Assembly (NCBI GenBank): GCA_019113825.1 | Contig: DXGR01000097.1 | Location: forward strand, 1-38,860 | Origin: Candidatus Stackebrandtia excrementipullorum | Lineage (GTDB): Bacteria; Actinomycetota; Actinomycetes; Mycobacteriales; Micromonosporaceae | Direction of reading: 5' to 3' | Length of the DNA stretch: 38,860 bases | Part shown: positions 1 to 38,860 of the stretch, one piece after another | Layout of the letters: each line of letters begins with the position of its first letter | Numbering within the stretch: position 1 is the first letter of the stretch | Made by a program: the position numbers and the translations under genes | The notes under the pieces: generated by a model | Seen by the model: only the letters and a program-made list of their open reading frames with translations | Told to the model about the DNA's origin: nothing | Databases searched by the model: none

Positions 1-845
1 GTACCCAGGACGATGTACGCCGGGATCAGCAACAGGGCGTCCAGCGACACCGCTTGGACGGTCCAACCGGTCTCACGTGCGTCGCCCTCCAGCATCAGTC
101 GGTTGACCGTGAGAAAGACCAGGTGCGCGCCCACGCTCGTCCACACTGTGCCGAGGGCGACCCGAGCCGTGATGAGCAGCGCGCTGAACATCAACAGCAG
201 CAACGGATACACGAATGCATCCTGGCCTTCGGGCACAAAACCCACGTACCCGAGTCCCTGCCCGAGCACGAGCCGTGTCAACCCGCCGAACACGGTGGAC
301 AAGCCCGGGACGAGTAGGAACAGAACGGTGACAAAGAACGCCGACAGCAGGGGCCGATACCGTTTACGCAGGTTGCCCCACACGTAGCCGCGCAGGGTCA
401 GCTCTTCGGGTACGGCTTCGAGCAACAGCGCCAGCACGGTATTCGTCACCAGGAAGGCCCCCAGTGTCGCGACGTCGAGATCCGCCCACTCGATCCATCC
501 GATCGCCACTCCGGCGGCCATCGTGACCACGGCGGCCAAACCGGTCACCGCCACACCCGTCACGAAGCCGACGACGGCCCGCCCCGGGCTCGCCACACCG
601 AGACCGGCGAAACTCCCGTACTGACGGCGCCAGGCGACGAGCGCCACCGGGACGACGAGAAGGGTGACCAGCAGCGCCGGAATCACATTGCCGACAAACC
701 CGTCGAGTCCGGCGATCTCCGCCGCCCACGAACCCAATGCGGTACCCACGCCGAGCGCGAAAGCCATGACACCGGCACCGAACAGGGCTCTACCGGCCAC
801 GCGTCCCGCGCTGACGCGGCCGCCGGCCTCTCCTGCCTTACGCAT
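1..845 (-). CDS. CPBP family intramembrane metalloprotease-like protein (partial, runs off left edge)
   Basis: The reading frame starts at the ATG whose first base is 845, reads as MRKAGEAGGRVSAG, and stays open to base 1, so about 281 residues are visible and the C-terminus is missing. It is strongly hydrophobic, with several membrane-spanning stretches. Around residues 144-153 it carries EAVPEELTLRG, the EExxxR motif of the CPBP (Abi/Rce1) family, whose members are membrane-embedded proteases or bacteriocin-immunity proteins. By eye, the usual second motif FxxxH reads FLLVP and the third motif HxxxN reads HLVFL. Two expected catalytic residues may therefore be absent, and the protein may not be an active protease. 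The next gene upstream on the same strand is the lipoprotein ending at 921, 75 bases away. The substrate is unknown. Confidence 0.8.
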   Translation of the reverse strand, partial: MRKAGEAGGRVSAGRVAGRALFGAGVMAFALGVGTALGSWAAEIAGLDGFVGNVIPALLVTLLVVPVALVAWRRQYGSFAGLGVASPGRAVVGFVTGVAVTGLAAVVTMAAGVAIGWIEWADLDVATLGAFLVTNTVLALLLEAVPEELTLRGYVWGNLRKRYRPLLSAFFVTVLFLLVPGLSTVFGGLTRLVLGQGLGYVGFVPEGQDAFVYPLLLLMFSALLITARVALGTVWTSVGAHLVFLTVNRLMLEGDARETGWTVQAVSLDALLLIPAYIVLG

Positions 846-920
846 GCAATCACCCATTCCCAGCTGCCAATACCTACGCCGACGTCAAAGCTCGCAACAC
901 ATCGACAACGGCGATCGCGG

Positions 921-1418
921 TCAGTTCAACGGCCCGAAGTCGACCGACCCGGACGGGTCCCGGAAGCACGGGGTGCCGAACGTTCCGACGATGTACTCGT
1001 CGCCGGCCTCGAACCCGGAGTCGAGCGCGTAGGCGTGCCCGGTCGCGGGGTCGGTCCCGGCCAGATTGACGCCGCCGTCGTCGAGATGGCGATACCGGGT
1101 GATGGCCCAGTCGGCGGCGTCCCATCGTGAATGTTGACGTTCGATCGCCGCGTCCGGTTCCATGTGAACGGCACGCATACCGATCCAGATGTAATAGACG
1201 TCGTCGCCGTCCTGCTCACACCGGTTGACGCGCCGCGACAGTTGTTCCACGTCGACATCGAGCTCCTCGATCAGTCGGTCGACGTCACCGGTCAGTTCGT
1301 AAGCCGCCGTAGCGGTTGCCTTCGCCTCAAGCCGCCCACCGGACGTGATCGGCCCGCAGCCGGTCAACATCACACCGACGACGACGGCCAGAAGCGGTAT
1401 CCGATGATGACGTGCCAT
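921..1418 (-). CDS. Putative lipoprotein, 165 aa
   Basis: I chose the ATG at 1418 because it gives a clean lipoprotein signal peptide: MARHHR, a hydrophobic stretch, then the lipobox LTGC with the acylated Cys near residue 20. The frame stays open further upstream, but that extension has no signal-like character. The mature part (about 145 residues) is acidic and soluble, with a central segment reading CEQDGDDVYYIWIGMRAV and two further Cys residues that could form a disulfide. I recognise no domain family. The protein is probably anchored on the outer face of the cytoplasmic membrane. The gene lies between the CPBP-like gene downstream and a 340-base gap upstream. Its function is unknown. 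Confidence 0.75.
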   Translation of the reverse strand: MARHHRIPLLAVVVGVMLTGCGPITSGGRLEAKATATAAYELTGDVDRLIEELDVDVEQLSRRVNRCEQDGDDVYYIWIGMRAVHMEPDAAIERQHSRWDAADWAITRYRHLDDGGVNLAGTDPATGHAYALDSGFEAGDEYIVGTFGTPCFRDPSGSVDFGPLN

Positions 1419-1758
1419 ACGTCGATCGTATGGGCGGGTGCACACATCCGCCCACGAACGAGTGCCGCATTCAACCGGCCCGGGCGCCAACAGACCGGAG
1501 GTATGACGCATGACCGTCGTGAACCTGTCACCCACAACCGGCGGCGGCACCGGATCGACGTATCGGCCGTCAAGCGGGGCGGGGAGCCGGGGGCGTGGCA
1601 GCCGCGCGCTTTCAAGCGTGCCCCGATTGCCGTTCATGGTGCGGCCCGGTGGCGACCAGGGCGTTCTGCAGGCGAACGCCTCCAGATTCGGCGACGCCGC
1701 CGGGTGATCGGACGGTATCTACCGTCGGCCGACGCTACGTCAGGGCATGAGCCCCGTG
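1419..1758. other. Gene-poor gap of 340 bases
   Basis: No convincing gene lies here. On the plus strand GGAGGT (about 1497-1502) precedes ATG codons at 1503 and 1510. The frames they open (65 codons from 1510, 119 codons from 1503 but running into the lipoprotein gene on the other strand) are rich in Arg, Gly and Ser, have no recognisable domain and look non-coding. The segment may hold the promoter of the lipoprotein gene at 1418. I cannot identify a -35/-10 pair with confidence. Confidence 0.4.
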
Positions 1759-2616
1759 TCAGTCTCGTGTGGTCGGTACGCCGATCGTGGTACCGACCAC
1801 ACGATTCGACGATAATTCGAGCGTGGGCTCCCAAACCGTGCTCCATGTCAACAACATGAAGAATTCCGTTTGGCCCGGGTCGACGTCGTCCGGCACGGTG
1901 GCCTCAGGCGTGGCCAGAACGACCTCGTTGGCACCGTGGTCGATCGACGCGTCCGGCGCACCGTACGTCCGGCTACCACCGACGACGGTTCCGTCCACGT
2001 CACGGAAGACGGCCACCGGGTCGACGGCGTTGAGCGACGTGTCGAATGTTGAATCCACTGTCAACACCGCCTCCCACGACTCGGCCGACTCACGGTCCGA
2101 ACCGTCCCGCATCGTCGCCTCCGACACGGTCACCTCGCCGACGCCCGAAAGCCGCTCGTAGGCGAACCAACGGTTGAAGGTGTCCTCTTCGGTGAAGGTC
2201 AGCTCGAAGTCGACCGGTTCGGCGGAAACCTCCACGACGTCCGCCAGGACCCACATCGCGCCCGGCGGTATCCACAACGGATCGTGCTCGCGCACCGGAC
2301 CGCCCGCCGGTGGAAGAACCTCGACCGGTTCACCGCTCACATCGACCCAGCCGACGTCGACACCGACCTGGTATGCGGCATAGTCGGGGTTCTCGTTCGT
2401 CAGCAGGATCGCGTACGAGACCAGCACGGTCCCGTCCTCACCCGGCCGCGTCGTGAAGCCGGATTCGCCGACCGTCAAAAACTCGGAGGCGTCGAGGTGT
2501 GCCTCCGGTTCGAGAGCCGACGACTCCGTGGGGTCCGGCTCCGGGGCGTTTTCCCCACCGCAACCGGACAGGACCACCATCGACAACAGCGCGACGGCGA
2601 CCATACGTTTGACCAT
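1759..2616 (-). CDS. Putative lipoprotein of an ESX-like operon, 285 aa
   Basis: The start is ATG 2616, preceded by CGGAG at normal spacing. The N-terminus MVKRMVAVALLSMVVLSGCG is a lipoprotein signal with lipobox LSGC, and the Cys lies at residue 19. An acidic Glu/Pro/Ser linker follows. The rest looks like two beta-rich domains, with a first part reading VLVSYAILLTNENPDYAAYQVGV, similar in style to extracellular DUF4352-like or Ig-like lipoproteins, although I cannot assign a family. Only 39 bases separate it from the stop of the 335-aa ESX-like gene upstream on the same strand, so the two are probably co-transcribed. It could be a surface-anchored partner of the secreted proteins encoded upstream. 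That role is inferred from position only. Confidence 0.78.
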   Translation of the reverse strand: MVKRMVAVALLSMVVLSGCGGENAPEPDPTESSALEPEAHLDASEFLTVGESGFTTRPGEDGTVLVSYAILLTNENPDYAAYQVGVDVGWVDVSGEPVEVLPPAGGPVREHDPLWIPPGAMWVLADVVEVSAEPVDFELTFTEEDTFNRWFAYERLSGVGEVTVSEATMRDGSDRESAESWEAVLTVDSTFDTSLNAVDPVAVFRDVDGTVVGGSRTYGAPDASIDHGANEVVLATPEATVPDDVDPGQTEFFMLLTWSTVWEPTLELSSNRVVGTTIGVPTTRD

Positions 2617-2655
2617 GTGTACTCCGTAGATGTCCTTGTCGATCGAAGACGGTCG

Positions 2656-3663
2656 TCAGTCGCGTACCCGGAATTCGTCGTCCTGAGGAGCGATGGAAAT
2701 GTCGTCGCCATCGGTGAGGTTCGGAACGCCGTCGTCGGGTTCGTGAGGCAACAACGTCCGCTTGTTACGCGAGCTGGAACTGGTGAGATGACCGTTCACC
2801 TCGTCCAATGAGGCTTCGAACAGTGCGGCGATCCCGCGTTCGGCCTTCTGTACATCGTCCCACAGGGTGTTCAAGGCCGTCTGCATGCTTTCCAGGATGT
2901 CCTGCACAGTGCCACCGTGGATGTGGTGTTTGGTGGTCTCGTCCTCGGCGTTGGCCCAGTCGATTCCGTAGGTCGCGACGCTTCCGCCACCGGCGACGAT
3001 CGCGAGCCCGATGGCGACGCCGCCGGTGCCGGCTGCCGCGATGACGCCGGCGGCCGCCGCCACGACCGCGAGCCCGAACTTCACCTCTTCGTCGGACGAA
3101 CCGAAGAAGCCGGAGTTCATACCGTCCAAGACCTTGATGGTTTCCTCGGCGATCTGCTTGGCCGCCGCCCGCATCGACCTGACCACGGCCTCATAGGCGT
3201 ATAGACCGGCCTGAAGCTCGGCGAACAATGCCTGATGGTTGGTAACCGCCCCAGGAAACGGCGACAGGAAGTTCTCGTAGAACGCCCGCTGTGAGTCACC
3301 GGACCACCGGGCCACGGCCGTATCCACCGGGTTCAGGTCCGACATCGGACCGGACTTCAGCGGCTCCTTCGCGTCGTCCAGGTTCATCGCCATACCGCGT
3401 GTGAACGCCGGCCAGCGGTCGTAGAATTTTTCGAATCGTTCGGGAATCCAGTCGTAGGCGCCGTCGACGCTGTCTACCCAGGACGAGAGAGACTGTCCCT
3501 CCTGTTGACCGTCGACGCCGGGGCCCTCATTCTTACGTGCCTCTTCGGCGGCTTCGACCAGTCGCCGAAGGGCCTCTTCGATCTCGCTGTCGTTGGGGGA
3601 TTCGATGGCATCCACCTGGGAGACGACGTCTCCCGGCAGATTGATGTTGGCAATGTCGTTCAT
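2656..3663 (-). CDS. ESX/type VII-associated WXG-like protein with hydrophobic segment, 335 aa
   Basis: The start is ATG 3663, with GGAAAG a little upstream. Residues 20-60 are acidic and helical (EEALRRLVEAAEEARKNE). Around residues 115-135 is a W-S-G step (RWSGDSQRAFYENF) like the turn of WXG100/PPE-type helical hairpins, and it is followed by a long helix. Residues about 200-235 are a Gly/Ala/Val-rich hydrophobic stretch (VVAAAAGVIAAAGTGG) that could insert in a membrane. The C-terminal 60 residues are polar and probably disordered. This layout resembles ESX substrates or LXG/EspA-like proteins, but I cannot name a family. It sits 17 bases downstream of the 143-aa gene and 39 bases upstream of a lipoprotein gene. 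No EccC, EccD or mycosin gene is in the window. Confidence 0.75.
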   Translation of the reverse strand: MNDIANINLPGDVVSQVDAIESPNDSEIEEALRRLVEAAEEARKNEGPGVDGQQEGQSLSSWVDSVDGAYDWIPERFEKFYDRWPAFTRGMAMNLDDAKEPLKSGPMSDLNPVDTAVARWSGDSQRAFYENFLSPFPGAVTNHQALFAELQAGLYAYEAVVRSMRAAAKQIAEETIKVLDGMNSGFFGSSDEEVKFGLAVVAAAAGVIAAAGTGGVAIGLAIVAGGGSVATYGIDWANAEDETTKHHIHGGTVQDILESMQTALNTLWDDVQKAERGIAALFEASLDEVNGHLTSSSSRNKRTLLPHEPDDGVPNLTDGDDISIAPQDDEFRVRD

Positions 3664-3680
3664 GGAGTGGTTCTTTCCAC

Positions 3681-4112
3681 TTAGTAGCCGCCGGCCGGGT
3701 TGGGTTGATGCTCGGGGTGTGGGTCGTCCGAAGACGGTGCTTCGGGCACGTACGCGGGCGGACGATCGTCCGGATTGGTGCCCGCGTCGTCCAAACCGTC
3801 GATCTTCTCGATCAACCGTCCGTTCATGCCGTCACGCTCGGCGAACGCCGTCGCGATGCCGGCAAGCGCGTTGCCCGACTTCGTCAGGTTCTCCCGACTG
3901 ACCACCAGGATCTGGTCCTGCAGCGTGTTACGCAGGTTCGCGAACGCGGCGGGCAGCTCCGTGGCCGCTCCTTCAAAGGCCTGATCCTGTGACAGCGCGG
4001 TCCGGTGAAGCGCCGTCGCAGACTCCCCATACTGTGCGGCCAAATTCTGCATGTGGACCGCCCCGGCCCTCCACAGTTCCCATACGTCGTCAAAGCCGAC
4101 TGCTTCGGCCAT
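3681..4112 (-). CDS. WXG100-like small helical protein, probable type VII substrate or chaperone, 143 aa
   Basis: The ATG at 4112 is preceded by GGAGGT at good spacing, which fixes the start. The first 100 residues are predicted helical and Ala-rich with the pattern of an ESX-type two-helix hairpin (FDDVWELWRAGAVHMQNLA, then FANLRNTLQDQILVVSRENL). The C-terminal 35 residues are a Pro/Asp/Glu-rich tail ending in NPAGGY. It leads a three-gene minus-strand operon with the 335-aa protein and a lipoprotein. Short Ala-rich helical proteins paired with a longer one commonly form heterodimers exported by ESX systems, and that is the inferred role here. A plus-strand gene is divergent, with 94 bases between the starts, so both promoters lie in that gap. 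Confidence 0.75.
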   Translation of the reverse strand: MAEAVGFDDVWELWRAGAVHMQNLAAQYGESATALHRTALSQDQAFEGAATELPAAFANLRNTLQDQILVVSRENLTKSGNALAGIATAFAERDGMNGRLIEKIDGLDDAGTNPDDRPPAYVPEAPSSDDPHPEHQPNPAGGY

Positions 4113-4182
4113 TGTGTACCTCCGCTCACGTCACCGTGAAGAACGCCCCCCACGGCAGTACCGCATGGTAACGAACGAAGTC

Positions 4183-4188
4183 TAAAAT
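4183..4188 (+). promoter_or_regulatory. Possible -10 element (TAAAAT) for the YbaB-like gene
   Basis: TAAAAT matches the sigma-70 class -10 consensus well and lies 18 bases before the GTG at 4207. No good -35 is visible at 17 bases spacing. It lies in the divergent region between this gene and the ESX-like operon. Confidence 0.3.
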
Positions 4189-4206
4189 GGCTGTCGATTT
4201 ATCGGT

Positions 4207-4779
4207 GTGAGCGTTAGCATCGCCCACATGGGAATAGTCGCAGATCGTTTGAAGGCTCTTACCGTCCGAGTCACCTCACCGGACGGCAACATTCAGGGAC
4301 TGCTGAACGGCCGGGACATGCGCATTCGGTTCCGCCCGGGCACTTATCATCAGTACGGGGAAGAGCTTTTGGAGCACCAGTTGTCCAGGCTTTTCACATT
4401 GACGGCGACCGGGTATCGCCGGGGCCACGGGCACATCATGTCTGAAGTGGATCTGATTTCGATCACCGATCCGGCGGATGCCAACAGTGACGCACAGCGG
4501 CGATATCTGGAGGCCGTCCCGGAGCTGGTCGTGACGGGTGCGACCACCGACGGACTGGTCCGGATTCGGTGCGTCGGCATGAGGGATTGGCGGTGTCGCA
4601 TCCGGCCCGGAACGATCGCCGCGCTGGAGGAATCACAGTTCGTCACCGAAACGGAGACGGCGATCCAATCGCTGCTGACGCACTATCGACGCGAAATCAT
4701 GTTTTTGAAGGACCGCTGCTACAACCTGCAGATCCCGATGGTGCGCGAGGCTCGACTGGCCGCCGAACAGAGCCGGTGA
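4207..4779 (+). CDS. Duplicated YbaB/EbfC-like domain protein, 190 aa
   Basis: Two stretches of the protein resemble each other and the small nucleoid-associated protein YbaB/EbfC. The first is residues about 12-70 (TVRVTSPDGNIQGLLNGRDM, a 'GTY' step, then a helix). The second is residues about 107-170 (VVTGATTDGLVRIRCVGM, a 'GTI' step, then a helix). YbaB-fold proteins occur as single domains that dimerise. Here a tandem duplication would make a pseudo-dimer in one chain. In actinobacteria, YbaB-like proteins are often encoded near ESX genes, and this one is divergent from an ESX-like operon. The GTG at 4207 is used here; ATG 4228 (MGIVADRLKAL) is an equally reasonable start, since neither has a clear ribosome-binding site. 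DNA binding is inferred. Confidence 0.65.
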   Translation: MSVSIAHMGIVADRLKALTVRVTSPDGNIQGLLNGRDMRIRFRPGTYHQYGEELLEHQLSRLFTLTATGYRRGHGHIMSEVDLISITDPADANSDAQRRYLEAVPELVVTGATTDGLVRIRCVGMRDWRCRIRPGTIAALEESQFVTETETAIQSLLTHYRREIMFLKDRCYNLQIPMVREARLAAEQSR

Positions 4780-4834
4780 CACGGCTCACGTGAGGCGATA
4801 ATCTCACCGGAACGTCCGGACACACCGCTGCACT

Positions 4835-5560
4835 TCGGTCGTTTCCGGTTATACGGCCGCATCGTCAACGTCGCGAAGAGCACGATGAACATCACCGACA
4901 CGACAGCCGTCCAAAGCGACGGCATCGGGTCGAGACCGCCGACATAAAGCCTCGGGTGGAGGCGGCAACGTGCGTGACCGGACCTCGGCAAACGCCGCAA
5001 CCGGCCCGGCATCGTTTCGGCCTCACGAGAATGTTCGACGGGAAGGTCGCGGGAAACAACGCCATCATGCTCACGTCCATGATCGACTTCTCCGGCCGCA
5101 ACGGTAAACCGAACATCGTCCACACCCGTGAGAACGCAAACGGGAAGACGTGGAGCACACCGACGCCGGCACCCCGAACAGATCTCCTTCGGGACGGAAA
5201 CCGGGTACCCGGTCCAACGCGCGGGTACCGGAAAACGTCACCCGACAGATAAACCGACCGTGGCGCGAGCCGCCACACCGGCGGTGCCCTGAAACGAACG
5301 AACACGCCATTGTCGATGTCGGCGGTTACCGCCACACCCGTGTACATCGTCGTCGTGACCACGCTCATCACCATGATGCCGACAGACGAACCACAGGATC
5401 CTCTGTGTACTCGGCTGGCGAACCGCTGAGCGGGCCCCAGGTCTTCGGCATCCCAATCCGGCTGGACCATTTCCGCGACGGAGCCGCTCCGCCGTACGCC
5501 GCAGACGCATTCAGCACGGCGCATGGTCGGGTGCCGACCGGGCAGCACACGACGCACATT
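4835..5560 (-). pseudogene. Decayed ABC-2 transporter permease (DrrB type) with several frameshifts
   Basis: Pieces of one protein family are scattered over different minus-strand frames in the correct order. About 5383-5227 gives VMSVVTTTMYTGVAVTADI, DNGVFVRFRAPPVWRLAP and GDVFRY. About 5199-5170 gives FRPEGDLFGV in another frame. About 5158-4943 gives FAFSRVWTMFGLPLRPEKSI and VSMMALFPATFPSNILV, then VTHVAASTRGFM in the first frame again. About 4922-4835 gives PSLWTAVVSVMFIVLFATLT and MRPYNRKRP in a third frame. This matches the length and order of daunorubicin-resistance-type ABC-2 permeases. At least three frameshifts plus many substitutions rule out function. No partner ATPase gene is next to it. 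The outer limits are approximate; the first recognisable segment may be RRVLPGRHPTM near 5555. Confidence 0.75.
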
Positions 5561-5689
5561 TTGCTCAGACGTCCCAGGAGCCACCCGGGATGCCATGGTG
5601 GACGACTCGGTCGTGTTGCGCCGCATCCGCGGCGGCCCACAACGAACGGAGGCGACAACGACCGGTCGGGAGGTGAAGACTCTCGAGCG

Positions 5690-6118
5690 TCACACCATGC
5701 GGAAGTCGTCGAAGTCGAACCCGGGAGCGACGATGCACGAAACCAGAACGGGTTCGTCGGACAGGGGAACCGCGGACTGCCATGTCCGTCCCGGGACGAG
5801 TTGTTGCGGTCGTTGACCACGTTCGACGTCGGGCCCGAGAACCGCTTCGACGGCCGGTACCGGTTGGTCGCCGGTACCGCCGAATTTCAGCGTGAGGGGG
5901 CCGCCGCGGTGCCAAAGCCACAGTTCGTCGGATGTGACGGTGTGCCACCGCGAAACCTCGCCGGGGTGCAACAGGAAGTAGATGGCCGTGGCGGCGGCTC
6001 GCGGGCCGGAGTACCCGTGGGGGTGGAACGTGTGAGGCGCCGTCCAGGTTTCGCGGTACCAACCGCCCTCCGGGTGCGGTGCAAGCTGCAGGCGGTCGAC
6101 GAGAGCTGATGTGGCCAT
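5690..6118 (-). CDS. DUF985 cupin-superfamily protein, 142 aa
   Basis: The protein matches the small DUF985/Cupin_5 family in length and motifs. It opens with LVDRLQLAPHPEGGWYRETW, then has TAIYFLLHPGEVSRWHTVTS (the first cupin strand pair with its His), ELWLWHRGGPLTL, and ends with VSCIVAPGFDFDDFRM. The family fold is a single jelly-roll. Its substrate is not established, and members are sometimes called RmlC-like. The start is ATG 6118 (MATSALVDRLQL); a longer frame exists but lacks family character. The gene is divergent from argG with 89 bases between. The DrrB pseudogene follows on the same strand about 130 bases downstream. Confidence 0.9.
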   Translation of the reverse strand: MATSALVDRLQLAPHPEGGWYRETWTAPHTFHPHGYSGPRAAATAIYFLLHPGEVSRWHTVTSDELWLWHRGGPLTLKFGGTGDQPVPAVEAVLGPDVERGQRPQQLVPGRTWQSAVPLSDEPVLVSCIVAPGFDFDDFRMV

Positions 6119-6171
6119 GGGTTCACGGTGCCACAGGACCGGAACGAGACCGGCATCACAACCCCATCGCC

Positions 6172-7659
<1,488 letters not shown>

Positions 7660-7672
7660 TCTTTACAACGAC

Positions 7673-7719
7673 GTAAGAAGGGGCGTACATCCGGTGACCG
7701 GGTGTACGCCCCTTCTTAC
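7673..7719. terminator. Bidirectional hairpin terminator between argG and the DUF305 gene
   Basis: The arms 7673-7689 and 7703-7719 are perfectly complementary over 17 bases. The 13-base loop itself contains a five-base inner stem (CCGGT/ACCGG). The stem carries AAGAAG on the left and CTTCTT on the right, so transcripts of either strand end in a pyrimidine-rich arm. It lies between convergent genes. Confidence 0.85.
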
Positions 7720-7729
7720 ATGAACGACG

Positions 7730-8374
7730 TCAGTCGGTCGTCTCCTGGGCTGTACCGTTCAGACGCTCGGCGATCGCGTTCAACGCATCGATCTCGGTCC
7801 GCTGACCGCGCACCATCGCCTCGGCCACGCGCAGAACCTCCGGGTCTTCGGTGAGCTTCACGATCCCCCTCGCCATGTGGACGCCGCCGATGTGGTGAGC
7901 CACCATCAGGTCGATGAACACCAGGTCGGCCTCGTTACCCGACAGCGAGAACAACTCGTCCAGTTCGTCATGAGTCACCATGCCCGGCATGAGGCGGCCT
8001 TCCTCGGCCCACGAGCCCATGTCCATCGACATGTCCATCCACTCCATCGGCTCGGCCGTGGAGGTTGCGGGCAGACCCCATTCGGTGAGCCAGGTCGACA
8101 TGATGCCGATCTGCCCCTGTTGAGTCAATGCGATGTCGTAGGCCAACGTTCGCAACATTTCGTCGCCGCCGTGACGGTGCAGGTGCATCGACATGGCGAC
8201 CGCCTGACCGTGGTGCAGCGACATGTCCCAGGCGAACCCCGCTTCGGCCGAGTCCACGGCCGGGTCGGGGGAAGCCCTGGTGGTCATGATGCCCACCGTC
8301 AACCCCACGGCCAAGGCCACCATCGCAGACATGACCACCGACAGGATCGGCCATGTGCTCACCGACTTACGCAT
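7730..8374 (-). CDS. DUF305 domain-containing membrane-anchored protein, 214 aa
   Basis: Residues 8-31 form an N-terminal membrane anchor (MSAMVALAVGLTVGIM). The rest is a DUF305 four-helix domain with two HH-containing motifs, MSLHHGQAVAMSMHLHRHGG and LMVAHHIGGVHMARG. It is Met/His-rich (MEWMDMSMDMG), which fits the proposal that DUF305 (ferritin-like or copper-associated) proteins bind metal at the outer face of the membrane. No function is proven for the family. It starts at ATG 8374, four bases after the stop of the DUF3105 gene. DUF3105 and DUF305 genes are regular neighbours in actinobacteria, so a joint role is likely, perhaps in metal handling or the cell envelope. Confidence 0.92.
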   Translation of the reverse strand: MRKSVSTWPILSVVMSAMVALAVGLTVGIMTTRASPDPAVDSAEAGFAWDMSLHHGQAVAMSMHLHRHGGDEMLRTLAYDIALTQQGQIGIMSTWLTEWGLPATSTAEPMEWMDMSMDMGSWAEEGRLMPGMVTHDELDELFSLSGNEADLVFIDLMVAHHIGGVHMARGIVKLTEDPEVLRVAEAMVRGQRTEIDALNAIAERLNGTAQETTD

Positions 8375-8378
8375 GTCG

Positions 8379-9347
8379 TTACCTTTCCATCCCTTCCGCC
8401 GTGATCGGTGTGTCCCCCGTGATGCTCGTGCCGCCCGAGCAGGACGCCCCGGGTTCGCGTGAAGAGGTCAACCGGTACTTGCCCGTGAACGCCGAAATGC
8501 GTTCGTCGTCGGCCGAGGTGAGCTCCAGTTGGTAACCCCACGTCGTCAACATGATCGGCGAGGTCTGCCCCGGGTAAGGGCTCATGAACGTGTAGTCGAT
8601 GCCGTTGACCTTGGCCTCCAGCTTTTTGATCTGGTCCGCGGTGACCGCGTCCGGGTTGTAGGTGAACCAGATGGCGCCGTGTTCGAGGCTGTGAACGGCG
8701 TGCTCGTTGGGGACCGGCGTCTGATAGATCTTGCCGTTGCACGTCGTCCACACCGAGTTGTGGTTCCCACCGGCGGGCGGCGACAGCTCGTAATCGAGCT
8801 TTCCCTCAAGGTGCGCGGACTCCTCGACCCACGGCGCCTCATCGACGTAGTAGTCGATGACGCCGTCGATGGGTTCATCCGGATCAATATCGGGCAGGAA
8901 CAGGAACGGCACGGCGATCAAGCCGGCGACCAGAATCACCAGACCACTCACCAACGTGATCATTCCCCAGGGCAACGGCTGTTTCGGGGCGGAGGTTTTG
9001 CGGCCCTTCTTCTTGCCTTTACCTCCCGATTTTCCGCCGGGGCGTGTTTTACCACCGGGGCGCGACTTCTGCGAACCCTGACCGAACACGGAATCGTTTT
9101 TGCCGCTTCGGCCCTTCGGGCCCGAACGTGACTTGTCGGCCTTCTTCGCTCCCGAACCGCTCGTGGACTTGTCGCTCTTGGGTTCGGCGACGTCCCCCTT
9201 GGCCGTGGTGTCGGTGTCCGTGGAGGAGGTGGCCTCATCGTTGGGCGTCGACTCGGCGGCTGTATCGGGCTCATCGGGGGTGGCGGTCTTAGCCTGCTTG
9301 GGCGCTGCGGGCTTGCCGGACCGCTGTTTCGACTTCTTTTTTGCCAT
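8379..9347 (-). CDS. DUF3105 domain-containing protein with long basic N-terminal tail, 322 aa
   Basis: Residues 1-122 are low complexity, rich in Lys, Ser, Gly, Thr and Pro (GGKGKKKGRK near the end), and must be disordered in the cytoplasm. Residues 127-152 form one membrane segment (MITLVSGLVILVAGLIAVPF). Residues about 160-322 are the extracytoplasmic DUF3105 domain, with PPAGGNHNSVWTTCNGKIY, EHAVHSLEHGAIWFTY and FMSPYPGQTSPIMLTTWGY. The conserved His residues could bind a metal. The function is unknown. Translation starts at ATG 9347, and the DUF305 gene follows after four bases on the same strand, so expression is probably coupled. Confidence 0.92.
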   Translation of the reverse strand: MAKKKSKQRSGKPAAPKQAKTATPDEPDTAAESTPNDEATSSTDTDTTAKGDVAEPKSDKSTSGSGAKKADKSRSGPKGRSGKNDSVFGQGSQKSRPGGKTRPGGKSGGKGKKKGRKTSAPKQPLPWGMITLVSGLVILVAGLIAVPFLFLPDIDPDEPIDGVIDYYVDEAPWVEESAHLEGKLDYELSPPAGGNHNSVWTTCNGKIYQTPVPNEHAVHSLEHGAIWFTYNPDAVTADQIKKLEAKVNGIDYTFMSPYPGQTSPIMLTTWGYQLELTSADDERISAFTGKYRLTSSREPGASCSGGTSITGDTPITAEGMER

Positions 9348-9537
9348 GGCGTGGGTGCCTCACGGGGACGGGGTGGTCTCGGTCGTCGGGGGCCTCCCGG
9401 GCGGGGTACCGGCGGGAAACACACTCCGGATGATAGTCGTCATCGACGCATGTCACGATCTCCGATCGCCTCGATTTCGGAAGTATCCGTAACATCACAT
9501 ACGGCGACTTTTCAACGGCACACGAATGCTCTGGGAA

Positions 9538-9574
9538 ACGCGCGCGGGACCGGGGTCACCGATCTCGCGCGCGT
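9538..9574 (-). terminator. Terminator-like hairpin after the acyl-CoA ligase gene
   Basis: ACGCGCGCG (9538-9546) and CGCGCGCGT (9566-9574) are perfectly complementary, and up to three further pairs extend the stem inward. It begins just downstream of the stop at 9580 on the minus strand. There is no clear T-run, so termination is inferred from position and stem strength. Confidence 0.5.
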
Positions 9575-9579
9575 GACGG

Positions 9580-11124
9580 TCACGCGGTCAATTCACGCTT
9601 CAAGATCTTGCCCGTCGCCGTCATCGGGAGTTCGTCGACGAACTCCACGACCCTCGGGTACTTGTAGGCGGCCATCCGACTCTTCGACCAGGCGACGAGC
9701 CCCTCGGGAGTGACCGTACCCTCGGGCGTCCGGATCACGTACGCCTTGACCTCCTCGCCCAGTGCCTCGTCTGGCACACCGATCACGGCCACGAAGCTCA
9801 CGTCGGGGTGCGTCATCAGTGTCTCTTCGACTTCACGCGGGTAGACGTTCATGCCACCCCGAATCACCATCTCCTTGAGCCGGTCCACGATATAGAGGTA
9901 ACCGTCGGCGTCCCGTTTACCGATGTCTCCGGTGCGGAACCAGCCCTCTTCGTCGAGGACCTCCGACGTTTCGGCCGGGCGGTCGAGATAGCCGGTCATG
10001 ATGTGGTGCCCTCGCAGAGCGATCTCGCCGGGTTCGTCCACGTCGGCCTCGGAGCCGTCGGGACGCGTGACCTTGGCCTGCGTTCCCCACACGGGGAACC
10101 CGACGGAACCGGGACGGCGGGGCCGGTCGGTGCGGTTGAACGTCGCCACCGGGCTCGACTCCGACAGGCCGTAACCTTCGAGGATCGGCACGCCGAAACG
10201 TTCCTCGAAACCGGTAAGAACGGCCATCGGGAGGCTCGAGCCACCGCACGCGGCCAGCCGTAGAGATTCGGCCGCCGTGCCCAGGTCGGCGCCCTCGGCG
10301 TTCTCCTGATTCAACAACGCCCAGTACATGGTGGGCACGCCAGCGAAAATCGTGACCCGCTGGCTTTTCATGAGTTCCAAAGCCGCTCCAGGCTCGAACC
10401 GGGGCATCATCACCAGGGTGGCTTCGGCCCCGAAACCCGCATTCATCTGCACGGTCTGACCAAACGAGTGGAACAGCGGCAACGCCAACAGGTGAACGTC
10501 GTGGCTTTCGACGCCGAACAGCCGGTGACAGACCTGGACGTTCTGGACCATGTTCGAGTGGCTGAGTTGCGCGCCCTTGGGCTGCCCCGTCGTCCCGGAC
10601 GTGTACAAGACAACCGCGGTATCGGTCTCGCTCGTGGCCACCGAGTCAAACGATGTGGCGGCGCCCTCGGTGAAGGCGGTCAACGTCGTACCGGTTTCCA
10701 CCTCGGCGGCCGGATCAACGGTCATCGTGACCAGAAGCCCGCAGTCGGGTGCCTCCTTGAAAGCCTCGGCAGCCCAGGCACCCATCGGAAGTTCAGGGGT
10801 GCCTTCGAAACAGAAGTACGCGGTCGCCTTCGAATCCTTGAGGTAGTACGCGATTTCGCGTGCCGTCGACAAGACGTTCAAAGGGACGACCGTGGCGCCG
10901 GTCTTCAGGACGCCGTAGTAGACAACGGGGAAAAAAGGAACGTTCGGACAGGTCAGAGCCACCCGATCGCCACGTCCGATGCCACGTCCGGCCAAGCTCG
11001 CGGCCACCGCCGAGGCCATCGCCTCAAGACGGGCATACGTAAGGCGTGTCTCGCCTGCCACGACGGCCGTGCGGTCGGGAACGCTGCGGGCCGAACCCTC
11101 TAGTAGTACGGCAAGATTCAACAT
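9580..11124 (-). CDS. Long-chain-fatty-acid--CoA ligase (AMP-binding enzyme), 514 aa
   Basis: This is an ANL-superfamily adenylate-forming enzyme. It activates a carboxylic acid, probably a fatty acid, with ATP to an acyl-AMP and transfers it to CoA. Motifs appear in order: YTSGTTGQPKGAQLSHSN (P-loop), GYGLSESSP, the RTGDIGKRDADGYLYIVDR hinge, IRGGMNVYPREVEE, and near the C-terminus MTATGKILKREL with the catalytic Lys. I take ATG 11124 (MLNLAVLLEGSA), which has GGGAG a few bases upstream. The frame extends 55 codons further but that part has no family similarity. The closest family style is the FadD/long-chain group. The exact chain-length preference cannot be read from sequence. The DUF6069 gene lies 52 bases upstream on the same strand. 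Confidence 0.92.
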   Translation of the reverse strand: MLNLAVLLEGSARSVPDRTAVVAGETRLTYARLEAMASAVAASLAGRGIGRGDRVALTCPNVPFFPVVYYGVLKTGATVVPLNVLSTAREIAYYLKDSKATAYFCFEGTPELPMGAWAAEAFKEAPDCGLLVTMTVDPAAEVETGTTLTAFTEGAATSFDSVATSETDTAVVLYTSGTTGQPKGAQLSHSNMVQNVQVCHRLFGVESHDVHLLALPLFHSFGQTVQMNAGFGAEATLVMMPRFEPGAALELMKSQRVTIFAGVPTMYWALLNQENAEGADLGTAAESLRLAACGGSSLPMAVLTGFEERFGVPILEGYGLSESSPVATFNRTDRPRRPGSVGFPVWGTQAKVTRPDGSEADVDEPGEIALRGHHIMTGYLDRPAETSEVLDEEGWFRTGDIGKRDADGYLYIVDRLKEMVIRGGMNVYPREVEETLMTHPDVSFVAVIGVPDEALGEEVKAYVIRTPEGTVTPEGLVAWSKSRMAAYKYPRVVEFVDELPMTATGKILKRELTA

Positions 11125-11176
11125 GATCGACTCCCTAACGGTTGTCGATCTATCCTTACACCAAACGTGCGGTGCG

Positions 11177-11737
11177 TCACATGGCGTTCGGCGGGTAATA
11201 ACCGGCGACCACGTCACCTCGGCTGTTGTACACCACGGCCGACCCGCCGACCGGTCCGAGAATCGACATGAGCGCCGCGCCGGCCACAAGGTTGATCGCC
11301 GCTGTGGCGACCTGGGCGTCGAGTTCGGCGGCGAAGGTGAACGGCAACAGCACCGCCACCGCCGTCACCAGAACGCAGATCCAATAGAAAAACTGCATCG
11401 GCCGGGGCATGAACAACAAAAACAAGTGCAGCAACGCGGTGGCCGCGATGGTGATGACCGCGCCTGCCAACGCATACGTTGTGGTCGTGGCCGTGCCGTA
11501 AGCACCCGCCCCTTCGGCGGCAAGAACCGGTATCTGAAAAATCCCGCGGACCAACATGACCCCGACGACGATGACCAGAGCGACCACGATCGCGGTCCCC
11601 ACACCACCGGCCCACAAACGACCACCGTTGACGTTGACGGTGCGCCGCGGTGACGGCTGCTCGAAGTCTTGAGACGGTATGCGTTGGGTGGGCGGTGTCG
11701 GGCGTGCCCGACCGGCGCCGTACACGGGTTCAGACAT
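11177..11737 (-). CDS. DUF6069 family membrane protein, 186 aa
   Basis: A cytoplasmic, Pro/Arg-rich N-terminus of about 38 residues is followed by four hydrophobic segments: GTAIVVALVIVVGVMLVRGI, AGAVITIAATALLHLFLLF, WICVLVTAVAVLLPFTFAAE, and VATAAINLVAGAALMSIL. The length and four-helix layout match actinobacterial DUF6069 proteins, which have no known function. The gene ends 52 bases before the acyl-CoA ligase start on the same strand, so they may share a transcript. Nothing suggests a common pathway. Confidence 0.85.
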   Translation of the reverse strand: MSEPVYGAGRARPTPPTQRIPSQDFEQPSPRRTVNVNGGRLWAGGVGTAIVVALVIVVGVMLVRGIFQIPVLAAEGAGAYGTATTTTYALAGAVITIAATALLHLFLLFMPRPMQFFYWICVLVTAVAVLLPFTFAAELDAQVATAAINLVAGAALMSILGPVGGSAVVYNSRGDVVAGYYPPNAM

Positions 11738-11802
11738 AACGTGACGTTACCCGCATTCTCAGGCTTGAAACGCGCACTTCGCAACAGCCCGAGGCGCTCG
11801 TT

Positions 11803-11964
11803 TCACTCCCAGTGAGGCGGCCGGTCCTCGTGGTACCGAGCCTCGTCGGCTGCCCGGGACGTCCGGTGTTCTCCCCACCCGGCGTCGGTGTCGTCGCGTG
11901 TCTGGTCGGGCAAGATCTCCAGATCGTCGGTCAGCACCACTTCACGGTCCTCGTCGTGCCTCAC
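11803..11964 (-). CDS. Small conserved acidic protein, 53 aa
   Basis: A GTG at 11964 has an excellent ribosome-binding site (GTGGAGGACGACC before it) and opens a 53-codon frame ending with TGA at 11803. The protein begins MRHDEDREVVLTDDLEILP and continues DQTRDDTDAGWGEH, ending RPPHWE. From memory, small actinobacterial proteins with 'LP-Q-T-DDTD-GWGE' and a C-terminal 'RPPHW' recur as hypothetical proteins. I know no function for them. The composition (Asp, Glu, Arg, few hydrophobics) suggests a disordered cytosolic peptide that gains structure with a partner. It is divergent from the two-gene methyltransferase operon beginning at 12037, with 72 bases between the starts. Confidence 0.75.
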   Translation of the reverse strand: MRHDEDREVVLTDDLEILPDQTRDDTDAGWGEHRTSRAADEARYHEDRPPHWE

Positions 11965-12036
11965 GGTCGTCCTCCACGATGTTGCTCTACGTCTCCTCGA
12001 TTATGCCGTTTGCCGAAGAGTGGAAGACTGGCCGGT

Positions 12037-13038
12037 GTGCTGAGCGGAGTTGACGTCTTGAAGGCCCTGTGCCGTCGCTACGCCTTCGGCGATGTTCGGG
12101 CACTGTTGTCGGGGTTCGACCTGCCCGAGGCGGACTGGAAACGGCTGCGTCGCCTATGTCTGTTCGGTCAACGGCTGCTGGAGCTCGATGCCGAGGATTT
12201 CGACATGTCGGACGTCGACGCGGGCGGCCCGGCGTACGAACAGTTGGTCGAGCGAGCCCGACTGTGCCGCATCCCGCAGGACCCGCGCGAACCGAACCGT
12301 GGGGCGTTGGACAGCATGCGGCCCGCATACGAACTGCTGCTCGAGGTGATGGCGGCCCAGCACAGACGTCACGACATGGCCGGGCTGGTGGCCACCGCCC
12401 ACATGATCGGCGAGTATCTGCCGATCCTGGTGTGGGAACCGGTGTGGGGCCACGCGGCCGACCCGAGACGCATCGGCCGCGACGTCGCCGGTCGGGACAG
12501 CAGATTCGGTAAAAACGACAGGCCCTGCGCACATCGCCGCCTCGACCGGAAAGCGGCCACTCGTGTCCTGCGTATCCACCAGGCGCCGGCGGAGGGCTGG
12601 CGGGCCTACCTCGATCGTCAGCACAGCCACGTCGCGCATGCCATCGGTGTTTGCGCCGCCGAATGCCGCGACCAGTGCAGCACGGTGACACGTGTCGAAG
12701 AACCGACCCGCAGCCACATCGCCGAACGCGCGGCGGTGGCGATCGCGTTCGAGGAGAGCGCCCTGGTCAGATTGCGGCATGCGGCACCGGTCGGCCACGG
12801 GTTCGGGGTCCCCAGTGAGGACGAGGTCGCACGCACCTGGGACCGTGTTCGTGTTCTCATCGGCCAACGCGGCCTGGTCGGCAAAGCCGCCTTGGAGGAG
12901 GACGGTTTCTGCCTGCCGGGCCTGCCAAGCCTCATTTCGGCGATCGCCGGGCAGAGCGTACAACCGTCCACGTTGTTGTACGAGACCGCCGAACTCACCA
13001 TCAGCAAGCTGACAGAGGCCCTGGAGGGCAGTCGATGA
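12037..13038 (+). CDS. Protein of unknown function coupled to a methyltransferase gene, 333 aa
   Basis: I recognise no family. I chose GTG 12037 because GGAAG lies about 10 bases upstream and the family-like sequence begins there (LSGVDVLKALCRRYAFGDV). Upstream in-frame codons overlap the promoter region and the divergent small gene. The protein is soluble and mostly helical. In the middle it has a Cys-rich stretch (CAAECRDQC) that could bind a metal or form disulfides. Its stop codon overlaps the ATG of the next gene as ATGA, so translation of the two is coupled and the products probably work together or in a fixed ratio. A role with the methyltransferase, in RNA or small-molecule modification, is inference. 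Confidence 0.75.
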   Translation: MLSGVDVLKALCRRYAFGDVRALLSGFDLPEADWKRLRRLCLFGQRLLELDAEDFDMSDVDAGGPAYEQLVERARLCRIPQDPREPNRGALDSMRPAYELLLEVMAAQHRRHDMAGLVATAHMIGEYLPILVWEPVWGHAADPRRIGRDVAGRDSRFGKNDRPCAHRRLDRKAATRVLRIHQAPAEGWRAYLDRQHSHVAHAIGVCAAECRDQCSTVTRVEEPTRSHIAERAAVAIAFEESALVRLRHAAPVGHGFGVPSEDEVARTWDRVRVLIGQRGLVGKAALEEDGFCLPGLPSLISAIAGQSVQPSTLLYETAELTISKLTEALEGSR

Positions 13039-14147
13039 ACGATCTTGATGCGGTGGCCACGGCCATGTCGGCGCCGGAGACTCTGGTTCGGGCGATCGGG
13101 TCGGGCAGCCGCCAAGGCGCCACGCCACGGTTTCGTAAAGTGGAACTGCGGCCGGTGCGCATCAAAAACGACGTCCGGCTGCAGATCACCCGGCACGATG
13201 AACACCGCCCGACGGTAAGCAACGTGGACTTCCCGGCGACCGATGAACTGTCGGAGCTGTTGGCCGAACCGTATCGCCACTGGCTGGTCGAAACCGTCGA
13301 CGCGACACTGCAACTGCGGTTCACCAAACGCGGCAAAACACAACTGCACACCGCTCCCGCTTCACGAACCCAACGCCTCGAACACGACAGGGTGGCACCC
13401 CACCTCATCGCCGCCGACGACACGTTGTTCGGTGTGCTGGGTGCGTCGGCAGCGAAGCGGCGTCAGGTCGACGCGTTCCTGCGTGCCGTCGAAGGTGCAA
13501 CACGTGATCTGGCCGAGACCGCGACGGTCGTCGACCTGGGATGCGGCAATGCCTATCTGACCTTCGCCATGCACCGGCACCTCGTGCAGTCCGGGTACGA
13601 GAGCCGAACGATCGGCGTGGACGTGAGAGAGGATCAACGCGACCGCAACACGCGGTTGGCCGGGCAGTTGGGGTGGAGCGACGACATGCGGTTCGTCGCC
13701 GGATCGATCGCCGACGTGGAATTGCCGTCGGCGGACATCGTGCTCGCACTGCACGCCTGAGACACCGCCACCGACGATGCTCTTGCCCGGGGCGTACGCC
13801 TGGGTGCTCGCCACATCTTCGCCGCGCCGTGCTGTCACCACGACATCGCCGCACAACTGCGTGGCGGGACGGCCCCCGCGGGTTATCGTCCGCTGGTCGG
13901 CGACGGGATCCTGCGGGAACGGTTCGCGGACGTTCTCACCGACACACTGCGGGCTCAACTATTGCGGATGAACGACTACCGCGTCGACGTCGTGGAGTTC
14001 ATCGACTCGGCACACACTCCTCGTAACACACTCATCAGGGCGACCCGAACCGACCATGCCGACACCGGGCGGGCCGGTTCCGACTATGAACGGCTTGTGG
14101 CCGAGTGGAACGTGACACCGGCATTGGCGCGACTCCTCGACTCCTGA
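13035..14147 (+). pseudogene. SAM-dependent methyltransferase gene interrupted by one in-frame TGA
   Basis: The frame runs 371 codons from ATG 13035 to TGA 14145 with a single interruption, TGA at 13758-13760 (codon 242). Upstream lie a basic N-terminal domain and the SAM-binding motif VVDLGCGNAYLTF (residues 165-177). Downstream the same frame continues without any defect: DTATDDALARGVRLG, then PCCHHDIAAQL (C266, C267), GILRERFADVLTDTLRAQLL and VDVVEFIDSAHTPRNTLIRA. This is the METTL25-like/Methyltransf_32 type of class I methyltransferase. In that family I recall ALHACDTATDDAL at the break, so TGA replaces a conserved Cys codon. Possible explanations are a recent nonsense mutation, a sequencing error, or UGA recoding. 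If read as stop, a 241-aa product lacking the PCCHHD motif results. The gene is ATGA-coupled to the preceding one. Confidence 0.8.
13758..13760 (+). other. In-frame TGA at a conserved cysteine position
   Basis: The codon lies between ...IVLALHA and DTATDDALARG. One base change from TGC or TGT produces it. A short hairpin can be drawn just downstream at 13786-13804 (CCC/GGG and GGC/GCC arms, loop GTAC at 13794-13797, 34-37 bases after the TGA). A bacterial SECIS apical loop usually lies about 16-37 bases after the UGA, so this is at the far edge and weak in such GC-rich DNA. Confidence 0.7.
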
Positions 14148-14346
14148 CCCGTTTCGTACCGCACACACCACTCGACGCAGCAGACTCAGGTCTGTCTCAG
14201 CCTTCCCGGGCAACACTCGATACGGCTCCTCCGCGCTACCACGCGCGGAGACCCGGTGCCCTGCGACGATCGATGAGGAGGAGGTACACGGTCACGGCGA
14301 GGCACCTGCCGTCATAGCCCCGGCCGAGACGAAAGGACCTTCCTCG

Positions 14347-14991
14347 TTGTTGCCCGCGATGATCGCCCGATGGCTTTGCCGCTTCACGCTCTACGGCCTG
14401 TCTGCGGCCGTGGTCATGGTCCTCCTGGGACATTTCAACGCCGACACGATGCTTTCGCCGTTCGGCAACACCATTTCCGTCTACGCCGCCATGGACCCGC
14501 TCGGGCCCGTCGAGGTCGGAATCTACGTGTCCGGGGTGGCCTGCCTCAGCCTGTGGGGCGCGATGATGGCGGCTCGGATTCACGTCGGCAAGATCCTGTC
14601 GACGGCGCTGATCGTCGGCGGTGGCGGCTTCCTCCTCGCGGCCATGATCCCCACCGTCGAGGTAGACGCACCGATGACGACGGGCGGCTGGATTCACCGG
14701 TACGCGTCGATCGTCGGTTGTACCGCGCTTCTGGTGGCGGCACTATGGCTGACCCGACTTGCCGATCGTGAAGGTTGGGCGGAGATCACGGTCGCGCTAC
14801 GCGCCACGACGTGGGTTTCGGCCTTGAGCGGCCTCGCCGTGATCGGCTCCATGTTCTGGGGCTCCCGCGAGTACATCGGGCTGTATGAACGGATTCTGTG
14901 CGCATCCCTGTTGGCGACGTTGATCGTCGTGTCGGCGCACCTGCTCCGGCAACCCGGCATAGCCCGACGCCCCGTCGCTTTGGCGGTCTGA
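14347..14991 (+). CDS. DUF998 family membrane protein, 214 aa
   Basis: The protein has about six hydrophobic segments and the DUF998 pattern of a multi-pass membrane protein with the sequence PFGNTISVYAAMDPLGPVEV near the N-terminus. The family function is unknown. I use TTG 14347 as start because GAAAGGA lies nine bases upstream of it. ATG 14359 (MIARWLCRF) would be 21 bases from that site. The gene lies 199 bases after the methyltransferase frame and is convergent with the CNNM-type genes. A long hairpin follows at 15006-15047. Confidence 0.85.
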   Translation: MLPAMIARWLCRFTLYGLSAAVVMVLLGHFNADTMLSPFGNTISVYAAMDPLGPVEVGIYVSGVACLSLWGAMMAARIHVGKILSTALIVGGGGFLLAAMIPTVEVDAPMTTGGWIHRYASIVGCTALLVAALWLTRLADREGWAEITVALRATTWVSALSGLAVIGSMFWGSREYIGLYERILCASLLATLIVVSAHLLRQPGIARRPVALAV

Positions 14992-15005
14992 CCGGGGAAT
15001 CGAGC

Positions 15006-15047
15006 TGATGTGCGGTGTGATCACATGGGTGACCACACCGCACATCA
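15006..15047. terminator. Bidirectional hairpin terminator after the DUF998 gene
   Basis: TGATGTGCGGTGTG (15006-15019) and CACACCGCACATCA (15034-15047) are perfectly complementary over 14 bases with a 14-base loop, in the gap between convergent genes ending at 14991 and 15055. TGTTTT follows on the plus strand at 15051. Confidence 0.8.
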
Positions 15048-15054
15048 CGGTGTT

Positions 15055-16104
15055 TTACCTACCCACGGCGTCACTGCGCGGACGTCGGTCGGTCTCATCG
15101 TCGAACTCGCCGATGATCTCCTCGAGAAGATCCTCCAGCGCCACCAACCCGACGACGACCGAATCCCCATCGGTCACCAGGGCCAACTGGGCGCGCTGCT
15201 GACGCATCGCCGTCACAGCTGCGGCCACCGTGTGGTCGACGGGAAGTTTCACCGGCGACCACATCAGTTCGCGGGCGACGGCCTCGTCGGCGGCACGCAC
15301 GACGTCGCGGATGTGCACCATGCCGACCGGGTGGTCCTCGGAGACGACGACAAGCCGCGAACGACCGGAACCGTGGCTGACCCGCTCGATCTCCACAACG
15401 TCGGCGTCGTCGGCAACGGTCACGATGTCGGCGCGCGACACCATGACGTCGGCAACGGTCGTCGACTGCACCTTCAACGCACCCGACAGCATCTGGTGCT
15501 GCTGTTCGGGCAGGTAACCCTGCTCACGGGATTCCCTCAACAGAATCCGCAACTCGTCGGGGCCGTGCGCCTGTGCAGCGGTGTCCTGAGGAGTCACTCC
15601 GACCATCCTCACCAACACGTTCGCCATGCCGTTGAGCGTCAAAAGGATCGGCCGAAGTAGGCGCGCGTAGGCCCGGAACGGGAGCGCCAGCAGGATCGCC
15701 GACGTCTCCGGGTGCGAAATGGCCCACGACTTGGGCGCCATCTCTCCCAAAACCATGTGCAGAAAGACCACGATCATCAGGGCGATGAGGAACGCGACGG
15801 CGTAGCTGGCTTGAGCCGGAACCCCAAGCGAGGTGAACCACGGTTTCATCGCGTGTGCCAAGGCGGGTTCGGCCAACGCACCCAACCCGATGGTGCACAC
15901 GGTGATGCCCAGTTGGGCGCCCGCAAGCATGACCGTCAGCTCACGTGTTCCCTGCACGGCCGCCTTCGCCGCTCTGCTTCCCTCCGAAGCCTTCGCCTCG
16001 AGCCGGTGACGTTTGCTGGCCAGCAACGCGAACTCGGCGGCCACGAAGAACGCGTTCACGATCAACAGGACCAGCGAAAACAGAAGTGCCCAGGTGGTGC
16101 TCAC
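15055..16104 (-). CDS. CNNM/HlyC-CorC family membrane protein without C-terminal domain, 349 aa
   Basis: A DUF21 (CNNM) transmembrane domain covers residues 1 to about 180 (LLFSLVLLIVNAFFVAAEFA, LAGAQLGITVCTIGLGALAE, HMVLGEMAPKSWAI). A cytoplasmic pair of CBS domains follows to about residue 335. The C-terminal CorC_HlyC domain present in its neighbour is missing, so this is the short form. CNNM-type proteins are linked to magnesium or cobalt export and metal homeostasis. The annotation 'hemolysin' is historical. Its GTG start at 16104 overlaps the stop of the upstream paralogue as GTGA, so the two are translationally coupled and probably form a heteromeric transporter. Confidence 0.92.
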   Translation of the reverse strand: MSTTWALLFSLVLLIVNAFFVAAEFALLASKRHRLEAKASEGSRAAKAAVQGTRELTVMLAGAQLGITVCTIGLGALAEPALAHAMKPWFTSLGVPAQASYAVAFLIALMIVVFLHMVLGEMAPKSWAISHPETSAILLALPFRAYARLLRPILLTLNGMANVLVRMVGVTPQDTAAQAHGPDELRILLRESREQGYLPEQQHQMLSGALKVQSTTVADVMVSRADIVTVADDADVVEIERVSHGSGRSRLVVVSEDHPVGMVHIRDVVRAADEAVARELMWSPVKLPVDHTVAAAVTAMRQQRAQLALVTDGDSVVVGLVALEDLLEEIIGEFDDETDRRPRSDAVGR

Positions 16105-17474
16105 GCCGTCACCTCCTGGTCGTTGCTGTGTTCCACGAGAGCCAGGTTCACCAGCTTGGGCACGTGACGTCGCACGGACACCACTCGCAGCCTCGCCATA
16201 CGAAGTGGCGGGTCCTCGTCGTTCCCGTTGTCGGGGGCGTCCCAGTCGACCGGGCCGACCTCGACGGTGTCACCCGACTTCGGGATGCGTCCGAGCGCGT
16301 CCATGACGAGTCCTCCGAGAGTCTCGTAATCGTCGTCTTCGGGAAGCTCGACACCGGTGGCGTCGGCGACCTCGTCGACGCGCAACCGGGCCGGCACCAA
16401 CCAGCTGCCGTCGGCGCGTCGGATCACCTGCTCGGCCGGCCGGTCGTCCTCGTCGCGAATGTCGCCGACCAGTTCCTCGGCCAGGTCCTCGAACGAAACA
16501 AGACCGGCCAGGCCGCCGTATTCGTCGAGGACACAGGCCTGCTGGCGATGTTCGCTACGCAACCGCTCCAACACCTCGGGGAGGGGAAGGCTTTCGGGGA
16601 TCAGCAGCGGTGCCTCCGCGATCTGGACAACCGGGGTGCTGTCCCGATCCGCTCGGGGCACCTTCACGACTTCGGCGATACCGACGACACCGAGCACATC
16701 GTCGACGTCGTCGCCGATGACCGGGAACCGGGATCGACCGGTCGCCAGCTTGGCAACCAACTCCGACACCGGGACGTTCGCGTCGATCGTCTCCACGTCG
16801 ACGCGTGGGGTCATCACCTGCCCGGCTGTCAGTTCACGGAAGTCGAGTCCGTTGTCGAGTATCTGCGACAGCTCCGCGTCGATGTGTCCGCTGTCGCGTG
16901 ACTCGTCGATGATGTGGTGGAGGTCGTCGGTCGAGGCACCGTGGGGCAGCTCCTCGACCGGCTCGATCCCGATCATCCGCAGCAGCCGGTTCGACGTCGA
17001 GTCAAAGAAGCGGATGAGGGGACCCGCCACGGCCAGGTACACCAACGTCGGGGCGGCAAGCCAGCGGGAGAGTTTGACGGTCTCGGCGATCGCGAGGTTC
17101 TTCGGCCCCAGCTCGCCGAGCACCATCTGCACGACGTTTGCGACGGTGAACGTCAAGATCACGGACAACGCGATGTTCAGCGGCGTGGGGAGTCCGGTGC
17201 CACCGAAAAGCTCACGCAGGCCTTGTCCCAGGTACGGTTCGGCGAAGAAACCGACGAACAACGTGGTGACCGTAATGCCCAGCTGGGCACCCGAGAGCAT
17301 GAAAGACAGGCGCGCGGTGACCTTCAAGGCCCGATCGGACGCCTTGTCACCCTGTTCGGCGAGTTGCGCCAACCGGGAACGGTCGACGGCGACATAGGCG
17401 AATTCCTGCGCTACGAAGAACGCGGTCGCCACGGTTACGACAACAATGATGGCCAGACCGGCCAAGATCAACAC
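16101..17474 (-). CDS. CNNM/HlyC-CorC family transporter, full-length form, about 457 aa
   Basis: The domain order is DUF21 transmembrane domain (residues about 1-190; LSGAQLGITVTTLFVGFFAE, MVLGELGPKNLAIAE), two CBS domains (about 205-335; VMTPRVDVETIDANVPV, VLDEYGGLAGLVSFEDL) and a C-terminal CorC_HlyC domain (about 350-440; RRADGSWLVPARLRVDEV, YETLGGLVMDALGRIPKSGD). Proteins of this type are implicated in magnesium or other divalent-cation efflux, regulated by nucleotide binding to the CBS pair. I prefer GTG 17474 (LILAGLAII) because GGTGA precedes it; ATG 17504 would add ten residues but has no ribosome-binding site. It leads a two-gene unit with its short paralogue. Confidence 0.9.
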   Translation of the reverse strand: MLILAGLAIIVVVTVATAFFVAQEFAYVAVDRSRLAQLAEQGDKASDRALKVTARLSFMLSGAQLGITVTTLFVGFFAEPYLGQGLRELFGGTGLPTPLNIALSVILTFTVANVVQMVLGELGPKNLAIAETVKLSRWLAAPTLVYLAVAGPLIRFFDSTSNRLLRMIGIEPVEELPHGASTDDLHHIIDESRDSGHIDAELSQILDNGLDFRELTAGQVMTPRVDVETIDANVPVSELVAKLATGRSRFPVIGDDVDDVLGVVGIAEVVKVPRADRDSTPVVQIAEAPLLIPESLPLPEVLERLRSEHRQQACVLDEYGGLAGLVSFEDLAEELVGDIRDEDDRPAEQVIRRADGSWLVPARLRVDEVADATGVELPEDDDYETLGGLVMDALGRIPKSGDTVEVGPVDWDAPDNGNDEDPPLRMARLRVVSVRRHVPKLVNLALVEHSNDQEVTA

Positions 17475-17663
17475 GCGACGTTCACCGCCGCGCTTCCAGC
17501 ACATGCCGGGAGGGTTTGCCGGGCCGTTGCGCCCGGCTGGGTACTACATCCGTCAGGATCGGTTGGGCTCGTATCCATCAGGAGATTTTAAAGCGTGCCG
17601 GGACTTTCTGGGGTACGGGTGATTCGAAACACCCCGACACACCGCAAAACCGTTGTCGAACGT

Positions 17664-18446
17664 TTACGAAGCCGCAGGTACCTCGTCGTCCGTGCTGTGA
17701 TAGTTGTCGCGAAGTTTGACCGGCCTGTCTTTCTTTTTGGCGACCTTCTTCGCCCGGATGTTGAGGAACTCCACCAACAAGGAGAACGCGATCGGGCCGT
17801 ACACGTACCCCTTGGGAACGTGCGCACCGAAACCCTCGCCCACAAGGCTCGCCCCGATCAACACCAGGAACGCCAACGCCAGCATCTTGATCGACGGATG
17901 CGCATCGATGAACCTGGCGATGGCACCGGCGAAGTACAGGGTGATGGCGATGGCCACGACGATGGCCGCAACCATGACCTCGATGTGCTCGACCATGCCG
18001 ATGGCGGTGATGACCGAGTCGAGAGAGAAGACGATGTCCAGAAGTGCGATCTGCATGATGACCGACGTGAACACGACCTGTTTGGCGGAACCGGAGTGTT
18101 TGCCCTCTTCCGGCCCTTCAAGTCGGTTGTGAATCTCGTGGGTGGCCTTGACGAGCAGGAACGCGCCACCAAGGATCAGAATCAGGTCTCTACCGGAGAA
18201 CGGTTGCGAAAACAGTTCGAACAACGGCGCAGTCAAACCGATCAACCAAGACAAGGTGGCCAACAGCGCCAATCGACAGATAAGCGCCAGTGACAGCCCG
18301 ATGAAGCGGGCCTTGGGCCGCTGCTTCTCGGGCAGACGCCCGGTAAGGATCGAAATGAAGACGACGTTGTCGATGCCGAGAACCAGTTCCAGCAGCAACA
18401 GAGTGAAGAACGAGATCCAAATCTGTGGATCGGCGAGTAGTTCCAT
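17664..18446 (-). CDS. TerC family integral membrane protein, 260 aa
   Basis: This is a multi-pass membrane protein with the two TerC signature segments, LLLLELVLGIDNVVFISI near the N-terminus and IALLDIVFSLDSVITAIGM in the middle. Each carries a conserved acidic residue inside a membrane helix. A charged C-terminal tail (KKVAKKKDRPVKLRDN) faces the cytosol. TerC proteins are associated with tellurite resistance and, in better studied cases, with manganese export that supplies metal to secreted enzymes. I see no yybP-ykoY manganese riboswitch in the short upstream gap. The gene lies alone, 159 bases or more from its neighbours. The proximity of the CNNM pair makes a small metal-transport cluster. 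Confidence 0.93.
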   Translation of the reverse strand: MELLADPQIWISFFTLLLLELVLGIDNVVFISILTGRLPEKQRPKARFIGLSLALICRLALLATLSWLIGLTAPLFELFSQPFSGRDLILILGGAFLLVKATHEIHNRLEGPEEGKHSGSAKQVVFTSVIMQIALLDIVFSLDSVITAIGMVEHIEVMVAAIVVAIAITLYFAGAIARFIDAHPSIKMLALAFLVLIGASLVGEGFGAHVPKGYVYGPIAFSLLVEFLNIRAKKVAKKKDRPVKLRDNYHSTDDEVPAAS

Positions 18447-18529
18447 GACCTAAGACGATATTCGATCTTGTCCACTGTTGTTTCACCGCGGACACCCGGT
18501 CGGGCTGCCGAAGGCGGCGGGAAGACGAC

Positions 18530-18559
18530 GCCGGCGCACCCCGCATGGGATGCGCCGGC
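18530..18559. terminator. Hairpin terminator after the zinc-ribbon gene
   Basis: GCCGGCGCA (18530-18538) and TGCGCCGGC (18551-18559) are perfectly complementary, and CCC/GGG pairs extend the stem inward. It lies downstream of the minus-strand gene that ends at 18591. Confidence 0.65.
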
Positions 18560-18590
18560 CGGTTCGGTATGCCTCGTTAAGCCTCGTCGG

Positions 18591-18824
18591 TTACGCCGAC
18601 GGCAGCTCCGGGCGTCCGTGGTTGGGAAGGCCCGACATGTCGGCGGTGGGCCGACCGCGGGTCACGATCACCGTCTCCTTGCCACGCGGCTGTCGTCGCA
18701 TTTGAAGCGAACCGCACGCGCAGCGAGTCCACGACAACAGGGCACTGTCACGAGTCAGGCGACGCGAGACGACCTGGTAGGCCTCGGCGTCCGGCCAACC
18801 GCAGTGCGGGCAGAGAGATTGCAT
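18591..18824 (-). CDS. Small zinc-ribbon protein, 77 aa
   Basis: Four cysteines form a CPHC...CAC pattern (C5, C8, C35, C37), typical of a compact zinc ribbon. Between the pairs the sequence reads EAYQVVSRRLTRDSALLSWTR. The C-terminal 25 residues are polar and probably flexible. A good ribosome-binding site (AAAGGA, seven bases before ATG 18824) and a terminator after the stop support a real gene. I recall similar short 'hypothetical' proteins in other actinobacteria. Nucleic acid or protein binding is plausible. The LysR regulator starts 268 bases away in the opposite direction and may control it, as LysR proteins often do with a divergent neighbour. Confidence 0.75.
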   Translation of the reverse strand: MQSLCPHCGWPDAEAYQVVSRRLTRDSALLSWTRCACGSLQMRRQPRGKETVIVTRGRPTADMSGLPNHGRPELPSA

Positions 18825-19091
18825 GAGCTTGTCCTTTAAAGAGATGGGTCCTGACGTTTGCTGGAGTTTCGGGTGGCCGTTGTGTCACAAAACCGTTGCG
18901 ATCACATACCGAACACGTGCCGAACTGCAATGAACACGCGCCACCTACTCGCAAGGATGCATCTAAAAATGGTAAAGGTCTAACACGAATTCTTGAAGAG
19001 AACCATGAAGCCCCACCTTCAATATCGCGACGGATACCCTACATTCGTATGAGCCGGGACACTACTTTCAGGTACCACATGGGAGCCTACC
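18825..19091. promoter_or_regulatory. AT-richer divergent intergenic region upstream of the LysR gene
   Basis: This stretch, especially 18955-19060, is visibly richer in A and T than its surroundings. TACATT at 19040-19045 could be a -10 for the LysR gene, with TTCAAT at 19018-19023 as a poor -35 at 16 bases spacing. LysR-type operators (T-N11-A) cannot be assigned by eye. Confidence 0.35.
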
Positions 19092-20027
19092 GTGATTGAC
19101 CTGCGACGACTCCACGTGCTGCGCGCCGTGTCGCACTACGGCACTGTGACCGGGGCCGCTAAGGCTCTTCACATGAGCCCTTCAGCTGCTTCACAGCAGA
19201 TCAGACAGCTTGCAAAAGAGTTGAACGTCACACTGCTCGAGCCACAGGGTCGCAACATCCGACTGTCCGCCGCGGCGCATCTTCTGATGTCGCACGCCGA
19301 CGCGATCGAGGCACGATGGCGCCGCGCCGAAGCCGAACTACACGCCACCGGCGCCGAACCCGGAGGGGAGGTCCGATTGTGTGGGTTTGGCACCGCAATC
19401 GCGACACTATTGGCCCCCACTGCTGAACTATTGCAAGTCCGTCACCCAACGATCACAGTCAGTCTCCGTGAGGCGCAGGCCACAGAATGTTTCGATTTGC
19501 TGTTCGCCGGCGATGCGGACTTGGCAATCGTCGAGGCGACGTTGGATTCACCTGCGCTCGACGACATGCGATTTGACCAGCAGCCGCTCTTCGACGACCC
19601 CTTCGACGTCGTCGTCTCCGCCGACCACGGACTGGCTGAGAAGGAGACGGTGACCCTGGCCGATACCGCCCGGGAGCCGTGGATTCTCGGGCTGCCCGGC
19701 AGCACTTCGCGTCAACACGTTCTCGCCGCCTGCAGCAACGCGGGCTTCAGCCCGTCGGTAGCCCACGAGGCGAGCGAATGGTCGGTCGTGGCGACACTGA
19801 TCGCCTTCCGGCTCGGTATCGCGATCATCCCCCGCCTGGCCGAACTGCCGCCCCATCTGCCGCTGCGCCGCATCCCCATCGAGGGTCCCCACCAACCGTT
19901 TAGACACTTCCTCACGGTCACAAGACGGGGAAGCCGGGAGTACCCGGCCGTCGCGGCGGTGTCGACCGCCATCGACGAGATAACTCGAGCACGCGGCCCG
20001 CTCCTCGACCCCATACCGGAAGAGTAG
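19092..20027 (+). CDS. LysR family transcriptional regulator, 311 aa
   Basis: The N-terminal winged helix-turn-helix covers residues 1-60 (LRRLHVLRAVSHYGTVTGAA, then LHMSPSAASQQIRQLAKELN). A linker helix and a periplasmic-binding-like effector domain follow (GGEVRLCGFGTAIATLL, DLLFAGDADLAIVEATLD, PWILGLPGSTSRQHVLAACS, FRLGIAIIPRLAELP). Length is normal for the family. The GTG start at 19092 has GGGAG at eight bases spacing. The effector and targets are unknown. The divergent zinc-ribbon gene is the obvious candidate target. Transcription ends at the strong hairpin at 20144-20178. Confidence 0.95.
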   Translation: MIDLRRLHVLRAVSHYGTVTGAAKALHMSPSAASQQIRQLAKELNVTLLEPQGRNIRLSAAAHLLMSHADAIEARWRRAEAELHATGAEPGGEVRLCGFGTAIATLLAPTAELLQVRHPTITVSLREAQATECFDLLFAGDADLAIVEATLDSPALDDMRFDQQPLFDDPFDVVVSADHGLAEKETVTLADTAREPWILGLPGSTSRQHVLAACSNAGFSPSVAHEASEWSVVATLIAFRLGIAIIPRLAELPPHLPLRRIPIEGPHQPFRHFLTVTRRGSREYPAVAAVSTAIDEITRARGPLLDPIPEE

Positions 20028-20143
20028 ACGGCTGGGGATCCCAAGGGGCCCTTAACGAGCGAGAAGTCGATACGTTCCTTAACGGAACCCTAAATCTCAC
20101 TAAATCCGATGTCGCACTTGGACGAGATAGTCCACAAAGGGAT

Positions 20144-20178
20144 GGGGGCCGAACTCACCCCTCAGAAGTTCGGCCCCC
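20144..20178 (+). terminator. Rho-independent terminator after the LysR gene
   Basis: GGGGGCCGAACT (20144-20155) and AGTTCGGCCCCC (20167-20178) are perfectly complementary with an 11-base loop, followed by TTATAT. It lies 117 bases past the LysR stop. Confidence 0.8.
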
Positions 20179-20384
20179 TTATATGCACGATGCCCCGTCG
20201 CCACCCCTCGACCGACAGGGCATCGGCCGCTTTCATCGGGTACCCCCCTGGTATCGCTTCTGCGATACCGGCCTCGGCTTCTTTGCCGCTTGCCGTTGTG
20301 GCCCGACGTCTAATAAAACGACGACCCGCCCACAAGGGTTACGCCCTTATCCAAATTCTTTTTCGAACCCTTGCCGGGACGGCG
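20179..20384. other. Gene-free islet between two terminators, containing a perfect hairpin
   Basis: About 206 bases lie between the LysR terminator and the terminator of the convergent mutase-subunit gene. No protein gene is supported. GGTATCGC (20250-20257), TTCT, GCGATACC (20262-20269) form a perfect eight-pair hairpin, extendable by two pairs. An A-rich TAATAAAA follows near 20311-20318. A small RNA or decayed sequence is possible. Nothing more can be said from sequence alone. Confidence 0.35.
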
Positions 20385-20422
20385 AAAGGCGCCTGCGGGA
20401 TCGTCACCTCACAGGCGCCTTT
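20385..20422 (-). terminator. Terminator after the B12-binding mutase subunit gene
   Basis: AAAGGCGCCTG (20385-20395) and CAGGCGCCTTT (20412-20422) are perfectly complementary over 11 bases. The minus-strand transcript from the gene ending at 20440 would form this hairpin with a short U-run. The plus-strand copy also ends in TTTT. Confidence 0.75.
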
Positions 20423-20439
20423 TCAGACGTCGGGGCCGT

Positions 20440-20844
20440 TCAGCCCGTCTTGGTCACCACGTTGCCGCGAACCCACTCAACGATGGATTGAGTGGTCGCG
20501 CCGGGAGTGAAGATCTTGGCGACTCCCATCGCCTCCAACTGAGGGACGTCCTCGTCGGGGATGATGCCGCCACCGAACACGACGATGTCGTCGGCGCCCT
20601 TCTCGGCAAGCAGTTCGGTGACCTTCTTGAAGAGGGTCAGGTGCGCCCCCGACAACACACTCAAACCCACTACGTCGGCGTCTTCGGCGATAGAGGCCGC
20701 CACGATCTGCTCGGGCGTCTGGTGCAGTCCGGTGTAGATGACCTCCATACCGGCGTCACGCAGGGCGCGAGCCACGACCTTGGCGCCGCGGTCATGACCG
20801 TCCAATCCCGGTTTGGCCACCACTACACGGATCCGCGATTCCAT
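20440..20844 (-). CDS. Cobalamin-binding subunit/domain of a methylmalonyl-CoA mutase-type enzyme, 134 aa
   Basis: The protein is a free-standing B12-binding domain. It contains [18 protein letters not shown] with the D-x-H-x-x-G motif (D15, H17, G20), whose His ligates cobalt, then [32 protein letters not shown] and [13 protein letters not shown]. Length matches separate small subunits (McmB, HcmB type) that pair with a large catalytic chain to rearrange methylmalonyl-CoA or related acyl-CoAs. The partner gene is not in the window, which is unusual for a functional pair but occurs in actinobacteria. The start is ATG 20844 with GAAAGGA upstream. Which acyl-CoA is used cannot be told from this domain. 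Confidence 0.92.
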
Positions 20845-21092
20845 TCAAAGGTCCTTTCGGGTGTCACGTCCGACCGCGTTGTCGGCCGAACCGAGCTTAC
20901 CCAACGTTCAGGAGGCCTGGCAGCGGCCGATCCGACCGCGTCACGAAACTCAATGAAGCACTCGTCGGCTTGGGTACGGTATGGCGTGTCCGTCCCCGGT
21001 AGTCCGGTCACGGCCTCAAACTCGCCGTACACCCCGCTCATCCCGGATTGCCGGGTTTAGGCCCCATCATCACGCTAGGAAAGTGAGCCCCT

Positions 21093-21476
21093 GTGCCAAC
21101 CTCCGATTCCGCAACCCTCTCCCCGTACGAGCGACTCGGCGGCGCCCCGACCATCACCGAGGCCGTCGACCGCTTCTATGTTCGGTTGATCGACGACCCC
21201 CGGCTGGCGGGTTACTTCACCGACGTCGAACTGCCTCGCCTGAAGCGCCACCAGGTCGCGATGTTGTCACAGGTCCTGGGCGGCCCCAAGGAGTACGAAG
21301 GACGTGAACTGGCCACGGCTCATCACGGCATGGGCATCACCGGCCCGCACTACGAGGCCGTCGGCGCGCACCTTCTCGCAGTTTTGGCCGACATGGGCGC
21401 TCCCGGAGACATCTGCGATTCGGTGGCCGAGGTCCTGAAGTCGGTTGCGGGCGACGTGATCGAATCGGGCCAGTAA
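21093..21476 (+). CDS. Group I truncated haemoglobin, 127 aa
   Basis: The sequence follows the 2-on-2 globin pattern: SPYERLGGAPTITEAVDRFY at the start (with Tyr B10 in DRFYVRL), LPRLKRHQVAMLSQVLGG, then TAHHGMGITGPHYEAV, where H77 is the probable proximal haem ligand. TrHb1 proteins bind O2 and NO, and in actinobacteria they detoxify nitric oxide by converting it to nitrate. The start is GTG 21093, with GGAAAGTGAG upstream. The flavohaemoglobin gene begins five bases after its stop, which suggests co-expression for NO or oxygen handling. Confidence 0.93.
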   Translation: MPTSDSATLSPYERLGGAPTITEAVDRFYVRLIDDPRLAGYFTDVELPRLKRHQVAMLSQVLGGPKEYEGRELATAHHGMGITGPHYEAVGAHLLAVLADMGAPGDICDSVAEVLKSVAGDVIESGQ

Positions 21477-21481
21477 ACCCC

Positions 21482-22603
21482 ATGGTCGATGCCGATCGGT
21501 TGAAATCCAGTTGGGGCCTGGTCGCCGCTCACGGCGAGCAGGTCGCTCTGTACTTCTACTCACATCTGTTCCTCGCGCATCCCGAGGTGCGTGAACTGTT
21601 CCCCATAGCGATGGCGGCACAGCGGGACAAATTGGTCAAGGCGTTGGGTTCGGTCATCAGCAACGTCGACAACCTGGATCCGGTCATCCCGTATCTACAG
21701 GCACTCGGCCGGGACCACCGCAAGTTCGGTGCGCTTCGCGAACACTATCCGGCGGTGGGGAACGCCCTTCTGGCCACGTTGGAACACTTCAGCGGTCCCT
21801 CCTGGGGCCCGGAGCTGGCCACGGATTGGCGACAGGCCTACGACCTGGTCGCCAAGGTCATGGCCGACGCCGCCGACGACGCCGCACACGTCACCCCGGC
21901 CTGGTGGGACGGGACCGTTGTGGAACACCGGCGGATCGGTACCAACGCCGCGATCCTGACCGTCGCACCGCACGCGAGGTTGGAGTACCTGCCGGGGCAG
22001 TCCGTGACGGTGTCCTCTCCCTGGCGCCCGAAGGTGTGGCGGTACTACTCACCGGCCAACGCACCGCGTCCCGACGGGACGATCGACCTGCACGTCAAGC
22101 TCGTCGACGGTGGCCTGGTATCGACCGCGCTGGTCGACCTGACCCGCAACGGCGACGTGTTGAAGCTCGGTCCACCCATTGGGGACGGCCTTGTGTTGCG
22201 TGAGTCGGAACGCCCGGTCGTCATGGTGGCCGGGGGCAGCGGTCTGGCGCCGCTCAAAGCCCTGATCGATCAACTGACGGCGACGCCGTTCCGTCGCCGC
22301 GTTCGGTTGTATTGGGGCGCCGAGCACGCGGGCGACCTGTACGACCTGGCCGCGTTGCAGCGTCTGGCATCCGCCCACGACTGGTTCGACCTGACCGCGT
22401 GTGTCGCCGAGGGCCGTCCGGCCCCGGGAATCCACGTCGGCAATCCGGTCGATCTGGCGATGCGACACGGCGACGTCGCCGCCGGCGACGTCTACATCTG
22501 TGGCCCCGTGGGCATGGTCGGCTTCGCGCGCTCGGCGCTGGCACGGGCCGGGGCCAACCCGGCGTCAATCTACTTCGACCAATGGGATGAGGAGAAGACA
22601 TGA
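21482..22603 (+). CDS. Flavohaemoglobin-type globin/FAD/NAD oxidoreductase, 373 aa
   Basis: Residues about 1-130 form a globin domain (FYSHLFLAHPEVRELFPIAM; proximal His in LGRDHRKFG, H79). Residues about 145-250 form an FAD-binding reductase barrel (LPGQSVTVSSPW, then WRYYSPANAP) and residues about 250-370 the NAD(P) domain (VVMVAGGSGLAPLKALI, CVAEGR, YICGPVGMVGFARSAL). Such proteins act as NO dioxygenase or O2 reductase, passing electrons from NAD(P)H through FAD to haem. Compared with classic Hmp the globin-reductase linker looks shorter and the sequence resembles the actinobacterial type. It follows the truncated haemoglobin gene by five bases and overlaps the DivIVA-domain gene as ATGA. 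Confidence 0.92.
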   Translation: MVDADRLKSSWGLVAAHGEQVALYFYSHLFLAHPEVRELFPIAMAAQRDKLVKALGSVISNVDNLDPVIPYLQALGRDHRKFGALREHYPAVGNALLATLEHFSGPSWGPELATDWRQAYDLVAKVMADAADDAAHVTPAWWDGTVVEHRRIGTNAAILTVAPHARLEYLPGQSVTVSSPWRPKVWRYYSPANAPRPDGTIDLHVKLVDGGLVSTALVDLTRNGDVLKLGPPIGDGLVLRESERPVVMVAGGSGLAPLKALIDQLTATPFRRRVRLYWGAEHAGDLYDLAALQRLASAHDWFDLTACVAEGRPAPGIHVGNPVDLAMRHGDVAAGDVYICGPVGMVGFARSALARAGANPASIYFDQWDEEKT

Positions 22604-23232
22604 CGATGTCGCAGCGGATTGCGCACGCGCACACCGACAACCGGATGACCGCCACGCAGGTGAGCCGGACACGGTTCAATCGCACCGCGCTGGGACGTCG
22701 CGGTTACGACACCGCCGAGGTCGACGCCTTCATCGCCGACGTCGCGCGTGAACTGGCCCGCCGTTTCGAGATGGAGACATCGCTGCGAGCCGAGGCCGAC
22801 AACTTCAAACGGGCCCTGCGCGACTGGCAGAGCCGCGCGAGCGATCAGCGGCAGGCCGAGACGATGCGCAACATCGACTCCGACGCCGTCAACCTGTTGT
22901 CACAGGCGCAGCAACAGGCCGAAGGGTATGTGACCCAGGCTCAGGACTACTGCCGTCAGATCATCGGTCAAGCCCGCGGCCAGGCCCGCGAGGTGCTTCA
23001 GCTGGCTCGTGAACAGGCCGAAGTGGAGGCCGAACGTGCCGTCAGCGACTACCGGCGTCGGGTCGGCGACGACCGCGACTCCCAACAGGAGGACACGGAG
23101 CGGCAGTTGGCGCGCACCCGTGCGTTTCTCAACGCCATCAACGCGGCCGAAGAACAGCTGCGCGTCGCTCGACGACAACTGGACGCCGACATGGAACAAC
23201 TGATGCAGGAACAACAGCCGCCAGAGCATTGA
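22600..23232 (+). CDS. DivIVA domain-containing protein, 210 aa
   Basis: The N-terminal DivIVA-type module is at residues about 18-55 (VSRTRFNRTALGRRGYDTAE, VDAFIADVARELARRF). A long coiled coil rich in Gln, Glu, Arg and Ala follows (LLSQAQQQAEGYVTQAQDYC, AREVLQLAREQAEVEAERAV). The family localises to curved membranes at poles and septa and organises growth in actinobacteria. This is not the essential Wag31/DivIVA itself, which is longer and has a different context. Its ATG overlaps the stop of the flavohaemoglobin gene (ATGA), so it is translated with two globins. The reason is not apparent. Confidence 0.85.
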   Translation: MTMSQRIAHAHTDNRMTATQVSRTRFNRTALGRRGYDTAEVDAFIADVARELARRFEMETSLRAEADNFKRALRDWQSRASDQRQAETMRNIDSDAVNLLSQAQQQAEGYVTQAQDYCRQIIGQARGQAREVLQLAREQAEVEAERAVSDYRRRVGDDRDSQQEDTERQLARTRAFLNAINAAEEQLRVARRQLDADMEQLMQEQQPPEH

Positions 23233-23241
23233 CCGCGTGGT

Positions 23242-23273
23242 CCGTTCGGGTCCTCGGGTGAGGGCCCGAACGG
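23242..23273. terminator. Bidirectional hairpin terminator after the globin/DivIVA operon
   Basis: CCGTTCGGG (23242-23250) and CCCGAACGG (23265-23273) are perfectly complementary, with further inner pairs (CCT/AGG). It separates the convergent genes ending at 23232 and 23293. TGTTTCC follows on the plus strand. Confidence 0.75.
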
Positions 23274-23292
23274 TGTTTCCAGCCGTCGGCGG

Positions 23293-24303
23293 TCAGTCCC
23301 CGAGCCGGTCCAAGAGCGCCGCAACCTCGGTCTCGTATTCGTACCACTGGACATCGTTTCGGAAGCCGAGCGCGGAGTCGATGTGCGACATCGGGTCGCC
23401 TTCCAGGGCGGTCCAGGTTTGAACGTCGCGCAGTTGAGCCTCGGCCTCGCGCAACTCGCACAGCATGCGCGCCTTCATCGCCATGCCCAGGCCGTAGGAG
23501 CGGTGTTGGGGCGCCACGACCGTGTCGTACTGATCGCCCCGTGTGGGCCGCTGCGCCGCGACGACGAGTTCGGTCAGGCCCACCACCATTTCCATGGCCT
23601 CGGAAATGGCCACGACGATATGTGTCCGCAGGCCACGTGCCGCGAGTGTTTCGAGGCTGTTCCGTAGACGCAGTGCGTCGGCCGACCCGCGCCACGAGCC
23701 GACGTTGTACGCGGGTTCGGCCTTCAGGTGGACCTTTGTCGCGGCGTACCGCTCCATGAGGTGATCGGGTAGTTCGCCCGTGTAGTACTCCAGGCGGTAC
23801 CCGGCCGCGATCCGGCCGGCCATGTCCTCCACCCAGGGCCAATCGACCTTGTTCATTTTAAGAACGTTTCGGTTCTCGACCACGGCTCGTTCAAACCCGA
23901 GACGGTCGTAGAACCCGACCGCCGGCGTGGTGGCGATGACCTCGACGCCGATCGTGTGGCGGCCTTCCTCGGAGGCCCGCTCGGCGAGTGCACGCAGTAG
24001 GCGCCGTCCAACGCCCGAGCCACGTTGACCCGGTCGGACGAAGATCTCAAAGACCCCGGTGTGGTCGAATTCGCCACCGAACAGCAACAGGTTGGCGTGC
24101 CCGACGATCTGGTCGCCGTCGCGCGCGACGAACGCCAGGCGTCGCTCCCCGGGCAAGGTGATCGACAGGTACTCACGCAACCTGTCGTCAACCCATCGGG
24201 GTTCGTCGGGCATGTCCTCGGCCGTCATCGCGTTGAGCACCTCACGCCATTGTTCGAGGTCGGTGACGCTGGCCTCCGCGGGCGTGATTTCGGTGATCTG
24301 CAT
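23293..24303 (-). CDS. Two-domain GNAT family N-acetyltransferase, 336 aa
   Basis: The first GNAT domain occupies residues about 5-150, with acetyl-CoA binding at VRPGQRGSGVGRRLLRALAE (R/Q-x-x-G-x-G) and AVGFYDRLGFERAV. A second, more divergent GNAT domain covers about 180-330, with TVVAPQHRSYGLGMAMKARM. Tandem GNAT proteins of this size include mycothiol synthase and many others. I do not see evidence that this is MshD. The acceptor substrate is unknown. A strong ribosome-binding site (AAGGAGG) precedes ATG 24303. The lytic transglycosylase gene lies 64 bases upstream on the same strand. Confidence 0.88.
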   Translation of the reverse strand: MQITEITPAEASVTDLEQWREVLNAMTAEDMPDEPRWVDDRLREYLSITLPGERRLAFVARDGDQIVGHANLLLFGGEFDHTGVFEIFVRPGQRGSGVGRRLLRALAERASEEGRHTIGVEVIATTPAVGFYDRLGFERAVVENRNVLKMNKVDWPWVEDMAGRIAAGYRLEYYTGELPDHLMERYAATKVHLKAEPAYNVGSWRGSADALRLRNSLETLAARGLRTHIVVAISEAMEMVVGLTELVVAAQRPTRGDQYDTVVAPQHRSYGLGMAMKARMLCELREAEAQLRDVQTWTALEGDPMSHIDSALGFRNDVQWYEYETEVAALLDRLGD

Positions 24304-24367
24304 GACCTAACTTCCTCCTTGGCCCAGGGTCGCCGCTGTCGGTCACCGGCGCACGGCCGTTGGCGAA

Positions 24368-25291
24368 TCAGTCGGCCACTTTACTGTTTTTGCCGTATTC
24401 GTCCGCACGTTCGTAGACGTCACGGACGTAGGAATCGAGGTGGTTGTAGCTGAAGACCGCGGTATACCAGTCCGTGGCTCGAGACAGGTCACGGTTGCCG
24501 GCACACAGGTAATGGCCTGCGGACACGGCGGCGTCGTCGATGTCATTGGGATCGGCAACCCCGTCACCGTCGCCGTCGGTACCCCACCGTTTCCACGTTT
24601 CCGGGATGAACTGCATGGGCCCCACCGCGCGATCAAGCTCGGTGTCGTTGTCGAACCGGCCGTTGTCGGTGTCCTCGATCAACGCGTTGCCGTTCGTGCC
24701 GTCCAACGGCGGGCCCAAAATCTGATCAACCGGTTTGCCGTCGGCGCCCAACGAGGTCCCGCCGGTCGTTCCGTGGTTTGTTTCGACGCTGCCGATTCCG
24801 GCAAGAGTCGTCCACGCCAGGTTGCATGAAGGGCGTGCCCGGGACAGCACCATTTCGGCGTTGCCGTACGCCTGAAGGGCGCGGGTGGGTATGCCCAGAT
24901 GGTCCAGGGAGTCTGCCCAGTCTCGCAGTCGCTGGTCATCGGCTACGTCGGACGAGCCCGAGTCGTCGTCGTAGGCGGGCCCGGGTATACCGGGTGCACC
25001 CGGGACGCCGTCGACGCCCGGAGGGAGCGCGAGGGGAAGATCGACGGGCCGTTCCTCGGTGTCGGATGCGACCTCTCCGTAAGCCCAATCGGGTCCCGAA
25101 TGCGGGACGGCGAAGGCGGCAAGACCGAGAAGCGCAACTATGGCTCCGACGGTCAACGCCGCCTGCGCGAGCATTCTTCCGCCGGGACGTCGAGACGCCG
25201 CCCATAGTCGACCGCCATGTCGGCGCAGTGCTTTTTGGGCACGCCCAGCACCGACCTTGACCCGTTTCGGGATCGTTGTCAACGCCGCCAC
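24368..25291 (-). CDS. Lytic murein transglycosylase (SLT type), membrane-anchored, 307 aa
   Basis: A basic cytoplasmic N-terminus is followed by a membrane segment at residues about 41-62 (AQAALTVGAIVALLGLAAFA) and a Pro/Gly/Asp-rich linker. The catalytic domain starts near residue 120. It contains LAGIGSVETNHGTTGGT, where the Glu in SVETNHG fits the catalytic acid, then AVGPMQFIPETWKRWG and SAGHYLCAGNRDLS, as in SLT_2-type transglycosylases that cleave peptidoglycan to 1,6-anhydro-muropeptides. The stretch GTDGDGDGVADPNDIDDAA is also typical of these actinobacterial enzymes. The start is GTG 25291. It acts outside the cytoplasmic membrane on the cell wall. Confidence 0.9.
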   Translation of the reverse strand: MAALTTIPKRVKVGAGRAQKALRRHGGRLWAASRRPGGRMLAQAALTVGAIVALLGLAAFAVPHSGPDWAYGEVASDTEERPVDLPLALPPGVDGVPGAPGIPGPAYDDDSGSSDVADDQRLRDWADSLDHLGIPTRALQAYGNAEMVLSRARPSCNLAWTTLAGIGSVETNHGTTGGTSLGADGKPVDQILGPPLDGTNGNALIEDTDNGRFDNDTELDRAVGPMQFIPETWKRWGTDGDGDGVADPNDIDDAAVSAGHYLCAGNRDLSRATDWYTAVFSYNHLDSYVRDVYERADEYGKNSKVAD

Positions 25292-25806
25292 ATTCGTGAG
25301 TATCCCCCATCGAAGCCGGTCGTGCCACCCCGCCGGTCACGTCCCCACCTTTGGTGTGTGTCACCGCATGTAGACAAACGATCCGGTAAGCAACCGGTGA
25401 CAGCGGGAAGGACGGAGGTAGGCGGTGCCGTCTCACCATTACGGACGCGGGCGTGTTGTCCAAACAAACGTCCTCGGCTTGTGATCAGATCGCAACCGAA
25501 TGGGCGTGGGATCGTTTCAAGGGTGCCCGGTAAGCGGGCGGGCGTACGAGGGCGGCGAAAAACATGGGAACAGTCGGCGGCGCCGGCGGCATCCAAGCGC
25601 CGCTACCGCCTACGACCACAACTTTTCCTTTCCGTCACGGCAATCTTTTGTGTCGCAAGGCAACCTCCGATGCGGCAGAAGGGTCGCCTTCATCGCCCTC
25701 GTATCGTTTGATGGCCGTAAACAGCGGCCGATCGTCGCCAAATCGCGCGCAATTGCGTTCCACAACGAACAATTGCGCATTGCCCACGGGGGAAAAGGAG
25801 GTTCTA
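25292..25806. other. 515-base divergent intergenic region
   Basis: The region contains the leaders of the transglycosylase gene (minus) and the cyclase/NB-ARC gene (plus). A long open frame on the plus strand reaches the cyclase gene from 25564, but its translation has no family resemblance, so I read the region as non-coding. I looked for the c-di-AMP (ydaO) riboswitch often found before actinobacterial cell-wall hydrolases and could not match it. An inverted repeat at 25747-25778 is listed separately. Confidence 0.4.
25747..25778. promoter_or_regulatory. Inverted repeat GCGCAATTG/CAATTGCGC before the cyclase/NB-ARC gene
   Basis: GCGCAATTG (25747-25755) and CAATTGCGC (25770-25778) are a perfect nine-base inverted repeat with 14 bases between. 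Each arm contains the palindrome CAATTG, so CAATTGCG also occurs as a direct repeat. It ends 28 bases before the GTG start, a typical place for an operator or a 5' hairpin. No regulator is identified. Confidence 0.45.
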
Positions 25807-27417
25807 GTGGGCAGCTTGACAGCGCCGGGAGGCGAGCTTCCCAGCGGAATGGTCACTTTTCTGTTCACCGACATCGAAGGCTCCACACGATTGGCCTGCG
25901 AGCTCGGTGAGAAGTACCGGGAGGTGCTTCACGAACACCGGCGCCTTCTTCGCAAAGTGTTCTCTTGCCGAGACGGGAGCGAGCTGCTCACCGAAGGCGA
26001 TTCTTTTTTCATCGTCTTCGATGACGCCCACAACGCCGTCGACGCAGCCATTACGGCCCAGGAAACCCTGTGGGGGCACCCGTGGCCGACGGCTGCGCGT
26101 TGGCGTGGCCCGGCTCGCCCCAAGGTACGCATGGGGTTGCACACCGGTTACGCAGTGCCCGACAACCAGGGCTACGCGACGTCGCTGGTGCACCGGGCCG
26201 CGCGGGTGTGCGCAGCAGCCCACGGCGACCAGATTCTGTGCAGCAGAACCACACTGGAAGCCTGTGGACACCTACCCGAGGGCACGCACGCGGTCAATCT
26301 GGGGCTGTTCCGACTGCGTGGCTTCGACGACTCGGAGCAACTGCATCAGTTGTCCAGTGGCCCTCTGCCGCAACGGTTCCCACCTCCCAGCGCCCAACGA
26401 CGCCAACACAACCTGCCCGCCGAGCCCGATCTGTTCATCGGGCGAAAGGACGAACAAGGCGACCTGATACGACTTCTCAACGGACACCGGCTCATCAGCG
26501 TCACCGCGTTGACGGGCACGGGTAAATCCCGTTTGGTCAAGAACCTGGCGCTCAGACTGGCCGACACCTACCGCGACGGCGCCTGGTATGCGGACCTTTC
26601 GACCCACGACGACCTCGGTTCGGCACTGACCACGGCATTCGGGTTTCGCGACGACCCGTTTCGCCCTCTATTGGACTGTGTAATCGAACGACTGCGCCAC
26701 CAGGAATGCCTCATCGTGCTCGACGACACGCAAGGTCACCACACCCTCCCGATCACCCGCCTCTTGGCGGAGTGCCCCGGGGTACGTGTGCTGTCGACAT
26801 CGCATCAACCATTGGGGCTGGTGGGTGAGGTCAAATGGGCGCTGCCGACGATGTCGGTGCCCGACGCAGCGGCGTTGATGCGGCGGCGTGCCATGGCCGC
26901 ATCAGGCGGGGTCGACCCGGGCGACTGCATCGAACTTGCCACCTATGTGGATGGGTTCCCGCCGGCGGTGACGATCCTTGCGTCGTTGCTCCCGTTCATG
27001 AACGGCGACCGACTGCTCCATAAGCTTCATACCGAAAAACTCACGCTGTTGGACGCCAGAGGAGAGCTCTCAGCCATATTGGACGACGTCTACGAGCAGC
27101 TGTCGCCCCGGGCGGCGTTCCTGCTTCGTGCCCTGTCCGATCGGCCCGTGGCCGTGGGTGTGGACGACGTCGAACAACTCTGCGGCGGAGCCGGAGCCGC
27201 ACTGGACGCCCTCATCAACCTCGTCGACATGTCGTTGGTGGACATCCATCGCACCGACGGAGAGGCCGTCTACCGGCTGCCGGCCCCGGTCCGGTGGTAC
27301 GCCAACCTCCAACGACAACAGGCAGGTGATCAACCTCCGCAGACGGCACGCTGCTCATCGATGGCCACGCACATGCCGCCACCGCGGTTGAGCTGGACGG
27401 GCGCGCCGACGAAGTAG
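25807..27417 (+). CDS. Class III nucleotidyl cyclase/NB-ARC ATPase signalling protein, 536 aa
   Basis: The start is GTG 25807, preceded by a near-perfect AAAAGGAGG. Residues 15-185 are a class III cyclase domain. FLFTDIEGST carries the first metal Asp (D22), LTEGDSFFIVF the second (D65), and SLVHRAARV replaces the usual VN-x-A-x-R by VH-x-A-x-R (H129, R133), a variant I recall from other cyclase/NB-ARC regulators. Residues about 208-480 are an NB-ARC/STAND ATPase with P-loop TGTGKSR (236-242), Walker B CLIVLDDTQ and STSHQPLGL. Usual relatives continue with TPR repeats to 900 residues or more. This one stops early, with a polar tail unlike the family, so it is probably truncated. It ends at a strong terminator. 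Confidence 0.85.
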   Translation: MGSLTAPGGELPSGMVTFLFTDIEGSTRLACELGEKYREVLHEHRRLLRKVFSCRDGSELLTEGDSFFIVFDDAHNAVDAAITAQETLWGHPWPTAARWRGPARPKVRMGLHTGYAVPDNQGYATSLVHRAARVCAAAHGDQILCSRTTLEACGHLPEGTHAVNLGLFRLRGFDDSEQLHQLSSGPLPQRFPPPSAQRRQHNLPAEPDLFIGRKDEQGDLIRLLNGHRLISVTALTGTGKSRLVKNLALRLADTYRDGAWYADLSTHDDLGSALTTAFGFRDDPFRPLLDCVIERLRHQECLIVLDDTQGHHTLPITRLLAECPGVRVLSTSHQPLGLVGEVKWALPTMSVPDAAALMRRRAMAASGGVDPGDCIELATYVDGFPPAVTILASLLPFMNGDRLLHKLHTEKLTLLDARGELSAILDDVYEQLSPRAAFLLRALSDRPVAVGVDDVEQLCGGAGAALDALINLVDMSLVDIHRTDGEAVYRLPAPVRWYANLQRQQAGDQPPQTARCSSMATHMPPPRLSWTGAPTK

Positions 27418-27418
27418 A

Positions 27419-27453
27419 GACGGTGGCCGGTCCTGCCAAACCCGGCCACCGTC
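27419..27453. terminator. Bidirectional hairpin terminator between the cyclase and glycoside hydrolase genes
   Basis: GACGGTGGCCGG (27419-27430) and CCGGCCACCGTC (27442-27453) are perfectly complementary over 12 bases with an 11-base loop. It starts two bases after the cyclase stop and lies 22 bases beyond the end of the convergent gene at 27475. Confidence 0.8.
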
Positions 27454-27474
27454 CTCCGCATACGCCGAAAATAC

Positions 27475-29133
27475 CTATCCGATCGCAGGCGGACTTTCCT
27501 GCCAGACACGGTTCAGCGACGACACCGCGAACACGCGGTTCTCGGACTGTTCGCCCTCCCAGGTGAAGGACTGAACCGTCGCCTCCGAGTCGTGTGGGAC
27601 GACCGCGACCAGGTGAGTGGCGTCGGTGAAGTCGCATTCGCCCGACTCGTCCTCGAGTGTGTAAACGGCGTACCGGGTGACTTCGTCGATGCCTTCTCCG
27701 GCCTCCGCCGGACGCCATTCGACGACGTACTCGCCGTCACTCCACTCCACGGACGACACTTGCGGCTCCAGCGGTACCGTCCCGCCCAGGTGCGGTGACG
27801 CGGGAACCAACGCCGGTCGGCTGTAGTGCTCGTCGCGCAACAGCGTCATCGCGTTGAGCTGATCCTCGCGCACCGACGTGGCCGAGAAGTACGCGTTTCC
27901 GTGCACGTTCGGGTGCTCACGGCACAGTGTGACGTGGTTCAGCAGTTCACGCGGATCGTTCTTCCACTCCGGTGACGCCTCGTCGACGTTGACCTTGTAC
28001 GTGGCCTCGCCGATGATCAGCTGGCAGTCGGTGCCTTCGCACACGTCGTTCCACCACTGAGCCAAAACCGTGTACGAGGCGATCTCCAGAGACATCGCCC
28101 AGTAGATCTGCGGCGCGATGTAGTCGATCCAGCCTTCTCGCACCCATTTCCGGGTGTCGGCGTACAAGACGTCGTACGTCGGCGCGCCCGCGACGGTGTC
28201 GGAGCCTTCCGGGTCGTCGGCAATGTTGCGCCACACCCCGAACGGGCTGACTCCGAAGCGGACCCAGGGCTTGATCTCCTTGACGCGCCGGTTGAACTCC
28301 TCGATGAGTTGGTCCGTGTTGGCGCGTCGCCAATCCGCCTTGTTGTCGAAGTCCCCGCCGTGTTCGGCGTAGGCGGCGTCGTCGTCGAAGTCCTCGTCGC
28401 CGGCCGGGTACGGGTAGAAGTAGTCGTCGAAATGAACCGCGTCGATGTCGTAGTTCTCGACCGCGTGAAGCATGGCCTCGATGACGAATTCCCGGACCTC
28501 GGGCAATCCCGGGTTGTAGTACAGCCGTGAGGCGGCGCCGGACTTGGGGTAGGCAACGACCCAGTCGGGGTTCTGCCGGGCGGGGTGCGTCTCGTGGAGC
28601 TTCGCCGGGTCCCCACCCGCGTCTCCCGACGACGTGGGCATCGAAACCCGGTACGGGTTGAACCACGCGTGGAAGTCGAGTCCGGCGTCGTGAGTGGCCT
28701 TGACCGCGAACTCGAGCGGGTCGTATCCGGGGTCACCGCCTTGTTCCCCGGTGAGCCACCGCGACCACGGTTCGTGGGGCGACGGCCAGAAGGCGTCGGC
28801 TGTCGGACGAACCTGTGTGATGACCGCGTTGAGACCGTATTCGGCGGCGTCGTCGAGCCACCGCCGGTACTCGGCCTTCTGCGTTTCGGCGTCCTGTCCC
28901 GTGGTCGACGGCCAGTCGATGTTCACGACACCGGCGATCCACGAGGCGCGGAACTCCTCCTTGGGGCGGGCCGCGTCGGCGTCGCACTCGGGCGACGGTT
29001 CGTCTTCTCCCGGGTCGGTCGGGTCGGCCGTCGCCACACCGGTGGACCACAGCGCTGCACCACCGGCGGCAACCGCACCCGCGGCGCCCAGCACCGTGCG
29101 TCGAGTCAGCCAGGCGGGTCGAATATCTGGCAT
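27475..29133 (-). CDS. Secreted GHL10/DUF187-type glycoside hydrolase-like protein, 552 aa
   Basis: A Tat signal is evident: LTRRTVLGAAGAVAAGGAAL with the twin Arg, then an Ala-rich cleavage region near residue 36. The catalytic barrel (residues about 60-420) reads FRASWIAGVVNIDWPS, NAVITQVRPTADAFW, DFHAWFNPYRVSM, YNPGLPEVREFVIEAMLHAV and YDIDAVHFDDYFYPYP. The last motif holds the acidic residues expected for the active site. GHL10 proteins (DUF187) are exported and thought to cleave polysaccharide or peptidoglycan-linked sugars. A C-terminal beta-sandwich of about 100 residues resembles fibronectin III (VSSVEWSDGEYVVEWRPAEA). The start is ATG 29133 with GAAGAGGAG upstream. Confidence 0.9.
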   Translation of the reverse strand: MPDIRPAWLTRRTVLGAAGAVAAGGAALWSTGVATADPTDPGEDEPSPECDADAARPKEEFRASWIAGVVNIDWPSTTGQDAETQKAEYRRWLDDAAEYGLNAVITQVRPTADAFWPSPHEPWSRWLTGEQGGDPGYDPLEFAVKATHDAGLDFHAWFNPYRVSMPTSSGDAGGDPAKLHETHPARQNPDWVVAYPKSGAASRLYYNPGLPEVREFVIEAMLHAVENYDIDAVHFDDYFYPYPAGDEDFDDDAAYAEHGGDFDNKADWRRANTDQLIEEFNRRVKEIKPWVRFGVSPFGVWRNIADDPEGSDTVAGAPTYDVLYADTRKWVREGWIDYIAPQIYWAMSLEIASYTVLAQWWNDVCEGTDCQLIIGEATYKVNVDEASPEWKNDPRELLNHVTLCREHPNVHGNAYFSATSVREDQLNAMTLLRDEHYSRPALVPASPHLGGTVPLEPQVSSVEWSDGEYVVEWRPAEAGEGIDEVTRYAVYTLEDESGECDFTDATHLVAVVPHDSEATVQSFTWEGEQSENRVFAVSSLNRVWQESPPAIG

Positions 29134-29235
29134 CTGGCGCTCCTCTTCTGTATATGTAGAAAAACGTCAATGGAAGGCCACAGTTTTGCAGCTTCTCTAC
29201 GAAGAAAGCAAGAGGCCAGACGCCCGGAACACGTA

Positions 29236-29742
29236 TTACCCCGCCGCCGACCGCAAACACGCCACCGTGGTCAACGACTCGACGCCAAGATCGGGACGCG
29301 GTTGATAAGCCACCATGACCGCCGCGCCGAGCCACTCGGCCCCACTGTCCACGACCAGATCCTTCACAGCCGCGACCTGTGCCCCCGTCTCGACGACGTC
29401 GTCGACCAGCAAAACCCTGTCACCCGTTCGAGGTCGCCCCGCCACACCTCCGACATCATCCAGTGTGGCCAGTAGTATCGACCCGTCCGGCTGCGGCTGC
29501 TTCTGCACCGCCAACATGCCCACGCCCCGCTGCATCGCCACCAGCGGCGCAAGCAGATAGCCACTCGACTGGACACCGGCGATCAACGTGGGCCGTGCCG
29601 AAGGAAACAACGCGGCCAACCCCGGCCCCAACGCGCGCAACAGCTCCGCATCGGTCCACCACGCCAACGTCGCCAACCGGTCCTCCGCCCACGCGGTGCA
29701 CCGCGTCAGCAGAGCGGCGGCGGCCGCGGTCGCCTCGCTCAC
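29236..29742 (-). CDS. Type I phosphoribosyltransferase-like protein, 168 aa
   Basis: The PRPP-binding signature is VLLVDDVVETGAQVAAV (residues 110-126). GVQSSGYLLAPLVAMQRGVG (57-76) fits the preceding loop of type I PRTases. The sequence resembles the orotate/adenine PRTase group rather than hypoxanthine PRTase, but the acceptor base is not clear. I choose GTG 29742 because it overlaps the dacB stop as GTGA, although the frame extends 12 bases further. In many actinobacteria tilS and hpt follow dacB; here a different PRTase takes that place. Nucleotide salvage is likely. Confidence 0.8.
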   Translation of the reverse strand: MSEATAAAAALLTRCTAWAEDRLATLAWWTDAELLRALGPGLAALFPSARPTLIAGVQSSGYLLAPLVAMQRGVGMLAVQKQPQPDGSILLATLDDVGGVAGRPRTGDRVLLVDDVVETGAQVAAVKDLVVDSGAEWLGAAVMVAYQPRPDLGVESLTTVACLRSAAG

Positions 29743-31142
29743 GCGCACCCACACGCGGCGAGCACCGCCGCCGCACGATCCAACGCCTGTTCGGCACCGT
29801 AACCGTCACGATGACCGTTGAGGATGAACGAAAACGTCAACCAACGCCCATCGGCGGTCACGACAAAGCCCGTCAACGAGCCCACCTCGTTCAAAGTGCC
29901 GGTCTTCGCTCGCACTTCACCGTGGGCGTCCGACTCCCCCTCGAACCGGTCGTTCAAAGATCCGCTGTAACCGGCCACCGGCATCGACGCCGATATCCCC
30001 GTCACATCGGCGTCACCGGCCACGCTGTACGCCACCAGCTCCGACAACATGCTCGCGGTGAGCAGATTGTCCTGCGACAGGCCACTGCCGTCGTGCAACA
30101 CCACCCCGTCGGTCGTCATCCCCAGCGACTCCAAGGTCGCCAACGTCGCCGACGCCGCACCGGCGAACGACGCCTCTTCCCCCGTGGCGATCGCCACGTG
30201 CCGCGCAAGGACGTCGGTCAACAGATTGTCGGAACTGGTCATCGCCATCTCGGCCATGCGCTGCATGTTCGGCGAATGAACCACGCCGAGCTCCTCAGCG
30301 CCCTCGGGAGCCGAACCGTCGACGACCTGAGAGGCACCCAACAGGTCCGCCAACTGTTCGGCCGCATACCCGGTCGGGTCGTCGGCCCGTTGCGAATAAT
30401 GCGGCGCCGTGGGGTCCAACCGGCCGCCGTCGACCATGAACGGCGTCAACTTCGCCGTGTACCCGGCCGCGATCTCGGCGGGCTTCACACCAACGGCGAC
30501 GGGATCGTCCACGAAGATCGAGGTGTCGACCGTCAAGGTGGTCACGTCGCCGCCGACGGCGTCGCGAACCTGAGCGGCCAGATCGGTCAACTGTGCCGCC
30601 TCGTCGTAGTAGCCCGAGCCGTCACGGGTCAACGTCACATCGCCACCGGCCACCAACACAACCTCACCGTCACCGTGACCGGCCACCACCCTCGTGGGGA
30701 TGCGATAGCCCGGCCCCCACGTGGCCAGGGCCGCCACGGCGGTCACGGTTTTCAACGACGAAGCCGGTTTAAGCAGTTCCGTGCCGTCCTGGGCGTACAA
30801 CTCCTCGCCCGACATCCCGTCGCGGACCGAGATCGCGACGGTCCCCTTCACCGAGGAGAAGGCGTCGTCCAGCAGCGGAGCCAGGCTTTCCGCAGTGGGC
30901 ATCGGCGCGTCCGCGGACGGCCCGGGCAAAGCCTCGAATTCCTCGATCTGTGTGAGGTACGGCCAATGAACAAGTCCGCTCTGCGGCGGCTGCGACACGT
31001 CCGTCACGAAGGGTGTCGCACCGATCCCCACGCCCGCGACCAGCATCAACACCGCCACCACCGCCGGCCACCGCCGCCGACGCTCACTCGGTTGTGGTGC
31101 ATCGCTCTGTTCAACGGGTCTGCTGTCTACGCCTGAGGCCAC
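29739..31142 (-). CDS. dacB: D-alanyl-D-alanine carboxypeptidase/endopeptidase (PBP4, DacB type), 467 aa
   Basis: The enzyme trims or cleaves cross-links in peptidoglycan outside the membrane. One N-terminal membrane helix (residues about 25-46) anchors it. The penicillin-binding motifs are all present: SxxK as PASSLKTV (S128, K131), SxN as [10 protein letters not shown], and KTG as [12 protein letters not shown]. The insertion between the first two motifs (about 170 residues) is the mark of class C PBP4-type enzymes ([26 protein letters not shown]). The GTG start at 31142 is divergent from ppa with 137 bases between, an arrangement conserved in many actinobacteria. Confidence 0.93.
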
Positions 31143-31279
31143 TAAGTGAGACTAAAGCCTGTCCACAACTGCCGCCAGCGGACAGTACGACCGAGAGCCT
31201 CCGTCGGGGGCGAAAGGCTGACGTACCGTTACCGCAACAGAGGGCAGCACCACCAAACGCACAGTCAGGGGAGACGGGC

Positions 31280-31789
31280 GTGGAGTTCGACGTCACCATC
31301 GAAATACCCAAGGGCAACCGCAACAAGTACGAGGTCGACCATGACACCGGGCGTATCCGGTTGGACCGTACCCTGTTCACCGCGACCCAGTACCCGGCCG
31401 ATTACGGGTTTATCGAGAACACTCTCGGCGAGGACGGCGACCCGCTCGACGCTCTCGTTCTGGTTCCCGAGCCGACCTTTCCAGGTTGCCTGATCCGCGC
31501 GCGTGCCATCGGCATGTTCCGGATGCGGGACGAAAAGGGCGGCGACGACAAGGTGCTGTGTGTACCCGCAGAGGACCCGAGACAGGAGCACCTGCGCGAC
31601 ATACATCACGTGCCGGAGTTCGACCGCATGGAGATCGAACACTTCTTCACCGTGTACAAGGACCTTGAACCCGGTAAGAGCGTCGAGGGGGCGAAGTGGG
31701 TCGGCCGCACCGCGGCCGAAGAGGAGATAGACCGTTCCGTCCAACGTGAGGTGGAACGCAAGGCCGCCGAGGAGCCCGACGAACACTAG
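31280..31789 (+). CDS. ppa: Inorganic pyrophosphatase, 169 aa
   Basis: This is a family I soluble pyrophosphatase that hydrolyses pyrophosphate released in biosynthesis, in the cytosol. Signature parts are [38 protein letters not shown] (metal-binding acids), and [21 protein letters not shown] use GTG 31280 because GGGGAG lies about seven bases upstream and the family begins there ([11 protein letters not shown]). A longer open frame upstream is not similar. The length of about 169 residues is normal for the bacterial family. It is divergent from dacB. Confidence 0.96.
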
Positions 31790-31881
31790 GTCCGCTCGTC
31801 GACTCTGCACGGCCACCGGTGTCGGACACAGTCGGCTTTTCGAAACGCGACAGTGCGCGTGGGCTCCACGCGCACCCGCGT

Positions 31882-32856
31882 TTACAGCAATCCCCGCTTC
31901 ACAGCCTGCATACCGGCCTGGAAACGGCTTTTCACCCCCAACGACTCGGTAAGCAGTGCAAGCTGCCTGCTCAGCGTCCGTGGACTCACGGCCAGCTCAC
32001 GCGCGATGGCACGATCGCTCAACCCGACGGCCAACAACGACAGCAGGCGTTGTTGGGTGTCGTTCAACGCCGGACCGACAAGCGGCGCGTCGGGGTTGTC
32101 CAAGTCGACGTCGGCCAACGGAATGGCCAGCTGCCACAACACGTCGAACAACGCGACCAGCGCGTCGATCAGAGTCGGGCCCCGAACCACCAACGCCTGG
32201 TCGGTGACCTGCTCGGTACTGAGCGGCAACAGGGCCGTGGACCGATCGGCGATCGCGAGCTTCATCGGCACCAGAGGGGACACACGCGACTCCTCTCCGG
32301 CTTCGGCAAGCTCCGCCAGTTCGGCCATGCGACCGGGCAGTTCAAGCCCTTCCGGCGCATAGATCCCTCGAACCGTGATGCCTCGCGCCAACATCGCCAG
32401 CTCGGGTTCGTTCGGGCCGCTGGGCAACCGGTTGTACGGCGGACGGTCAAGCACCAACAGTTCCTTGATGACGGTGCTTTCCATCTGGCTGTATCGATGC
32501 CCGACCGCCTGTTTCCCGTGGACGATCTCGACAAGCTCCTCTGGAGCACGACGGTCCCGAGGCGCCATCTCCTGCATGAGGGACTGCGCGGCGGCCTGAG
32601 CCGCGACAAGCTCGCGTTGCCGCTCCGCCACGAGCACCTCCACCGCGATATCGGGCCTGGTCGGTGTGAACCTGACCGGTGTGCCGGTCAACCGGGTCAC
32701 CATTCCCAGGTCCTCCAGTCGCCGCAGATCCGGCTTGGCGTCGGCAACCGGCCGGTCAAGGGCCGCCGCGACCTCCAGCGCCGTCCCGCCCGGCGCTCGC
32801 AGCAACGCGCGGTAAGTCCTCTCCTCGGATTCGGTAACTCCCAGAGCCTGCAACAT
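31882..32856 (-). CDS. TrmB-like/LuxR-type HTH transcriptional regulator, 324 aa
   Basis: The N-terminal part (residues about 1-90) is a TrmB-like winged helix (LQALGVTESEERTYRALLRA, LDRPVADAKPDLRRLEDLGM). The C-terminal 65 residues form a LuxR-type helix-turn-helix (ALNDTQQRLLSLLAVGLSDRAIARELAVSPRTLSRQ). The middle is a helical effector or PLD-like region. Such regulators occur repeatedly in actinobacteria next to secreted S8 proteases. I use ATG 32856, but ATG 32892 would add 12 residues, and neither has a strong ribosome-binding site. A perfect palindrome at 32930-32943 lies just upstream. The divergent S8 peptidase gene is its most likely target. Confidence 0.82.
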   Translation of the reverse strand: MLQALGVTESEERTYRALLRAPGGTALEVAAALDRPVADAKPDLRRLEDLGMVTRLTGTPVRFTPTRPDIAVEVLVAERQRELVAAQAAAQSLMQEMAPRDRRAPEELVEIVHGKQAVGHRYSQMESTVIKELLVLDRPPYNRLPSGPNEPELAMLARGITVRGIYAPEGLELPGRMAELAELAEAGEESRVSPLVPMKLAIADRSTALLPLSTEQVTDQALVVRGPTLIDALVALFDVLWQLAIPLADVDLDNPDAPLVGPALNDTQQRLLSLLAVGLSDRAIARELAVSPRTLSRQLALLTESLGVKSRFQAGMQAVKRGLL

Positions 32857-32929
32857 GGCGAGATTGTGCCATGGCCGGGCTTCGCCAGCCATAGATGTAG
32901 ACCCTGAGGTAGCGGCCGGAAAAGAATGG

Positions 32930-32943
32930 ACCGAGGCCTCGGT
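32930..32943. promoter_or_regulatory. Perfect 14-bp palindrome, candidate operator of the TrmB/LuxR-type regulator
   Basis: ACCGAGGCCTCGGT is identical to its reverse complement. It sits between the divergent regulator (start 32856) and the S8 protease (start 33151). A symmetric site of this length fits a dimeric HTH regulator. No other perfect palindrome of that size is visible in the gap. Confidence 0.45.
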
Positions 32944-32986
32944 GCGCCCCTTACAGCAGGTGGCCCGTACCCGCATCTGCCTAAAG

Positions 32987-33034
32987 AGCCGTCTGTGAGT
33001 CCGCCGTCCGGTTGCGCGGCGGCCGAAAACGGCT
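32987..33034 (+). other. Nested hairpin in the leader region of the S8 protease gene
   Basis: AGCCGT (32987-32992) pairs with ACGGCT (33029-33034), and inside it CCGCCG (33001-33006) pairs with CGGCGG (33017-33022). No T-run follows. It could be a leader RNA structure or only a GC-rich coincidence. Confidence 0.3.
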
Positions 33035-33150
33035 CCCACACGAGGCCGTCCCATAAGGCGGTGGCCGCTTCCCGGCCCGGCCCGGCAACAGACCGATAAG
33101 GACTGAACCGGACGGGTGTGGCCCACCGAACACGTTTCCAAGGAGCTCCT

Positions 33151-36100
33151 GTGAGACGACGACCCGGTTGGGTGGTCCGTTCTGCGTTGGCAGTCGGCAC
33201 GTCCATCTTCGTCACCGCCGGCCTGGCCGCCGCCGTGCCCGGCCACTCCGCCGCCGCCCCCTCCACACCCGTCGGGATCGCACCACACGCTCCCGGCACC
33301 GACGCATCCACCGACATCACCCTGATCACCGGCGACGTCGTCCACGTCACCGCCAATCCGGGTGGACCACCGCACATCACCGTCAGCCCCGCCCTACGGC
33401 CGGACGGATCATCCCCACAGTTCCGGTTGACGACCGACGGCGAGGACATCCTCGTGCACCCCGGTGACGTGGAGCCGCTCATCGGAGAACTGTTCGATCC
33501 GCATCTGTTCAACGTGTCCACCCTGCTGGCCGAAGGCCTCGACGACGCATCCAGCCCGACGCTGCCGCTCATCGTTCAGCACACCGACGGCGCCTCGATC
33601 GACAGTCTCCTACCGGCCGCCGAGGGACTTCGGCTCGACAGCGTAAACGCCACCGCCGTCCCGCTGGCAAAAACCGACACCACGGGCCTTGCCGTCGCCC
33701 GGGCGGCGTCATCGTCACCGGTACACAAGGTCTGGCTCGACCGACGTATCGAAGCCACCCTCGCCGACAGCACGGGCCAGATCGGGGCACCCGCGGCATG
33801 GGACCTCGGGTTCGACGGCGACGGTGTGCGCGTCGCCGTCCTCGACACCGGAATCGACGACGGTCACTCCGACCTGTCCGGCTCGGTGGCGGCCGCCCAC
33901 GACTTCACGACGGAGGACGACCCCGTCGACGCCAACGGCCACGGAACACACGTCGCAGGCACCATCGCCGGTGACGGCAGCGCGACCGACGGCCGACACA
34001 GAGGGGTCGCCCCCGGCGCAACGCTCCTCAACGGAAAAGTTCTGCGCTCCGACGGTGGAGGCATGGTCTCCTGGGCCATCCAGGGCATGGAATGGGCCGT
34101 CGAGCAGGGCGCCGACATCGTCAACATGAGCCTCGGCGTACCGGCGGGCCACCCGGAGTCGACGCTGCTCACCGACGCGGTGAACCGACTCGGATCCGAC
34201 GCCCTGTTCGTGGTGTCCGCCGGCAACAACGCATGCACCGCGTGCATCGGCAGCCCAGGTGACGCGAAGGCGGCGCTCACCGTCGGCGCCGTCGACCGCA
34301 ACGACGAGCTCGCCGACTTCTCCAGCCAAGGGCCGACGTTCGACGCATTCGGGTTGAAGCCCGACGTCACCGCCCCCGGCGTCGACATCGTCGCTCCACG
34401 AGCCACCGGGACCGGTGAAGGTGACGGCCCCCACACGCCCATGTCGGGCACATCGATGGCCGCGCCGCATGTCGCGGGAAGCGTGGCGCTACTCGCGCAG
34501 GCATACCCGCAACTGTCGGGGCCCGAGCTGAAAGCGCTGGCCATGACCTCGGCCAACCCCGCCGGTGACCTCTTCGGGCAGGGCAGCGGCCGGGTGAACG
34601 TCGAGGCGGCACTGGAAACATCGCTCATGCCGTCGTTGGGCGCCCTCGACTTCGGTTTCCTCTCCTATCCGCACCACGATGTGGAACCCGTCGAACAGAT
34701 CGTGACCTACCGCAACAACGGTGTCGAAGCGATCGACATGGTCATGTCCGTCACCGCCGCCAACGACCGTGGGACCGAAGCCGACTTCCTCACCGTCGAA
34801 CCGACGTCCCTGTCGATCGAACCGGGCGAGACCGGCGAGGTCGTCGTCACCCTCGATGCGGCGGCGGCAACCGAACCGGGCCGGTTCATCGGCGAGTTCA
34901 CCGCCGCTCACGGCGCCGAGACACTGCACACGGCTGTCGGGTTCGAACTGGAAGCAGCCCATTACGAGGTCAGGATGTCCGGGATCGCCCGAGACGGCCG
35001 CGAGTCCACACCGTGGTTGCCTCAGCTGGTGAATCTGGAGACCGGAGAATCCACGTTCGACTACTGCGGCTCGTTCTGCGCCTACGTCCCCGAAGGGGAA
35101 TACTCCGTGATGGCGTTCGTCTCCACTCTCGCCCCGTGGGCCGACGGCCCGGGACGCCCCACCGAGGGGATCCTCCACACGACGTTGTCCGGATACCCCG
35201 AACTCACCGTGGACCGCGACGTCGAGCTGGTCTTCGACGCCCGAGACGCCGTCGAGGTAACGGTTGAGACGCCTGAGCACGACACCACGGCCAACAATGC
35301 CGGTGCCCAAGCTCTCAACTGGTCACGGACGACCGCCGACGGCACTCGGGTCGAAGACACGCTGCTGAACTTCCCGGGAAGCCAACTGGAAGAGCGGTTC
35401 TTCATGACCCCGACCGCACCGGTCACGACCGGTTCCTTCGCCGCCACGACACACTGGACGCTGGAGGCGCCCGCCATCACCCTCACCGTCGACGGGTTGG
35501 AGCTCGATCCGGCGTACTACCGCATGGACGCCTACAGCGACAACTCCTGGCAGTATCCGCACTTGGAAGGCACACGAGATTTGGCCGTCGTCGACGCGGG
35601 CGACGCGGGCGACGACGCCCTCGCCGGTCTCGACCTGGACGGTGCGTTGGCTTTGGTGGAACGCAGCAACGACTACTCGGTCGCCGACCAGTCCAACGCC
35701 GCGGCCGCGGCCGGGGCCGCGTTCGTCGCCGTCTACAACGACCAGCCCGGGGCCAGCAACGAACGCAACGGCTTCGGGCAGGGACTCGAGGTGCCGACCG
35801 TACGACTCTCCCAGGAGGAGGGACACGCCCTGCTGGAGCGACTCACCGACGACGGCTCCGTGACCGTAACGGCCGCCGGCACCCAGCTGAGCCCGTACCG
35901 ATACAACCTCCTCTACATCGAACGTGACGGCATCCCCACCGAGATGAACCACGTCGCGACGCCCGACAAACTGGGCACGGTCCACCGTGAATTCACCGCC
36001 CTGGGCGAGCACGAGACGTTCACCGAGTCCAGCGCTCCCCTTCAAGACGGCGCCGCGTTCGTGTTGACACGTCAGGAACCGGTCATCGGAGCACCCCGCA

Positions 36101-36948
36101 CACGGGTCGAATTTTTCACCGCAGACTCGTCGATCAGCTGGCGCCATCAGCTGACGACACCCGAATACCGTTACAACAACATGTGGCCGGTGGACCCCAC
36201 CGGGTCTCTCACATTGCTGACTCCCTGGCAGACGTACCGGGCCGGCCAGGTGCTGCAGCACCAGTGGTACCGCGGCCCACTCGCGCCGGGCTTCGCGCCC
36301 AGCTACCCGGTCACCCGCAACGGCGACATACTCACCGTTCCGTTCACGGGACTGGTCGACGCGGTCGGCGGTTTCGCCGAGACCCCCACCGACCGTGCCG
36401 AACTCGGCATCGACTCGCATTTTGTGCTGCGTGACGGGGACGAGATCCTCGCCGAAACCAAGGCATCGGCGAGCGGAACCATCCTGATGCCGTCGGGTCC
36501 GGGCACCTACCACCTCGAATACCAGGTCGACAACACGTCGACATGGGCAGAGCTGTCCACCCAAACCAACACCGAATGGACGTTCCACTCCAACACGAAC
36601 GACGAGGAACAGGTCGTGCCGTTGATGACGATCGGATACGGCCTCGACCTCGACGAAAGGAACACACTGGGACACGGTTCGCTATTGGCCAACCTGTTCA
36701 CCGTCGCCGTCGACCATCCCGGAGACCTGAACACAAGGGTGCGATCACTGGCGTTGGAGGTCTCGTTCGACGACGGGCAACGCTGGCAACGCGCCTTGAC
36801 GGTGCCGTTGCTCGGCGGACGTTACCTGGTCCTCGCCGGCGGATCGCTGTGGCAGGACACCGGCTACATGTCGATCCGGGCGGCCGCGACCGACACCGAC
36901 GGAAACACCGTGTCGCAGGAGATCATCCGAGCGGTCAAACTGCCTTAG
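33151..36948 (+). CDS. Large secreted S8 (subtilisin-like) serine peptidase, 1265 aa
   Basis: An N-terminal signal peptide (RRRPGWVVRSALAVGTSIFV, then AGLAAAVPGHSAAA) directs export. After a propeptide, the subtilisin catalytic domain begins near residue 210 and carries the triad: D232 in VAVLDTGIDD, H264 in NGHGTHVAG, and S435 in GTSMAAPHVAG. A PA-type insert or later domain is suggested near residues 830-880 (DGALALVERSNDYSVADQSN, AAAAAGAAFVAVYND), and the remaining half is beta-rich. I chose GTG 33151 for its AAGGAG site; eleven further codons upstream are open. A TrmB/LuxR-type regulator is divergent. It is probably an extracellular nutrient-scavenging or processing protease. Confidence 0.93.
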   Translation: MRRRPGWVVRSALAVGTSIFVTAGLAAAVPGHSAAAPSTPVGIAPHAPGTDASTDITLITGDVVHVTANPGGPPHITVSPALRPDGSSPQFRLTTDGEDILVHPGDVEPLIGELFDPHLFNVSTLLAEGLDDASSPTLPLIVQHTDGASIDSLLPAAEGLRLDSVNATAVPLAKTDTTGLAVARAASSSPVHKVWLDRRIEATLADSTGQIGAPAAWDLGFDGDGVRVAVLDTGIDDGHSDLSGSVAAAHDFTTEDDPVDANGHGTHVAGTIAGDGSATDGRHRGVAPGATLLNGKVLRSDGGGMVSWAIQGMEWAVEQGADIVNMSLGVPAGHPESTLLTDAVNRLGSDALFVVSAGNNACTACIGSPGDAKAALTVGAVDRNDELADFSSQGPTFDAFGLKPDVTAPGVDIVAPRATGTGEGDGPHTPMSGTSMAAPHVAGSVALLAQAYPQLSGPELKALAMTSANPAGDLFGQGSGRVNVEAALETSLMPSLGALDFGFLSYPHHDVEPVEQIVTYRNNGVEAIDMVMSVTAANDRGTEADFLTVEPTSLSIEPGETGEVVVTLDAAAATEPGRFIGEFTAAHGAETLHTAVGFELEAAHYEVRMSGIARDGRESTPWLPQLVNLETGESTFDYCGSFCAYVPEGEYSVMAFVSTLAPWADGPGRPTEGILHTTLSGYPELTVDRDVELVFDARDAVEVTVETPEHDTTANNAGAQALNWSRTTADGTRVEDTLLNFPGSQLEERFFMTPTAPVTTGSFAATTHWTLEAPAITLTVDGLELDPAYYRMDAYSDNSWQYPHLEGTRDLAVVDAGDAGDDALAGLDLDGALALVERSNDYSVADQSNAAAAAGAAFVAVYNDQPGASNERNGFGQGLEVPTVRLSQEEGHALLERLTDDGSVTVTAAGTQLSPYRYNLLYIERDGIPTEMNHVATPDKLGTVHREFTALGEHETFTESSAPLQDGAAFVLTRQEPVIGAPRTRVEFFTADSSISWRHQLTTPEYRYNNMWPVDPTGSLTLLTPWQTYRAGQVLQHQWYRGPLAPGFAPSYPVTRNGDILTVPFTGLVDAVGGFAETPTDRAELGIDSHFVLRDGDEILAETKASASGTILMPSGPGTYHLEYQVDNTSTWAELSTQTNTEWTFHSNTNDEEQVVPLMTIGYGLDLDERNTLGHGSLLANLFTVAVDHPGDLNTRVRSLALEVSFDDGQRWQRALTVPLLGGRYLVLAGGSLWQDTGYMSIRAAATDTDGNTVSQEIIRAVKLP

Positions 36949-37034
36949 CCGCACGTGGACCGGTGAGTACCCGAGCGGATGGTATTCACCGGTCCACCTG
37001 GTGGTCGACGCGCATTGGGCTGGTTTCCCTCAGG

Positions 37035-37040
37035 TATCGT
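37035..37040 (+). promoter_or_regulatory. Probable -10 element (TATCGT) of a leaderless promoter
   Basis: TATCGT ends six bases before the ATG at 37047, the same spacing as at argG, and no Shine-Dalgarno sequence precedes that ATG. The element matches TANNNT. A -35 is not clear. Confidence 0.4.
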
Positions 37041-37046
37041 CGCGGA

Positions 37047-38090
37047 ATGACCCAAACCCCGGCAGGCTGGTACCCGGACCCCTCCAACTCGGCGCAACAA
37101 CGGTACTTCGACGGCACCCAGTGGACGCAACATGTGAACCCCGGTGCGCCCCAGCAGGCGCAGGCCGCTGGTCAAGCCCACGGCCAGGCTCCGCAGGCCC
37201 AGGCGGCTCCGCAACCACCCCAGGGCCAGGCACAGGTTCCACCCCAGGCCCAAGGACAACACGCGCACCAGGCTCAGGCCGTGCCGCCCGCGCAGGCTCA
37301 AGCCCCACAGACGTATGGTCAGGGCGGCCCCGGGCACCAAGGTCCTCCGCAGGGTTACCCGCACCAAACCCACGCCCCCGAACAGCGTTCCGATCTCGAA
37401 CGCATCGCGGAACTGGACGTCTCCGGCGTCGACACCCCGGAACGGATACACGAACAGATCCAACGCTCGGGCGCGCAGGGCCCCGCAGCCCAAGGCGGTG
37501 GAACACTGTTCACCGAACCGGTGCTCGTGGTCAACCAAAAAGCCAAGTTGATCGAAATCAACAACGAGTACGCCGTGTACAACCAGCACGGCCAACAACT
37601 GGCCGCCGTGGTACAGGTCGGCCAAAGCGCCGTCAAAAAGGTCGTGCGGTTTCTCGGCAACTACGACCAGTTCTTCACTCACAAGTTGGAAATCCGTGAC
37701 GGTCACGGACAGGTCCTTCTGCGTGTCACCCGCCCCCGCAAATTCATGAAATCGCGAGTCATCGTCGAACGCGGTGACGGTTCACCCATCGGGGAAATCG
37801 CGCAACAAAACGTGTTCGGCAAGATCAACTTCTCGATGACCGTGAACGGCCAGGAGTACGGCCAGATCAAGGCCGAAAACTGGCGCGCCTGGAACTTCGC
37901 GATCGTCGACCACACCGGTGCAGAGGTCGCCCGCATCACCAAGACGTTCGAAGGTATCGCCAAAGCCGTCTTCACCACGGCCGACAATTACGTTCTGCAC
38001 ATCCACCGGCCGTTGCAGGACCCGTTCCTGTCCATGGTCGTGGCTTCGGCTTTGACCGTCGACACCGCGTTGAAGCAGGACGACCGGTAA
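37047..38090 (+). CDS. DUF2510 and scramblase/LURP-one-like domain protein, 347 aa
   Basis: Residues 1-35 are a DUF2510 segment (AGWYPDPSNSAQQRYFDGTQ, WTQHVNPG), common at the start of actinobacterial membrane-associated proteins. Residues about 35-110 are a Gln/Ala/Pro/Gly-rich disordered linker. Residues about 150-340 match the phospholipid scramblase/LURP-one-related fold (FTEPVLVVNQKAKLIEINNE, ITKTFEGIAKAVFTTADNYV, MVVASALTVDTALKQ). The fold is a beta-barrel around a hydrophobic helix. Bacterial members have no proven role. I take ATG 37047, which fits a leaderless promoter; the frame is open much further upstream but overlaps the protease gene. Confidence 0.87.
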   Translation: MTQTPAGWYPDPSNSAQQRYFDGTQWTQHVNPGAPQQAQAAGQAHGQAPQAQAAPQPPQGQAQVPPQAQGQHAHQAQAVPPAQAQAPQTYGQGGPGHQGPPQGYPHQTHAPEQRSDLERIAELDVSGVDTPERIHEQIQRSGAQGPAAQGGGTLFTEPVLVVNQKAKLIEINNEYAVYNQHGQQLAAVVQVGQSAVKKVVRFLGNYDQFFTHKLEIRDGHGQVLLRVTRPRKFMKSRVIVERGDGSPIGEIAQQNVFGKINFSMTVNGQEYGQIKAENWRAWNFAIVDHTGAEVARITKTFEGIAKAVFTTADNYVLHIHRPLQDPFLSMVVASALTVDTALKQDDR

Positions 38091-38103
38091 GACACTCTTG
38101 AAA

Positions 38104-38140
38104 AATCGAGCCGTCGGGCCTTACACCCGACGGCTCGATT
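38104..38140. terminator. Bidirectional hairpin terminator between the scramblase-like and hydrolase genes
   Basis: AATCGAGCCGTCGGG (38104-38118) and CCCGACGGCTCGATT (38126-38140) are perfectly complementary over 15 bases with a seven-base loop. A-rich sequence on the left and ATT on the right allow termination in both directions between the convergent genes. Confidence 0.85.
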
Positions 38141-38155
38141 CCCTTGGACGTGCCT

Positions 38156-38698
38156 CTACCAGGAGGCGTCCATGAAGTTCTCCACAGCCGTGGCCGCCGT
38201 TCCCATATCGTTGGCAAAGGCGGTCAAAGGCTGACCGGGGACACGAAACCCGTGGTTGGCGTGCGGTATCTCCACAACGTACTTCGTCACCCGCCTGGCC
38301 AGGTCGCCGTCCCACGCCGGATCGCCTGTACCACCGACCAGAAGCACGGGCGCGGTCGCCGACTCCAGAGCGTTGACAACGGACGGTTGGTCCAAAAGCG
38401 GCGTGAACCATATGGCGGGGAGCTCACGGGTCGCCGCCACCACCGCTGCATAGCTTCCCAACGATCTGCCGACCAACATCGGCTCCGTGTCGACATCGTC
38501 GATGAGAACCGACTCGACCCGTTCGTTGACCCAATCCGACCGTTCCTCGTCCTCCCCCTCGGCGGGCGGGTCATCGTCCCAGGCCATGGCGTTGATATCC
38601 ATGCCCCGGTCACGCGCGGCCATCACGGCCAGGAACAACAGTGGATGGTAAGGACCGAAATCGGCTCCTGGAACGAGCACGAGATGTCGACGAGTCAT
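38156..38698 (-). CDS. Alpha/beta hydrolase fold protein, 180 aa
   Basis: Compact alpha/beta hydrolase: HLVLVPGADFGPYHP opens the sheet, and PMLVGRSLGSYAAVVA holds the nucleophile elbow G-R-S-L-G with Ser79. VLLVGGTGDPAWDG supplies an acidic residue, and EIPHANHGFRVPG supplies the probable catalytic His. It lacks a lid domain and is short, like small esterases or thioesterase-like hydrolases. The substrate is unknown. I use ATG 38698 (MTRRHLVLVPG) as start. The tRNA-Thr gene begins 86 bases away in the opposite direction. Confidence 0.82.
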   Translation of the reverse strand: MTRRHLVLVPGADFGPYHPLLFLAVMAARDRGMDINAMAWDDDPPAEGEDEERSDWVNERVESVLIDDVDTEPMLVGRSLGSYAAVVAATRELPAIWFTPLLDQPSVVNALESATAPVLLVGGTGDPAWDGDLARRVTKYVVEIPHANHGFRVPGQPLTAFANDMGTAATAVENFMDASW

Positions 38699-38783
38699 GG
38701 CCACGAGAATACGAGAAGCCGGTAAGGCCAAACCCGCTGTACGCCCTCAACCGGCGACCGTTAGACTCTAGGCCGCACCACTG

Positions 38784-38859
38784 GCCGCCTTAGCTCAGTC
38801 GGCAGAGCGATTCACTCGTAATGAATAGGTCATCGGTTCAATTCCGATAGGCGGCTCCA
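38784..38859 (+). tRNA. tRNA-Thr (anticodon CGT)
   Basis: A full cloverleaf can be drawn. The acceptor stem is GCCGCCT with AGGCGGC, the D-arm contains GCTCAGTCGGCAGAGC, the anticodon stem is ATTCA/TGAAT with loop CTCGTAA (anticodon CGT, reading ACG), and the T-arm is ATCGGTTCAATTCCGAT. The discriminator T is followed by an encoded CCA ending at 38859, one base before the window end. Confidence 0.95.
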
Positions 38860-38860
38860 C

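Follow-up and report, generated by a model that had tools for sequence, protein, structure and literature searches.

An in-frame TGA at a conserved cysteine codon of a Methyltransf_32 gene in a Stackebrandtia genome with selenocysteine genes: probable truncation, with selenocysteine as the less likely reading

SAM methyltransferases that contain selenocysteine (Sec) have been described. Among the 119 families and subfamilies in Table 1 of PMC13188914 are the arsenite methyltransferase (NF008823), in which Sec lies in a UxxG motif, MduS (PF13649), with a CxxU motif, and an entry named methyltransferase/UXPK-star; none of the entries in that table stands under Methyltransf_32. With the first two of these examples, Sec in a methyltransferase would have precedents. 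PMC1794560 reports that, in most families where selenoproteins are rare and Cys homologues widespread, Sec was acquired from a Cys ancestor by organisms already able to decode Sec. On that account, a step from Cys to Sec is plausible in principle.

The window, that is, the whole stretch of 38,860 nucleotides of Candidatus Stackebrandtia excrementipullorum analysed here, contains a gene for a SAM-dependent methyltransferase at 13035..14147 on the + strand, the 242nd codon of which is TGA. The protein resembles Methyltransf_32 (PF13679) in its whole domain, its class I fold matches and the HA-DTATD surroundings of codon 242. It differs from the Methyltransf_32 relatives examined in that they have Cys at this codon, whereas the window copy has TGA. 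Against NF008823 the window protein reached 14 bits (E 0.026) with a cut-off of 263, and it thus belongs to another family. The setting of the UGA is also different: HA(U)DTATD in the window, UxxG in arsenite methyltransferase and CxxU in MduS. No description of a Methyltransf_32 selenoprotein was found in the titles and abstract openings of the literature searched.

The methyltransferase gene and codon 242 in its relatives

Re-reading of the frame from 13035 to 14147 gave exactly two stops, the TGA of codon 242 (13758..13760, + strand) and the terminal TGA of codon 371 (14145-14147), as expected from an earlier note on this DNA, which had described a frame with one defect. If codon 242 is read, the gene comprises 370 codons and a stop; if translation stops there, the product has 241 amino acids. 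The 128 sense codons after the TGA (13761..14144, + strand) retain both PCCHHD and VEFIDSAHTPRN, contain no further stop or frameshift, as the note had also stated, and show no sign of decay in comparison with sister species. The lesion is a single TGA in an otherwise intact gene. In Pfam, the read-through protein gave one match to Methyltransf_32 (residues 141-274, 116.6 bits, cut-off 27), while the part before the TGA scored 66.5 bits and the part after it 26.3 bits, just under the cut-off. The continuity across the TGA is therefore not due to chance. Restart of translation past codon 242 was considered and rejected: the first in-frame ATG, GTG or TTG after the TGA is at codon 310, so that a restart just past the stop is unlikely. 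A homologue search of the own genome returned a single match, with no second copy of the methyltransferase.

An ORF of 408 amino acids at 11812..13038 (+ strand) overlaps the start of the methyltransferase gene via ATGA and is its neighbour in both sister genomes as well. It had no Pfam match at E 0.001. This conserved ORF is possibly a functional partner of the methyltransferase.

Codon 242 was read in 117 homologous loci (30 from the same family, 80 more, two re-fetched sister regions and five from a phylum search): 104 have TGC, 12 have TGT and one, the window, has TGA. The 116 Cys loci, in which two sister loci are counted twice, represent 106 distinct downstream sequences. The earlier note had given ALHACDTATD as a family pattern and placed the TGA at its Cys. 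This placement was borne out by the alignment, in which Cys is present in 19 of 19 relatives, ALHACDTATD in nearly all of them and HACDTATD in all. The window gene thus has a TGA aligned with a conserved Cys and a frame open on both sides, which is one of the features looked for in a selenoprotein. Its exact position at the invariant Cys and the absence of decay downstream both argue for Sec.

The distribution of the TGA points the other way. An exact pattern for the TGA form, degenerate at wobble sites, matched the own genome only among 354 genomes of the family and 394 of the class, totals that take in genomes without the gene; the form is thus absent from the other 353 and 393. Other same-family matches, beyond the set in which codon 242 was read, contain no stop inside. 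In a phylum search of 396 genomes, 30 had a protein match, and an internal stop was again seen in the own genome only. The TGA is therefore private to this genome as far as searched. TGA-bearing homologues in other organisms, which PMC13188914 uses as a filter for selenoproteins, were not found for the window gene. The gene is also dispensable, since 14 of 73 same-family genomes, counted from a listing, had no match. The Cys in 116 of 117 loci, the private TGA and the dispensability of the gene favor a truncating change over Sec.

The consequence of such a change can be seen from a predicted structure. For an AlphaFold model based on 20 sequences (mean pLDDT 90.8, pTM 0.68), the 50 best PDB matches listed in a fold search are all class I SAM methyltransferases. 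In the model, residue 242 is directly C-terminal to the strand 235-241, and PCCHHD is at the end of the strand 260-265. Residue 242 is thus located where the fourth strand of the SAM domain ends, the usual location of motif IV. A one-base change of the Cys codon 242 to TGA in the otherwise intact gene would end translation at that codon, where the ribosome is expected to stop. The 241-residue product would be devoid of everything past the fourth domain strand. With PCCHHD and the C-terminal part missing, the gene would be freshly broken.

Selenocysteine genes and a neighboring membrane protein family

The earlier note had proposed a search for selA, selB, selC and selD, and all four are present in the genome. 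They form a cluster, selD-selC-selA-selB, at 8362-12591 of one contig (C7). The profile scores are above the cut-offs for selB (267.4 bits, cut-off 242.25), selA (340.7) and selD (366), and the tRNA-Sec (69.3 bits) has a TCA anticodon. The complete set expected of a genome with a selenoprotein is therefore in place. The note had held that recoding would be refuted if the genome had no Sec machinery and close relatives all had Cys. Cys was indeed found in every relative examined; the lack of machinery did not hold, as its genes were found.

A Sec formate dehydrogenase could have accounted for the sel genes; this was rejected, because the FDH model gave at best 47 bits with a cut-off of 814, in a match free of stops. 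The SelD of this genome is of the Cys type, with Cys where the UxxK motif, a known Sec motif of SelD (PMC13188914, Table 1), has Sec. According to PMC1794560, every selenoproteome includes FdhA or SelD. The sel cluster without a Sec formate dehydrogenase and with a Cys-type SelD is an apparent exception to that statement as worded there.

About 2.7 kb from selD, at 15333-16085 of contig C7, is a gene for a membrane protein with TGA at codon 54. This TGA is also present in both sister genomes with Sec machinery. In a search of 200 genomes of the family, an internal TGA was present in each of the 24 strong matches (E at most 2.2e-23), and in the 21 strong copies that were read it was at the aligned codon in every case. 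Ten weaker matches (E 4e-4 or above) were free of stops, and the nine that were read have His at that codon; these ten are held to be unrelated to the family. Most copies share the motif G(Y/F)xxSGS(V/T)U(S/T)xNSA. The neighboring genes, in the sister genomes as well, encode MauE (PF07291), thioredoxin-like and peptidoglycan-binding proteins. In two conserved-TGA screens, both noisy, the membrane gene was visible among the matches listed.

The membrane protein had no match at E 0.1 to Pfam and NCBIfam models. A fold search gave nothing significant, with CcdA (5vkv, E 0.14) third in the list. There is no corresponding entry among the 119 families and subfamilies in Table 1 of PMC13188914, and no description was found in the literature searched at the level of listings. 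The membrane protein is probably an undescribed selenoprotein.

Distant relatives of the membrane protein were seen phylum-wide at 19 loci (L209-L227, the own locus excluded) with a motif like WSPUGxSM, which often lies before the aligned stretch and was placed by eye: 14 have TGA, three have Cys (L211, L215, L224) and two were unreadable (L209, L219). The three Cys loci indicate that the membrane family has remote Cys forms, the usual Sec/Cys pattern.

The genus is split with respect to these genes. Two sister genomes (G001, G003) have selA, selB, selD and the membrane selenoprotein, while in two others (G002, G004) nothing of selB rank was found and the membrane protein had no match. The Sec system seems to have been gained or lost as a unit within the genus.

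The sel genes and the conserved, TGA-bearing membrane gene make recoding possible in this genome. Codon 242 would then be Sec, inserted through SelB and a hairpin at 13785-13805 to give a 370-residue selenoenzyme, by an exchange of Cys for Sec in this species alone. We consider this reading unlikely, though a serious candidate. The location of selA, selB, selD and the tRNA-Sec on one contig and the neighboring membrane family, with its conserved TGA and shared SECIS-like hairpin, support it, and the apparent decoding of UGA as Sec at another place in the genome counts against a simple truncation. On the other hand, codon 242 is TGC in two sister species that carry selA, selB, selD, the tRNA-Sec and the membrane selenoprotein. 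That sisters with the same machinery keep Cys, and that TGA was found in no second genome among those searched, speaks for truncation and against Sec.

The hairpin after the internal TGA

A hairpin shared by the 21 membrane-family copies served as the reference. It lies 26-44 bases past the TGA, with five to seven of seven pairs formed and a G at base 34 (G34) in all 21. Its covariation is modest: 88.4% of the cells are paired, three of the seven pairs are invariant, and the covariation score is equaled or exceeded by 17 of 500 shuffles. The predicted minimum-energy fold is another structure in several of the copies. The shared hairpin is taken as the predicted SECIS of the lineage.

The earlier note had pointed to a weak hairpin with a G in its loop downstream of codon 242. 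Such a hairpin is present as a putative SECIS-like element at 13785..13805 (+ strand), 25-45 bases after the TGA, with the loop G at base 34 (13794), and it is in the register of the lineage; it is not clearly better than the hairpins of the Cys orthologues. It can be drawn in two alternative folds: the loop is GUAC in one and has seven bases, with the same G among them, in the other. In the lineage register it has six of the seven stem pairs (26-31 with 39-44), an extra pair 25-45 and G34, within the five to seven pairs of the references. The closing pair C32-G38, found in 21 of 21 references, is missing and replaced by G-G, which argues against Sec. Its energy in simplified bSECIS scoring, -6.9 kcal/mol, is inside the reference range of -12.2 to -4.2, and seven of the 21 references are weaker. 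The register, the loop G and the energy are points in favor of Sec.

The bSECIS consensus in PMC13188914 has a loop of 3-9 nt, a stem of 4-16 bp, a distance of 16-37 nt after the UGA, a G as one of the two leading loop bases and an MFE of -7.5 kcal/mol or lower. The window hairpin can agree with it in loop, stem, G and spacing. It differs in energy, at -6.9 against the limit of -7.5, a limit that under the simplified scoring 10 of the 21 references also miss and 4.9% of random codons of this genome pass.

How exceptional the hairpin is depends on the comparison. At least six pairs together with G34 occur at just 83 of 11,878 codon positions (0.7%) in the genes of the window and contig C7, and pairs 25-31 all formed with G34 at four of the 11,878, by a criterion chosen after the window was seen. 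Six contiguous pairs with G34 were found in none of the 106 distinct Cys orthologues. The first and the last of these counts speak against a truncation. By the two other counts, the hairpin is unexceptional: six pairs and G34 are present in 13 of the 106 Cys orthologues, and in the simplified scoring 22 of the 106 have a bSECIS-like hairpin of equal or greater stability. Such a hairpin also follows 6.3% of 4000 codons drawn at random from this genome and 6.5% of 993 of its Cys codons. This share of the orthologues, 12-21%, weakens the Sec reading and suits a truncation. The region also folds no better than shuffles (z -0.54 to 1.11 for five fragments), a further point against Sec, and fold stability was discarded as a proof of a SECIS.

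Synonymous shuffles equaled the window hairpin in 5.7% of cases. The reference elements themselves have a median of 12%, so that the window compares well with them and the figure has been counted for Sec. A test with such a reference median, however, cannot separate the cases, and the 5.7% is weak either way. This figure, and the presence of G34 in 102 of 106 Cys orthologues, suggest that the coding sequence predisposes to the hairpin. We tentatively keep, as an improbable reading, that the gene is a selenoprotein at birth, with Sec for Cys in one species and a hairpin half-provided beforehand by the protein sequence, since the orthologues have not only G34 but also many of the stem pairs.

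Age of the stop and the preferred explanation

Identity to the closest sister is 68.5% before the TGA and 77.8% after it. When three further genomes from the genus are used for comparison, the residues before the TGA include 19 changes specific to the window, 22 specific to the sister and 35 undecided, and those after it five, seven and 16, respectively. The gene shows one mark of a recent pseudogene, a disabling change in an otherwise intact gene, without the other, accelerated change past the lesion. Conservation past the TGA is no lower than ahead of it, which in itself counts against truncation. A lack of excess change is what would be expected of a young lesion, however. Without decay past the TGA, the stop is either young or read.

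The stop might also be read without Sec. Leaky read-through of the UGA by a near-cognate tRNA would yield some full-length enzyme, and the intact and conserved downstream frame is consistent with this. Nothing specific speaks for it. The leaky base following UGA is C, but here it is G, and read-through leaves the position of the stop at an invariant Cys unexplained. We regard leaky read-through as very improbable.

The position is also a difficulty for an accidental truncation. A random nonsense change would strike one of the four Cys codons of the gene in 3-5% of cases, and codon 242 in only about 1% (0.7-1.3%). A GNAT acetyltransferase gene in the same assembly (contig C148:18404) is interrupted by one TAG that falls centrally within its Pfam domain, and single-stop genes or base-call errors thus exist in this assembly, a point in favor of a truncating change. 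Interrupted genes were scanned for by codon bias in about 0.8 Mb including the window, which gave 43 and 31 rows. In the scan of 43 rows, 22 were viewed; the other 21 had a start codon within eight codons of the stop. In the scan of 31 rows, every row was viewed. Ten sequences from the rows were looked at and one was tested with Pfam, the rest being taken as gene ends by eye. The scan picked up the window gene and the membrane selenoprotein again; the GNAT gene was the sole extra case recognised among the rows listed. Two earlier scorings by codon bias had been discarded: the first returned 0 rows, and the second 54 rows that were mostly shadow-frame-like, its filter having removed the window gene.

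This result suggests about five such interrupted genes per genome, with a wide error. Taken with the 3-5% share of the Cys codons, an accidental stop at a Cys codon would be found in perhaps one in five such genomes, and would not be rare across many.

The earlier note had left the choice between nonsense mutation and recoding unmade. The machinery for Sec does exist, so that recoding stands as a candidate, but the balance of the evidence leans towards a nonsense change. In our judgement, the TGA probably stems from one base change of recent date, or from a base-call error, and cuts the enzyme short. Its likeliest form, a real recent nonsense mutation in this strain, has by itself close to an even chance. 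A base-call error in the 149-contig draft comes next and is, taken alone, rather doubtful. The grades given to these two forms, to Sec and to leaky read-through are judgements and not computed posteriors.

In the case of truncation, the gene is a young pseudogene of an ordinary kind and a warning that, even in a Sec-decoding genome, a stop in place of an invariant Cys is no proof of Sec. If codon 242 is recoded, the gene would represent a new family of selenoproteins and extend the selenoproteome by a family of methyltransferases; it would also provide a datable gain of Sec from Cys between species of one genus, with the Cys sisters as built-in controls. The membrane selenoprotein family is a stronger discovery than the TGA of the window. 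Either way, the analysis brings to light a Sec system for which no Sec formate dehydrogenase was found; it apparently serves a conserved membrane selenoprotein that has no counterpart in the libraries and lists searched.
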